In this document: piece by piece, positions 1 to 55,016 of the stretch
Layout of the letters: every line of letters begins with the position of its first letter
Numbering within the stretch: the stretch's first letter is position 1
NCBI GenBank assembly: GCA_030145345.1
Contig: JAQYVT010000011.1
Coordinates: 1-55,016, forward strand
DNA from: Desulfobacterales bacterium
Lineage (GTDB): Bacteria; Desulfobacterota; Desulfobacteria; Desulfobacterales; UBA11574
Direction: 5' to 3'
Length of the DNA stretch: 55,016 nt
Program-made: the position numbers and the translations under genes
Notes under the pieces: generated by a model
Told to the model about the DNA's origin: nothing
The model's database searches: none
What the model saw: the letters and a program-made list of their open reading frames with translations, nothing else

Positions 1-918
1 CGCCTTGTCCCTTCCGATGATGTCCGAATATTTGCCGGTCCCGACCCGTCCCGCAGCGTTCATAAAACCGCCGGCAGCAACCAGTATAAATCCTTGCTCC
101 AGGAAGGGTTTTACAATTTTAGCGGCGTGGCCGATGATGAGAAGGCCCGCTTGGGTGTTCAAGCAAAACAGGACCACCAACGCGTAAAACTGCCACGTCC
201 CAAGCATTTCTCCTGCCTTCCAGTCAGTCACAGATGCGGCAGCAGCTTTGGTTGCTGCCGTCTCAGGCGGTTGAGGCGGCACATAGCCCTCTTCAGGCCA
301 TGCCAGTATTTGGGCGGCAATGCCGATAACGACCAGGTAAGCAACACCCAGCACTACAAATGATGCAGAGAGGGAATAGCTTAAGATAAGCCATTTGATG
401 AGCGGCGCCACATAGAACGCAGCACCACCGTAACCCGCCACCGTAATACCAATCATGACACCCACTTGATGGGGACCGACCCATCTTCGTGTTGCGGGAA
501 CGGGAGCGGCATAACCGATGCCCATGGCGATACCGCCGCCGACACCGAATCCCCAGAGGATTCCGGCATAGGAATGGGCCATACCTGCGATGAGCATTCC
601 AAGTCCCATGCAGACCGCGCTGATGCTACCGGCGACTGTGGGACCATACTTATCCTGGATCTTTCCGCCCGGAATCATGAGCAGCGCAAAGATGATAATA
701 CACATTGATTTCGGGTTGGAGGCCTGCTCTGCGGAGAGAGCCCCTGCCCAGCCGTGGGCCTTCATGTAAACATCGTCGGTTAAATATTTGAGCCAGACTG
801 ACCAGGCGTACAGGCATCCCAGACATAAGTTGATGGTTGTACCTGCTAAAATTACGGCCCATCCTCGTCCGGGAATCGCATCTACTGGCTGATTATATCC
901 TTTGGCATACTTTGGCAT
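1..918 (-). CDS. OFA-family MFS transporter (3' end cut by window edge)
   Basis: Inner-membrane major facilitator of the oxalate/formate antiporter (OFA) type, probably moving a small carboxylate or related anion. The start ATG at 918 follows a good AAGGAGG ribosome site about 7 bases upstream, and the frame is open for 306 codons to the window edge, so the last quarter or so is missing. The protein opens with a short polar tail and then GRGWAVILAG, entering the first membrane helix. It continues with LCLGCLYAWSVW in the position typical of OFA proteins and a glycine-rich stretch GFGVGGGIAMGIGYAAPVP followed by RRW, also typical of the family. Hydrophobic segments alternate with short loops throughout. 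The region before it carries three GGTT...AACC palindromes, so repression is likely, perhaps by the adjacent TetR protein. The substrate cannot be read from the sequence. Confidence 0.85.
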   Translation of the reverse strand, partial: MPKYAKGYNQPVDAIPGRGWAVILAGTTINLCLGCLYAWSVWLKYLTDDVYMKAHGWAGALSAEQASNPKSMCIIIFALLMIPGGKIQDKYGPTVAGSISAVCMGLGMLIAGMAHSYAGILWGFGVGGGIAMGIGYAAPVPATRRWVGPHQVGVMIGITVAGYGGAAFYVAPLIKWLILSYSLSASFVVLGVAYLVVIGIAAQILAWPEEGYVPPQPPETAATKAAAASVTDWKAGEMLGTWQFYALVVLFCLNTQAGLLIIGHAAKIVKPFLEQGFILVAAGGFMNAAGRVGTGKYSDIIGRDKA

Positions 919-948
919 TAATACACCTCCTTAAGGTTAGAAACTTTT

Positions 949-959
949 GGTTAATAACC
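949..959. promoter_or_regulatory. GGTT/AACC palindrome, candidate operator
   Basis: GGTTAATAACC, palindromic apart from its centre, lies 31 bp before the transporter start codon. It shares GGTT and AACC ends with the sites at 1071 and 1221. This close position would suit repression. The spacing between half-sites is shorter here, so it may not be bound by the same protein. Confidence 0.35.
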
Positions 960-1070
960 GGAGTCTCTGAGGCAAGTTTGAGCGGACATTCTCTGATAAT
1001 CCTGATTAAAATGTCATTGTGAGAAGCCGGTCACCGCTTGGCCACCTGATAAAAAATTCTCAAGATTTCC

Positions 1071-1084
1071 GGTTAAAATAAACC
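1071..1084. promoter_or_regulatory. GGTT-N6-AACC palindrome, candidate operator
   Basis: GGTTAAAATAAACC, identical over 14 bp to the core of the site at 1221-1246. It lies in the 368-bp gap between the TetR gene and the OFA transporter, about 150 bp before the transporter start. A repeated palindrome in front of a transporter next to a TetR gene is the usual layout of a repressor-operator pair. Confidence 0.45.
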
Positions 1085-1220
1085 ATAGTCATTGGAAAAG
1101 AGGAAAATTAGCTGATGGTGCGGCAATTTAAAACAAATCAGCGCCCTTCCCTTCTTCACAGCAGATCTTCGGTATCACCCCCTTTTCCGGTTAAATGTTA
1201 ATAAACGCCGCAGGGTCGTA

Positions 1221-1246
1221 CAGTTTGGTTAAAATAAACCGAACTG
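1221..1246. promoter_or_regulatory. Extended 26-bp palindrome, candidate operator
   Basis: CAGTTTGGTT - AAAATA - AACCGAACTG: 10-bp arms with one mismatch around a 6-bp spacer. The central 14 bp are the same as the site at 1071. It begins 41 bp after the 3' end of the TetR gene as read on the plus strand, so it sits in the transporter's upstream region rather than in the tetR promoter. Which protein binds is inference. Confidence 0.5.
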
Positions 1247-1286
1247 TTTTAACGCCTGGATCGTATCTGTTCAGTTCCAGCAAACT

Positions 1287-1949
1287 TTAGTTTAAAGATT
1301 CAGGGTTGACTTCTATCCCTCGACTGAAAATTTCAAAAGCAATTTCAAGGGTCGGTTTCAAAAAATCTTTTTTACTGTCGATCAATCTTTTGCTTTCTTC
1401 CCAGAGCACAACGCCTGAAAACAGAGCCCACACAACATCGGCCAGGGCCACCGGGTGCCTTTCAATATAAACGCCTTTCTCCATTCCCTCTTCAAATACT
1501 TTGGCCATTGACCTGAATGAATTTCTGGACAACTCCTTAATATCCGAAAGCAGATGGGGCGATAAATTTTTTAGGGTTTCGCTGGATTGAAGATGGAACA
1601 TGTTAATCAGGACCAGCGGATCAAATTCGTAGACTTCATATAGCGCTTCTTTGAGCGCGGTTAATTTTTGTTGAGGTCCTTCATATTTTTCGTTATGTAC
1701 ATGTTCCAACCGAATGTTCATATAGTGGAGGATTCTAAGGGAGAGAGAGGCGAACAACTCTTCTTTATTCTTGAAATATAGATAAATCGTACCTGGGCTA
1801 AGTTCAGCCTCCTTGGCGATATCTTCCATGGTTGCCTTGTTAAAGCTCTTGTTGGAAAAAACCCTTTTTGCGGCAACCATTATTTGCTGGCGCCGCCGTC
1901 CTTTTTCTCGCTCTTTCCTTTCCTTAATTCCCATAATATATTGAACCAT
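1287..1949 (-). CDS. TetR/AcrR-family transcriptional regulator
   Basis: DNA-binding repressor of 220 residues, normal length for the family. The N-terminal helix-turn-helix is clear at roughly residues 20-65: AAKRVFSNKSFNKATMEDIA followed by AELSPGTIYLYFKNKEELFA. The rest is the variable all-helical ligand-binding and dimer domain, for which no ligand can be proposed. Two starts are possible, ATG 1949 or ATG 1934 (MGIKERKEREKG); neither has a strong ribosome site. The gene is transcribed toward the OFA transporter on the same strand, with 368 bp between them. It may control that transporter through the GGTT...AACC sites and itself through the 26-bp palindrome at 2068-2093. Confidence 0.85.
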   Translation of the reverse strand: MVQYIMGIKERKEREKGRRRQQIMVAAKRVFSNKSFNKATMEDIAKEAELSPGTIYLYFKNKEELFASLSLRILHYMNIRLEHVHNEKYEGPQQKLTALKEALYEVYEFDPLVLINMFHLQSSETLKNLSPHLLSDIKELSRNSFRSMAKVFEEGMEKGVYIERHPVALADVVWALFSGVVLWEESKRLIDSKKDFLKPTLEIAFEIFSRGIEVNPESLN

Positions 1950-2067
1950 ATTTATTTAATTAAGCCCTATATAAATGGTGCGTTTTATTTAGTCAAGAAA
2001 ATATATTCTTTTTTTATGGTGCTTGGGTTCGAAAATCCAGTATTTCAAAGGCAATTCTATTATAACC

Positions 2068-2093
2068 ATATGATATTAAATTAAATATCATAT
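2068..2093. promoter_or_regulatory. Perfect 10+10 bp AT-rich palindrome upstream of the TetR gene
   Basis: ATATGATATT - AAATTA - AATATCATAT, perfect arms around a 6-bp spacer, 119 bp before the TetR start. The arm-spacer-arm geometry equals that of 1221-1246 (10-6-10) although the sequence differs. It could be an operator for this gene. There is no GC-rich stem or T-run, so it is not a normal intrinsic terminator. Confidence 0.4.
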
Positions 2094-2161
2094 CAACCTT
2101 CCTTTTTCTCAAATCGGGCATTAATTTTAAAAAATAACACGATTAAGATCGATATAACAAT

Positions 2162-2195
2162 ATATAGTGTCTTACAAACAAATTGTACACTATAT
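2162..2195. repeat. Inverted repeat after the ParB-like gene
   Basis: ATATAGTGT at 2162-2170 pairs with ACACTATAT at 2187-2195 across a 16-base loop. It lies just beyond the stop codon of the ParB-like gene (minus strand). It could act as a weak transcript end, but the loop is long and there is no T-run. It may equally be a binding site. Confidence 0.3.
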
Positions 2196-2206
2196 GTGGT
2201 ATGCGA

Positions 2207-3160
2207 TCACCTCAGGATTTTTTTAAGGGAAGGGTTCTCGATGAGTGGATCAAAGATTTTCTTAAGATCTTTGAGGTCATTTAAATCTTTAAAAGAGAAC
2301 GTTAGAAAATAGGTGGGACTTTCAAAATTTTTCGGGGGAATCAGTTTTATCCCGGTTCCAAGTTTCAGGCTTTGCCGATGTTCTTCAAACATTCGTTCAG
2401 CGCGCGTTATAGCGGGGAAGCGCCGCTGTTTTAAATATGTCCGTATCTCTCGGGTTTTTTGATTTTTATCAAGATCTTCATCGTTCAATATCCTTTGCAG
2501 ATATTGCCCGTCCAGAACCTGTGCCACAGGGATGTCTTCCCGCAAGGCAATTTCTTTGATCAGCGTAACAATTTCTCTCTGCTTATTGACACTCAATTTA
2601 AGAACATTAAAAAGCTTTACAAAACCGTCTTCAACATCTTCTGACATTTTATGGAGTTCCAAGGCCATGGCCAGGGAAATGCTTTCGGAAAGTATGCTGT
2701 TCTGAAGCGGCTTCGAAAAGCAACATATATCTTTGATTCTTTTTATTATGGATTCATGGCAGGGTACGCCCAAAAGCGACATTTCTTTGGATAGCCGACG
2801 ATGGTCCGTATAAAAGTTGGAAAGCATCCGAATCGATCTTGATTTTTCAATCAGATTAAGCGGTCTTTGAAAGGCGTTGTCCGTGACGGCATATCTAGCG
2901 CATTCAAGTTTTTTTGTATCGGAATCGAGTATCCTGGCTTTAACATCAAGTCGGTCCAGTCGGCGGCAGGCTTCAATTCTTCTAAAACCGCATAGAATAA
3001 TGTACCTCGATTTTTTCTCTAACAACAACGGAAGATTCAACACCCCCACATGCCTGACAGAGTCCATTAAATTATCGACCGTCTCTTGGGTTGTTATGCG
3101 AAAGGAATGATCGCTTGTGTCGACCTCGGACAGTTTGACAATTTTTTCTTTAAAGCGCAT
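2207..3160 (-). CDS. ParB/Spo0J N-terminal-domain protein (orphan)
   Basis: Protein of about 317 residues from ATG 3160; a TTG at 3193 would add 11 residues. The N-terminal half has the ParB fold: a motif resembling [20 protein letters not shown], then the [14 protein letters not shown] segment matching the GxRRxxA signature that binds CTP in true ParB. The middle (about 105-230) is helical and may contain the DNA-binding helix-turn-helix. The C-terminus is not recognised. No parA or parS-like cluster is nearby, and the gene overlaps the end of purC by 11 bp, so it is co-transcribed with a purine gene rather than sitting in a partition operon. A role in chromosome partition is therefore doubtful; a transcription regulator with a ParB fold is as likely. 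Confidence 0.75.
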
Positions 3161-4046
3161 GGTTCGATTCGGCAAGCCGATTGAATGCTTCAAGATATTT
3201 ATCGTGAGTATTTGCGATCACGTCTTTGGGAAGTGATGGTGCCGGCGGTGTTTTGTTCCAGTTGATGGAAATAAGGTAATCACGAAGATATTGCTTGTCG
3301 AAGCTCTTTTGGGATCCCCCGGGTTGATAGGACGATTTCGGCCAGAACCTGGATGAATCCGGCGTCATTACTTCATCAATAAGGATTAATTTGTCTTCGA
3401 AAAGGCCAAACTCGAATTTTGTATCCGCAATGATGATTCCCTTTTTATAGGCCAGATCAGCGCCTTTGCTGTAGATTTCAAGACTAAGTGCTCTAACCTG
3501 ATCGGCCAGATGTTTTCCAATTTTTTTGACGGTCTCGTCGAAGTTTATGTTAATATCATGAAGCCCCGTTTCCGCCTTGGTTGAAGGCGTAAAAATAGGT
3601 TCGGGAAGTTTGTCAGATTCTTTCAGGTTTTTGGGGAGCTTTATGCCGCATATGCGTCCGGAAGCCCGGTAGTCATTCCATCCGGATCCGGATATATATC
3701 CTCTTACAATACATTCAATCGGCAAGGGCGCTGCTTTTTTAACCAGCATGCTCCTTCCACGCAGAATTTCTGCATACGGCTTGCAAATGTCCGGATAGTT
3801 GTCCACGTTACTGGAAATGACATGATTGGGCAAAAGAGATTCCATTATTTGAAACCAGAAAAGGGAAATTTGAGTTAAAATTTTTCCTTTTTCAGGGATG
3901 GGGTCCGGCATCACCACATCAAACGCAGATATTCGATCCGTTGCCACCATTAACAGTGTATCTCCGAGATCATATATGTCCCGGACTTTGCCCCTTTTGA
4001 TTAAATTCAATTCTTCAAAATCGGTCTCAATGACAGTCTGCAGCAT
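3150..4046 (-). CDS. purC: Phosphoribosylaminoimidazole-succinocarboxamide synthase (SAICAR synthase)
   Basis: Cytosolic purine-biosynthesis enzyme joining CAIR and aspartate with ATP to form SAICAR. The 298-residue length fits the longer PurC type. Family motifs are visible: [13 protein letters not shown] near the N-terminus (nucleotide-binding loop), [33 protein letters not shown] in the middle, and [11 protein letters not shown] followed by [15 protein letters not shown] in the C-terminal half. The start ATG at 4046 has an AAAGGAT ribosome site. It overlaps the downstream ParB-like gene. The purine gene purB lies far away at 40-41 kb, so the pathway is scattered in this genome. Confidence 0.97.
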
Positions 4047-4237
4047 GATTCTTTATCCTTTGCGATAACCAGCACAACTATGATTTCCTTTGTCGGTTAC
4101 GCTTGAGTAAGGAGGCCATAACGGTTCATGTTGCCATACACGGCAAGCGGTTCCTCGTCTGAAAACATCCTTTTCATTAATTTGAAAAGCACTTCAAAAT
4201 GGGCGTCGGATATACCTCCCACCATCTTCATCAGATG

Positions 4238-4582
4238 TTATTGTTCTGAAAATGCTTTGATAAATTTTTTTAAAATATCGAGTGTCGAATCCTGCATTTC
4301 AAAGAATTCGATTCCGGCTTCAAACTTTTCATCTTTGCCGGCCATGGAGAAAACAATCTTTCCTTTAATGTTGATCAGTTCATCTTCAAGACCTATGGCC
4401 AGCGCGATGGCATTTTGGGGGTCGATGGGACTGTGCGTTTCAAGCAAAATTCCGCCTTCACTGACATTTAAAGTCCTTCCCATCCCCTGTGCCACAATTT
4501 GCTCAGTTTCATCGATACAATTATATGATATCAAATTGAGGGCACTGATTCTTGGATGATGTCTTCTTTCTTTTGTCGTCAT
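4238..4582 (-). CDS. PilZ-domain protein, likely c-di-GMP receptor
   Basis: A single-domain PilZ protein of about 114 residues. Both c-di-GMP contact motifs are present: RRHHPR near the N-terminus (RxxxR) and NVSEGG in the middle (D/NxSxxG), followed by the usual beta-barrel pattern ending with AGIEFFEM. The ATG at 4582 has GGGTGA five to six bases before it; a GTG at 4591 is an alternative start. It lies 60 bp downstream of the DUF4388/cyclic-nucleotide gene and in the same direction as the MglA-like GTPase and TPR genes. This suggests a second-messenger input to the same surface-motility or pilus control unit. Confidence 0.85.
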   Translation of the reverse strand: MTTKERRHHPRISALNLISYNCIDETEQIVAQGMGRTLNVSEGGILLETHSPIDPQNAIALAIGLEDELINIKGKIVFSMAGKDEKFEAGIEFFEMQDSTLDILKKFIKAFSEQ

Positions 4583-4642
4583 GGTATTCACCCAATACGG
4601 TTTTGTAAAAAATTGATTTTACGGGTATTAAAAACATTATTT

Positions 4643-5824
4643 TTACGGTTCTTTCTCACCGGTTTTTTTATGGAATTCACAAGCTAGCATGGTGGTGACC
4701 GATACGCACGTTGCAAGGTGTTCTATAAAATTTTTAAATGTAGATGAAAGGCGATTGTGCTCTTTCTGCAGAATCTCAGGGTCAATTTTGTTTACTTTGA
4801 GATCCTCTGAGGCGAAGACCGAAGCTTGATAAGGTTCTTGCCCTAAATCAAGAAACGAGACATTGCCGAAAAAATCTCCGGAATGAAGATTCGCCAATGG
4901 CACATAACCGTTTTCAGTGTGTCGGACAATATGGGCTTCCCCTTCCGTGATTTGATATAAATCCGTTTCGCTGTCACCCTGTGTAATTAACTGATTTTTA
5001 CCGTTAATATAGTCTTCGATACGAATCTTTTTCAGGTGGATGTTAACCGCCATATCGGTGACCTGTTTTAACCGCTTGTCAAGACTGATTGCAAGGCTTC
5101 TAAAGGGGTTGGACATTCTCAAAAAGTCGATGGATAGACGCCGCGAGTCGAGTACGCCCAACTGAACATTATCCACTGCACGAATTGCAGCGCTTCGAAC
5201 AGTTCCTTCCAACAATAAAAATGAAGCAATGCTCCCGATAAATGCACCTTCACCGATTCTGAGTATTTTTAAAGGGCCCTGAGGCGTTTCCCTGATAATT
5301 TCTGCCACACCTTCAAGTATTACCCATAACCAGCCGCCATGTTTTCCTTGGGCGACGATCTTGTTGCCGGCACGAGCCTCTTCTTCATCGACCACATACG
5401 AATAATCGATAAGCGGCCCTTTTATAATGGGCAGTGTCGATTCTTTTTTTGAAGAACTTTTTTTCTTAGCGGGGAATGATACAGGGCCCAATCGTTCTAT
5501 CTGTCCGTCATCCAGCATGCTTAAACAGTCAAGAATAATTTGCATCCGGCTCTTTTTAATAACATTTTTGCGGCGAATATCTTCTTCACTGAATTCAAAT
5601 TCGCCATCCACCCAACCAAAAAGTGCGTTAACAGCATCAAGGCCGCTCAAGGGTCCTGCCAACGCATTAACAGGATTGCCATTGATGAAATATATTAAAC
5701 CCGGTTCCTGAGCATATTTACTCCGAATGCGCAAAATACCGGTACTTGAATTTGAGCCGAGGAGTTGCAGAACATCGCCCAAACTCAGAAAGTCCATATT
5801 ACCGGCTAGAACAAAATCACCCAT
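4643..5824 (-). CDS. DUF4388 (PATAN-like) plus two cyclic-nucleotide-binding-fold domains
   Basis: Regulatory protein of 393 residues. Residues about 1-85 form a DUF4388 domain (LAGNMDFLSLGDVLQLLGSN, then STGILRIRS and the GLIYFINGNPVNAL strand), a scaffold often found with bacterial small GTPases and PilZ proteins. Two cNMP-binding folds follow at roughly 140-250 and 270-370. Both look degenerate in the phosphate-binding cassette: the first has FIGSIASFLLLEGTVRSA, with Ser for the usual Glu; the second has FFGNVSFLDLGQEPYQAS, with neither the Glu nor the Arg. They may no longer bind cAMP or cGMP. The start ATG is 9 bp after the MglA-like GTPase stop, implying co-translation and a shared pathway. 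Confidence 0.8.
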   Translation of the reverse strand: MGDFVLAGNMDFLSLGDVLQLLGSNSSTGILRIRSKYAQEPGLIYFINGNPVNALAGPLSGLDAVNALFGWVDGEFEFSEEDIRRKNVIKKSRMQIILDCLSMLDDGQIERLGPVSFPAKKKSSSKKESTLPIIKGPLIDYSYVVDEEEARAGNKIVAQGKHGGWLWVILEGVAEIIRETPQGPLKILRIGEGAFIGSIASFLLLEGTVRSAAIRAVDNVQLGVLDSRRLSIDFLRMSNPFRSLAISLDKRLKQVTDMAVNIHLKKIRIEDYINGKNQLITQGDSETDLYQITEGEAHIVRHTENGYVPLANLHSGDFFGNVSFLDLGQEPYQASVFASEDLKVNKIDPEILQKEHNRLSSTFKNFIEHLATCVSVTTMLACEFHKKTGEKEP

Positions 5825-5833
5825 TTATACTAT

Positions 5834-6448
5834 CTAACGTCCTAATTGTAAATTTTTTCTAAATGATACCAATGTTAACTTCAGGCATTCCTTTAAAGTT
5901 GCCCCAACGCCCTGGCCAATAATTGCACTGGCTGGAAAAGAAGGGACTTTGAGCTGTCTGTTTAAATCCTTCTCCATCTGTTCAACGGACATAATCGGGA
6001 AGCCCTGTCCAGCGAGGTCCCGCTTGTTATGCTGCATAACAAGCGGGATTTTAAAAATGTTAAGGCCATATTCTTTTAAATTATGTTGCAGGTCTTTCAA
6101 GGAGACCATGTTTTTTTCGCGTCTGACCGCCAGTGAATCGGCGACAAAAATAACACCGTCAACGCCTTTTAAAACCAGTTTTCTGGTAGATCGGTATTGA
6201 ACCTGGCCGGGAACGGTATACACTTGAACTTTTATATCAAAGCCTTTTATCTTCCCTAGTCCAATGGGAAGGAAATCAAAAAAAAGGGTCCGATCCCCTT
6301 CAGTATCAATCGAGACCATCTCACCGACGACCTGTTTCTTGAAGGTCTTAAAAATGTATTCCATATTGGTTGTTTTGCCGCATCTTCCAGGCCCGTAATA
6401 GACAATTTTGCACTCGATCTCCCTTTTTTTAAAATTAAAAATAGCCAT
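5834..6448 (-). CDS. MglA-like small Ras-family GTPase (copy 1)
   Basis: Cytoplasmic G-protein switch of 204 residues, the normal MglA size. Motifs in order: P-loop GPGRCGKT, the switch-I region around DTEGDRTLFFDFLP, TVPGQ for the DxxG position (Asp replaced, as in MglA proteins), HNKRD for NKxD, and SA near ASAIIGQG. In Myxococcus and relatives MglA sets the pole for type IV pili and gliding. It is followed 9 bp later by the DUF4388/CNB gene and preceded by a TPR gene. A second copy at 49252 shares the same N-terminal pattern and lies before a TPR-PilB gene. I see no MglB (Roadblock) activator gene in the window. Confidence 0.88.
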   Translation of the reverse strand: MAIFNFKKREIECKIVYYGPGRCGKTTNMEYIFKTFKKQVVGEMVSIDTEGDRTLFFDFLPIGLGKIKGFDIKVQVYTVPGQVQYRSTRKLVLKGVDGVIFVADSLAVRREKNMVSLKDLQHNLKEYGLNIFKIPLVMQHNKRDLAGQGFPIMSVEQMEKDLNRQLKVPSFPASAIIGQGVGATLKECLKLTLVSFRKNLQLGR

Positions 6449-6613
6449 TGATGATCAGCTCCACCTATAAAATTAAGTATATGTTAAGCCCGCGCAGTAT
6501 GTCTTTAAAAATGCTATTTTACCAAATTTACTCAAATTTTTCAAGGCCTTTCTTCTGCAATGCGTCGCTTCAAATACCGGTTAAAGTATCTCACCCCCTG
6601 CTAAGCATGTGCC

Positions 6614-7561
6614 TTAACTTATTGCGGCCTCAATATCCACACAATAATCTCCCCGCAACGGGCCGATTTTAATTTTCTTTACCGCCGTAATCAGACCTGA
6701 GCCATTGAAGAAAGCAATATTCGAATAATACTGAACATCATTGATCGTCGTTCCGACTTTAAAATTTTCGATCAGATCTTTTTCCCTGCCTGAAATCAGC
6801 AGGCTGAGGACCTTTCCTAACTGGAACCTTACTTTAAATTCAAATATCTGCTCTTTTAGAGACCCCCTTTCAAAGGTTATTCCGATTGAATTGATGTCGA
6901 GATCTTCTTCGTCTTCAATTTTAACTTCTTCAATTTTTAATCGATCATCCTCATATGTCTGATCCTTAACGTCATGTGGGAACATTTTGGCCTGGGGAAG
7001 GATTTTATCGATGCCCTCTTTGTTCAGCACATTTTCAAAAAAAATCCAAAGTCTTTGCTGCTGATTTGGAAGAAAAATATTATCCGAGAGCCATTGCTCA
7101 TATTCAGCAACGGCGTCATCCACTGAAGAAAGGGCCATATGGCATCTTATGATATTCTTAGCTGCAGCGACCCGGAGCGAATCTCTTTTCAACAACGCTT
7201 TAAATTCTAATATCGCTCTTTTAAACTGGCCGAACTTTGCCAATGCGACGGCGCCTTCAAGGGCTCTTGCGTCCTCGTTCAGGTTCGGCGTGAACGTGAA
7301 CAGTTTTTTGATCAGGTCTTGAATTTTGGTTGAAACTTCAGGTTTTTTGGGCGCATTTTCGATGCGCTGAATTTCATCTTTTAGGCGTCGAATTTTTTTT
7401 GAAACAGCGTCAATCAGGTTTAATCTGTTCTTGAGTTGTTCATGCCTTCGTATCAGGTCTTCTGCATGGTGGTATTTCACCAACGCCTCGTCCAATAATC
7501 CCTGAGAACGATACAACTCAGCTTCCTGTAACAGTGTTTTAATTTGCTTTGCGATATTCAT
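6614..7561 (-). CDS. TPR protein with unrecognised beta-rich C-terminal domain
   Basis: Protein of 315 residues with no signal peptide. Residues about 1-190 are helical TPR-like repeats starting QEAELYRSQGLLDEALVKYH, with a long charged helix RLKDEIQRIE. Residues about 225-315 switch to alternating hydrophobic strands with an FKVRFQLGKVLSLLISG segment and a C-terminal GDYCVDIEA. I cannot name this domain. The TPR half is clearly related to the N-terminus of the PilB fusion at 50096, which has REAEAYRSQELFSESLGIYE in the same place and a matching ALSLKELGLYKEAVEEY repeat. Both genes neighbour an MglA-like GTPase. A role as an adaptor between GTPase and pilus motor is inferred. It ends 165 bp before the GTPase start. 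Confidence 0.7.
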   Translation of the reverse strand: MNIAKQIKTLLQEAELYRSQGLLDEALVKYHHAEDLIRRHEQLKNRLNLIDAVSKKIRRLKDEIQRIENAPKKPEVSTKIQDLIKKLFTFTPNLNEDARALEGAVALAKFGQFKRAILEFKALLKRDSLRVAAAKNIIRCHMALSSVDDAVAEYEQWLSDNIFLPNQQQRLWIFFENVLNKEGIDKILPQAKMFPHDVKDQTYEDDRLKIEEVKIEDEEDLDINSIGITFERGSLKEQIFEFKVRFQLGKVLSLLISGREKDLIENFKVGTTINDVQYYSNIAFFNGSGLITAVKKIKIGPLRGDYCVDIEAAIS

Positions 7562-7796
7562 GGCAACTTTCGACTTTTTTTAAACTTTTTATCCTGTTTC
7601 AATAGATTGTGTCAACAACAAGCGGAATAGATCGACATATAAATAGGTTGACAACAAACGGTTTTGTGTTATCAAAATTGTTTTATAATCGAATTTGAGG
7701 GGCACGCCTCAACAGGGGGCATCCCAAATGAATGCAAAAAACTAGGAGCCCCGCAGCAGAATTTCAACGTTGAAAAATATTAATCCATAAAAATAG

Positions 7797-8744
<948 letters not shown>

Positions 8745-8853
8745 CCATTTTTACGATTCAATTCGCCTTTACATCATGACACTTGCCCGAAGTCGAGGCG
8801 TTGGGTCTGTGTCTTTAGCACTTTTGAGACAAACAACATCATCTCTTTTTGGG

Positions 8854-8896
8854 GAGCGGTCAGGCCATTTAACGGGTTGACCGCTCTCTTTTTTTT
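8854..8896 (+). terminator. Intrinsic terminator after mdh
   Basis: Stem GAGCGGTCA (8854-8862) pairs perfectly with TGACCGCTC (8878-8886) across a 15-base loop, followed by an 8-base T-run at 8889-8896. It lies about 110 bp beyond the mdh stop. Confidence 0.85.
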
Positions 8897-8899
8897 CAC

Positions 8900-8942
8900 G
8901 TGTTCAGGGGGAGCGCACCCCCTGAACACCTACCTTTTTTTT
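8900..8942 (+). terminator. Second hairpin with T-run, perfect 12-bp stem
   Basis: GTGTTCAGGGGG (8900-8911) and CCCCCTGAACAC (8918-8929) form a perfect 12-bp stem with a 6-base loop, then a T-run around 8934-8942. It begins only four bases after the first terminator's T-run, forming a tandem terminator between mdh and the convergent lon gene. The T-run lies on the plus-strand side only. Confidence 0.75.
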
Positions 8943-8986
8943 GCTCCTGGGTTTGAGGTGCAGCCCCCGAGGTTCGGTCCTTCGGT

Positions 8987-10993
8987 TTATTTTAAAACCA
9001 GGTCTATGACCTCCGCCAATTCGTCAATGGTGATAATATTCAAATCTTTTTTAACATCTTCAGCAATATCTTTGATGTCGGCTTCGTTTTTGGCAGGAAA
9101 AACCACCGATTTTACCCCAGCCCTGTGAGCTGCAAGAACTTTTTCTTTTACGCCGCCCACAGGAAGAATTCTGCCGCTTAAAGTCAATTCACCTGTCAGT
9201 GCGACGTCCCTTTTGCAGGGACGCTCCGTCAGCAAAGAAATCAGCGCAACGGCGATGGTCAGGCCAGCTGACGGGCCGTCTTTGGGGATAGCGCCTGCTG
9301 GCACGTGAATATGGATGTCGTGCGCTTCGAATATGTTTTCAGAAATATTTATTAACTTGGCATGGCTGCGGATATAGCTCATGGCTGCCTGAGCGGATTC
9401 TTTCATCACATCACCCAATGAACCGGTTAAAATGAGATTCCCCTTCCCCTTCATTTTTGCGGCTTCGATGAATATAATCTGCCCGCCCGCCTCGGTCCAT
9501 GCCAGCCCGGTGGTTACACCGATTCGTTCTTGTGCTTCAGCGACTTCAAAATAAAACTTTCTGGGCCCCAGGAGGTTCTCTACCATTTCAGGAGTGATCA
9601 TGGTTGCCGGGCCTGTTTTTTTCTTGCGCAAGGTTTCACGGGCGATTTTGCGGCAAATGGAAGCGATCTGACGCTTAAGATTTCTCAAACCTGCTTCCCG
9701 GGTGTATTCTCTGATGATCTTGTGGATTGCCTCTGAAGTAAAAACAGGGGGGGTGTCGGAAAGTCCGGCTTCTTCGATTTCTTTGGGTATTAAATAGTGC
9801 GTCGCGATTTTTTCTTTTTCTTCTTCCGTATACCCCAGCAGGGTAATCACCTCCAGCCGGTCCAGAAGCGGTCCGGGAATCAAATCCAGGGCATTTGCAG
9901 TGGCGATGAACATCACGCGAGACAGGTCAAACGGAACATCCAGATAATGGTCCACAAAATGCGTATTCTGTTCGGGATCGAGGACCTCCAGCAGTGCTGC
10001 GGCGGGATCTCCTTTAAAGTCTCTGCCGATTTTATCGATTTCATCGAGCATAATCACCGGATTTTTCGTTTCCGTACGGCGAATTTCCTGAATGATCCTC
10101 CCGGGCAACGCACCCACATAGCTTTTGCGATGTCCCCTTATCTCTGCCTCGTCTTTCATTCCGGCCAATGATATGCGGACGAATTTTCGTTCCAAACCCC
10201 TGGCAATGGACATTCCCAAAGATGTTTTTCCGGTCCCCGGCGGTCCGGCAAAACAGAGCACCGGGCCTTTGGGCTCCAGACGAACCTTTTTCTTATAGAG
10301 TGCTTTCTGAATGGTTGATCGGATTTCATCGAGCTTTAACGGTTTCGTCAGATAATGGTACGATCCCTTTTTCATGGCTTCAATGGCCGTAGACACCGTG
10401 GCGTATCCGGTGATGATAATCACTTCGGTACTTGGATTAACGTTTTTGGCTTTTTCAAGAACCGCCATCCCATCAACTTTGCCCATTTTAAGATCCGTGA
10501 CAATAACATCGAAGGCGCTTTTTTCCAAAAATTTCAAGGCTTCTGATCCGTTGGAAGCGGTATTGACATGATAGCCTTCTTTTTTAAAAACATGCTCGAG
10601 ATTCTGGCGGGTAATTTTTTCATCATCCACCACCAGTATTTTGTGCTGGCTTGACATCTTTAATACTCTGACGGAAAGATGCTCCAGAATCCGGTCTTTT
10701 ATTTTGGCCAGTCCAAAATGATCTTCATTGAGAATCGACTCGGCCCGTTTAATATCGAGATTGTCATCCGTCATTTTGTTCCAGGGGAGACTCACCAGAT
10801 AATCGATATAGTTGATGCCGATGGTATATTCAGCACTTGAGGGCGACGTTTTGGTCAGTCGCTCTATTTCTTTAACCGCGACTTTTTCCACCGGTACGGA
10901 CATCTTGGCTTTTTGAACTTCTTCTTTTAATTCCTCAAGCTCCGATGGCAGTTCCTTTATTTGTCCTTTTTCTTTTTTAAATATGCGCATCAT
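8987..10993 (-). CDS. lon: Lon protease with inserted response-regulator receiver domain, lacking the N-terminal LON domain
   Basis: ATP-dependent serine protease of 668 residues with unusual architecture. Residues about 10-112 match the helical hairpin that precedes the ATPase in normal Lon (YIDYLVSLPWNK, DHFGLAKIKDRILEHL). Residues about 116-236 are a complete CheY-like receiver: VVDDE acidic pair D123/D124, phospho-acceptor D167 in VTDLKM, T195 in IITGYA and K217 in TKPL. Lon then resumes with KGPVLCFAGPPGTGKTSLG (Walker A K256), VIMLDEIDK (D317/E318), and the protease domain with catalytic S575 in KDGPSAG and K618 in VGGVKEKVL, 43 residues apart as in E. coli Lon. The roughly 200-residue LON substrate-recognition domain is absent. 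The receiver closely resembles that of the activator at 16725. The gene diverges from a sigma-54 operon. All catalytic residues are present, so it should be active; phospho-control is inferred. Confidence 0.93.
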   Translation of the reverse strand: MMRIFKKEKGQIKELPSELEELKEEVQKAKMSVPVEKVAVKEIERLTKTSPSSAEYTIGINYIDYLVSLPWNKMTDDNLDIKRAESILNEDHFGLAKIKDRILEHLSVRVLKMSSQHKILVVDDEKITRQNLEHVFKKEGYHVNTASNGSEALKFLEKSAFDVIVTDLKMGKVDGMAVLEKAKNVNPSTEVIIITGYATVSTAIEAMKKGSYHYLTKPLKLDEIRSTIQKALYKKKVRLEPKGPVLCFAGPPGTGKTSLGMSIARGLERKFVRISLAGMKDEAEIRGHRKSYVGALPGRIIQEIRRTETKNPVIMLDEIDKIGRDFKGDPAAALLEVLDPEQNTHFVDHYLDVPFDLSRVMFIATANALDLIPGPLLDRLEVITLLGYTEEEKEKIATHYLIPKEIEEAGLSDTPPVFTSEAIHKIIREYTREAGLRNLKRQIASICRKIARETLRKKKTGPATMITPEMVENLLGPRKFYFEVAEAQERIGVTTGLAWTEAGGQIIFIEAAKMKGKGNLILTGSLGDVMKESAQAAMSYIRSHAKLINISENIFEAHDIHIHVPAGAIPKDGPSAGLTIAVALISLLTERPCKRDVALTGELTLSGRILPVGGVKEKVLAAHRAGVKSVVFPAKNEADIKDIAEDVKKDLNIITIDELAEVIDLVLK

Positions 10994-11092
10994 AGGATTC
11001 CATTATTATTTCGATGAATTGAAGTTATAAAAACAGATTCAACTCCGGCACGCAATCATTTTTTCTTGGAAGGACGCAAGTAATCTTTTGAC

Positions 11093-11107
11093 GTTACAAT
11101 CTGCAAC
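11093..11107. promoter_or_regulatory. Upstream activator palindrome U1 (distal, operon 1)
   Basis: GTTACAATCTGCAAC, fitting RTTRCA-N3-TGYAAC. It starts 185 bp before the GG of the sigma-54 promoter at 11277. It is identical to site U3 at 12834 except for the first base. It is also about 100 bp before the divergent lon start, so it could influence lon. Confidence 0.7.
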
Positions 11108-11180
11108 GAGGCGTTCTTTTTTTGCAATACAATATAACATATTAATATAAAAAGATATTATTTTAGCTCCTCAAAGAAGC

Positions 11181-11195
11181 ATTGCAAATTGTAAC
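11181..11195. promoter_or_regulatory. Upstream activator palindrome U2 (proximal, operon 1)
   Basis: ATTGCAAATTGTAAC, fitting RTTRCA-N3-TGYAAC. It starts 97 bp before the GG of the sigma-54 promoter, the same distance as U4 in the second operon. It starts 88 bp from U1, close to eight helical turns. It is a likely binding site for the NtrC-type activator encoded at 16725. Confidence 0.7.
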
Positions 11196-11276
11196 TATTC
11201 TTTCACAATTTCGGCCTCACACCATCTGTGATATTTAAACAATATTATCAATATCATAGCGTTAATTTGGCATTAT

Positions 11277-11292
11277 TGGCACAGGAGTTGCT
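11277..11292 (+). promoter_or_regulatory. Sigma-54 promoter for the TFAEAGE operon
   Basis: TGGCAC-N5-TTGCT with GG at 11278-11279 and GC at 11290-11291, exactly the GG-N10-GC spacing of -24/-12 promoters and nearly full consensus. Transcription would begin near 11303, about 40 bp before the first ATG at 11344. Two activator palindromes lie upstream. Confidence 0.85.
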
Positions 11293-11343
11293 CTATCAAT
11301 GGTCAAAGGCAACAAACAAATCGCACAAAGGAGGGATTCAGCC

Positions 11344-11520
11344 ATGTTTAAATTCAAAGAGACTTTCGACAGATTGATGGTGGCAATTACCTTTGCCCAA
11401 GCCAATGAACATGGGCTTGCGCTCGATGTCTTACATGACCGACCGGAAAGGGACAGCCGGAAAAGGGTCGATGCCCATATTCGACGTAGCGAAGAGACCC
11501 GACCGCAGATGCGCATTTAA
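11344..11520 (+). CDS. 58-residue protein with TFAQANE motif
   Basis: Small basic protein, first gene of a sigma-54 operon. The ATG at 11344 has a strong AAAGGAGGG ribosome site; an upstream in-frame ATG at 11299 would lie before the likely transcription start and is rejected. Residues about 13-30 read VAITFAQANEHGLALDVL, closely matching a motif in both genes that follow (AATFAEAGEHGTALDIM and AITFAEAGESEYAMETM). The C-terminal half is rich in Arg, Asp and Glu and has no recognised domain. It has no membrane segment. The function is unknown; the shared motif suggests that it binds the same partner as the two Usp-like proteins, or forms complexes with them. Confidence 0.8.
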   Translation: MFKFKETFDRLMVAITFAQANEHGLALDVLHDRPERDSRKRVDAHIRRSEETRPQMRI

Positions 11521-11548
11521 CCGGGCCGATGGGTAAGAGGGGATAAAA

Positions 11549-12055
11549 ATGAAAAAAGTCTTATTGGCCATAGACGGTATGACACCCGACCGAAAGACAT
11601 TTCGCTACGCGGTTGCACTTTGCATGCGAATCAGGGCGGAGTTGAGCATATTTCAGATTATCAGGCCACAGTATTATCGAGAATATAGAAAAAAAATCCG
11701 AAAGAAAGGCTTGCTCGCGAGAAAATTTGTGGAAGGGTCCATGGTGGCGGCCACCTTTGCCGAAGCCGGTGAACATGGGACCGCTTTGGATATCATGGCC
11801 GAGGCCTCAAAGGAAATCAGACGTCTTTTGCAGGAATCCGAAGAAGCAGGCGTTCATTGTCATTTTTCGATCAAGTCGGGGAATCCCGAAAAGGAGATTG
11901 TCAATTACGTAAACGACCATCGGAACGTTGTTTTGACCATCTACGATGTTTCTGATCAAGGTGCCGATCAAAACGCCAGCAATTCAAAAAAGAAAAATGA
12001 ACTCGCAAAAATAACAAAAGGATTATCCGTTCCCCTGGTCACGGTTCACACATAG
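11549..12055 (+). CDS. UspA-like protein carrying the TFAEAGE motif
   Basis: Protein of 168 residues with a universal-stress-protein-like fold: N-terminal strand KKVLLAIDG, a helix TFRYAVALCMRIRAELSIF, and a C-terminal strand pair VVLTIYDVSDQG...VPLVTVHT. The usual GxxG-x9-G(S/T) ATP-binding signature is not evident, so it may be a non-ATP-binding type. Residues 67-83 (AATFAEAGEHGTALDIM) are the repeated operon motif, here inserted inside the Usp fold between the first half and the HCHFSIKSGNPEKEIV region. It starts 28 bp after the previous gene, with GAGGGG about 6 bases before the ATG. Its likely role is stress or transport regulation in the sigma-54 regulon; the specific ligand is unknown. 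Confidence 0.78.
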   Translation: MKKVLLAIDGMTPDRKTFRYAVALCMRIRAELSIFQIIRPQYYREYRKKIRKKGLLARKFVEGSMVAATFAEAGEHGTALDIMAEASKEIRRLLQESEEAGVHCHFSIKSGNPEKEIVNYVNDHRNVVLTIYDVSDQGADQNASNSKKKNELAKITKGLSVPLVTVHT

Positions 12056-12099
12056 AAACCAATAGAAAAAAATAAAGAGAACAGAGAAGGAGATAGAAA

Positions 12100-12657
12100 A
12101 TGGCTGGAATTTTTGGAAGAATCAAACAGAAGTTAAGTAGAGCCGGTAATAAAATGGAAAAGTATCAGGAGGCGATCACCTTTGCCGAAGCCGGCGAATC
12201 CGAATATGCCATGGAGACAATGGCGGAACAAAAAGAAGAGCAAGTACCCACAAAACTACTGGTTATGGGCAGAGAAAGCACTTTTTCAAAGGAAATCATC
12301 GACTATGCTCTGGAAATGGCGCAGCGGATGTCCTATGATATTCTGGCCTTCAATACTGCTCCTTTGTCCTGCGAAACATTCAAGCTCTTTTCGTCTTCTC
12401 ACAATCAGGTCTGTGAAGAATTCAAGAGCATGTCTGAAAAAAATGCCGCTTTATTTCAGGAAGCTGCTGCTGAAAAAGGGATCCATTTTGACCACATCGT
12501 GATGTTCAGCGAGCCGGAAGAGGCGCTGGAATCCATCACCAAAGAACACAGGGATATCGCTTTTGTGGTTTCGGAAACGGTGGAGGATCGTAGTGAAAGC
12601 AGAATAGAAGAAGGTGAACGACTCCGCACCAATCTTTTCGTTTATTCCATGGTGTAA
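12100..12657 (+). CDS. Usp-like protein with N-terminal TFAEAGE motif
   Basis: Protein of 185 residues, last gene of the operon, with an AAGGAGAT ribosome site. An amphipathic N-terminus (MAGIFGRIKQKLSRAGNKME) leads into AITFAEAGESEYAMETM at residues 25-41. The rest, from about 51, resembles a Usp domain: TKLLVMGRESTFSKEIIDYA, helix LEMAQRMSYDILAF, and a last strand DIAFVVSETV...RLRTNLFVYSM. It lacks a clear ATP-binding signature. In the preceding gene the motif is internal; here it precedes the domain, so the motif behaves as a transferable unit. A perfect 13-bp terminator follows 115 bp downstream, ending the operon before the transporter unit. Confidence 0.75.
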   Translation: MAGIFGRIKQKLSRAGNKMEKYQEAITFAEAGESEYAMETMAEQKEEQVPTKLLVMGRESTFSKEIIDYALEMAQRMSYDILAFNTAPLSCETFKLFSSSHNQVCEEFKSMSEKNAALFQEAAAEKGIHFDHIVMFSEPEEALESITKEHRDIAFVVSETVEDRSESRIEEGERLRTNLFVYSMV

Positions 12658-12772
12658 GGGGCCATTTTAGTAGTCATGGTGCCGGTTTTTTATGATCCAA
12701 AATTGCCGGCAATAGCCGCTGATGGATGACGAATCATCAGAAAACCCAAGTCCGTAGACCGCATATCATCCG

Positions 12773-12811
12773 AAATCCGGCCTTTGTGAAAAGGCCGGAT
12801 TTTCTTTTTTT
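12773..12811 (+). terminator. Intrinsic terminator, perfect 13-bp stem with GTGA tetraloop
   Basis: AAATCCGGCCTTT (12773-12785) and AAAGGCCGGATTT (12790-12802) pair perfectly around a GTGA loop (GNRA class), followed by a T-run. It ends the first sigma-54 operon and isolates the second. Confidence 0.92.
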
Positions 12812-12833
12812 ACCGCTTGTCTCACCGCAGGAT

Positions 12834-12848
12834 ATTACAATCTGCAAC
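12834..12848. promoter_or_regulatory. Upstream activator palindrome U3 (distal, operon 2)
   Basis: ATTACAATCTGCAAC, fitting RTTRCA-N3-TGYAAC and differing from U1 by one base. It begins 183 bp before the GG of the second sigma-54 promoter. An extra half-site TCTGCAAC is seen at 12861-12868. Confidence 0.7.
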
Positions 12849-12919
12849 ACCCTTTTCTTTTCTGCAACACCACATAACTGAATGTATTAATTGCACTTCA
12901 AGGTTTAGGTTTTAAATGT

Positions 12920-12934
12920 ATTGCATTTTGCAAC
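12920..12934. promoter_or_regulatory. Upstream activator palindrome U4 (proximal, operon 2)
   Basis: ATTGCATTTTGCAAC, fitting RTTRCA-N3-TGYAAC. It begins exactly 97 bp before the GG of the second sigma-54 promoter, as U2 does in the first operon, and 86 bp after U3. Confidence 0.7.
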
Positions 12935-13015
12935 ACCGGGTTTATGCATTTTGTCAATGCTCTAAATCTATTTTTTTCCAACAATGTCAATAAGATATAT
13001 TACGATTGGTGAAGT

Positions 13016-13031
13016 TGGCACGAATGATGCT
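13016..13031 (+). promoter_or_regulatory. Sigma-54 promoter for the transporter operon
   Basis: TGGCACG-N4-ATGCT with GG at 13017-13018 and GC at 13029-13030, giving the required 10-base spacing. The -24 element is full consensus; the -12 element has one change. Transcription should start near 13042, about 58 bp before the microprotein ATG. Confidence 0.82.
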
Positions 13032-13099
13032 GGTTCATGTGGCAAAATATTCTAACACCCTGATAACGGATGTTTTAATAACTTAGAATGGAGGGAGAT

Positions 13100-13186
13100 A
13101 TGGATACACATTTTATTTTCGGCCTGGTGCTGGTCGCTGTTGCTTTTGGGTTATGTTTTAAGTTTAGAAAAAATAAAAAGGAATGA
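13100..13186 (+). CDS. 28-residue single-pass membrane microprotein
   Basis: ATG at 13100 with a strong GGAGGGAGA ribosome site directly upstream, ending TGA at 13186. The peptide starts MDTHF, has one hydrophobic stretch IFGLVLVAVAFGLCF long enough to cross the membrane, and ends in a basic tail KFRKNKKE, predicting a cytoplasmic C-terminus. It is the first gene after a sigma-54 promoter and lies just before the SLC13 transporter. This recalls small membrane subunits that assist transporters, such as KdpF or similar peptides. That comparison is inference; no family is recognised. Confidence 0.65.
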   Translation: MDTHFIFGLVLVAVAFGLCFKFRKNKKE

Positions 13187-13254
13187 CAGGTTGATAACCA
13201 GGCAATTTTATGGACCATGCGAGTACACGAGGAACAGAAAGGAATATTTTAGCA

Positions 13255-15069
13255 ATGACACCTGAAATGATTTTGACCATGATCGTACTTGGTTTTGCAA
13301 TCGTTCTGTTTATTTTTGAATGGGTTCGCGTTGATGTTGTGGGGATCATCATGATGGTTTTGCTTCCCCTTATCGGTTTGGTAACACCCAAAGAAGCATT
13401 TCTCGGGTTGAGCAGTAACGCCGTCGTCTCCATCATGGCAGTGATTATCATCGGCGCCGGTCTTGACAAAACCGGCGTGATGAACAAAGTGTCCGGACCC
13501 ATCGTCAAACTGGCGGGAAACAGCGAAAAGAAAGTGATTACCCTGATATCCGGCACCGTAGGCATAATTTCGAGCATGATGCAGAACATCGGCGCCGCGG
13601 CCCTATTCCTGCCGGCTGCCCAGCGGATCGGCAAAAGAATGGGGGTGCCGGTGTCCCGTATTCTGATGCCCATGGGGTTCTGTGCCATTATCGGCGGAAC
13701 CATCACGCTGGTGGGTGCCAGTCCCACGATTCTGTTAAATGATTTGATGGTTCTTGGCGGGAAAAAGCTGGCGCCCTTCGGTCTTTTCACCCAAACCCCC
13801 ATTGGCATCTGCCTTCTTGCCAGTGCTATCGTCTATTTTATCCTTTTCGGCAAATTTGTCCTTCCGGCCGCAGAAGGTGAAGCGGAAAAAGGCGTTACGG
13901 CGGTGTTGATGGAAGCCTATGAGGGACTTGAACATACATTTGAAATCCATATTCCCGATAATTATGATGGCCCGAAAAGCCTGGAGGAGCTGGGCATCAG
14001 ACCCAAGTTCCTGGTGACCCTGGTGGCCATAAGCTTTACGTCGGAAAATGAAAAAACGTTTGTGCCGAAAAGCAGCGATACGATTTCTCCGGGCGATGAC
14101 ATTGCCGTTATCGGGCAAATAAAAATGGTTCATATGCTGGCCGAAGAATACGGATGGGAAGTTAAAGACGGCCTGGATATTTTCGGAGAGAGCCTTGCCG
14201 TGATTAATGCCGGTATGGCGGAAACGGTGGTTTCTCCCCGGTCTGAATTGATCGGAAAAACCATGAGCCAGCTTAATTTTAAAGAATTGTACGGTGTAAA
14301 TCCGGTGGCGCTGTTTACCGGTAATAAAATAATTTACAGCAATTTAACCCATATCCGGCTCCAAATGGGCGACACCCTGTTACTTCAAGGACCTTGGGAG
14401 AAATTTCATATTTTAAGAAATCAGCCTCAGCCACGCGCGCTCACCTTTGCCACGGCCCTGGAAGGAGAAATCATGCGCCCTGAAAAGGCCAAGCTGGCGG
14501 TGATCTGGCTTGCTATCGCATTAATGCAGATTATCGTTTTTAAAATTCAGCTTTCGGTGGCCCTCATGTCCGGAGCCCTCGGCATGATCATTACCGGTGT
14601 GCTCTCGGTGGATGAAGCGTATCGCGCTGTGGACTGGATGACGGTTTTCCTCTTGGCCGGACTGATTCCTTTAGGTATGGCCTTTGAAAAAACCGGAACT
14701 GCTGCTTTTATCGCCCAATTCGTATTGGGGTTGCTGGGCCATCCTTCTCCCATTGTACTCCTGGCGGCGGTGGGTGTTATGACCTCTTTTTTCACCCTGG
14801 TGATTTCCAATGTGGGTGCAACGGTTTTGCTGGTTCCGTTGTGCATGAACATGGCGGTCATGGCCGGCGGTGATCCGCGAATGGCCGCACTGGTTGTGGG
14901 GTTGTCCGCGTCCAACACATTTGTCTTGCCGACACATCAGGTCAATGCGCTCATTATGAGGCCCGGGGGGTATCGAACCGTAGACTATGCCAAGGCGGGT
15001 GTTGTGATGACCGCCCTCTTTTTAGCGGTGGAGTTGACCATACTCTATTTCTTTTATGGAATTCAATAA
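13255..15069 (+). CDS. SLC13/DASS-type transporter with central TrkA-C (RCK_C) domains
   Basis: Inner-membrane ion-coupled anion transporter of about 604 residues (619 if ATG 13210 is used; 13255 has an upstream AAAGGA and starts just before the first helix). The N-terminal membrane half includes SNAVVSIMAVIIIGAGLDKTG and MQNIGAAALFLPAA, with the duplicated family motif NIGAAA; its C-terminal counterpart is SNVGATVLLVPL. The middle (about 215-400) is a soluble insert with two TrkA-C-like units, marked by PGDDIAVIGQ and MGDTLLLQG, typical of bacterial SLC13 proteins annotated for sulfate or dicarboxylates. The substrate is not determinable. It sits in the sigma-54 regulon with the Usp-like operon and before the kinase pair, so its expression is probably set by that phosphorelay. 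Confidence 0.88.
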   Translation: MTPEMILTMIVLGFAIVLFIFEWVRVDVVGIIMMVLLPLIGLVTPKEAFLGLSSNAVVSIMAVIIIGAGLDKTGVMNKVSGPIVKLAGNSEKKVITLISGTVGIISSMMQNIGAAALFLPAAQRIGKRMGVPVSRILMPMGFCAIIGGTITLVGASPTILLNDLMVLGGKKLAPFGLFTQTPIGICLLASAIVYFILFGKFVLPAAEGEAEKGVTAVLMEAYEGLEHTFEIHIPDNYDGPKSLEELGIRPKFLVTLVAISFTSENEKTFVPKSSDTISPGDDIAVIGQIKMVHMLAEEYGWEVKDGLDIFGESLAVINAGMAETVVSPRSELIGKTMSQLNFKELYGVNPVALFTGNKIIYSNLTHIRLQMGDTLLLQGPWEKFHILRNQPQPRALTFATALEGEIMRPEKAKLAVIWLAIALMQIIVFKIQLSVALMSGALGMIITGVLSVDEAYRAVDWMTVFLLAGLIPLGMAFEKTGTAAFIAQFVLGLLGHPSPIVLLAAVGVMTSFFTLVISNVGATVLLVPLCMNMAVMAGGDPRMAALVVGLSASNTFVLPTHQVNALIMRPGGYRTVDYAKAGVVMTALFLAVELTILYFFYGIQ

Positions 15070-15289
15070 TCTTGTATTTGGCATACGCAAGAAAAAACAT
15101 TAAAATAGTTTAAGGTGCCGGGGTATTTTAATGAATTCTGAAGCCGATTAATGACGAACCAACCTTCATTATGCGAAAATTCTTGTTCTGCATTCGATAT
15201 TCAAGTAATGTTGAGATAGATGTCTAAATTTAAACTGTAAATGATGATTTTTCAAATTATTGAAATTCTAATCAATTCATGACGGTGAT

Positions 15290-16714
15290 ATGAAAATCAG
15301 TATCAGAGGGAAGATTTTTCTCGCTTTTGCTATATTTATCGGTCTTAGTGCACTGATATGGGCGCGCAGTTATTATAGCCAGTATATTCTCAATCAGAAG
15401 ATCCAGATCATTGAGAGAAAATACGATCTTTTTAATGCCATCCTGGAAGCCCGCCGGTATGAAAAAAACTATTTTTTATCCTTTGACAGAAAAAATATTG
15501 CTGAGGCCCTGGACTACATCCGTCAGGCTGAGGATATCCTTCGTAATATATTGAAAGAATACGGAAGGTACACCCTGGCCAAAAATCTCGATCAAAGGAT
15601 TACCGAACTTGTGACATACAAGGAATCTCTTGCAGATCTTATAGAACAACAGGAACAAGGACATTTGGTGACCCCTCCGGACACCATTGAGTTAATCCGA
15701 AAGCAGGGAAGAATTCTCACCAGTGAACTTGAAAAAATCGTAAAAAAGGAGAGTGAATTTACACGGGACCTGATCGGAAAATCACAGACCATTCATTTTT
15801 TGGCCCTGATACCTGTATTTATCCTTTCGGTTTCGATTGCACTTTTTTTGATCTTTAATGTCAATCGCCCATTAAAGACCATCGAGAACGCCATTACCAA
15901 AATCGCCAGTGGAGATTTTGAGAATATACCGGAAATAAAAACCGGGGATGAATTTGAATCACTGGTGGTCAGCCTCAATAACATGATAGATGAGCTGAAC
16001 AAACGGAGCAAACAACTTATACAGGCTCAGAAGCTGGCTTCATTGGGGAGACTGACCTCCGGGGTGGCCCATGAATTGAACAATCCCCTCAACAATATAT
16101 CCACATCGATTCAAATTCTCATTGAAGAAATAGAAGAAGAAGATCTGGAATTTAAAAAAGAACTGTTGATCGGTGCCGAAAAAGAAGTGGAAAGGGGAAA
16201 GGACATCGTTCGTTCGCTATTGGAATTCGCCAGAGAAAGGACTCTGACCCTAAAACAGGTATATTTTCTGGATCTGGTTAACAGTGCAATTAAACATGTC
16301 AAATCGGAGATTCCGAATAATATACGTCTTAAAGTGGAGGTGCCGGATAACATACAGGCCACTGTTGGTCTGCGTATTAGAAGCGTTATCATCAATCTTA
16401 TTACAAATGCCGTCCATGCTATTAAAGACGGTGGAGAAATTACCATCCGTGCCTATAACGAATTGGAGAAAGATGGATTTTCTTTTCAGGTGATAGACAC
16501 CGGTGAAGGGATTCCCCAAAATATCATCACAAAGATTTTTGACCCTTTTTTCACCACAAAAGAAGTCGGCAAAGGGTCAGGGCTGGGACTTTCCATCATT
16601 TACGGTATCATGGAACAACATAGCGGCAATATATCCGTTTCCAGCGAAGTCGGAAAAGGAACGACATTTACCTGTTCTTTACCATTCCATCAGCCTGGGC
16701 AACTGGAATTATAG
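15290..16714 (+). CDS. Sensor histidine kinase
   Basis: Membrane sensor kinase of 474 residues. TM1 at about 8-26, a 140-residue helical periplasmic sensor region (27-167) of four-helix character, TM2 at about 169-190, HAMP at 190-243, then HisKA with LASLGRLTSGVAHELNNPLN (phospho-acceptor H261) and HATPase_c with N-box NLITNAVHAI, DTGEGIP and GKGSGLGLSI. The gene ends 10 bp before the NtrC-type regulator, so they form a cognate pair. The upstream 220 bp show no sigma-54 site or RTTRCA palindrome, so the kinase is probably not autoregulated by its own partner. It may also phosphorylate the Lon-embedded receiver, whose sequence is close to that of the partner regulator; this is inference. Confidence 0.93.
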   Translation: MKISIRGKIFLAFAIFIGLSALIWARSYYSQYILNQKIQIIERKYDLFNAILEARRYEKNYFLSFDRKNIAEALDYIRQAEDILRNILKEYGRYTLAKNLDQRITELVTYKESLADLIEQQEQGHLVTPPDTIELIRKQGRILTSELEKIVKKESEFTRDLIGKSQTIHFLALIPVFILSVSIALFLIFNVNRPLKTIENAITKIASGDFENIPEIKTGDEFESLVVSLNNMIDELNKRSKQLIQAQKLASLGRLTSGVAHELNNPLNNISTSIQILIEEIEEEDLEFKKELLIGAEKEVERGKDIVRSLLEFARERTLTLKQVYFLDLVNSAIKHVKSEIPNNIRLKVEVPDNIQATVGLRIRSVIINLITNAVHAIKDGGEITIRAYNELEKDGFSFQVIDTGEGIPQNIITKIFDPFFTTKEVGKGSGLGLSIIYGIMEQHSGNISVSSEVGKGTTFTCSLPFHQPGQLEL

Positions 16715-16724
16715 GAAGATCATT

Positions 16725-18098
16725 GTGGAAAAAAATAATGAGATTATTCTTATTGTTGAAGACGAGGACATTGCACGTAAGAATCTCGAGCATATTCTGA
16801 TGAAAACCGGTTACGATGTCGTTTCCGTAGCCGACGGGAGCAAAGCCATCGATTTGCTTCACTCAAAGAGCTTCGACCTGGTGATCACCGATCTGAAAAT
16901 GGAAAAAGTCGACGGCATGCAGGTTTTACACAAGACCAAAGCGCTTCAGCCTTACACGGAAGTCATTATGATTACCGGCTATGCCACCATTGAAACGTCG
17001 GTTCAGGCCATGCATGACGGCGCATACTATTATATCGCCAAACCCTATAAAATCGGAGAAGTTCGCCAGATTACCAAAGAGGCGCTTTTAAAACGACGGC
17101 TTCGGCTTGAAAACATTAAACTGAAAGAAACGCTCAAAAAGCAGCGAAAGATTTCCGACATTGTCGGACAGAGCGCGGTCATAATGGATATTCAGAAAAC
17201 CATTCATCAGATTGCCCCTTCGGACATCAATGTCCTGGTCCTTGGTGAAAGCGGAACCGGCAAGGAGTTGGTCGCTCGATCTATCCATCAGCTGAGTTCC
17301 CGTTCGGAAAAAGAATTCATTGCCTTTAACTGCGGTTCGTTTGCGGAAGAGTTGATGGCCAATGAGCTGTTCGGTCATGAAAAGGATTCATTTACCGGTG
17401 CTACAAAGGCAAAGGCTGGATTGATCAAAGTGGCTGACGGCGGAACGGTGTTTCTGGATGAAATCGGGGACATGCCCCTGAGTATGCAGGTGAAGCTGCT
17501 GCGCGTCATTCAGGAAAAAGAGGTTTTGCCGGTGGGCGGCGAAACCTCCGTTCCCGTGGATGTGCGCTTCATCGCCGCCACCCATCGCGATCTCAAAGAA
17601 GATGTGGACAACGGCAATTTCCGTCAGGATCTGTTTTACCGATTAAATGTCATTGCCATAAAACTTCCCTCTCTCACCGATCGACATGGTGACATACCGC
17701 TTCTGGCACACCACTTCCTTTCTCAAAAAAATAAAACCATGAACCCAAATGTTCAAAATATTCAAAAAGAATCCATGGAATTGCTCCGTCAATACAGCTG
17801 GCCTGGGAATATCAGAGAACTGGAAAATGTTATTGAACGGGCCGTGGCCCTGGCGAAAGGCCCGGAAATAACCGTCGACGATCTGCCGGAATATATCAGC
17901 AATCTTTCGGTTGAAACCTACCGCCGGATGGATTCAGAGATGCCGACACTGGAGACGCAGGAGAAAAACTACATTAAATGGGTACTCGACAAATGTGAGG
18001 GGAATAAAACCAAAGCAGCCAAAATAATGGGTATTGACCGGGTCTCGCTCTGGAGGAAAATGAAGCGGTTTGGGATGAATGACGCGTCCAATGTTTAA
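16725..18098 (+). CDS. NtrC-family sigma-54-dependent response regulator
   Basis: Transcription activator of 457 residues from GTG 16725, chosen for the AGGAAG site 6 bases upstream and because the receiver starts at once ([12 protein letters not shown]). Receiver about 5-122 with D56 in ITDLKM; AAA+ domain about 145-375 with Walker A GESGTGKE, Walker [10 protein letters not shown] and arginine-rich [10 protein letters not shown]; Fis-type helix-turn-helix at about 410-455 ([20 protein letters not shown]). The sigma-54 contact loop reads DSFTGA rather than the usual GAFTGA; F, T, G and A are kept. It is the obvious activator of the two sigma-54 promoters upstream, through the RTTRCA-N3-TGYAAC sites. 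It is translated 10 bp after the kinase. Confidence 0.93.
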
Positions 18099-18191
18099 TT
18101 TGAATCCATTGATGCCAATGGGGTTGAAAGCCACTCGACATTGATTGGATTTCCTGAAGGTGCATTGAACCCATTTGCGATGATTTTTGGC

Positions 18192-18260
18192 GCAGCGAAC
18201 TTAGGCGGGGCTTTAAAAAAGGCTCAAGCCCACCGATGGGCGGTATGGAAAGGGCTTCAA
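18192..18260. repeat. Dispersed repeat, copy 1 (GGCTCAAGCCCAC type)
   Basis: Shares a core AAAAGGCTCAAGCCCAC with flanking matches (CAGCGA, TTAG before; ATGG, GGT, GGCTTC after) with a copy at 43814-43882. It contains a small GCCCA-CCGA-TGGGC hairpin. It lies in the 208-bp gap between the convergent regulator and uvrC genes. No coding content is credible. Confidence 0.55.
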
Positions 18261-18306
18261 GTAACCCGTGAACAAAAGGGGGTTGCGCGACACGATTTTA
18301 TAGGGT

Positions 18307-20184
18307 CTATTTTAACGTCCGTTTAATATTTTCGGCTGTTTTTCGATTAAATCCAGGCAGCGCGCAGAGCTCTTCTAATGTTGCTGTCCGGATTTTTTTA
18401 ATGCTTTTGAAATGTGTTAAAAGTGTTTTCTTTCTCTTTTTCCCAATGCCTGGAATTGAATCCAGCGCCGAGTGCACAAATGTCTTCCTGCGATGCTTAC
18501 GGTGAAAAGAAATGGCAAAATGATGGGTTTCATCCCTAATTTTTTCTAAAAACAGGAGGAGGTCCCCTCTCCTGCCTAAATTTACGGGATTGGTCTGCCC
18601 GGGTTTAAAGATTTTATCTTGGGTTTCCCCCTTTTTTTCATTTTTTTTAGCAATACTGATAATTTGAAAATTTGGTTCAAGTCTCAAGGATTTTATTACC
18701 GCCACCGCAACATTGAGCTGTCCTTTACCGCCGTCGACCATCAGCATGTCCGGATAGGGTTTCGATTTTTTACCCTTGCCGTACCTTCTTTTCAGGACTT
18801 CTGCCATATAGGCATAGTCGTCCGGCATGCCGGTACCCTGGAGTTTGTATTTTCGATATAATGTTTTATTGGGTTTTCCCTTTTCAAAAACAACCATCCC
18901 TGCAACCGCAGATTTTCCTGAAATGTTGGAGATATCAAAACACTCGATCCGCCAAGGTGTTCGGTCCATCCTCAGTTGCTGCTGGAGACGGGAAAGAAGG
19001 TCCACGTCGTTTGCAATCAAAGCCTTATGCGCCTTCAAACTGTCTTCCGCATTCTGAGATGCCCGTTGAACAAGGCGGACTTTTTCACCCCTTTTGGGGG
19101 CTAAAATTCTTACCCGCCGGCCTTTGATATCGGTGAGCAATTCTTCGAGCAGCAATGTGTCTTCAGGAAGGGATGGGACAAGAATTTCTTTGGGCACAAA
19201 AGGGGCTTTTTCATAATACTGTCGAACAAAAGCACCGGTCATTTCATTATCGGTGGACATTGTTTCTGAAAATTTAAAATCCCGTATCCCAAGAAAAAAT
19301 CCGTTTCGGATAAAAAGGAGTGTGATCAGAGCGGCGCCATCAGACCGGGCAAGGCCGATCACATCCCGGTCTATGAAATCATTGGTAACCGCCATCTGTG
19401 TTTCGAGTGTCTGCTCGAGGGCGAACATTTTGTCCCTCAGAACCGCCGCCTGTTCATAATCCTGAATCTCAGCAGCTGCCGTCATTTTCTGTTTTATTTG
19501 TTGAACCAGATCAGGAGTTTTTCCTTTCAAAAACTGGATCACCTCATTGACCGTTTCGGTGTACGTCTGTTTGTCGACATCGAGGCAGCAAGGTGCAAGG
19601 CAGGCATCCATTTGAAAGTTAAGACACGGCCGCGACCTGTTTTTAAAGTATTCTGTTTTACATTTTCGGAGTTTGAAAGTTTTATGGATGATTTTGAGTG
19701 TTTTTTGAACAGCCGCTGAAGACGCAAAGGGACCAAAATAGAGGCCCCCGTCTTTTTTGATTTTTCTAACGACTTTAAGGTTGGGATAGGGATTTTTTAT
19801 GTCAAGGCGTAACGAGGGGTATCGTTTGTCGTCTTTTAAAATAACGTTATAGCGCGGGCGGTACCGTTTGATAAGATTCGATTCGAGAATCAGCGCTTCT
19901 TTCTCACTCCCGGTTATAATGGTCTCAAAGTCCGATATTTTTTGAATTAAAATTTCTGTTTTAATGTCCATTTTTAACGTGTTGCCACGCAATGATTTTT
20001 TAAAGTATGACGCCAACCGTTTTTTCAGGTTTCGTGCTTTGCCCACATATATCACGGTTCCTTGGGCGTCTTTCATGAGATAGACGCCGGGGGCAGAGGT
20101 AATTCCGGACAATTTATCGTGGATGTCTGTTGCCAAACCTTCCAGGGTCGGCCGCAGTTCGCTTGTCATTCTCTTTTTCGACAT
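18307..20184 (-). CDS. uvrC: Excinuclease ABC subunit C
   Basis: Makes both incisions in nucleotide-excision repair, working with UvrA and UvrB. The 625-residue length is normal. The N-terminal GIY-YIG nuclease is seen in APGVYLMKDAQGTVIYVGKA and RLASYF; the central UVR region lies around MTAAAEIQDYEQAAVLRDKM; the C-terminal RNase H-like nuclease has ECFDISNISG and MLVDGGKGQLN; and the tail carries helix-hairpin-helix motifs SIPGIGKKRKKTLL and ALPGFNRKTAENI. It lies downstream of uvrB on the same strand, with a 215-bp dispersed repeat between them. uvrA is not in the window. Confidence 0.97.
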   Translation of the reverse strand: MSKKRMTSELRPTLEGLATDIHDKLSGITSAPGVYLMKDAQGTVIYVGKARNLKKRLASYFKKSLRGNTLKMDIKTEILIQKISDFETIITGSEKEALILESNLIKRYRPRYNVILKDDKRYPSLRLDIKNPYPNLKVVRKIKKDGGLYFGPFASSAAVQKTLKIIHKTFKLRKCKTEYFKNRSRPCLNFQMDACLAPCCLDVDKQTYTETVNEVIQFLKGKTPDLVQQIKQKMTAAAEIQDYEQAAVLRDKMFALEQTLETQMAVTNDFIDRDVIGLARSDGAALITLLFIRNGFFLGIRDFKFSETMSTDNEMTGAFVRQYYEKAPFVPKEILVPSLPEDTLLLEELLTDIKGRRVRILAPKRGEKVRLVQRASQNAEDSLKAHKALIANDVDLLSRLQQQLRMDRTPWRIECFDISNISGKSAVAGMVVFEKGKPNKTLYRKYKLQGTGMPDDYAYMAEVLKRRYGKGKKSKPYPDMLMVDGGKGQLNVAVAVIKSLRLEPNFQIISIAKKNEKKGETQDKIFKPGQTNPVNLGRRGDLLLFLEKIRDETHHFAISFHRKHRRKTFVHSALDSIPGIGKKRKKTLLTHFKSIKKIRTATLEELCALPGFNRKTAENIKRTLK

Positions 20185-20198
20185 TTTTCAAAACTTGT

Positions 20199-20413
20199 TT
20201 TAATCTAAACGGATCGGTTCTGGGTTCAAAGTTCAAGGGTTACAACCGATTGAAACTGACCAAAATATTGATCGAAATCCGGAATGCCTGCCATAACCTA
20301 TTGGGTGGAACGATTTTGAAACCACGATGAAGCCGGTATCACATTGATGCGAACTGTTTGAGGTTTTTCCAAACCGGAACGTTGAACCCTGAACCGCTCA
20401 ACCTATGTTTAAT
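20199..20413 (+). repeat. MITE-like dispersed repeat with terminal inverted repeats, copy A
   Basis: About 215 bp filling the uvrB-uvrC gap. It is strongly similar to the reverse complement of 27685-27893, including CAAAGTTCAAGGGTTACAAC, TGCCATAACCTATTGGGTG, CGATGAAGCCGGTATCA and CTGTTTGAGGTTTTTCCAA. Its ends are inverted repeats: GGTTCTGGGTTCAA at 20216-20229 against TTGAACCCTGAACC at 20382-20395 (13 of 14 pair). No reading frame is conserved between copies, as copy A has an insertion after TTGGGTGGAA. It is probably a non-autonomous mobile element or structured repeat. Confidence 0.75.
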
Positions 20414-20425
20414 ATTGGTTGTTGT

Positions 20426-22420
20426 CTACAGTTCAAAAACAATCATTTTCTCGATGGCCTCAATCTGATCCCTTAGCTCCGCAGCCCTTTCGAATTCAAG
20501 TTCGTCTGCCGCCGCCTTCATTTCTTTTTTCAGATTTTTAATGATATCATCAAGATCGTCTATCGAATCATATTGAGCAACAGCTTCCGACACCCTGTCT
20601 GAAGGCTTATCATTGATCTCATACATCGATTCAAAGACGGAAGTAATTTTTTTCTCTATGCTTTCCGGAACAATTGAATGTTTTTTGTTGTAGATTTCTT
20701 GAATGTTCCGCCGCCGGTTTGTTTCGTCAACGGCCTGTCTCATCGATGGGGTCACGGAATCTGCATACATGATAACCTGCCCGTTGACATTTCTCGAAGC
20801 TCGACCGCAGGTCTGGACCAGCGACCGGGTCGAACGCAGAAAACCTTCCTTGTCTGCATCGAGTATGGCAACCAGAGAGACTTCTGGAATATCGAGTCCT
20901 TCCCGAAGCAGATTGATGCCGATGAGCACATCGAACTTTCCCCGCCTTAAATCGTGGATGATATCCATTCTTTCGAGGGTACGGATGTCGGAATGAAGGT
21001 ATCGAACCTGTATGCCCAAATCCGAATAGTATTCGGTAAGATCTTCGGCCATACGCTTTGTCAGGGTGGTTACCAGAACCCTTTCATTCCTTTTCTGACG
21101 GTTTTGAATTTCTTCAAACAGATCGTCGACCTGGTTTTCCGCTGACCTCACATCTATTCGGGGATCAAGGAGTCCCGTGGGTCGAACAATCTGCTCGACA
21201 AGTTCATTTTTCGCCGTTTCAATTTCATGGTCAGAAGGCGTGGCCGAAACATATACGACCCGTGATATTTTTGAATTGAACTCCTCGAATGTCAACGGCC
21301 GGTTATCCAGAGCCGACGGCAGTCTAAATCCATATTCGACAAGGGTTTTTTTGCGGGACCTGTCTCCTTTGTACATGGCGCGAAGCTGGGGTATTGAGAT
21401 ATGACTTTCGTCAATAACGATCAGGAACTCTTTCGGAAAATAATCCAAAAGCGTGGGGGGGGGCTCTCCGGGAGCCCTTTGGGTTAAATGGCGGGAATAA
21501 TTTTCGATCCCGTTACAATACCCCAGTTCTTGCATCATCTCAAGGTCAAAGTCTGTTCTCTCTTCGATTCTCTGGGCTTCAATCAGCTTGTTATTCGCCC
21601 TGAAATAATCGATCCTCTGTTTCAATTCTGCAGTGATGGTTTTAGCGGCGTTTTGGAGAATACTTTTTTGAGTTACGAAATGGCTGGCCGGGTATATGGT
21701 GACACGATCCAAGTGTTTTTTGAGAATACCTCTTAAGGGATCGATCTCAGAAATGGCTTCAATTTCATCCCCAAAAAAATCGATGCGAAGGGCCTTGCTT
21801 TCTTCATAGGACGGAAAGATTTCAACCCGGTCGCCCCTCACCCGAAAAACACCTCTGTAAAAATCAAAATCATTTCTTTCGTAATGAATGGCAACCAGAT
21901 CGGCAAGGAGTTTGTCACGGGTGATCTTCATGTTTTTTTCCATATCAACGCGCATGGACAGATACTCCTCAGGTGCGCCGAGTCCGAAGATGCAGGACAC
22001 ACTGGCGACAACAATCGCGTCTCTGCGGGAGAGTACCGACCGAGTGGCCGAATGACGGAGCTTGTCGATCATCTCATTGATGGATGAGTCCTTCTGGATA
22101 TAGGTATCGCTCGAAGGAATATAGGCTTCGGGCTGATAGTAATCGTAGTAGCTGACAAAATATTCTACTGCATTCTCGGGAAAGAGCGACCTGAATTCGC
22201 TGTAAAGTTGAGCGGCGAGTGTTTTATTCGGAGCGATGACCAGCGTCGGTTTCCCGATCTTTGCGATAACATTTGCCATGGTAAATGTTTTGCCGGATCC
22301 TGTGACGCCCAAAAGAACATGATGCTTCTTGCCCGATAAGATTCTTTGGGTCAAGGTGTCAATGGCTTTGGTTTGGTCACCTTTAGGGATAAATTCCGAG
22401 AACAACTTAAACGAAGACAT
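20426..22420 (-). CDS. uvrB: Excinuclease ABC subunit B
   Basis: DNA-damage-verifying helicase-like subunit of UvrABC, about 664 residues from ATG 22420 (start [19 protein letters not shown], as in other UvrB; a TTG at 22468 would add 16 residues). Walker A is [20 protein letters not shown], the beta-hairpin is [15 protein letters not shown] with F for the first Y, the DEAD-like box is VIDESHIS, and motif VI is [12 protein letters not shown]. The C-terminal UVR domain ([22 protein letters not shown]) contacts UvrC. It precedes uvrC on the same strand. Confidence 0.97.
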
Positions 22421-22555
22421 GGGGTTAGATATGATAAGCTTTTGAATTAAATGTGTTATTAAAACCAAAAAATGTTGATTTTGATCGTGTCCGTTAAATC
22501 CCGCTTTTCACAAGCATATCGCCTTTCAAAAACATCGGGTGCGAAACTTGAGTTA

Positions 22556-23995
22556 TTATTGATTAATCTTCCAAACCGGGCCATCGGCCCGGTCTTCTAA
22601 AATAATACCCATATCCAAAAGCTCTTTTCTGATCTGATCGGCCGTTTCCCAATTTTTAGCTTTTCTGGCAACCTCTCTCTGTTCGACCATTTCAGCAACA
22701 ACAGCGGGATCGATGGATTTTTGTTCGAGAACCCGGGTCTGTTTGTTATCAAAATATCGTGTGGGGTCTTCAAGAAACATCCCGAGCATGTCCCCTGTTC
22801 TTCGAATGTCCGCCAGTCCGGATTGTAATGTTTGCGTGACTTCCGAAGACAGGCTGTTTTCATGCCGGTCCAGCAAACGATTGAGACTCCGAACGGTATC
22901 AAAAATAATACCGATACCGCGAGCTGAATTAAAATCGTCATCCATTGCGTCACAAAAATGCTTCCAGCAGATACCGGGTTCAACGTCCTGGACTAAAACG
23001 GGCCCCACCTTTTTTTCAATCCGCTCAAGAAGTACATAAATCTTATCGAGCCCTTTGGAAGATTCATCCATGGCCTTGTCGGTGAAGTCGATGGGACTCC
23101 GGTAATGATTTGACAGCAGAAAAAGCCGCACAGCTTCAGGATGATACGATTTCAACACATCTTTTATCATCAGAAAATTGCCCAAGGATTTCGACATTTT
23201 TTCTTGGTTGATATTTACAAAGCCATTGTGTACCCAGTAGCGGACAAACGGCTTCTCGTAAAGGCTCTCGGATTGGGCGATTTCATTTTCATGATGGGGA
23301 AAGCAGAGGTCTTTACCGCCGCCATGGATATCGAAGGTTTCTCCCAGATATTCGCTGCTCATGGCCGAGCATTCTATATGCCACCCGGGTCTCCCCGGAC
23401 CCCAGGGACTGTCCCAGGCCGGCTCTCCGGGCTTGGCGGACTTCCATAGGGCAAAATCAAAAGGATTTTGCTTTCTTTCGTCAATATCGATTCGGGCTCC
23501 GGCTTCCATATCCTCCAGTTTGCGGCCGGAAAGTTTTCCATATTTCTTGAACTTTTCAACAGAATAATAGACATCCCCGTTGATCGGGTATGCAAAACCC
23601 TTTAAGATTAACTTTTCAATAAATCCAACGATCTGGGCAATGTGGTCCGTGGCTTTCGGTTCGATGGTGGCCCGCTGGACATTCAAGGCATCCATGTCTT
23701 GATAAAATTCTTCGATGAATCTCTCGGCAACCGCCTTTGGATCGATGCCCAATTGTTTTGCTTTGTGGATAATTTTGTCGTCGACATCCGTGAAGTTTCT
23801 AACATACGTAACATCATACCCTTTTGCTTTCAGATACCGTGCAATCACATCAAACACCACCACAGACCGTGCATGTCCGATATGACAGGCGTCATATACC
23901 GTCGGGCCGCAGACATACATATGTACCTTCCCGGCCTCTAAAGGTTCAAAAAGTTCTTTTTTGCTGTTCAATGTATTGAATATGCGAAGTGCCAT
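22556..23995 (-). CDS. cysS: Cysteinyl-tRNA synthetase
   Basis: Charges tRNA-Cys. The 479 residues include the zinc cysteine region MYVCGPTVYD, class I HIGH motif (CHIGHARSVVVFD), WHIECSAM zinc ligands, HHENEIAQSE, and the KMSKS loop in EKMSKSLGNF. The C-terminal DALR domain follows. The gene lies downstream of ispF on the same strand, a frequent neighbour pairing in bacteria; a 230-bp gap with a repeat element separates them. Confidence 0.97.
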   Translation of the reverse strand: MALRIFNTLNSKKELFEPLEAGKVHMYVCGPTVYDACHIGHARSVVVFDVIARYLKAKGYDVTYVRNFTDVDDKIIHKAKQLGIDPKAVAERFIEEFYQDMDALNVQRATIEPKATDHIAQIVGFIEKLILKGFAYPINGDVYYSVEKFKKYGKLSGRKLEDMEAGARIDIDERKQNPFDFALWKSAKPGEPAWDSPWGPGRPGWHIECSAMSSEYLGETFDIHGGGKDLCFPHHENEIAQSESLYEKPFVRYWVHNGFVNINQEKMSKSLGNFLMIKDVLKSYHPEAVRLFLLSNHYRSPIDFTDKAMDESSKGLDKIYVLLERIEKKVGPVLVQDVEPGICWKHFCDAMDDDFNSARGIGIIFDTVRSLNRLLDRHENSLSSEVTQTLQSGLADIRRTGDMLGMFLEDPTRYFDNKQTRVLEQKSIDPAVVAEMVEQREVARKAKNWETADQIRKELLDMGIILEDRADGPVWKINQ

Positions 23996-24022
23996 ATTTC
24001 ATCATCCGTTTTGTTAAAACCC

Positions 24023-24202
24023 AAGTTGAGTGATTTTTGGGGAAAAAATGTGCCAAAATCTTGATGCACCAAGATTTGCGAAATCCCCAGGTACCCCACA
24101 GGAAATGCCCTTGGGGTGCATACCCTTGGATATGTCGAGGAATTTCAAAGACCTTTGATACGCAAGAAATTGGTGCAGATCGAATCAAAAAGCGCTCAAT
24201 TT
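24023..24202. repeat. Short element with imperfect terminal inverted repeats
   Basis: AAGTTGAGTGATTTTTGG at 24023-24040 resembles the reverse complement of 24185-24202 (AAATTGAGCGCTTTTTGA; 14 of 18 match). Between them are a perfect 8-bp hairpin AAATCTTG/CAAGATTT (24056-24077) and a further ACCCCA/TGGGGT pairing. It lies in the ispF-cysS gap. The length and structure suit a MITE-like or palindromic repeat unit. No full second copy was found in this window; a 12-base match to one end occurs at 43718-43729. Confidence 0.45.
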
Positions 24203-24227
24203 AAGTTAAAGCTTGTCCAGTGAATAT

Positions 24228-24695
24228 CTAATCGATCAGCGCGACACATACGGCGCCAATCCCCTCTCCTTTTCCGATCATTCCAAGGCCTTCGAATGTC
24301 GTGGCCTTAACATTAACACGATCCGGGTTAATTTCAATTGCTTGGGCAATATTTTTTTTCATTGTTTCTTTATATGAAGAAATTTTTGGCGCATCAGCGA
24401 ACACGGTTGAATCCAAGTTCACGATTTTAAAGTTTCTTTCCCTGACCAAACGATAGGTTCTCTCGAGAATCTTTATACTCGAAATATCTTTGAACTCAGG
24501 ATTCGTGTCCGGAAAGTGCACGCCGATGTCATCGAGTCCAGCCGCGCCTAAAAGTGCGTCACACACAGCATGAACGAGTACATCGGCGTCCGAATGTCCG
24601 AGCAACCCTTTTTCAAAAGGGATCACGACCCCGCCCAGAACGAGTTTCCGCCCTTTAACCAATCGATGAACATCATATCCCATACCGACGCGCAT
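24228..24695 (-). CDS. ispF: 2-C-methyl-D-erythritol 2,4-cyclodiphosphate synthase
   Basis: Fifth enzyme of the MEP isoprenoid pathway, releasing CMP to form the cyclodiphosphate. About 155 residues from ATG 24695, normal length. Metal ligands lie in RVGMGYDVHRL and in GLLGHSDADVLVHAVCDALLGA, with DIGVHFPDTNPEFKDISS next. The C-terminus has NVKATTFEGLGMIGKGEGI, the trimer-core segment. A TTG at 24707 is an alternative start. ispD is not adjacent. Confidence 0.96.
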   Translation of the reverse strand: MRVGMGYDVHRLVKGRKLVLGGVVIPFEKGLLGHSDADVLVHAVCDALLGAAGLDDIGVHFPDTNPEFKDISSIKILERTYRLVRERNFKIVNLDSTVFADAPKISSYKETMKKNIAQAIEINPDRVNVKATTFEGLGMIGKGEGIGAVCVALID

Positions 24696-24977
24696 GGTTC
24701 CCCGCAAATTTCTCCATTAACCGCAACATACACCATGTTGACAATAGTTGGCGTATGTTGGAAAAATCATTAAGATTAATTTTTTCGCTTTCTGTTGTAA
24801 ATAAAATCGGTTCCGTTGGATCCAGGTGAGCCTTGAGAGTGACCATATACCACAAAATAAAATTCACAAAAATATAAATCTATGCAAAGCATGAAAAAAA
24901 ATATTGATGATTCTGATCGGGTGAAATATGGTTTTTCAATTTTAATGCATAATACACCCTGGGAACCGAGACATGCC

Positions 24978-25169
24978 ATGCCGATTCGAATGATAGCACA
25001 AGAGCTATACCGCCTGCTTCAAGAGGTTGAGAAAGTTGAGAAACAGTTTAAGAACGCACCTTTTGAAAAACACGAAAAAATCAAAGATCAGCTTCGCAAA
25101 TTAAAAGCCGAGCGAAATCGTGTGCGGGCGATTCTTGAAGGTAAAAAAGAACACAAGCCCCGCCGCTAA
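24978..25169 (+). CDS. Small coiled-coil protein of unknown function
   Basis: 63 residues from ATG 24978 (MPIRMIAQELYRLLQEVEKV). An in-frame ATG at 24882 would add 32 less ordered residues. The body is one long charged helix with heptad-like leucines and valines, continuing KHEKIKDQLRKLKAERNRVR and ending with a basic EHKPRR tail. The coherent amphipathic pattern supports a real gene. It lies just before the acyl-CoA synthetase gene on the same strand (68 bp). I recall similar small proteins in sulfate-reducing deltaproteobacteria but no function. Confidence 0.65.
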   Translation: MPIRMIAQELYRLLQEVEKVEKQFKNAPFEKHEKIKDQLRKLKAERNRVRAILEGKKEHKPRR

Positions 25170-25237
25170 ACACCATAAACAGACGCAATCAAATCGGCCA
25201 TCTGTGCAAAAATTGTTTGGGATTGGAGCATAACCAA

Positions 25238-27427
25238 ATGAACAACCGTGCGGTATTGGAGCAAGAAAAACCTAAAGAGAAAATCCCCCTTAACGAACAT
25301 GAATCAAAACAGCTCCTTAAGGAATACGGTATTCCAGTTGTCAATGAAATGACTGTTTTAACCCAAAGTGACGCCGTGGATGCCGCCGATGAAATCGGAT
25401 ATCCGGTGGTTCTCAAGGGACTTGGGTCTACCCTGCTCCATAAAACCGAACGAAATCTGGTTCATTTGAATCTCAGGGATCCTCAAGCGGTTATCAAGGC
25501 CGCCCAATCCATCACTGCTGAAGCAGGTCATGAGCTTGAAGGCCTTTTGGTTCAGCCCCAGGTTCCGGGCAAAAGAGAGTTTGTTTCAGGTCTCTTTCAG
25601 GATGCGCATTTTGGTCCTGTGGTCATGTTTGGACTGGGCGGAATTTTTACCGAAATTCTTTCTGATATTTCACTCCGACTTGCACCCTTAACCGAAACCG
25701 ATGCTGCCGAGATGCTCGATGAAATCAAAGCAAAATCACTTCTTGGAAATTTCAGGGGTGAAAAGGCAGCGGATCGGAGCCAACTTATCAGAACACTGCT
25801 GGGTCTTTCCCGAATCGGAATGGAGCATCCTGACATTGCTGAAATTGATATCAATCCATTGCTGATCACACCGACCGGCGACGCCCTGGCGCTCGATGCC
25901 CTGATCGTCATGGATAACGCACCGAGAAACAAGGAATACTTGCCGCCCATCGATCCCGCTTCCTTGGGATATTTTTTTCATCCAAAACCCATCGCTTTTG
26001 TGGGGGCCTCGGGCAAACTGGGCAAGTGGGGTCATATACTCCTGACTTCCACCATCAGCGGCGGATTTAAAGGAGAAATATATCCTGTAAACCCAAGAGG
26101 GGGTACCATTGCAGGACGACAGGTCTATCCATCGGTTGCCGAAATTCCCGGAGATGTCGACTTGGCGGTGGTGACGGTGCCGGCATCAAAAGTTATGGAT
26201 CTGATTCCCCAGTTTGAAGAAAAAGGTATCCGGAATATGCTTCTAATAACATCGGGGTTCGGAGAAACCGGTACAACAGGAAAAAAATTGGAAGAGGCCC
26301 TTGTAAAACAGGCGAGACAAGCCGGAATACTGGTGCTGGGTCCCAATACCATGGGAATTTGCAACCCCCATATCAATCTATTCTGCACCGGCAGTAACGT
26401 CCGGCCGAGACCGGGTTCTACCGCTGTGGTGGCCCAATCCGGGAATATGGGGATGCAATTGCTGGCGTTTGCCGAAAAACAGGGTATTGGGATACGGGGT
26501 TTTTGCGGCTCCGGAAACGAATCGATGATTACCATCGAGGATTACATGGATGCCTTTGAACTCGATAAATCGACCCATACCGTGATGCTGTATATAGAAA
26601 GTGTCAAAAACGGTCGTCGTTTCTTTGAGAGCGCCCGCAGATTGGGGAAAAAGAAGCCGATTGTTCTATTAAAAGGCGGTCAGAGCAAGGCCGGGTATAG
26701 GGCTGCAGCAAGTCACACCGGCGCCATGGCTTCAGACACAAAGGTTTTCAATGCCGTATGCCGCCAAACCGGCATCGTGAAAGTCGACCAGTCCATGGAT
26801 CTCCTCGACCTGTCCGCTTCATTTTCATCCCTGCCGTTGCCCCGGGGAAATCGCACGGCCATTATGACGCTGGGTGGTGGCTGGGGTGTTGTTACCGCAG
26901 ACCTCTGCTCGGAATACGGGTTAAAAGTTCCGGAATTGTCCTCTGAAATCGTGGATAGGCTCGACACATTGCTTCCGTCATACTGGAGCAAGTCGAACCC
27001 CGTAGACCTTGTGGGTGAGAACGACACCCGTCTCCCGATGATTGCAATGGAAGAACTTGCAAAATGGGATGGCTGTGACGCGATAATCAACCTGGGTATT
27101 TTAGGCCGTAGAATCATGGTGAAAAACCTGGGGGATTCGGTGCTTAAGGCAGACCCCGCGTATTCCCCTGAATTCGTTGAATCCATGAACAAAGCCCTCG
27201 CTGAGTTTGAGACGAAGTATATCGAACATATTGTAATGCTAATGGAAAAATACCAAAAGCCGATCATCGGTGTCAGCCTGTTGACCGATGAAAAAGATAA
27301 TACCCTCTATCGGGTCAAGGGCGGTCAATATAAAGGCGTATTTTTCGAGACACCGGAGCGAGCGGTCAAAGCAATCGCCAGGATGTATGAATATCAAACC
27401 TTTTTAACGAAAACCCAGCATGATTGA
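25238..27427 (+). CDS. ADP-forming acyl-CoA synthetase, ATP-grasp domain first
   Basis: Interconverts an acyl-CoA, ADP and phosphate with the free acid, CoA and ATP; in anaerobes this conserves energy from acetyl-CoA or similar. About 729 residues from ATG 25238 (GGAG 10 bases upstream). Residues about 15-220 are the ATP-grasp part (LKEYGIPVVNE, GYPVVLKGLGS, EIDINPLLI). From about 240 comes the CoA-binding Rossmann domain (FFHPKPIAFVGASG, GEIYPVNPRGG), then the ligase domain with the phospho-histidine in AASHTGAMASD. This beta-alpha order is the reverse of the common alpha-beta fusion. The acyl substrate is not determinable. Confidence 0.9.
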   Translation: MNNRAVLEQEKPKEKIPLNEHESKQLLKEYGIPVVNEMTVLTQSDAVDAADEIGYPVVLKGLGSTLLHKTERNLVHLNLRDPQAVIKAAQSITAEAGHELEGLLVQPQVPGKREFVSGLFQDAHFGPVVMFGLGGIFTEILSDISLRLAPLTETDAAEMLDEIKAKSLLGNFRGEKAADRSQLIRTLLGLSRIGMEHPDIAEIDINPLLITPTGDALALDALIVMDNAPRNKEYLPPIDPASLGYFFHPKPIAFVGASGKLGKWGHILLTSTISGGFKGEIYPVNPRGGTIAGRQVYPSVAEIPGDVDLAVVTVPASKVMDLIPQFEEKGIRNMLLITSGFGETGTTGKKLEEALVKQARQAGILVLGPNTMGICNPHINLFCTGSNVRPRPGSTAVVAQSGNMGMQLLAFAEKQGIGIRGFCGSGNESMITIEDYMDAFELDKSTHTVMLYIESVKNGRRFFESARRLGKKKPIVLLKGGQSKAGYRAAASHTGAMASDTKVFNAVCRQTGIVKVDQSMDLLDLSASFSSLPLPRGNRTAIMTLGGGWGVVTADLCSEYGLKVPELSSEIVDRLDTLLPSYWSKSNPVDLVGENDTRLPMIAMEELAKWDGCDAIINLGILGRRIMVKNLGDSVLKADPAYSPEFVESMNKALAEFETKYIEHIVMLMEKYQKPIIGVSLLTDEKDNTLYRVKGGQYKGVFFETPERAVKAIARMYEYQTFLTKTQHD

Positions 27428-27476
27428 CCCATGAGTTTTCCTTGTGATGACAACGTCGTTATGTTATTTTAAAACC

Positions 27477-27677
27477 ATGATTCCACAATTTATGAAACAT
27501 TCACTCCCAAAAAAATTTAAATACAGGTTCGATTTTGAAATCGGTTATCTTACAAAAAGCCCTTGTAAAAACTGTGCAAGAAAAAAGGACATCCCTGTGT
27601 GCATCGATGAATGCAACACGCTCGACAAAATACACACCGTTTTATCAGAAACCGTGTCGTGCTCGAAGCGAAGTTGA
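27477..27677 (+). CDS. Small Cys-rich protein (CxxC...CxxxC), unknown function
   Basis: 66 residues from ATG 27477; a GTG at 27444 could extend it. The middle reads SPCKNCARKKDIPVCIDECN, followed by TLDKIHTVLSETVSC. Four cysteines spaced CxxC-x8-CxxxC suggest a zinc knuckle or a small metal site. It lies 49 bp after the acyl-CoA synthetase stop. Its C-terminal end abuts a dispersed repeat, which may have altered the original terminus. The cysteine spacing argues that this is a real gene, though the ribosome site is weak. Confidence 0.5.
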   Translation: MIPQFMKHSLPKKFKYRFDFEIGYLTKSPCKNCARKKDIPVCIDECNTLDKIHTVLSETVSCSKRS

Positions 27678-27684
27678 TCTCTTG

Positions 27685-27893
27685 TTTTAAATTTAGGTTG
27701 AGCGGTTCAGGGTTCCGGGTTGGAAAAACCTCAAACAGCTCGCATTTATTTGATACCGGCTTCATCGTGCTTTCACCCAATAGGTTATGGCAGGTATTCA
27801 GGATTTTGATCAATGTTTTTAGCAGTTTCAATCGGTTGTAACCCTTGAACTTTGAACCCGGAACCTGAAACCGATCAGTTTAGATTTAATTTA
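27685..27893 (-). repeat. MITE-like dispersed repeat, copy B (inverted relative to copy A)
   Basis: About 209 bp, homologous to the reverse complement of 20199-20413. Its ends pair as AACCCGGAACC near 27856-27866 with GGTTCCGGGTT at 27711-27721 (perfect 11-bp inverted repeat). It lies between the Cys-rich small gene and pgi. Compared with copy A it lacks about 10 bp in the middle. Confidence 0.75.
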
Positions 27894-27949
27894 GTCCATT
27901 TATAATTCGGGTCATTAACGGGGGTTCTGTTCAACGGAAGGGGGACTGT

Positions 27950-29569
27950 ATGACCAACTTTAAACAAAGTAAAAATCCAGTCTGGAAAGCGCTGACCCGA
28001 CACGCTGAGGTCATGAATCGCCCTGAGAACCATTTGAAATATCTTCTCGAAAGTCATGACCGAGTTTCAAAATTCTCCTTAAAAGCCGCCGGTATTTTCT
28101 ATGACTTTTCACGACAGAGGCTCGATGAAAAGGCCATGGATCTTTTATTAGAACTGGCTGAGGACCGCCGTCTAAAAGAGCAGTTTTCAGCCATGGTCCA
28201 TGGAGAAAAGATGAACACAACGGAAAACCGGCCGGCCCTTCACACAGCGGCAAGAAATTTTTCAGGTCATCCTGTTGTTGTCGATGGAAAAGATGTAATG
28301 CCTGAAATACGCAACGTTCGAAATGAAATCAGACAATTTGTCGCTCAAATTCATAACGAAAAGATCACCGGATCCACCGGAAAACCCTTCAGACAGGTGG
28401 TGGTTATCGGGATCGGCGGATCTTATCTGGGCACGGAATTTGTTGCCAATGCACTCTATTTTCTGGCGGATAAAAAAATCGAGATTATGTTCCTCTCCAA
28501 CGTGGATATCCATAATTTCGGTAAAATTGCCGCCATCATAGATGTTGAAACAACTCTTTGGGTCGTCATCTCGAAAAGTTATACCACGGCTGAAACCATG
28601 GCCAATGCTCATCAAGTCCGAACTTATATTAAAGACAAAGGCCTCGATCCTGCCAAACATTTTCTAACGGTTACCAGCAAGGGATCTCCCGGAGACGATC
28701 CCAAAAATCCGGTCCTTGCATCCTTTCATATGTTCGATTTCATCGGCGGAAGATACAGTGTTACCTCAGCGGTCGGCGGGGTCCCCTTGAGCCTTTATCT
28801 CGGGTATGAACGGTTTGAGCGGTTTTTGAAAGGTGCTCAAGAGATGGATCTGCATTCCCAGAACGCACCGGATAGGGAAAACATTCCCCTGGTTGCTGCC
28901 CTTATCTCAATATGGAACAATAATTTTTTGGGATATCCGGCCCAGGCCATCATTCCCTATGCCTCGCCCCTTTCCAAGCTGGCCCCTCATATCCAGCAGC
29001 TGAGCATGGAGAGTAGCGGCAAATTGGTCACAAAAGACGGCGACCGGCTGGATGATGCCACAGGTACCATCGTTTTTGGAGAACCCGGAACCAATGCCCA
29101 GCATTCATTCTTTCAGCTGGCACATCAGGGAAAACCCTTCCCCATCGACTTTATCGGAGTCATTCATCCCCATTACAATCAGTATCCACATCGATCCAAA
29201 GGGGTCACCAATCATCAGGAGCTATGGGCGAATCTCATCGCACAACCGGCTGCCCTTGCCACAGGAAAAGAAGATTCGAATCCCGCGAAATCTTTTTCCG
29301 GAAACAGACCCTCATCAACCCTTCTTTTAAAGGAACTTTCACCTGAAAACATCGGCCGTCTTCTCGCCTTTTACGAAGCCAAAACGGTTTATGAAGCGTT
29401 TATCTGGGGCATTAATCCCTTTGATCAGTTCGGCGTTGAGTTGGGCAAAACCCTTGCCACGGATATACGAAAACAGATGGCCGCCAAAAATCGAGACGAG
29501 AATCACTCCTTTGATGAGACAGACCCCATCGCCAGATTCTATTTGGATACCCTGTTTAATAACAAATGA
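27950..29569 (+). CDS. pgi: Glucose-6-phosphate isomerase
   Basis: Interconverts glucose-6-phosphate and fructose-6-phosphate. 539 residues. Sugar-phosphate-binding segments include VVVIGIGGSYLGTEFVANAL, VVISKSYTTAETMANA, and GGRYSVTSAVGGVPLSLYLG. Further conserved features are LSMESSGKLVTKDG, VFGEPGTNAQHSFFQLAHQG and the C-terminal WGINPFDQFGVELGK with the catalytic Lys. A GGAAGGGGG ribosome site precedes the ATG. It is followed 21 bp later by the DUF748 gene. Confidence 0.97.
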   Translation: MTNFKQSKNPVWKALTRHAEVMNRPENHLKYLLESHDRVSKFSLKAAGIFYDFSRQRLDEKAMDLLLELAEDRRLKEQFSAMVHGEKMNTTENRPALHTAARNFSGHPVVVDGKDVMPEIRNVRNEIRQFVAQIHNEKITGSTGKPFRQVVVIGIGGSYLGTEFVANALYFLADKKIEIMFLSNVDIHNFGKIAAIIDVETTLWVVISKSYTTAETMANAHQVRTYIKDKGLDPAKHFLTVTSKGSPGDDPKNPVLASFHMFDFIGGRYSVTSAVGGVPLSLYLGYERFERFLKGAQEMDLHSQNAPDRENIPLVAALISIWNNNFLGYPAQAIIPYASPLSKLAPHIQQLSMESSGKLVTKDGDRLDDATGTIVFGEPGTNAQHSFFQLAHQGKPFPIDFIGVIHPHYNQYPHRSKGVTNHQELWANLIAQPAALATGKEDSNPAKSFSGNRPSSTLLLKELSPENIGRLLAFYEAKTVYEAFIWGINPFDQFGVELGKTLATDIRKQMAAKNRDENHSFDETDPIARFYLDTLFNNK

Positions 29570-29590
29570 GCGGAACAGGAGCTTTCAACC

Positions 29591-32500
29591 ATGCTTGATC
29601 CAACCACAGACAAAAGTGATCCCAATATGTCCCCCAAACACTGGCGGCGGTTTCTACTTAACCGCTGGTTGTTGACCGCCGTCGGGGCAGTGGTACTGTA
29701 CGCTCTGGTCGGATTTTTCCTGACACCCTGGCTGTTCAAACGCTATGTGGGCAATTACGCCGAAGAAAAACTTGCCCGAAGAGCGTCCATGGTGGAGCTT
29801 CGCGTCAACCCATTCCTGTTCACCTTTGATGCCAAGGGGTTTGTACTCGAAGAAGTGGACGGACGGCCTATTTTGGACTTCGGTCGTTTGTTCATAGACT
29901 TCGAGCTTTCGAGCCTCTTCCGTTGGGCATGGACCTTTGCAGACATTCGCATAGAACAACCTTCGCTGCACACAGAGATCCAGCTCGACGGCCGTCTCAA
30001 TCTCCTCGCGATCTCTGATAACCTGCCCAAGTCCGAGGGTCCTCCCTCCGCCGACCGTCCGCCACCCCGGCTGGTGGTGCAACATGCTGAGGTCGTCGAC
30101 GGCAGCTTCACTTTCAGCGATCGTTCCGACCCGACGCCGGCCACTGCGATTTTTGCACCCCTCAACCTCGAATTTAAAGAGATATCGACCCTTCCGGACC
30201 GGAAAGGGCCCTACACCATTCGCGCCAATCTCCCCGGCGGCGGCACCGTGGGCTGGCGGGGCGAAGTCTCTTTGCGGCCCATATTCTCCGAAGGAGAATT
30301 GAGCGTGGACGGTTTCAAGCTGGCCACAGCGTGGGAATTTGCCCAGGACGAACTCAACATCGACGCGCCGTCGGGTGAGATGGACTTCAGCACCCGCTAT
30401 CGATTCGATTATCGAGGGCGCAGCGTCCTCTTGGTGTTGCAAGCGGCGAAGTGTGCACTAAAGGGGCTTGCCCTTACGGAAAAAGGCAAGGATTCTCCGA
30501 TCCTTGCTCTGGAAACCATTGAACTCGCAGGAATGGGCTTCGACCTTACATCGCAGGAGTTTTCGGTTCCGAACATCACCGTGCGAAACGGTAAAATCTC
30601 TGCATCGGTGGATGAAAAAGGATGGCTAAACTGGCAGAAGCTTGTGGTCCCCCAAGAACCTGGAGAGGTGATTTCATCCGTTCCAGAAAATTCAACGCCC
30701 GCCCCCCGGCCGTGGCATTTGAAAGCCGAATCGGTGAACGTTGAAAACGTGGCCCTCGATTTCACGGATCGCAGCCGAACCAACCCTTTGGCACTGGCCG
30801 TGGGCGGGGTTGATATTTTTTTGAACGCTTCGGCGGAAGTTGGCGCCGGTCCGGCAAAAGCGGTTGTGGGCGGTCTGAATGTCAACCTGAGTCGGATTGC
30901 ACTATCAGAGGCCGGCGACCCCGCGCCCCTTATCTCCCTTGATGCCCTCGCTTTGAATGACGGCCGAATCGATATCGAAGGTCGTGAATTCACCATCATG
31001 GGGATGGCGGCCACGGGCGGTGAAACCAGCGTGGTGCGCAGTAATGACGGCGGAATCCGGTGGGTCGAACTGCTGGCACCCAGCGATCGCGGCCTGGTTA
31101 AGCGCGAAATCATTGAAACCGGAGAGAAGGCGCGAACCGAGGGAAAGCCCTGGTCGTTCAGGCTCGACGCCCTGGAGTTGAACGACTTTACGGTGTCGCT
31201 CCAAGACCACACCTTTACCCCTCCCCTGGTCTACGACCTGAAAGATATCCGCACGTCGTTGATGAATGTCACCAACGACAAACGGACACCCATCGATTTT
31301 GACGCCCAACTCAAGGTAGCCCAGGGGGGAAGTGCAACGGTCAAAGGTCAGTTCGGTCAGTCCGGCGACACGGCCGACGTACGCGTAAAAATAAAGAGGA
31401 TAAACCTCAAACCATTGGGGCCCGCTGTGGAAAAATTCACAGTCCTTCAACTCGAATCCGGTGACGTCTCCACTTCGACCCGCCTGAAATGCCGTTCCAC
31501 CAAATCCGGCCCCCAATTGCGCGCCACCGGCTCGGTGGGCGTTGACAGCTTCAAACTCAGCGAAGCCGTCAGCGGCGAACGGTTTCTTGAATGGAAGGCC
31601 ATGTCCGCCAATGGGCTGAAGTTTGAGCTTTCGCCTCGCCGGCTCGATATTGAGGAATTGCGCCTCCAGGAACCCGGCGCCAAGGTTGTAATTTTTGAGG
31701 ACCGCAGCGTGAATTTGGCCAAATTGCTTAAAAGTCCGGAGGCGGCTGACACCCAGACCGCACCGAAAACCGATAAGCCACCGGTCCCTAAGGCATCTTC
31801 AGATCCGGCACTTTTCCCGGTGAACATCGAACGGGTTCGAATGGACAACGGCGTTGTTGATTTTGCGGACCTTAGCCTTGTACTGCCTTTCGTCACCCAG
31901 GTGATCGACTTCAAGGGAGCTGCCGCGGGCATCTCTTCCGACCCGGCACGCCGCACCTCCCTTAAATTCGAGGGCAAGGTCGACCAATACGGATTCGCCA
32001 CAATGGCGGGCAGTTTGAGTCCCTTCGCCCCCAAAACGTTCACGGACATCACCGTGTCTTTCCTCAACGTGGAGATGAAACCCCTCAGCCCTTACACCGC
32101 AACGTTTGCCGGCCGAAGAATCGCGTCCGGCACACTGAACCTCGACTTGAAATACAAAATCCAGGACAGCGAACTTCTCGGAGGCAATGACGTCGTGCTG
32201 GAACAGTTCACCCTCGGCGACCGCGTAGACGCACCAAACGCCATCAACCTGCCGATAGATCTTGCCATCGCACTCCTTAGCGATGCAGAGGGCAAAATCG
32301 ATGTGTCGGTACCGGTGCGCGGCAACGTGGACAATCCGGAATTCAGTTACGGGCATGTGATCCGGCAGGCGATCGTCAACCTGATCACTAAAATCGTGAC
32401 AGCGCCCTTCAGGGCACTGGGGGGCCTTTTGGGGGATAAGGGTCAGCAGATGGATGCCATCGCCTTCAACCCCGGCAGCGACCGCCTGCTGCCGCCGGAG

Positions 32501-33079
32501 CTGAAAAAACTAAAAAAGGTGTCCGAGGCCTTGGAAAAGAGGCCCCGGCTGGGGCTGGTGGTCCAGGGCCGTTTCGACCCCGAGGTCGACGGTGAAGCGT
32601 TGCGTACGGAACGGGTACAGCGTGCCCTCGCCGAGGAGATGGGCGCCAAGCCCGGTCCCGACGAAACCCCGGCCCCCCTCGCTCTCGACAACGCAAAGAC
32701 CCAGAGAGCCCTGGAGAAGCTAATTGAAATTCGCCTTGGGAAAACAGCGGCCGACGATTTCAAGTCCCAATACGAAACATCCACCGGCGAGAAGGCCAAA
32801 CCCGTGAAACCCTACCTGGCCATTTTCGGTTGGGAAAGTTCAGATACCGCCTATTATCAGGCCATGTTCCAGGAATTGGTGAAGCGCGAGCCGCTCTCCG
32901 ACAACGACCTCCAAAATCTGGCTCAACGGCGGGGAGAAGCGATTATACAGACCCTTAGGACCACCGCCGGCCTGGACGCCGTACGGGTGAGCGCCGGAAG
33001 TCCCGGTCCGGTGGAGATGGCCTCGACGGAAACCGTCAACACCAAGCTCACACTGGACGTCATCAAGCCCGGGGAATAG
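29591..33079 (+). CDS. Large DUF748 (AsmA-like) envelope protein
   Basis: 1162 residues. One membrane segment near residues 23-45 (WLLTAVGAVVLYALVGFFL) anchors a long periplasmic part. The opening YVGNYAEEKLARRASMVELR, followed by NPFLFTFDAKGFVLEEVDG and PILDFGRLFIDFELSSLF, is typical of DUF748. Repeated beta-strand units with the pattern IDxxEFTIxxMA and LxxLxL run through the middle, as in AsmA-like proteins that bridge the periplasm. The C-terminus (NPGSDRLLPPELKKLKKVSE...LVVQGRFDP) resembles an OmpA-like segment. The gene is visibly richer in G and C than its neighbours, which may indicate transfer or merely different codon choice. It starts 21 bp after pgi. Its role is probably outer-membrane maintenance or lipid movement; the exact function is unknown. 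Confidence 0.85.
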   Translation: MLDPTTDKSDPNMSPKHWRRFLLNRWLLTAVGAVVLYALVGFFLTPWLFKRYVGNYAEEKLARRASMVELRVNPFLFTFDAKGFVLEEVDGRPILDFGRLFIDFELSSLFRWAWTFADIRIEQPSLHTEIQLDGRLNLLAISDNLPKSEGPPSADRPPPRLVVQHAEVVDGSFTFSDRSDPTPATAIFAPLNLEFKEISTLPDRKGPYTIRANLPGGGTVGWRGEVSLRPIFSEGELSVDGFKLATAWEFAQDELNIDAPSGEMDFSTRYRFDYRGRSVLLVLQAAKCALKGLALTEKGKDSPILALETIELAGMGFDLTSQEFSVPNITVRNGKISASVDEKGWLNWQKLVVPQEPGEVISSVPENSTPAPRPWHLKAESVNVENVALDFTDRSRTNPLALAVGGVDIFLNASAEVGAGPAKAVVGGLNVNLSRIALSEAGDPAPLISLDALALNDGRIDIEGREFTIMGMAATGGETSVVRSNDGGIRWVELLAPSDRGLVKREIIETGEKARTEGKPWSFRLDALELNDFTVSLQDHTFTPPLVYDLKDIRTSLMNVTNDKRTPIDFDAQLKVAQGGSATVKGQFGQSGDTADVRVKIKRINLKPLGPAVEKFTVLQLESGDVSTSTRLKCRSTKSGPQLRATGSVGVDSFKLSEAVSGERFLEWKAMSANGLKFELSPRRLDIEELRLQEPGAKVVIFEDRSVNLAKLLKSPEAADTQTAPKTDKPPVPKASSDPALFPVNIERVRMDNGVVDFADLSLVLPFVTQVIDFKGAAAGISSDPARRTSLKFEGKVDQYGFATMAGSLSPFAPKTFTDITVSFLNVEMKPLSPYTATFAGRRIASGTLNLDLKYKIQDSELLGGNDVVLEQFTLGDRVDAPNAINLPIDLAIALLSDAEGKIDVSVPVRGNVDNPEFSYGHVIRQAIVNLITKIVTAPFRALGGLLGDKGQQMDAIAFNPGSDRLLPPELKKLKKVSEALEKRPRLGLVVQGRFDPEVDGEALRTERVQRALAEEMGAKPGPDETPAPLALDNAKTQRALEKLIEIRLGKTAADDFKSQYETSTGEKAKPVKPYLAIFGWESSDTAYYQAMFQELVKREPLSDNDLQNLAQRRGEAIIQTLRTTAGLDAVRVSAGSPGPVEMASTETVNTKLTLDVIKPGE

Positions 33080-33198
33080 AATAGTTCGATCCAGGGGTCA
33101 ACATGCCGGTCAACGGGTTACCCAATGGCTGGATGTCCCAGCGTCAACCGTTCAGTGACCGGTTTTACGGGTTGGAGACGCGAGTGCAACGCCCCGCG

Positions 33199-34239
33199 TT
33201 ACGTATTTGTCGAGGATCGTCCAAACGATGGGCCTGCAAACCTGTAGATCACAGCTCCCCACGTCAATCCGGCACCCAGGGCCAGGAAGGCGACGGTGTT
33301 TCCATTTTCGATGCGGCCCGTTTCGATGGCTTCATCCAGTGCAATGGGAATGCTTGCCGCGGTGGTATTGCCATAACGCTGGATATTGTTGAATACCTTT
33401 TCCGGAGGCATGTTGAGTGTCTTTGCAAATGCTTCGTTTATCCGAAGATTGGCCTGATGGGGAATGAAAAGGTCGATGTCTTCCAGAGAAAGGTCGGCCT
33501 TTTTCAAGACTTCTTTGGTGACCCGCGGAAGTCTTTTCACCGCGGTTTTAAATATCAGTCTTCCGTCCATAACCGGGTAATGCCGGTCTCCTTTCATCAT
33601 CTCTTCGCTTAAGAACGGGCTCATTTTGTGAGACGGCAATTCCATCATGAGGGCATCTGCAAGTCCTCCCTGGGCGTGAAGCGTAGCACCCAGAACGCCA
33701 ACCGGTTCCTCGGTTTCAACGCCCTCCAGACACACAGCGCCGGCGCCGTCCCCAAAGATTACCGAAATATGGCGTGCCCGGGTGGAAATATCGAGTGCCG
33801 TGCTGTGGATTTCGGCCCCCACAAAAAGAATCCGGTTTGCATGCCCGCTTCGAATAAAAGCGTCCGCAGTCGTAAGGCCGTATATAAACCCGGTGCACTG
33901 CTGGCGGATATCCAGCGCAGGTGTGTTTTCAAGTCCGAGTTTATGCTGTAACATACATCCTGAACCCGGAAAATAGATATCCGGACTCAGTGTCGCGAAA
34001 ATAATGAGGTCGATATCTTCAGGTGACCACCCTGCCCGCTTCAAGGCAATCTTCGAAGCTTCAAGTCCGAGATCAGAGGATCCCACCCCGCCATCTTCAG
34101 GAACCCAGTGCCGTTGTTCGATTCCCGTACGCTGGCGTATCCATTCGTCCGACGTATCCATCCACTGGGAAAGATCATCGTTGGTGACAACACGTTTTGG
34201 AACATAACGACCGGTTCCTTTAATGATTGTTTTTACCAT
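33199..34239 (-). CDS. fabH: 3-oxoacyl-ACP synthase III
   Basis: Starts fatty-acid chains by condensing acetyl-CoA with malonyl-ACP. About 346 residues from ATG 34239, chosen because AGAGGTG lies 7 bases upstream and the protein then begins VKTIIKGTGRYVPKRVVTN; the frame is open further upstream. Catalytic Cys in DIRQQCTGFIYGL, His in FIPHQANLRI and Asn in RYGNTTAASIP. TSDEWIRQRTGIEQRHW is typical. Slightly longer than E. coli FabH (317), with a C-terminal tail FAGPSFGRSSTNT. It lies 17 bp after recD, so it may be co-transcribed with recBD. A different beta-ketoacyl synthase III role cannot be excluded. Confidence 0.93.
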   Translation of the reverse strand: MVKTIIKGTGRYVPKRVVTNDDLSQWMDTSDEWIRQRTGIEQRHWVPEDGGVGSSDLGLEASKIALKRAGWSPEDIDLIIFATLSPDIYFPGSGCMLQHKLGLENTPALDIRQQCTGFIYGLTTADAFIRSGHANRILFVGAEIHSTALDISTRARHISVIFGDGAGAVCLEGVETEEPVGVLGATLHAQGGLADALMMELPSHKMSPFLSEEMMKGDRHYPVMDGRLIFKTAVKRLPRVTKEVLKKADLSLEDIDLFIPHQANLRINEAFAKTLNMPPEKVFNNIQRYGNTTAASIPIALDEAIETGRIENGNTVAFLALGAGLTWGAVIYRFAGPSFGRSSTNT

Positions 34240-34256
34240 AGAAACACCTCTTAATT

Positions 34257-36131
34257 TTATTCTATTGTTTCCCACAACGCATCTTTAAGACCGGATGTGC
34301 GTTCAATTTTGCGAGATATGGTTGTTTTAATGATCCCTTTGGTTCCCCAAATGGATATATTTTTTCTAGCGCGAGTGATTCCTGTGTAAAGCAGTTCACG
34401 GGTTAATACAGGATAATCCCGATTGGGAAGGATCAGAAGGACGGAGTCAAATTCTGATCCCTGGCTCTTGTGAACGGTCGTTGCATACGCTGTTTCGTGC
34501 TCCGGGAGTCTGTTTGGAAGAAACCGTCTGGGTTCACCGGAAACACCTTGAAAATAGACAAACAGTTCCCTGCTCTTTGAATCCGGCGGGGTCATGGTGA
34601 TGCCGACATCTCCATTAAAAAGTTCCAGGCTGTAATCGTTTCGGGTAATCAGAACGGGTCTGCCCCTGTACCAGGGATGGATCGAAAATTTATCGGGATC
34701 TATCAGACCTTTCTCGCTTAATATCTTTTCTGCAAGACTGTTTATGGCGTTGACACCCAATGAACCGAACTTGACCGCACACAGTATTTTAAATCGACTA
34801 AAAAGTTCAAGTGCTTTGTGTGGATCGTCCGCATTCAGATATTCTGAATATCTTTGGATGACCCATTCTGACAAGGCCTTGGACAGCGCATCGGGTTCTG
34901 AAATCTCTCGCCAACCGATTTGATCTGGATTGTTTTTCAGATGAAAAATGGCGTCATCAATTTTTCCGCGGTTTACGGCACGGCTGCATTCGCCGATTCC
35001 GCTGGACTCTTCGAACCGATAGCTCTTTTTAAGAACGACCATACCGTCATAAATGCCCTGCTTTTCTTTCTGTTCCTCGTTTGAGACATCGATTCTTTGC
35101 CGGGTTATATCTTGGAACTGTTTGCAAAAATATCTTGAAAATGAAAGGACATTGTTCCGGTCACAGATGTCGGCCATGACAGAACCCGTCTCCACCGAGG
35201 CTAGCTGATCCCTGTCTCCGATCAGTATGAGTCTGGCATCATGCGGAACAGCGGCGATGAGTTTAGACATCAGGGCAAGATCTACCATAGATGCTTCATC
35301 CACCACCACGATATCGGCAATCAGCGGATTTTCAGCGTTATGGCGAAAATAAGGAGATCCCGGAATGGTTTTCAGCATTCTGTGAATGGTATACGCCTCA
35401 TCGGGTATAGCGTCGATAATATGGTCATCGCAGTTGAGTGTTTTTTTTGCAGCTTTCACCGATTCGCCGATTCTTGCCGCTGCCTTGCCGGTGGGTGCAG
35501 CGAGTAGAATATTTAAGGTGTCTTTCCGAGAGAGTTCTAAAAGCAGTGCCAGAATTTTTGCCATGGTGAAGGTCTTTCCGGTTCCCGGACCTCCGGTGAT
35601 GACACAGAATTTTTTGAACGCTGCAATCACCGCCGCCACCTTCAGCCATTTGGATTCCGCATCATTTTCCGGAAAAAGTCTTTTTAAGCTCTCCTTTAAA
35701 AGGGTTCGATCTATATTGGAGATGTCTTCTCTCATACGGCGTGTAATGGCGTCTGAAAGATGATTTTCATACGCCCAATATCGATACAGGTAAAGTCTGT
35801 TTTTTTTGTCGAGTATCAGGGGACAGAAATCTCCGGGTTTTCCAACCGCCCCACTTCGGCTTATTTTTTTTGACCACTCGGAAAGTTCCGTTCCTTTAAC
35901 CGCCGCATCTTCGTTCAGTTCTGAAGAGATCGACGTTTCCGCCACAGCCCCCAGGTCGAGGTATACATCTCCGTTTCCGGTGGCACGGCTCACAAGGGCT
36001 GCGGCCAGAAAAATATCCGGATCGTCATTTTTATCAATCTCGGCGATAAAATTGGCAAAATAAACGTCCGTATCAATTATATATCCCTTTTGATATAAAT
36101 CAGTTATATAATTTTTATTCATCCTAATCAT
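34257..36131 (-). CDS. recD: Exodeoxyribonuclease V alpha subunit (RecD)
   Basis: 5'-3' helicase subunit of RecBCD, 624 residues. Walker A ITGGPGTGKTFTMAKILALL, motif Ia AAPTGKAAARIGESV, Walker B DIVVVDEASMVDL, motif III LILIGDRDQLASVETG, and a C-terminal TTVHKSQGSEFDSV with LLYTGITRARKNI. The N-terminal domain that contacts RecC in E. coli is present but divergent. Start ATG 36131 or 36122. It follows recB by 7-16 bp, so the two are co-transcribed. No recC lies next to them. Confidence 0.93.
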   Translation of the reverse strand: MIRMNKNYITDLYQKGYIIDTDVYFANFIAEIDKNDDPDIFLAAALVSRATGNGDVYLDLGAVAETSISSELNEDAAVKGTELSEWSKKISRSGAVGKPGDFCPLILDKKNRLYLYRYWAYENHLSDAITRRMREDISNIDRTLLKESLKRLFPENDAESKWLKVAAVIAAFKKFCVITGGPGTGKTFTMAKILALLLELSRKDTLNILLAAPTGKAAARIGESVKAAKKTLNCDDHIIDAIPDEAYTIHRMLKTIPGSPYFRHNAENPLIADIVVVDEASMVDLALMSKLIAAVPHDARLILIGDRDQLASVETGSVMADICDRNNVLSFSRYFCKQFQDITRQRIDVSNEEQKEKQGIYDGMVVLKKSYRFEESSGIGECSRAVNRGKIDDAIFHLKNNPDQIGWREISEPDALSKALSEWVIQRYSEYLNADDPHKALELFSRFKILCAVKFGSLGVNAINSLAEKILSEKGLIDPDKFSIHPWYRGRPVLITRNDYSLELFNGDVGITMTPPDSKSRELFVYFQGVSGEPRRFLPNRLPEHETAYATTVHKSQGSEFDSVLLILPNRDYPVLTRELLYTGITRARKNISIWGTKGIIKTTISRKIERTSGLKDALWETIE

Positions 36132-36138
36132 TGGTTTT

Positions 36139-39100
36139 CTAATTTCCCGGAATCAGCGCTTTCAACAGGGCTTTAATAAGACCTGTATTGGGAAGGTCTT
36201 TGTAAATACCGAATTCCGGTCCTTTGACAGGATCCACCCCTCTTATAAAGATGTAAAAGACACCCCCAAAGTGTTTTTCATAGGAAAAATCCGGAAATCG
36301 TAGCTGAAGGTATTGATAAAGCGAAAGGGTGTAAAGATGATATTGCAGAATGTAAAAATCATTGTTCATGATTTCCGCCAAAGCATCTTTCCCATAGTCT
36401 TCCACGCATGTTCCTAAAAAGTTCGATTTCCAGTCCACCAACCAGAAACGACCCTTATGATAGAAAACCATGTCTATGTACCCTTTTATAAACCCCTTTG
36501 TTAAAGAGAAGTTGAGTGTCTCAAGCCGATCTGGAAAACCATCCTGGAGATCGATGCCGCCATAATTTTCGAATATCTTTTTGAGACCCCTCGGCGTAAC
36601 CGGTTTCAATGGAAAATAAAATTCCATTTCGTTTATCCTGTCGTTGCATTGAACAGAAGAAAGCCTTAACGTCGTTTTGCTTATTTCAAGCGGTATTGAA
36701 AGAACGTTGTCTATCATGGCGCATATCGGTTTTTGCCATTTGGATTCAAATCCATACGCCGCTAATTTTTCGGCGACCAATCTGATGTTATCTTCTGAAT
36801 TGCCGGCCGCAAAATCAAGATGTTCAAAAATATCGTGGAAAAAAATTCCGGCCCGGGTCCCTTTTGGAAAGGAAAAAATGTCTGTATTTATACTTAGATC
36901 CAAGTCCCTGTCGGTTAAAGGTTTTTGAAGAGGATGGACTGCGTCCCGATCTGGGAGTTCTTGATCCGATGCCCGCTGGGATATCAGGTGTGAAAAACTC
37001 GATATTTTCCAGGAGGTGTCGATTTTTCCCGAAAACCGCCTGAAAGAAATGTTTTCTTTTATATCCGCCCCCGTTAAGAGTTTTGCGCCATTATCAAGCG
37101 GCAATGGAATAATATCTATGGCCCCATCTGATTGGTTTGAAAGCCGAATTAAATCTTCTCGTATATCCGCATCATTTTTTTCTGAAACGGTTGTTTTTAA
37201 AGATGTAACCGCCTCTTTTTTGAGAACATCCGCGGATTGCGCTTGATAGTGTAGCAGGTAGGCGATGGCGGAAGTTTCAGCAGTATTGAATCGACCCCAG
37301 ACGAGATAGCATCTTTTTATCGCGCGTGTTAGGGCCACATAAAGTAATCTCAGATTTTCCGCCAGAAGTTCATTTTGGGCTTGGGTCAGGTGGGTTCGGA
37401 TTTCCTTTGACCCGAGATCAAACGTCAGCGTTTCATTGTTTTCGTTGTTGTGAAATTGAATCTCGCGGCCTTTAATCATGGAGCCGTCCCACGCAAAGGG
37501 GCAAAACACAACCGGATACTCAAGACCTTTGCTTTTATGGATGGTTATGATTTTTACGGCTTGATCATCACTTTCAAGGCGAAGTTGATGGGTTTCAGAC
37601 TCAGGCGTAAAAGCCCGTCTGTGTTCCGACAGCCACTTAAGTAGGCCGGTCATCCCAAGTTTTTTATCAACCGACGCCTGGTGGAGAATTTCTGTCAAAT
37701 GGAGAAGATTGGTCAGTCTTCTTTCACCATCCGGAAGCCCTAGAAGTCGTTCCCGAGCCCTTTCCCGGACCATCAACGTCCGAAACATCCGGATAAAACC
37801 GTACCGGTTCCACAATCGGAAATATTCCCTAAACCCATCGGATCTGTGCGCCAACCAGAAGGGGTTCTCCCCAGCTGAATCGAGCTCTATGCCGGGAACA
37901 CCGATGATATCGGTTGCCAGAGCGGTTTTAAACAGCCGTTCGTTGGCGGGTTCGGAAATACTTGAAAGAATCCTTTCCAATTCCAGGGCCTCATGGGCAT
38001 GAAATATGTTTCCCGTATGTTGGAGAACCGATGGAATTCTCTTTGATGAAAGGCAGTCCTTGATTATTTGTGCCTGTCGATTTGTGCGAACGAGAACAGC
38101 AATTTCTCCTGCTTTAATACGATCTGAAACAGCATCGCATCGCCCGTTTTTCTCCTTTGAAATAAGGCGCAAGATTTCGCCGGCAACCGCTCTTGCTATC
38201 ACCGGAACCGCCTCGGCTTTGCTCAGGGGTTTGGGTTTGCTCGATGGCGCCTTCGGCGCCAAATACCACAGCACCAAAGGGGGTGAAAATGTGGGGCCAA
38301 TGGCGTCGGCTTCCCCCCCGGGTGTACCCTTCTCAAATCCGATCTGATCGTAGACAAACGGGGCATGGGAGTTTGAAAAAAGCGTGTTTACAGCCGTTAT
38401 CAAACCGGGCGTTGAACGCCAGTTTTCTATCAGGGTATATTTTGAATCTACGTTCCGGGCGGCCTTCATGTAAGAAAAAATGTCTGCGCCTCGGAAGCTG
38501 TAAATGGCCTGCTTCGGATCGCCGATCATAAACAGGGTGCTTTCTTTTGATTCAAAGAGCCGGGTGAATATTTCATACTGGATAGAATCCGTATCCTGGA
38601 ACTCATCCACAAGGGCGGCCCGATATTTCCGCCGAATTGTTGTTGCGAGCTTTTTTCCGCCTGTATCTTCAAGGGCATTTTTTACCTTTATCAGGAGATC
38701 GTCGTAGAATTGAATGTTGCACTCCTTTTTTCGAAGGAAAAGCTGTGCCTGTGCAAACTTGAAAAGCAACGTTTTGAGATACACCCAATAGGTTTCCATC
38801 TCGGCTTCAAGGGCAACACCTTTGATGTTCAGCGCATCACAGACATCAAAAAAATCGTGTGAAGGCGAGGTATATTTTTTTCGGGTGGATTGTTCTATTT
38901 TGGTGGATGTAAATTTATCAAAACCTTTGAACAATGGAAAACCGATGGATTTTTCATCGACAAAGCGATCCATTCGGGCAATCATGGAAGCAACCGTTAG
39001 GTCTCTTTTTGAAACCCCCGCTGGGTGTGCTTTGGATTTGAGGCTGCCGTAAATTGTACCGGAAAGGGACGGGTCTTTTAATAGTGTCATCAGCGGATCG

Positions 39101-39774
39101 CGTGCGGCAGGCCAGCAGGCTTTAAGCCTGTTAAAAATCTTTTCAAAATCACCAAGGCTTTCTAAATCAGGTGCCTCAAGTTCCGGAATAATCCGGATGT
39201 CTGCTGCTCTTTTTTGGGCCAGAAGCTTTAAAAAATATTCCGGTCCGGATATTTTTTTAAGGATATAGCTTAAAAATTGTGTTGGAAAACTGTAAAAATG
39301 CGTTCTCCAGAAATCATCTACCACCTCTCGTGACAAGCCAATGGCATCGGTCACAAGTTCTGTGTCGAACAGACTCTGAGTTTCAAAAGCATTCTCATGC
39401 AAAACCCTTTGGCAAAAACCGTGTATGGTAAAAATAGCAGCATTGTCAAAATCGACAATGGCATCCTGAATCAGCTGAATGGCCAAAGCCGGATTATCAT
39501 ATTTTTTGACCAGCGCATCCATAAAATCATCATTGTTGCCTTCGTTTAAAAAGGCCGATTTTGCCGTGAGGAGTTTATTGCGGATTCTCTCTTTAAGCTC
39601 TTCAGTGGCAGCTTTGGTAAACGTCACCACCAGTATCTGATCCGCCGCAAGCCGTTCTTCGAGGATAAGTCTTAAAAAAATCCCGGCAATGGTATACGTC
39701 TTGCCGGTACCGGCACTTGCTTCGATGAGGTTGGTTCCTTTAAGCAATGTGTTGATGGGGTCGAAAACTTTCAT
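36139..39774 (-). CDS. recB: Exodeoxyribonuclease V beta subunit (RecB)
   Basis: 3'-5' helicase and nuclease subunit, 1211 residues. Walker A LIEASAGTGKTYTIAGIFLR, TFTKAATEELKERIRNKL, LVDEFQDTDSIQYEIF, MIGDPKQAIYSFRGAD, and the late motif ITIHKSKGLEYPVVFCP mark UvrD/Rep-type helicase domains. The C-terminal RecB nuclease keeps its active site in KGYIDMVFYHKGRFWLVDWK (Asp, Asp, Lys). It should form a complex with the adjacent RecD and a RecC encoded elsewhere. The 194-bp gap upstream to purB contains a GC-rich hairpin and no gene. Confidence 0.95.
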   Translation of the reverse strand: MKVFDPINTLLKGTNLIEASAGTGKTYTIAGIFLRLILEERLAADQILVVTFTKAATEELKERIRNKLLTAKSAFLNEGNNDDFMDALVKKYDNPALAIQLIQDAIVDFDNAAIFTIHGFCQRVLHENAFETQSLFDTELVTDAIGLSREVVDDFWRTHFYSFPTQFLSYILKKISGPEYFLKLLAQKRAADIRIIPELEAPDLESLGDFEKIFNRLKACWPAARDPLMTLLKDPSLSGTIYGSLKSKAHPAGVSKRDLTVASMIARMDRFVDEKSIGFPLFKGFDKFTSTKIEQSTRKKYTSPSHDFFDVCDALNIKGVALEAEMETYWVYLKTLLFKFAQAQLFLRKKECNIQFYDDLLIKVKNALEDTGGKKLATTIRRKYRAALVDEFQDTDSIQYEIFTRLFESKESTLFMIGDPKQAIYSFRGADIFSYMKAARNVDSKYTLIENWRSTPGLITAVNTLFSNSHAPFVYDQIGFEKGTPGGEADAIGPTFSPPLVLWYLAPKAPSSKPKPLSKAEAVPVIARAVAGEILRLISKEKNGRCDAVSDRIKAGEIAVLVRTNRQAQIIKDCLSSKRIPSVLQHTGNIFHAHEALELERILSSISEPANERLFKTALATDIIGVPGIELDSAGENPFWLAHRSDGFREYFRLWNRYGFIRMFRTLMVRERARERLLGLPDGERRLTNLLHLTEILHQASVDKKLGMTGLLKWLSEHRRAFTPESETHQLRLESDDQAVKIITIHKSKGLEYPVVFCPFAWDGSMIKGREIQFHNNENNETLTFDLGSKEIRTHLTQAQNELLAENLRLLYVALTRAIKRCYLVWGRFNTAETSAIAYLLHYQAQSADVLKKEAVTSLKTTVSEKNDADIREDLIRLSNQSDGAIDIIPLPLDNGAKLLTGADIKENISFRRFSGKIDTSWKISSFSHLISQRASDQELPDRDAVHPLQKPLTDRDLDLSINTDIFSFPKGTRAGIFFHDIFEHLDFAAGNSEDNIRLVAEKLAAYGFESKWQKPICAMIDNVLSIPLEISKTTLRLSSVQCNDRINEMEFYFPLKPVTPRGLKKIFENYGGIDLQDGFPDRLETLNFSLTKGFIKGYIDMVFYHKGRFWLVDWKSNFLGTCVEDYGKDALAEIMNNDFYILQYHLYTLSLYQYLQLRFPDFSYEKHFGGVFYIFIRGVDPVKGPEFGIYKDLPNTGLIKALLKALIPGN

Positions 39775-39968
39775 CTGTATGCGTAATTTCCAAGGCGATT
39801 AGAAGCTATTTCTTTGAAACCTTTCATTTTAAATGATTGAAGACGGGGGGATTTTTTTATTATAGACCTTATTTTTCTGCGGAATGGATGATTTTATTAT
39901 GATTTTCAATACCCCGTCCGCTTGTGGCGGGGAGTTTCATTTTTTTAGGCGTGGACTGCTTGGATGTA

Positions 39969-41321
39969 TTAAAAATCGTAGACGCCCGTAAAATTTTCAG
40001 GTGTAATTTTCTTTAATTCTTCTTTAACGGTTCGCGAAATATCAAGACGTTCTATAAACGCTTCAATGGCTTTTTGATCAATATGCGTATGGGTTCGTGT
40101 TAATGCTTTCACCGCCTCAAAGGGCTCCGAATACCCTTCCCTGCGCAAAATCGTCTGAATGGCCTCGGCCACAACCACCCAGTTTTCTTGCAAGTCTTTT
40201 TGGATCGCTTCTCTATTCAGAACCAATTTGTCCAGTCCTTTTAGCAATGATTTAAAACCGATCAACGTGTGGGCCAGGGGCACGCCGATATTTCGGGTAA
40301 CCGTGGAATCCGTCAAATCTCTCTGAAGTCTCGAAATCGGGAGTTTTGATGAAAGATGCTCCAGGACTGCATTGGCCAACCCCAGGTTGCCTTCTGAATT
40401 TTCAAAGTCTATGGGATTGACTTTATGGGGCATGGCTGAAGACCCGACCTCACGGTCTTTGATCTTCTGATTGAAATATTTCATGGAGATATAGGACCAT
40501 ATATCCCGATTCAGGTCGATGAGAATGGTATTGATCCTTTTAATATTATCACAAAATGCGGCCAGATGATCATAGTGCTCTATCTGTGTGGTGACTTTTG
40601 ATCTTTCAAGACCCAGAACTTCGTTTACAAAGTGATTTCCAAATGCAATCCAGTCGATGTCCGGATACGCAACGCAATGGGCATTGAAATTTCCGGTGGC
40701 GCCGCCGAATTTGGCGGAAAACGGAATTGTTTTTAAGAGTTTTTTCTGTTTTGTCAATCGCTCAACAAATACATATACTTCTTTGCCCAGGCTGGTGGGT
40801 GAGGCCGGCTGACCATGGGTCCGGGCCAGCATGGGGACATCTTTCCATTGTTTCGCTTTTTCATTCAACGTGTCGATCACTTCATCCAAAAGCTTTTCCA
40901 AAACATCATTCCAGGCATCTTTCAACGAACACGGTATGGCGGTATTGTTGATATCCTGAGATGTTAAGCCAAAATGAATGAATTCCTTGGCATGATGCAA
41001 CCCCAGTTCGTCGAATTTATCCTTTAGAAAATATTCCACCGCCTTGACGTCATGATTGGTGACCGCTTCGACCTCTTTGACGTGTCGGGCATCTTCATGG
41101 GAAAATTTTTTATAAATTCGCCTCAAGGTTTCAAACAGGCTCTTGTCAAAATCCGCCAATTGAGGCAGCGGCAGATTGCACAATTCGATAAAATATTCCA
41201 CTTCAACCTGCACACGATATTTTATCAATGCACCCTCGGAAAAATAAACGGTTAGTTTTTCAACAGATGTTCGATAACGGCCGTCAATGGGAGAGATCGC
41301 AGTTAAAGATGAAAGTTCCAT
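39969..41321 (-). CDS. purB: Adenylosuccinate lyase
   Basis: Cleaves fumarate from SAICAR and adenylosuccinate in purine synthesis. About 450 residues from ATG 41321, where ELSSLTAISPIDGRYRTSVE matches the E. coli-type PurB start; ATG 41339 would add 6 residues. The catalytic regions are RTHGQPASPTSLGKE and the signature loop GSSAMPHKVNPIDFENSEGN. TSQDINNTA carries a substrate-binding Ser/Gln. It works downstream of PurC, whose gene is at 3150-4046. A sigma-70-like promoter is proposed at 41388-41415. Confidence 0.96.
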   Translation of the reverse strand: MELSSLTAISPIDGRYRTSVEKLTVYFSEGALIKYRVQVEVEYFIELCNLPLPQLADFDKSLFETLRRIYKKFSHEDARHVKEVEAVTNHDVKAVEYFLKDKFDELGLHHAKEFIHFGLTSQDINNTAIPCSLKDAWNDVLEKLLDEVIDTLNEKAKQWKDVPMLARTHGQPASPTSLGKEVYVFVERLTKQKKLLKTIPFSAKFGGATGNFNAHCVAYPDIDWIAFGNHFVNEVLGLERSKVTTQIEHYDHLAAFCDNIKRINTILIDLNRDIWSYISMKYFNQKIKDREVGSSAMPHKVNPIDFENSEGNLGLANAVLEHLSSKLPISRLQRDLTDSTVTRNIGVPLAHTLIGFKSLLKGLDKLVLNREAIQKDLQENWVVVAEAIQTILRREGYSEPFEAVKALTRTHTHIDQKAIEAFIERLDISRTVKEELKKITPENFTGVYDF

Positions 41322-41387
41322 GGTATTTTTCCCGGACATAGAAAGAATTATTTTTTTGATTTCCCCTTTTTTTTTTGCGCTCAGTTA

Positions 41388-41415
41388 GGGTAGGATAATG
41401 CTCTGTAAGTGTCAA
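41388..41415 (-). promoter_or_regulatory. Candidate sigma-70 promoter for purB
   Basis: On the minus strand, TTGACA (41410-41415) and TACCCT (41388-41393) are separated by 16 bp. The -35 is perfect; the -10 is weak. Confidence 0.4.
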
Positions 41416-41500
41416 GAAATTGATGAGAAATCCGAGACGGAACGAAATTGTTTGAACCCGACATTTTTTCAAACGGATAAAATGCTAAAACAATTTTTAT

Positions 41501-41528
41501 TTGACAACGGTCAAAGGAGTGATAAATT
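41501..41528 (+). promoter_or_regulatory. Candidate sigma-70 promoter for the 106-residue gene
   Basis: TTGACA at 41501-41506 and TAAATT at 41523-41528, 16 bp apart, followed by the gene's AAGGAG site and ATG at 41573. Confidence 0.55.
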
Positions 41529-41572
41529 AATTTAGGTGTTATTTGAACCCAATGTTAAAAAGGAGCGCAATC

Positions 41573-41893
41573 ATGGCAGAAATGAAAATCGGTTATAGCG
41601 GTAATTATCCATTTGTTGAGATTAACTTTTTCTTGAATGACGACGGGGAAAATTACAGCATTAAATTGCCGATGTCAAAAATGTGGTATAAAGACATCAT
41701 CTATGAAATAGAGAAAGTTGCGGAAGAAGAGAAAAAGAAAGCAGAAAAACATTTGCATGAAGATAACAGAAAAATGATGACCCACTGCTTTGATATGTAT
41801 GCAAAGTTAATCGAAATAGGCAAAGAGCTCAGAAGAGATATAGAAATGGATTCAGAGGGTGTAACATTAAGTGAAGCATCTTCAGGTTATTAG
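41573..41893 (+). CDS. Unknown 106-residue cytosolic protein
   Basis: ATG 41573 with a good AAGGAG ribosome site 7 bases before it. The N-terminal part reads as short strands (MKIGYSGNYPFVEINFFLND, then GENYSIKLP), followed by two long charged helices around DIIYEIEKVAEEEKKKAEKH and MYAKLIEIGKELRRDIEM. There are no membrane segments or catalytic motifs. It has its own apparent sigma-70 promoter and no co-directional partner, so it is a single-gene unit. I do not recognise the family. Confidence 0.75.
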   Translation: MAEMKIGYSGNYPFVEINFFLNDDGENYSIKLPMSKMWYKDIIYEIEKVAEEEKKKAEKHLHEDNRKMMTHCFDMYAKLIEIGKELRRDIEMDSEGVTLSEASSGY

Positions 41894-41994
41894 AAGCAAT
41901 CTGCAATCCATTCAATTATCTGTCGTTTTCCTGAGCAAATGATATCGAGATGCACTGAAAATTATGTGTAATGCAAAATTCCAGTGCATCTTTT

Positions 41995-42939
41995 TTATCG
42001 GGAGGGAATATACTCCAGATGAACGGCAAAATAGATTGAGAGCGCCAGTAGACAAGAGACCATGGGCGTCAAGAACCAGCCCAGGAGAATATGCCGGAGG
42101 GTTTTCGCGTTGACGGTCTTGACGCCTTTGATGATCCCCACCCCCAAAACCCCGCCAACAACTGCCTGGGACGAGGAAACCGGTACACCCACAAGGGTAT
42201 ATACATGCATCGTGACCGATAGGGCCAGAACGACCACCAGTGCTGAGAAGGGATCCAATTTGACGAGTTTTTCTCCAACGGTTTCCATCACCGGACGGCT
42301 GAATGTCAGAATGCCAAGCGAGATACTCGCGCCGCCGATCATGGCGGCTGAAAATACATTCAACAGACCGGCGCCAACAAACACGGCGGTCACATTGGCG
42401 ACGTTGTTGGCGCCGAGGGCATAGGCGCCGTAAGAGCCGGTGATAATCAGGCACAGGCGCAGCAATATATCCGACTTGAACATGTTTAAGTTTAGACGAT
42501 TATGGATTTGGGCCAGAAACTTGTAAAGGAACAATGCAACAACCATCGCACCGATGGGTGTTCCGATCCAGCAGACCATTACTTTGCTCAGCCCTCCCAG
42601 ATTAACCTGCTTGTTTATAATACCGATACCGATTATCCCTCCGACCACCGCCTGGGACGTGGAGACCGGCAATCTCAGTAGGGTCATGAAGGTGACGGCC
42701 ACTGCTGCTGCCACCGAAGAAATCACGGCTTGCTCCAAATCAATCCGGGTCAACCCTTGGAGGGTATCAATTCCTGCTTGGCCTGAAATCAGAGCCCCTA
42801 AAATGACGAATACCGACGCCAGGAGAGCGGCAGTCCAGAATTTAAGCATTCTGCTGGCAACGGCCGTTCCAAATACGTTGGACGCATCGTTGGCGCCCAG
42901 AGACCATCCGAGAAAAATTCCGCCAAACAATGAAAACAT
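41995..42939 (-). CDS. pit: Low-affinity phosphate transporter, Pit family
   Basis: Inner-membrane phosphate (or phosphate-metal complex) symporter, 314 residues. The duplicated family motif is clear: SLGANDASNVFGTAVASR near the N-terminus and ALGANNVANVTAVFVGAGLL in the second half. Each repeat also has a serine-rich loop before a glycine-rich helix (LPVSTSQAVVGGIIGIGI and VPVSSSQAVVGGVLGVGI). Its start codon overlaps the DUF47 stop as TAATG, so the two proteins are made together. DUF47 proteins commonly accompany Pit transporters. Confidence 0.92.
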   Translation of the reverse strand: MFSLFGGIFLGWSLGANDASNVFGTAVASRMLKFWTAALLASVFVILGALISGQAGIDTLQGLTRIDLEQAVISSVAAAVAVTFMTLLRLPVSTSQAVVGGIIGIGIINKQVNLGGLSKVMVCWIGTPIGAMVVALFLYKFLAQIHNRLNLNMFKSDILLRLCLIITGSYGAYALGANNVANVTAVFVGAGLLNVFSAAMIGGASISLGILTFSRPVMETVGEKLVKLDPFSALVVVLALSVTMHVYTLVGVPVSSSQAVVGGVLGVGIIKGVKTVNAKTLRHILLGWFLTPMVSCLLALSIYFAVHLEYIPSR

Positions 42940-43592
42940 TAGACGCGCCTTTTCAAACTGAAAATATTGATCAATTTGGAAACCCGGTCGGCCTCGTCCG
43001 AAATACGACCAATTTCTTCCACCAGTTCCTTGAGTTGGAGTCTTTCAAAGGGATCGATATCGGAGTTAAAAATTTTGTTTTTTATCTTCCTTTCATAGTG
43101 GTCGCAGTGACTTTCGTTGGTGTCGATTTTGCGCATCAGACTCCGAATGTCGGTCTGTTTTTCTAACAGGGCAGCAACCTGTTGCAGCATCAGATCGCAG
43201 CATTCCAGGCCAATACGAACCAGTTCGCGCAGATTGTCGATCACGAATTTCGGGGTAATTATTTTTTGGATTTGAATCATGTAAAGGGTTTGCTCGAAGA
43301 TATGCGGAATGCTGTCAATGGCCTCCAGAAGCTCCATGACATCGCCCCGTGACTCCGGAATTAGCGCTTTGCCATACATCAGGTTGTTGATTTCTTCTAT
43401 AATATCGTCAGCTTTGGATTCGTATTTATGTGTCTGCTGGATATAAAAGTCAAAATTCTGACACAAATAACCGTTGAGAAGATAGGAATTAAGGGCATTG
43501 ACAAAATTTTCCTGGGTCATCTTGAATGCTTCTATATAATCATAAAGCAGCGTTTCAACCTGAGATTCTTTTTTAAAAAGGTACTTTAACAT
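42939..43592 (-). CDS. DUF47 family (PhoU-like) Pit accessory protein
   Basis: 217-residue all-helical protein with regularly spaced acidic residues, as in PhoU-like domains: HKYESKADDIIEEINNLMYG, LMELLEAIDSIPHIFEQTLY-like helices (here VMELLEAID), and DTNESHCDHYERKI near the third helix bundle. It ends at a TAATG junction with the Pit gene. It is thought to regulate phosphate uptake through Pit; metal binding by the E/DxxxD clusters is inferred from PhoU. Confidence 0.88.
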   Translation of the reverse strand: MLKYLFKKESQVETLLYDYIEAFKMTQENFVNALNSYLLNGYLCQNFDFYIQQTHKYESKADDIIEEINNLMYGKALIPESRGDVMELLEAIDSIPHIFEQTLYMIQIQKIITPKFVIDNLRELVRIGLECCDLMLQQVAALLEKQTDIRSLMRKIDTNESHCDHYERKIKNKIFNSDIDPFERLQLKELVEEIGRISDEADRVSKLINIFSLKRRV

Positions 43593-43899
43593 AGCGAACG
43601 TCTTCTTGCAGATAAAAAAAATAAAGATATGTATTTGCGCTTGAAATCATAAAGTATGGCAAAATGAGCTTTGTGTGTCAAGGTGGATATCTATGGGCCA
43701 TTTAAAAACCTTCTGGTGAGTGATTTTTGAGTCTTTTTTCGAAAAGCGCTTGGCGATGCGGTGCACAAAATTTGTATCTGTTTGACGGCGTTGGCCCGAG
43801 TTCTACAAATTTAGCACAGCGAGTTTAGCGCGTTACAAAAGGCTCAAGCCCACGAATGGTAGGTTTTGAAACGGCTTCTAATCACTTCCGCCGCCCCGG
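43593..43899. other. 307-bp gene-free stretch
   Basis: Lies between the start of the DUF47 gene and the end of dnaE2, both on the minus strand. It holds the second copy of the GGCTCAAGCCCAC repeat (43814-43882) and a GAGTGATTTTTG segment (43718-43729) shared with the end of the element at 24023. I see no credible gene. The DUF47 promoter should be at its left end but is not distinct. Confidence 0.5.
43814..43882. repeat. Dispersed repeat, copy 2 (GGCTCAAGCCCAC type)
   Basis: Matches 18192-18260 in the same orientation: CAGCGA, TTAG, AAAAGGCTCAAGCCCAC, ATGG, GGT, GGCTTC. Both copies lie at the 3' side of minus-strand repair genes (uvrC and dnaE2), just beyond the stop codon, so it may act as a 3'-end element. 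Confidence 0.55.
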
Positions 43900-46893
43900 T
43901 TAATCCCTTACGCGTTCCAGCCGGTTCACGGTCATGGTTACAGCCCCAAAGTCTTCTTCTACCTTGCCATGGAGTATGAAGGGACGGTTTCCATATAGAA
44001 TGAAACGGAAGCGACGGTAGGCTTTGGGGAAAAAGATCGTTTCGATCAGGCCGGTGTCGTCTTCAAAAGTGAGGAACTCCATGGGTTCGCCGTGTTTGGT
44101 ATGTACGACCTTTCCGGCAATTAACATGCCGGCAATGCTTACATGACGGTTTACAAAATAAGGCAATTCCTTGGCCTTGACAATCCTGAGTTTCTTTAAA
44201 GGGTCCGTGTACAAAACCATTGGATGTCGATGGCACAAAAAACCCAGGGCTGCAAATTCCTGTCGGAGGCGTTCTCGCTCATTCTCGGGAGGAAATGACG
44301 GTTTAAGGACATCTATTCTGTTGCTGAACAAATCTCTTGTCCCGGATCTGTTTAATCTGGATTTTTGCCAGCAGATCAGTTCCCACAGCATCAACGTACG
44401 ATTTTCTTTTGGATGAAGCGAATCAAAAGCGCCTGCGTGAATCATTGAACGTACCTCATGCTCGTTTGGCTGTACGCGTTCAAGAAAATCGACGATGTCG
44501 TTGTAAGGTTTTTTCATACGTCCGGCAACAATACGTCTGCGTGTGTCTGTGTCCACATGCTTGATGGACAACAATCCCACACGCAGGGCGCCGGATCTGC
44601 CCTTCCAGCGAAGATCGCTTTTGTTTACATCCGGCGGCAAGATTTCCAACCCCATACGCCGTGCTTCCGATACGTAAGCGAAAGTACTGTAAAAGCCGCC
44701 TTGATTGCTGATGACTGCTGCAATAAACTCTGCCGGATAATGGGTTTTCAAATAGGCTGCCTGAAAAGAGACACGGGCATAGCTGGCGCTGTGGGGTTTG
44801 CAAAAGGAATAACCGCTGAAACTCATCATCATGTCCCAAACAGCTTCAATCTGATCGTTGCGAACACCCCTTGCTCGTGCGCCCTCTGTGAAACGCGCTT
44901 TATAATCGTCCAATTTGCGGGCCTTATCTTTTTTAGACATAATTTTACGAAGCCCGTCGGCATCAGCATGTGAAAATCCGGCCAATGCCACAGCGGTCCT
45001 GGAAACATCTTCCTGATAAACCATGATTCCATAGGTTTCATCGAGGACATCTTCAAGTAAAGGATGAATGGGCTCCCATTCACCACCATGCAGACGGCGA
45101 ACGTATTCGCGAATAAATTCATTGGCCGCCGGACGGATAATGCTGCTGTGAATGACCAAATGTTTAAAATCGCCCACCTTTGTTTTCTTTTGCAGCAGAC
45201 GCATGGCCGGACTCTCTATGTAAAAACAGCCCATGGTATTCCCCTTGGCCACAGTCTCCTGTGTGGCTGCATCGTCTTCCGGTTCCCAGGACCCCTCGTC
45301 GAAATTCGTGCCGTTATCCTGAAGGTTTGCAATGGCATCGCGGATAACACCCAGACTGCGATTGCCGAGAAGATCGATTTTAACCAGACCGCCGTCTTGT
45401 GCGGTGTCTTTTTCCCACTGGATAATCGGGACACCTTTGGGGGCAAGCTCAACAGGAACATAACGATCTATCGGCTCAGGGGTGATCACCATACCGCCTG
45501 GATGAACGGAGATGTATCGCGGAACGCCGATGATGCGCCGAGCCATGTGAAAAATCTCCGGCCAGGGTTGTGGAAAATCAAAATTGCTTGACACAGGAAG
45601 TTCTTTAATCCCTTTCAACAGGTCGGCACCTGCATGATCCGCTCGCCAGAACCATGGCAGGCGTTTGGTTACACGGCCGATTTCACGGGCGGAAAGTCCG
45701 AAGACTTTGGCCACCTCCCGTATGGCCATTCGCGGCTGAAAAGCAACATGATTGCAGACCAGTGCGGCATGAGCGCCATACTGATTTAATACGGAATGCA
45801 GAACCTCATCCCTTTCATCCCAGGCAAAATCGATATCGATATCCGGGGGGTCTGAACGGCCCGGGTTCAGAAAGCGTTCGAAATACAGGTTGTGCTTTAT
45901 GGGGCAGACATTGGTGATTCCCAGACTGTATGCAACCAGCGAAGCAGCGCCGCTTCCGCGCCCACAGATACGCGGGCTACGAGACACGATATCCTGAGCC
46001 ACAAGAAAATACGATGAAAACCCCATCTCCTCAATGATGCGCAGTTCATGCTCCAGTCGATCCGCTACAGCTTCGGACAGATCATTTCCATAGCGCCTTT
46101 GTGCACCTTTGTAGGCGACATCCCAAAGGAGTTTCGCGGCACTCTTTCCCTGTGTATTGCGCCACGGCGGTAGTATGAGTTCGCTGGAAGGTCCGCTAAA
46201 TGTTACCCGTTCTGCAATGGCTTCAGCGGCTCGAATTGCCTCCGGCCAAATAGCAAAACGTTTGGTATACTCGGATGCCGTCGCCAGCCATGTATCGGAC
46301 GGCGCTAGATCTTTTGGGGTCAATCGGGGAAGAGACGTGTTCAGATCTATGGCACGTAACATCCGGTGAACCTTGACATCATCCGGATCGAGAAAGAAAC
46401 TCCCGGGCGTGGCGACAATCGGAATCCCCAGGTCTTGGAACATCTTCCGGAATCTAACGGCGGTTCCATTGGGCTTGGCGGGCACTTCCGCCGCGACGGT
46501 TACTTGGGCCTCATACCAGTCGAATAAAAGCTCAGGCGTTTGCGTGATAACAACCAGCCCTTTGGCATGGACGGGAATGGCAGATTTCAGATCAAACATT
46601 TCATCTGTGTGACGATCCGTAATCAGACGACAAAGATTACGATAACCCTGACCGTTCTCCACTATACAGACGGCCCGGTATCCATATACGGGATCTGTCA
46701 GCTCTGCACCGACGATGGGCTTAATCTTTGCACGCTTGCAACTCTTCAAAAAAGGCCAGAGACCGTAAAGATTGTCCGTATCCGTAAGGGCGATGCGGCC
46801 ATAACCACGCTGCTTTGCACCCGCACAGATTCTTTCCGGCGAGCACGTGCCCCACATCAATGAATAATATGAACGAATGCTCAGCGGAATCAT
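43900..46893 (-). CDS. dnaE2: Error-prone DNA polymerase III alpha (DnaE2/ImuC)
   Basis: Translesion polymerase of the SOS mutasome, about 997 residues from ATG 46893. That ATG overlaps the imuB stop as ATGA, which settles the start. The N-terminal PHP domain begins PLSIRSYYSLMWGTCSPERI, with IALTDTDNLYG. The polymerase core includes CGRGSGAASLVAYSLGI and the catalytic PDIDIDFAWDERDEV. SYARVSFQAAYLKTHYPAEF and a C-terminal OB fold (HVSIAGMLIAGKVVHTKHGE) follow. It lacks the C-terminal tau-binding part of replicative DnaE, as expected. It is co-transcribed with imuB behind lexA. Confidence 0.95.
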   Translation of the reverse strand: MIPLSIRSYYSLMWGTCSPERICAGAKQRGYGRIALTDTDNLYGLWPFLKSCKRAKIKPIVGAELTDPVYGYRAVCIVENGQGYRNLCRLITDRHTDEMFDLKSAIPVHAKGLVVITQTPELLFDWYEAQVTVAAEVPAKPNGTAVRFRKMFQDLGIPIVATPGSFFLDPDDVKVHRMLRAIDLNTSLPRLTPKDLAPSDTWLATASEYTKRFAIWPEAIRAAEAIAERVTFSGPSSELILPPWRNTQGKSAAKLLWDVAYKGAQRRYGNDLSEAVADRLEHELRIIEEMGFSSYFLVAQDIVSRSPRICGRGSGAASLVAYSLGITNVCPIKHNLYFERFLNPGRSDPPDIDIDFAWDERDEVLHSVLNQYGAHAALVCNHVAFQPRMAIREVAKVFGLSAREIGRVTKRLPWFWRADHAGADLLKGIKELPVSSNFDFPQPWPEIFHMARRIIGVPRYISVHPGGMVITPEPIDRYVPVELAPKGVPIIQWEKDTAQDGGLVKIDLLGNRSLGVIRDAIANLQDNGTNFDEGSWEPEDDAATQETVAKGNTMGCFYIESPAMRLLQKKTKVGDFKHLVIHSSIIRPAANEFIREYVRRLHGGEWEPIHPLLEDVLDETYGIMVYQEDVSRTAVALAGFSHADADGLRKIMSKKDKARKLDDYKARFTEGARARGVRNDQIEAVWDMMMSFSGYSFCKPHSASYARVSFQAAYLKTHYPAEFIAAVISNQGGFYSTFAYVSEARRMGLEILPPDVNKSDLRWKGRSGALRVGLLSIKHVDTDTRRRIVAGRMKKPYNDIVDFLERVQPNEHEVRSMIHAGAFDSLHPKENRTLMLWELICWQKSRLNRSGTRDLFSNRIDVLKPSFPPENERERLRQEFAALGFLCHRHPMVLYTDPLKKLRIVKAKELPYFVNRHVSIAGMLIAGKVVHTKHGEPMEFLTFEDDTGLIETIFFPKAYRRFRFILYGNRPFILHGKVEEDFGAVTMTVNRLERVRD

Positions 46894-48065
46894 TGGTATC
46901 GGGTTCGTCCCACACAAATAGCATTGAATCCGTAACGACGGCGGATTGAATCGAAGGCGAGAATCAGGTTGTCACTTTCCCTTTTTTTTTGTTCGTATTC
47001 GGCAAAAAGCTCAATTTGTGCCGGGGGGTAGGTCAGACGGTCACAAATCAAACGCAGATGTCGGATCCGGACGCGGCGTGTCCAGGCCCTTTCAAGGGCT
47101 GCCTTTGCAACGGGAAATAAGCGAAAGTCATTGGCCGTGGCCGGATGGATGACCGCCTGTCGGGCAATCCGCCGACCGTCGGAATAGTCGAGGACAATTC
47201 TGACTCGTCTTGTGGTCATCCTTCGATTGCGCAGGTCCATAGCGACTTTCTCAACGAGTTGATATAATGCACCCCTCACCACTGCAACATTGTTGGTGTC
47301 GTTTCCAAATTCATAATCGAAACTTATCATCGGTTGCTTCTGATCAACAGATAAAACCGGCGATGGGTCAATGCCCCGTAGGGCATCATACAGGTTTCGG
47401 CCACGATTGCCGAACATAACATTGAGTTGTATCATCGACAGATTGGTCACATGACCGACACGGGTCAGGTTGAATTCCCGAAAACGCTTCAGGTCTTCCC
47501 TTTCGATACCGGGAACAAAATAAATCGGTAAGGGTTTCAGGAAATCCGCTTCTTGGCCAGCCCCGACGATATATTCACCGTCCGGTTTGACCATGCGTGT
47601 TGCCACCTTGGCCACCAGCTTATTGGGAGCAACCGACCAGATCGGGTCAAACCCCATATCGGCCCGCACCATCTTTCTGATGCGCCATGCCACGTCAGGT
47701 GGCGGGCCGAGCAGTCTCCCCGTCCCGGTGACATCTATGAATAGATGTCCATTGTGATCGGTCATTTCGATCAACGGCGAATAGGGTAACACGTGTTTCA
47801 AAAGCTGACGCATTGCCCGCTCATAACGGTCAGGATGCGGCGGCAGCACAACGGCATCCCGGCAATAACAGAGTGCTCGTCCCAGGGCCATTCCTTTACG
47901 GATACCATTTTGATACGATTCTTCACTCATGTCATACACTGTCGATCGTGTGGAAGCATCATGGGCGATGATCACCGGACGGTCTCTCAAACGGCTATCC
48001 AAAAGTCGTTCCACAGCCACAGCAAAATCGACCACATTGATATGGATGATTGAACGTTCACGCAT
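46890..48065 (-). CDS. imuB: ImuB, catalytically dead Y-family polymerase homologue
   Basis: 391-residue mutasome scaffold that links DnaE2 to the sliding clamp. It has the Y-family fold but lacks catalytic acids. The normal HIDMDAFFASVE is HINVVDFAVAVE here, with Asn for the first metal Asp. The SIDEAFLDVTG block is HNGHLFIDVTG, losing both the Asp and the Glu. This is the hallmark of ImuB. Residues 350-354, QIELF, fit the beta-clamp-binding consensus. The usual partner imuA is missing between it and lexA. It ends in a 4-bp ATGA overlap with dnaE2. Confidence 0.9.
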   Translation of the reverse strand: MRERSIIHINVVDFAVAVERLLDSRLRDRPVIIAHDASTRSTVYDMSEESYQNGIRKGMALGRALCYCRDAVVLPPHPDRYERAMRQLLKHVLPYSPLIEMTDHNGHLFIDVTGTGRLLGPPPDVAWRIRKMVRADMGFDPIWSVAPNKLVAKVATRMVKPDGEYIVGAGQEADFLKPLPIYFVPGIEREDLKRFREFNLTRVGHVTNLSMIQLNVMFGNRGRNLYDALRGIDPSPVLSVDQKQPMISFDYEFGNDTNNVAVVRGALYQLVEKVAMDLRNRRMTTRRVRIVLDYSDGRRIARQAVIHPATANDFRLFPVAKAALERAWTRRVRIRHLRLICDRLTYPPAQIELFAEYEQKKRESDNLILAFDSIRRRYGFNAICVGRTRYQ

Positions 48066-48259
48066 CTCAGACCACCGCCAAGCCCTGTTCCCTCAATAAT
48101 TCTGACATTCTTCGGGCATTCCATGTTTTTGGGTGATTATTGCGGGCATGCTCTACTCTGGACAAGTCGGGACATAGGAAATTCGAATTCCAAAATGTGT
48201 TTCATGAAACCCTCTTTCTTCCCGTTTTGTTTACGCTCATTTAGGGTGAGACATTCGGG

Positions 48260-48898
48260 TTAAAGCCTCTCAACCACCTCCGGCCCTCTCTGGACACCGA
48301 CAACCTTGCCCTGGATCAAAATCTGGTCAAAATTGTAATTGGCCGTTTTGTAACGAGGGTTTTCAGGGCGAAGTTCAATCTGTTTTCCCCTTCGAAAAAA
48401 ACGCTTGACCGTTGCTTCTTCCTGATGGATAAGCACAACGACGATCTCGCCGTTCTCGGCAAACTGGCGCGGCTCACAAATAACCAGATCCCCATCCAGA
48501 ATAGCAGCATCTTTCATCGAGTCACCCTTTATCTTAAGCGCAAACAGGTTTGAACCACGGTATATGGCTGAATCAACAACAACACTACCCCCCCATTCCT
48601 GCTGCGCGTACAATGGTAATCCAGCGGCAATATCCCCCACGATCGGCACCTCCCGCCAGCGCATGATGCCCGCCGTCTCTCGGGTGCGATTCAACAGGTG
48701 GATCGTACGGCTATAACGGCCGTCGCGTTTAAGAATTCCTTTTTTCTCAAGCACTGTTATAAGCTGAGATATCGCCGCATGGCTCACGCCCATTTCAGCT
48801 GCCGCCTGCCGCAAGCTGGGCGCCCTCCCGATTCTGGTAATTTCCCGATCCAGGTAGCTAAGAAATCGTCGCTGTTTTAGAGTGAGTTCAGCCTGCAT
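48260..48898 (-). CDS. lexA: LexA repressor
   Basis: SOS repressor and self-cleaving protease, 212 residues from ATG 48898 (GGGGAGG ribosome site; longer upstream reading is non-coding promoter). N-terminal winged helix: LTLKQRRFLSYLDREITRIG, SLRQAAAEMGVSHAAISQLI. The cleavage site is Ala-Gly in VGDIAAGLP. Catalytic Ser is in IKGDSMKDAAI and Lys in EEATVKRFF. The recognition helix (SHAAISQLITVLEKKG) differs from E. coli LexA, in line with the unusual operator at 48956-48977. It heads the imuB-dnaE2 cassette but a 194-bp gap separates it from imuB. Confidence 0.93.
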   Translation of the reverse strand: MQAELTLKQRRFLSYLDREITRIGRAPSLRQAAAEMGVSHAAISQLITVLEKKGILKRDGRYSRTIHLLNRTRETAGIMRWREVPIVGDIAAGLPLYAQQEWGGSVVVDSAIYRGSNLFALKIKGDSMKDAAILDGDLVICEPRQFAENGEIVVVLIHQEEATVKRFFRRGKQIELRPENPRYKTANYNFDQILIQGKVVGVQRGPEVVERL

Positions 48899-48955
48899 AG
48901 AACAAACCTCCCCAATGTAACACCAAAGTATCAGAACAACCCCGTGTTCCACCGT

Positions 48956-48977
48956 TCTCCTGCTATATAGCAGGAGA
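48956..48977. promoter_or_regulatory. Perfect 22-bp palindrome, putative LexA operator
   Basis: Half-site TCTCCTGCTAT with its exact reverse complement and no spacer. It lies 58 bp before the lexA ATG and just downstream of the -10 box of the proposed promoter, so a bound repressor would block transcription. It does not match the E. coli CTGT-N8-ACAG box. Confidence 0.75.
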
Positions 48978-48992
48978 CGCACGGTGAGCTTT

Positions 48993-49020
48993 ACTTTAGC
49001 ACAGAAAATGTAAATGTCAA
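48993..49020 (-). promoter_or_regulatory. Sigma-70 promoter of lexA
   Basis: On the minus strand, TTGACA (49015-49020) and TAAAGT (48993-48998), 16 bp apart. The predicted start is near 48986, immediately before the palindromic operator. Confidence 0.6.
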
Positions 49021-49251
49021 TGTAAATATTAATGTATAGCAAATGTATAGCTTTGAAGCGTTTGGGGGTAAGGTTTAAATTGACAGTTCGATGAAATGGG
49101 CTTATTAGGGGTACATTAAAGCGGTGGGTTCGGGTTATTATTTTATTGATAAAATATAATGGAAATGATAAGTTACTGACACTTGAGATTTAAAACCTAA
49201 AGCGGGGTGAATTTCCCTTCAAGATTTCATGAATATAGAGAGGAAACTGTT

Positions 49252-49854
49252 TTGGCGTTGATAAATTCGGATAAAAAGGAGGTAGAAGTAAAATTAGTCT
49301 ATTATGGTCCTGGGCGTGCTGGAAAAACAAGCAACTTGGAATATATTTATAAAAAGTTCAAAAAGCGCATCAAAGGGGAGTTGGCATCAATAAAGACACA
49401 TGGTGACCGTACGCTTTTTTATGACTCCCTACCGTTAGACATCGGTACAGTCAAAGGATACAACATCAAGGTGCAGCTTTATACCATTCCCGGGCAGATC
49501 AAGTACGCCACAACCAAGAAATTGGTATTAAGAGGCGCGGATGGTATTGTTTTTGTGGCAGACTCCATGGTCCTAAGACAAAATTTGAATATCGCGTCCT
49601 TCCAGGATCTAAAAGAAAATCTGACCATCTTTGATAAAGATATTTTCAAGATACCCCTTGTCTTCCAATATAATAAAAGGGATTTGGCTGAGCAAAACAT
49701 CCCCCTTTTGTCATATGAAACATTGGAAAAAGACTTGAACAGTGAATTAAAGGCGCCGTCTTTTGAAGCAAGTGCCGCCAAGGGGTCCATGGTCATTGAA
49801 ACCGTTAAAAAAATAATATCTTTGACCGTGGCCTCATTACAGAATAAACTGTGA
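49252..49854 (+). CDS. MglA-like small Ras-family GTPase (copy 2)
   Basis: About 200 residues from TTG 49252, which has GAGAGGAAA upstream and makes the N-terminus (ALINSDKKEVEVKLVYYGPG) align with copy 1 (AIFNFKKREIECKIVYYGPG). A GTG at 49207 is less likely. Motifs: GPGRAGKT, THGDRTLFYDSLPLDIG, TIPGQ at the DxxG position, YNKRD and the SA motif in EASAAKG. It is followed 241 bp later by the TPR-PilB fusion. As in copy 1, no MglB gene is adjacent. It is likely a spatial switch for pilus assembly or secretion. Confidence 0.88.
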   Translation: MALINSDKKEVEVKLVYYGPGRAGKTSNLEYIYKKFKKRIKGELASIKTHGDRTLFYDSLPLDIGTVKGYNIKVQLYTIPGQIKYATTKKLVLRGADGIVFVADSMVLRQNLNIASFQDLKENLTIFDKDIFKIPLVFQYNKRDLAEQNIPLLSYETLEKDLNSELKAPSFEASAAKGSMVIETVKKIISLTVASLQNKL

Positions 49855-50095
49855 CGTCATTTGAGTGAAAACTCGATTGAGAGTAACACGTAACGAGTGT
49901 TCAGCGAATAGATTCCGTGTTGATCCTTAAAAAAATCATATCGCTTAATAAAAATAAAATCGTATATTGTTCCATCACAGATTGATTACCGACTACTGGT
50001 TACACCCGAATAAAGCTTCACTCAACAATGGAGTAACGGGCCCAACCATTAGTGTAAACGCCGGATCAATGGGAGCGACCGGAGGTTTTTGAAAA

Positions 50096-52480
50096 ATGAG
50101 CGATGTCCATGAGAATGATAAAATAGATATCGATCTGAAAATAAGAGAAGCCGAGGCATACAGATCTCAAGAACTGTTTTCAGAATCACTCGGCATATAC
50201 GAAGACATTCTTGCTGTTTTTCCAGAAATCGATCCGAAAACCAAAAAAAATATCACCGAAAAAATTGGGTTGCTGCAAGAAGGTATCCGGCGTCTTGAAA
50301 AAGAAGATCCTTCACTCTCCGAGCAGGACCTTTCCCACCTTAAAAAATCCTGGGATTCCGATGAAAACGTTCACGCTACGCTTATCAGTGCCTTATCGTT
50401 AAAGGAATTGGGACTTTATAAAGAGGCTGTTGAAGAATATACAAAACTATTTGACCACGACTATCCGGTCAAAGAAATTATCACCAATTTGGCGGAATGC
50501 CTTTTTTCGCTCTATCCCCCATCAAGGGTTATCGATCAGGTTGAAAAAATTTTTAAAGAGAAGAAATTAAGTGATCCTGAGAAAGTAGATATCCATTTCA
50601 TGCTCGGCATAGAGATGGAAAAGCAAAGACACTCCGATCTTGCACTTGAAATTTACGACACCGTTAAAAATATTAATCCGAACTATGAAGGCCTGCAGGA
50701 TCGGATTGACACGCTCCAGAAAAGTCGTGCTTATAATTCGAGATACGGTTACCTCCTCGAATCCAAACTCGTTACAACCAGTCAATTACAACAAGCTTTG
50801 GCCCTGTCCAAAAAAACAAAGAAAAGCGTCGACCAGATCCTCATGGAACAGAACAGGATAAAAATAGAAACCATCGGCAAATCTCTTTCTTTGTTCTACA
50901 AATGTCCTTTCGTGGCGTTTGACCCCGATATGTCCGTTCCTTTCGAGCTGTTAACCAAACTGAAACAGTCGTTTCTTATTCAATATAACTGGGTCCCGCT
51001 GAACTGGGATATGCAGAACGGCGCCGTTGATATTTTGATCGACGACCCAATGGATCTTATCAAAACCGACCATATCGCATCCCTGGTATATACCAATAAC
51101 ATCAACTATTTCGTCGGTATAAAAGAAGATATCACGAAAATTATCAATCATTTCTTTGACAAGAAGACCGAATCTGGAACGACTCCTGTAGGGAGTGGCG
51201 TTGACACCTTCGATATGATGCCGGATATTGAATTTGAAGAAGATGAAGAGGAAGAGGTCACCGAAGAATTTGATGAATCTTCCAGTCAGGTGGTTCGACT
51301 GGTTGACCAGACCCTCATTTCGGCTAGCAGAAAAAATGTCTCCGATATCCATGTTGAACCATCGCCCCTAACCAAAACGGTGGGCATTCGATTTAGAATT
51401 GACGGGGTTTGTCAGGATTTTTTACAGGTGCCGATTACCCACGCCAAAGCGATTCTGTCAAGGCTCAAGATCATGAGCGGACTTGACATTGCTGAAAGAC
51501 GACTGCCCCAAGACGGTAAAATCAAATTCAAACGCAAAGGGATTAAACCCTTTGAACTCCGGGTGGCCACCCTTCCCACTGTGGGAGGATATGAAGATTC
51601 GGTGTTGAGGATTCTGGCCGAAGCCGGTGCCATGAAACTTGACGACGTGGGATTGAATGAAAGAAATCTTATGATTGTGAAAAAAGTCATTTCCAAACCC
51701 ACCGGGCTGTTTCTGGCAGCAGGACCCACCGGTTCAGGAAAAACCACCACCCTTCACTCGGCTCTCGGTTATATCAACAAACCGGGGGTCAAGATTTGGA
51801 CAGCGGAAGACCCGGTGGAAATCACACAGCTTGGCCTTAGACAGGTCCAGTGCCAGTCAAAGATCGGGCTCGATTTTGCAAGAGTTATGCGGGCATTTTT
51901 AAGGGCCGATCCTGATGTGATTATGATCGGTGAGATGCGGGACAAAGAAACCGCCTCCATCGCCGTTGAGGCATCACTCACCGGGCATCTGGTTTTTTCG
52001 ACACTGCACACCAACAGTGCCCCGGAAACCGTTTCACGTCTTCTCGATATGGGGATCAATCCGCTTAATTTTGCGGATGCCTTTCAGGCTGTCCTGGCCC
52101 AGAGGCTTGCCAGAGTGTTATGCAAAGAATGCCGAGTGGAGTACCATCCTTCCCAAGAAGAAATTGATGAAATTAAAATAATTTACGGCAAAAAATATTT
52201 CGCCTCATCTGGACTTGAACTTAACTCGGAGACGCTCCTTTATCGTGCCGGAGGCTGTGATGAGTGTTACGGAACCGGGTATAAAGGCAGACTCGGGGTC
52301 CATGAACTCATGGAAGGGACAAAGGAGATTAAAAGAATGATAAAAAAAGAGGCGACGCCCGAGGAACTTCTGGCTCAGGCCGCCAGTGAGGGCATGACCA
52401 CTCTGGTTCAGGACGGTATTTCTAAAGTATTCCAAGGGCTGACCGATATAACCGAGGTCCGTCGTGTTTGTGTCCGTTAA
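50096..52480 (+). CDS. PilB/GspE-type assembly ATPase with fused N-terminal TPR module
   Basis: Cytoplasmic motor ATPase for type IV pilus extension or type II secretion, 794 residues, longer than usual PilB (about 560-570). Residues about 1-210 are TPR-like helices related to the protein at 6614 (REAEAYRSQELFSESLGIYE). Residues about 215-340 form an MshEN/GspE N-terminal domain (GYLLESKLVTTSQLQQALAL). An acidic linker near 380 (EFEEDEEEEVTEEFDE) leads to the core ATPase: Walker A GPTGSGKTTTLHS, the Asp box, DPDVIMIGEMRDKETA, GHLVFSTLHTNSA. A tetracysteine zinc site is present (CKEC and CDEC). The upstream gene is an MglA-like GTPase, suggesting direct GTPase-motor control through the TPR part. 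Confidence 0.92.
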   Translation: MSDVHENDKIDIDLKIREAEAYRSQELFSESLGIYEDILAVFPEIDPKTKKNITEKIGLLQEGIRRLEKEDPSLSEQDLSHLKKSWDSDENVHATLISALSLKELGLYKEAVEEYTKLFDHDYPVKEIITNLAECLFSLYPPSRVIDQVEKIFKEKKLSDPEKVDIHFMLGIEMEKQRHSDLALEIYDTVKNINPNYEGLQDRIDTLQKSRAYNSRYGYLLESKLVTTSQLQQALALSKKTKKSVDQILMEQNRIKIETIGKSLSLFYKCPFVAFDPDMSVPFELLTKLKQSFLIQYNWVPLNWDMQNGAVDILIDDPMDLIKTDHIASLVYTNNINYFVGIKEDITKIINHFFDKKTESGTTPVGSGVDTFDMMPDIEFEEDEEEEVTEEFDESSSQVVRLVDQTLISASRKNVSDIHVEPSPLTKTVGIRFRIDGVCQDFLQVPITHAKAILSRLKIMSGLDIAERRLPQDGKIKFKRKGIKPFELRVATLPTVGGYEDSVLRILAEAGAMKLDDVGLNERNLMIVKKVISKPTGLFLAAGPTGSGKTTTLHSALGYINKPGVKIWTAEDPVEITQLGLRQVQCQSKIGLDFARVMRAFLRADPDVIMIGEMRDKETASIAVEASLTGHLVFSTLHTNSAPETVSRLLDMGINPLNFADAFQAVLAQRLARVLCKECRVEYHPSQEEIDEIKIIYGKKYFASSGLELNSETLLYRAGGCDECYGTGYKGRLGVHELMEGTKEIKRMIKKEATPEELLAQAASEGMTTLVQDGISKVFQGLTDITEVRRVCVR

Positions 52481-52540
52481 CCGCTTCCTGATCTAAAACC
52501 GGATTCAGGTCGTACTGCTCATTGGCATGGTGGCAAGCCC

Positions 52541-53266
52541 ATGAGAGTTGCGGTTATATCTGATATTCATGCGAACCTGGAAGCGCTCAAACAGGTCCTG
52601 TTCGATATCGGCCGATCGAATGTCGATAGTGTGATCTGTCTGGGTGACACCATCGGTTATGGTCCTGAACCTGACCCGGTCGTCACGATGATCAAAGATC
52701 TTGACATCCCATGTGTCATGGGCAACCACGAACTGGCCGTAACTGATCAAGACTATCTCCAATGGTTCAATCCTCTTGCCCGCAAGTCTCTTCTTCGGAC
52801 GATCGAATTACTGTCCGGCAAAACCATCAATTTCATTTCCGGATTCAAACCCTACTTGATTCGTCACGACTGCCGATTTGTTCATGGCTTTCCGCCCGAT
52901 TCAGCAACCACCTATCTTTTTCAGGTTTCAGAAGACGAGATGCAACATACTTTTAAACAAATGAAAGAAAGAATTTGTTTTATTGGGCATACGCACCACC
53001 TTCAAATCATAGACTTTAACGGTGAAGTAATTACCCGCACACCCCTGACCCAGAGCATTGTCAACCTTAACAGGAAAAATCAGTACATCATCAACATCGG
53101 GAGCGTGGGCCAGCCAAGGGACGGAAACAATCACGCTAAATATGTTATTTGGGACACTTCGGAAGACAATATCCAAGTGAAATTCATCCCGTATGATATG
53201 GTTTCGGTTGTCAATAAGATTATCGCCGCCGGGCTCCCTATAGGACACGCTTTTTGCCTTTTATGA
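52541..53266 (+). CDS. Metallophosphoesterase (YfcE/calcineurin-like)
   Basis: 241 residues with the complete dinuclear metal site: VISDIHAN at the N-terminus, CLGDTIGYGPEPD, MGNHELAV, and the late GHTHHLQI. The family includes phosphodiesterases and phosphatases acting on nucleotides, Ap4A or proteins; the spacing and GYGPEP match the group of predicted phosphodiesterases often annotated only as metallophosphatase. No ribosome site is distinct (TGGCAAGC before ATG). It lies 60 bp after the PilB gene on the same strand and may be in the same transcript. The true substrate is unknown. Confidence 0.88.
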   Translation: MRVAVISDIHANLEALKQVLFDIGRSNVDSVICLGDTIGYGPEPDPVVTMIKDLDIPCVMGNHELAVTDQDYLQWFNPLARKSLLRTIELLSGKTINFISGFKPYLIRHDCRFVHGFPPDSATTYLFQVSEDEMQHTFKQMKERICFIGHTHHLQIIDFNGEVITRTPLTQSIVNLNRKNQYIINIGSVGQPRDGNNHAKYVIWDTSEDNIQVKFIPYDMVSVVNKIIAAGLPIGHAFCLL

Positions 53267-53327
53267 TTTTTTCCCAGAAAAAGTAGCTCGCCGATACGGA
53301 TCATTTGGACAGCGGAGGATTATATCA

Positions 53328-54665
53328 ATGGTGGACATTCTTGCTTTAAAAGCGAAAACGATCAATTTTATTAATACCGACATTTGGAGAATTCGAAAAA
53401 AAGATTTCCCACGCATGAAATACTTTTTCATTAAACAACTTCGAATTCTTCTTTTGGCAACTCGCGGATTTGGACAAGACCAATGTCCGTTAAGGGCATC
53501 GGCGCTGACCTTTTATTCGATACTCTCCATTGTTCCTGTGGTGGCCATGGCTTTCGGCATCGCCAAAGGATTCGGCTTTCAAGAAATTCTTGAGAAACAG
53601 CTACTGGAAAAATTCTCCGGACAGGAAGAAGTGATGATACGCGTTGTTGATTTTGCACACTCACTTCTTGAAAATACAAAAGGTGGAATGATCGTCGGCA
53701 TCGGAATTATCGTTCTTTTATGGACGATCATTAAATTGTTAGGCCATATTGAAGGTTCGTTTAATGATATCTGGGAAGTAAAAAAGCCTCGCTCTTACGG
53801 GAGAAAATTCAGTGACTACCTGTCCATCATGCTTATTTCTCCGTTGCTTATCATCATGTCCAGCAGTGCTACAATATTTATAACAACGAGAATTGCATTA
53901 ATAACTGAAAAGGTAGCACTCATCGGAATGTTCAGTCCGGTGATATTTTTCATGCTGAAATTAATACCGTATTGTCTGGTATGGATACTTCTTATATTTT
54001 CATATATTTTAATGCCCAACACCAAGGTGAAATTCAGTGCCGCTTTAATTGCCGCCATTATTGCCGGTACCATTTTTCAAGCTGCCCAGTTGGCCTACAT
54101 CCTCTTTCAGGTCGGGGTGGCAAAGTATAATGCAATATACGGTAGTTTCGCCGCACTCCCGTTATTTTTAATATGGATGCAGTTGAGTTGGCTGATTGTC
54201 CTTTTTGGCGCAGAAATTTCTTTTGCCTATCAATATGTGGATACGTATGAATTTGAGCCGGATCGTCGCCAAATCAGCCCGGCATTTAAAAGATTGTTAA
54301 CCCTTCAAGTTGCCCATCGCGTAATATCCACTTTCTCAAAAGGGAAAATGCCGTTGACCGCTTATAGCCTATCACAAGCCCTGGAGATTCCGATTCGACT
54401 GGTGCAGCAGCTGCTCGATGAACTCGTTGAAAGCGGAATTTTCTCAATTACTGAGATAAAAGGGAATAAAAAATTAGCCTATCAACCGGCCCGTGACATA
54501 AACATTATTACCGTTAAATCGATCATTGAAGCTTTGGAGCAGAAAGGCGTCGATAATATCCCGGTTGCACAGACGGCGGAACTACGGTCTTTGTCGGAAG
54601 TGCTGGCGACGTTTAGCGCTGAAATTGAAAAATCTCCGGCAAATTGCCTATTGAAAGACATTTAG
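53328..54665 (+). CDS. YihY/BrkB-family inner-membrane protein
   Basis: 445 residues, start ATG 53328 with GGAGGA 8 bases before. The family signature starts at about residue 50: CPLRASALTFYSILSIVPVV, followed by FGIAKGFG. Six membrane segments follow, with IGIGIIVLLWTIIKLLGHIE, FNDIWEVKKPR, and the last YGSFAALPLFLIWMQLSWLI, then LFGAEISFA. The C-terminal 140 residues are soluble and look like a winged helix (LPLTAYSLSQALEIPIRLVQ), a variant seen in some YihY proteins. Function is poorly known; once misnamed RNase BN. It lies 61 bp after the metallophosphoesterase. Confidence 0.9.
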   Translation: MVDILALKAKTINFINTDIWRIRKKDFPRMKYFFIKQLRILLLATRGFGQDQCPLRASALTFYSILSIVPVVAMAFGIAKGFGFQEILEKQLLEKFSGQEEVMIRVVDFAHSLLENTKGGMIVGIGIIVLLWTIIKLLGHIEGSFNDIWEVKKPRSYGRKFSDYLSIMLISPLLIIMSSSATIFITTRIALITEKVALIGMFSPVIFFMLKLIPYCLVWILLIFSYILMPNTKVKFSAALIAAIIAGTIFQAAQLAYILFQVGVAKYNAIYGSFAALPLFLIWMQLSWLIVLFGAEISFAYQYVDTYEFEPDRRQISPAFKRLLTLQVAHRVISTFSKGKMPLTAYSLSQALEIPIRLVQQLLDELVESGIFSITEIKGNKKLAYQPARDINIITVKSIIEALEQKGVDNIPVAQTAELRSLSEVLATFSAEIEKSPANCLLKDI

Positions 54666-54746
54666 GTCCATGAAGTTAAAATCCGATGCGGCGTTATCTG
54701 TTTTTCGTTAATCATTTTCTTATTTTCTAATCTTCTACGTTTTCCC

Positions 54747-54797
54747 CTGACACCCGACACCTGACACCTGAAACTCGATACCTGACACCTGACATCC
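54747..54797. repeat. Degenerate CTGACAC(C) short tandem repeat
   Basis: About six imperfect units of CTGACAC or close variants (CCGACAC, CTGACAT, with one diverged CTGAAACTCGATAC). Lies in the gap between the YihY gene and the ANTAR gene, which converge. It could be slippage-prone; it contains no gene. Confidence 0.6.
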
Positions 54798-54818
54798 GAA
54801 TGGGCTCGGATCAAACCT

Positions 54819-55016
54819 TTACTCGAATTCTTCGGAAAGCAATACCGCTTCAGCCACGAGTCGCATGGACTTCCGCGAGTCCATACTCCGCTTTTGGATC
54901 CATCGAAATGCATCGTTTCCGTTCATTTTCCGTCGGCGCATGAGAACCTCTTTGGCCCGTTCCACAAGTTTACGGGTCTCGAGCTCCTCCTGGATAACCT
55001 TTGTTTTTACCATCAG
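54819..55016 (-). CDS. ANTAR-domain regulator, 5' part beyond window edge
   Basis: The frame runs open from the right edge to a stop at 54819, giving 65 codons of a C-terminus. The visible part fits an ANTAR RNA-binding domain: a coiled helix LETRKLVERAKEVLMRRRKM, then the core NGNDAFRWIQKRSMDSRKSM and RLVAEAVLLSEEF. ANTAR proteins bind paired hexaloop hairpins to stop transcription termination and usually carry a receiver or GAF domain at the N-terminus. That part would lie past 55016, so the input domain is not known. Confidence 0.8.
   Translation of the reverse strand: MMVKTKVIQEELETRKLVERAKEVLMRRRKMNGNDAFRWIQKRSMDSRKSMRLVAEAVLLSEEFE

Follow-up and report, generated by a model that had tools for sequence, protein, structure and literature searches.

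A conserved two-palindrome sigma-54 control layout beside RR-Lon, universal stress protein and anion transporter genes in a Desulfobacterales bacterium and its phylum

The window, that is the whole stretch of 55,016 nt analyzed here (Desulfobacterales bacterium, assembly GCA_030145345.1, contig JAQYVT010000011.1, positions 1-55,016, forward strand), contains two control regions, in each of which a pair of palindromes precedes a sigma-54 promoter. This layout recurs phylum-wide beside the gene for an RR-Lon (response regulator-Lon protease) fusion, and therefore represents a real, conserved system for the control of stress and transport functions; the two-site layout is supported as a regulon signature. 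The elements of the two control regions, and the terminator between them, are the following.

11093..11107, + strand: distal palindrome, control region 1, GTTACAATCTGCAAC
11123..11138, + strand: middle element, control region 1, TGCAATACAATATAAC, resembling tandem half-sites
11181..11195, + strand: proximal palindrome, control region 1, ATTGCAAATTGTAAC
11246..11258, + strand: IHF-like sequence, TATCAATATCATA, 32 bp before the GG of promoter 1, weakly indicated
11277..11292, + strand: sigma-54 (-24/-12) promoter 1, TGGCACAGGAGTTGCT, predicted start ~11303
12772..12803, + strand: intrinsic terminator between operon 1 and control region 2, 14-bp stem, T-tail
12834..12848, + strand: distal palindrome, control region 2, ATTACAATCTGCAAC
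12863..12878, + strand: middle element, control region 2, TGCAACACCACATAAC
12920..12934, + strand: proximal palindrome, control region 2, ATTGCATTTTGCAAC
13016..13031, + strand: sigma-54 promoter 2, TGGCACGAATGATGCT, predicted start ~13042

The four 15-bp palindromes reported in the initial annotation are all found in the window sequence and fit RTTRCA-N3-TGYAAC. Both sigma-54 promoters are present as well, the intervals originally assigned to them (11277-11292 and 13016-13031) taking in one flanking base per side: the -24/-12 elements proper, 11278-11291 and 13017-13030 (TGGCACAGGAGTTGC and TGGCACGAATGATGC), are of the TGGCAC-N5-TTGC type. With the GG of GG-N10-GC at 11278 and 13017, the distances from the first base of each palindrome are as first measured: 97 bp in both regions for the proximal sites, 185 and 183 bp for the distal ones. 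At up to one mismatch, the palindrome pattern matches 10 times in the window, versus an expectation of 1.17 (sd 1.18), and 10 matches were not reached in any of 100 shuffles. Because operon 1 is closed off from control region 2 by the terminator at 12772-12803, both regions are regarded as independent units. The surrounding genes are listed below.

8987..10993, - strand: RR-Lon protease fusion; Pfam Response_reg, AAA, Lon_lid and Lon_C; TIGR00763 (lon) above cut-off
11344..11520, + strand: 58-aa gene, first of operon 1, conserved, MFKFKETFDRLMVAITFAQANEHGLALD...
11549..12055, + strand: universal stress protein (USP)-type gene, 168 aa; Pfam Usp above cut-off
12100..12657, + strand: 185-aa USP-like protein with a TFAEAGE motif, kept beside the palindrome motif in relatives
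13100..13186, + strand: 28-aa single-TM peptide gene, conserved ahead of the transporter, MDTHFIFGLVLVAVAFGLCFKFRKNKKE
13210..15069, + strand: SLC13/DASS-type anion transporter with two TrkA-C (RCK-C) domains; Pfam CitMHS and TrkA_C
15290..16714, + strand: sensor histidine kinase; HAMP, HisKA, HATPase; predicted periplasmic four-helix bundle
16728..18098, + strand: NtrC-type response regulator; receiver, AAA+ with DSFTGA loop, Fis-type HTH with IDRVSLWRK

The RR-Lon gene is divergent from control region 1, and RR-Lon genes adjoin the paired motif phylum-wide. In the fusion, the receiver domain separates the Lon N-terminal segment from the AAA+ domain; the Lon-like parts on either side align with ordinary Lons at ~52–63% identity. 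Operon 2 runs from the 28-aa peptide through the DASS-type transporter (TIGR00785 match below cut-off) and the kinase to the NtrC-type regulator; for the 185-aa USP-like protein of operon 1, no Pfam match was obtained. In other genera the same control region fronts USP genes together with a DASS or TSUP transporter, often a cytidylate-kinase-like gene, and a kinase-regulator pair is located nearby. When the sensor domain of the kinase was submitted to a structure search, the best match was NarQ, a nitrate/nitrite sensor (E 7e-4, TM 0.68): the predicted bundle fits an anion signal without proving one, and no ligand is claimed, because helical bundles match widely. Two minor features of the operons may be mentioned. 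A TFAEANEH/TFAEAGE...ALD motif is repeated in three consecutive genes of operon 1 (58 aa, USP and 185 aa) and is kept across genera, while a gene for a single-TM peptide of 26–29 aa, recalling KdpF, is found directly 5' of the DASS transporter in many genera.

The distribution of the layout was evaluated by pattern searches over the 3.57-Mb genome. The outcome favours a regulon motif, as initially proposed, over a frequent and randomly placed sequence: the strict palindrome recurs just twice more in the whole genome (reversed control: 0), and both pairs 75–105 bp apart and palindromes before a TGGCAY-type promoter at these spacings are found solely at the two window promoters. A strict site at C81:26188, located 5' of a nucleotidyltransferase-type gene and lacking a sigma-54 site, looks like chance and was discarded. 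A further single site, GTTGCAAAATGTAAC, lies 5' of a TSUP transporter gene and is kept in three species (L006:1501-1515, at C139:16330 of this genome; L010; L012), in two of which a divergent PAS-type activator is present; at C139:16330 no sigma-54 promoter was found at the usual distance, and a sigma-70-like promoter is there. This site was not counted as a member, because the whole upstream region is equally conserved and no sigma-54 site stands at the right distance. The regulon in this genome is accordingly very small, consisting of two promoters and the one doubtful single site 5' of the TSUP gene.

Within the order, 291 genomes gave 31 matches to the paired pattern, versus 3 in the reversed control. 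Almost all the inspected pairs are located either between RR-Lon and USP genes or 5' of USP-TSUP or USP-DASS operons, the latter adjoined by an RR or a kinase-RR pair. In 19 regions of the order, the two window regions included, the palindromes are 83–90 bp apart, and the proximal one precedes the GG by 94–98 bp in 17 regions and by 81 and 86 bp in the other two. Because the order-wide search imposed a preset spacing range, a blind test was performed on loci picked without the motif: 22 RR-Lon fusions from across the phylum were chosen by protein similarity, and their upstream DNA was scanned for pairs 70–110 bp apart, each site being allowed one mismatch, with Markov shuffles as control. A phylum-wide protein search was used to this end, as a scan of genome contigs with RR-Lon gave mostly ordinary Lon proteases. 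Paired palindromes were found upstream in 15 of the 22 loci, versus 0.04 of 22 in the shuffles (maximum 1), where, as in all counts over relatives, the loci are statistically non-independent. The spacing is 86–89 bp in 12 of the 15 pairs and 76 bp in three. Among the 100 positions following each of the 15 pairs, the top sigma-54-like site is conspicuous, at 91–96 bp from the proximal palindrome in 14 cases and at 80 bp in one; the shorter distances (76 and 80 bp) correspond to the usual ones minus about one helical turn. Three fusions from a collection of genome contigs fit this picture, with pair spacings of 85 bp (Desulfobacter vibrioformis, L072), 91 bp (a Desulfocurvus MAG, L073) and 88 bp (another MAG, L074). 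The pairs in L019, L020 and L031 were left out of account as products of repeats or of chance. Control region 2 is missing from one sister species (L011). The matched spacing had been judged hardly compatible with chance: this is correct for the layout, which is non-random and recurs phylum-wide, but the exact coincidence of the two 97-bp distances is a local one, within a conserved band.

A third conserved element, TGCAAY-N4/5-RTAAY, which the initial annotation had overlooked, lies between the palindromes. It is found at a fixed position in 13 of the 19 regions of the order, from several families (0.06 in shuffles), and begins 27–31 bp past the first base of the distal core. It can be read as a tandem pair of half-sites with a shared orientation, offset by roughly one turn of the helix, and may bind either the same regulator, as its third site, or another protein. 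Closer to the promoter, WATCAA is present in 9 of the 19 enhancer-promoter intervals versus 3.0 expected, all within the window's own family, several members of which carry an IHF-like sequence 31–32 bp before the GG; as a general feature, an IHF site was not upheld outside that family among the 19 regions.

The protein likely to read the palindromes is the NtrC-type regulator at 16728-18098, already indicated in the initial annotation (there at 16725) and now favored as the best candidate by recognition helix, co-occurrence and co-location, all of them correlations drawn from sequence. The recognition helix IDRVSLWRK is common to seven of the nine motif-linked regulators aligned, the other two (L152, L155) differing, and among the 32 activators examined in this genome it is found in the window regulator alone. 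Of the 25 genomes with the paired motif, 19 encode an orthologue of the regulator, versus 53 of the 266 without it (Fisher P = 2e-8, relatives again non-independent); outside the window's own family, the association has P = 8e-4. Six paired-motif genomes gave no strong match to the regulator; in three of them the motif pair itself appears to be due to chance or to repeats, and the other three may reflect assembly gaps or divergent orthologues. For 15 motif instances, the regulator gene is on the same contig, at most 12 kb away, the distances being 186 and 432 bp in one 6.3-Mb contig; in single-contig genomes, motif and orthologue are separated by 186 bp to 5.6 kb. The sigma-54 contact loop of the window regulator is DSFTGA, not GAFTGA: relatives have [DEG]AFTGA, most of them keeping AFTGA, and the other activators checked in this genome all keep G at the first position. 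The protein scores below the NCBIfam equivalog cut-offs for AtoC (442 vs 714 bits), NtrC (410 vs 558.6) and the PEP-CTERM response regulator (405 vs 502.6). Several orthologues (L295, L306-L310 and others; e.g. G217, G066, G087, G152) have a single in-frame stop codon within the aligned part, for which assembly error, a terminal stop or decay are possible explanations.

The genome contains ~37 clear sigma-54 activators, and a half-site related to the one described here serves a second, larger set of promoters; the palindromes might hence be read by another activator, such as the one acting on TTTACA-N3-TGTAAA sites or the PAS-type one beside the TSUP gene. This is improbable, as the second set is spaced differently (120–123 bp, mostly single sites) and has half-sites of A/T type, none of the 31 other activators examined has the recognition helix of the window regulator, and it is the latter that co-occurs and co-locates with the motif. 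Even less credit can be given to the palindromes being operators of a repressor or of a sigma-70 regulator, with an incidental distance to -24/-12: palindromes of this size suit repressors too, and the motif 5' of the TSUP gene accompanies a sigma-70-like promoter and no sigma-54 site, yet the sites, at ~95 and ~183 bp upstream, are well outside a polymerase footprint, and their distance to the best sigma-54 site is fixed in 14 of the 15 blind cases. Such a reading appears scarcely tenable.

The matched spacing could also have been inherited rather than selected, if one control region had arisen by recent duplication of the other. The two do share 45 bp at the distal palindrome with 78% identity (E 4e-6); elsewhere, however, only 32 of 77 and 25 of 71 positions match in register, and many families show the same geometry although the DNA in between has diverged, among them loci picked without the motif. 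Given the low identity outside the 45-bp stretch, recent duplication was rejected as a full explanation of the matched layout, and selection-free inheritance is considered very improbable. Whichever the origin, the spacing is maintained.

Each control region is thus very probably a sigma-54 enhancer-promoter unit, driven by the phosphorylated regulator encoded at 16728-18098. The histidine kinase (15290) would phosphorylate this regulator, dimers of which would occupy the two palindromes (RTTRCA-N3-TGYAAC; core GTTGC-N5-GCAAC), ~87 bp apart, and assemble into an AAA+ ring; by looping of the DNA over ~95 bp, possibly aided by IHF, the ring would remodel the sigma-54 polymerase at -24/-12. Promoter 1 would then drive the 58-aa gene and the two USP-type genes, and promoter 2 the DASS anion transporter and, by read-through, kinase and regulator, resulting in positive autoregulation; that the last two share promoter 2 is suggested by gene order only. 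Confidence in the enhancer reading is high. The nature of the signal and the role of RR-Lon are proposed with low confidence: the divergent RR-Lon would probably be a second output of this kinase, with proteins and not DNA as its targets. A broader, rather speculative extension would have one kinase govern two coupled outputs throughout the phylum, namely the regulator, on a fixed three-element enhancer, and a phosphorylation-gated Lon, removing either the regulator or the USP and transporter proteins, with fast feedback between transcription and proteolysis. Under this doubtful extension, the palindromes would be held in constant helical phase, and the middle element would host a third regulator assembly or a second protein.

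Classical NtrC-type sigma-54 enhancers, such as those of glnA and nifH, feature two upstream palindromic sites and DNA looping to -24/-12, possibly with the help of IHF. The window regions resemble them in the two palindromes upstream of -24/-12, and in the looping and IHF help proposed here. They differ in the recognition sequence, in the targets (stress and anion transport, not nitrogen), in one inter-site distance conserved over many families (76 or 83–90 bp), and in the extra conserved element.

The closest known system is the DVU3303 (RR-Lon), DVU3304 (kinase) and DVU3305 (sigma-54 regulator) set of D. vulgaris Hildenborough, proposed as a three-component stress system (PMC3333781, PMC4641369, PMC10102598); as such an RR-Lon/kinase/sigma-54 regulator system had already been proposed, the window is assigned to the same kind. 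DVU3305 is reported to bind its own operon and a USP/transporter operon, to regulate, besides its own operon, DVU3302-3298 with their UspA-type proteins, and to have a site conserved alongside the fusion in other species (PMC3333781). According to transposon fitness data, DVU3303-3305 act together and are linked to the anion transporter DVU3299 under chlorate (PMC10102598). Compared with the system as described in these reports, the window shares the RR-Lon fusion gene (8987-10993), the histidine kinase gene beside the NtrC-type regulator gene (15290-16714, 16728-18098), the sigma-54 promoters, and predicted targets comprising neighboring USP-type genes, a putative anion transporter and, as proposed above, the regulator's own operon. 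Here, unlike there, RR-Lon is divergent and the kinase-regulator pair follows the DASS transporter; the contact loop is DSFTGA, versus GAFSGA in DVU3305. RR-Lon loci of Desulfovibrionales contain GTTGC-N5-GCAAC sites, paired in L073 and, in L076, one strict plus degenerate ones, from which we infer that the window motif may be the DVU3305 motif. A second D. vulgaris cluster, DVU0539/DVU0540, with USP and PSE-transporter targets (PMC10102598), similarly combines a kinase and a sigma-54 response regulator with USP genes and an anion-type transporter; as described, it has no RR-Lon gene and a different transporter family, and the likeness is drawn without motif comparison. The control system is therefore partly known already, and the phylum-wide, fixed enhancer geometry is the addition: neither this geometry nor the middle element nor the exchange of transporter families within the same control architecture is described in the main texts, supplements aside, of PMC3333781 and PMC10102598.

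For bacteria with the RR-Lon fusion, the results define, phylum-wide and in testable form, a regulon for stress and anion transport, tying this unusual protein to a fixed enhancer architecture and making the DVU3305-type regulon predictable in uncultured relatives. The alternative spacings of 76 and 86–89 bp, about one helical turn apart amid sequence drift, represent a natural experiment on the phasing of enhancer-bound activators.

Two observations of a different order were made on the same genome. At 4643-6448 of the window, a cNMP-binding/DUF4388 protein adjoins a small Arf/Ras-like GTPase, possibly as an Mgl-type pair. Elsewhere (contigs C42, C59, C155, C181, C183; L247-L252, L255-L260), a second sigma-54 set, larger than the two-site set of the window, is marked mostly by TTTACA-N3-TGTAAA: at 11 promoters one palindrome is located 120–123 bp before the GG, two of them having another site at 192, while ~0.1 coincidences are expected for all such pairs. 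Its members lie near USP, CstA-like, formate/nitrite transporter-like, DASS-like and DsrC/TusE-like genes.
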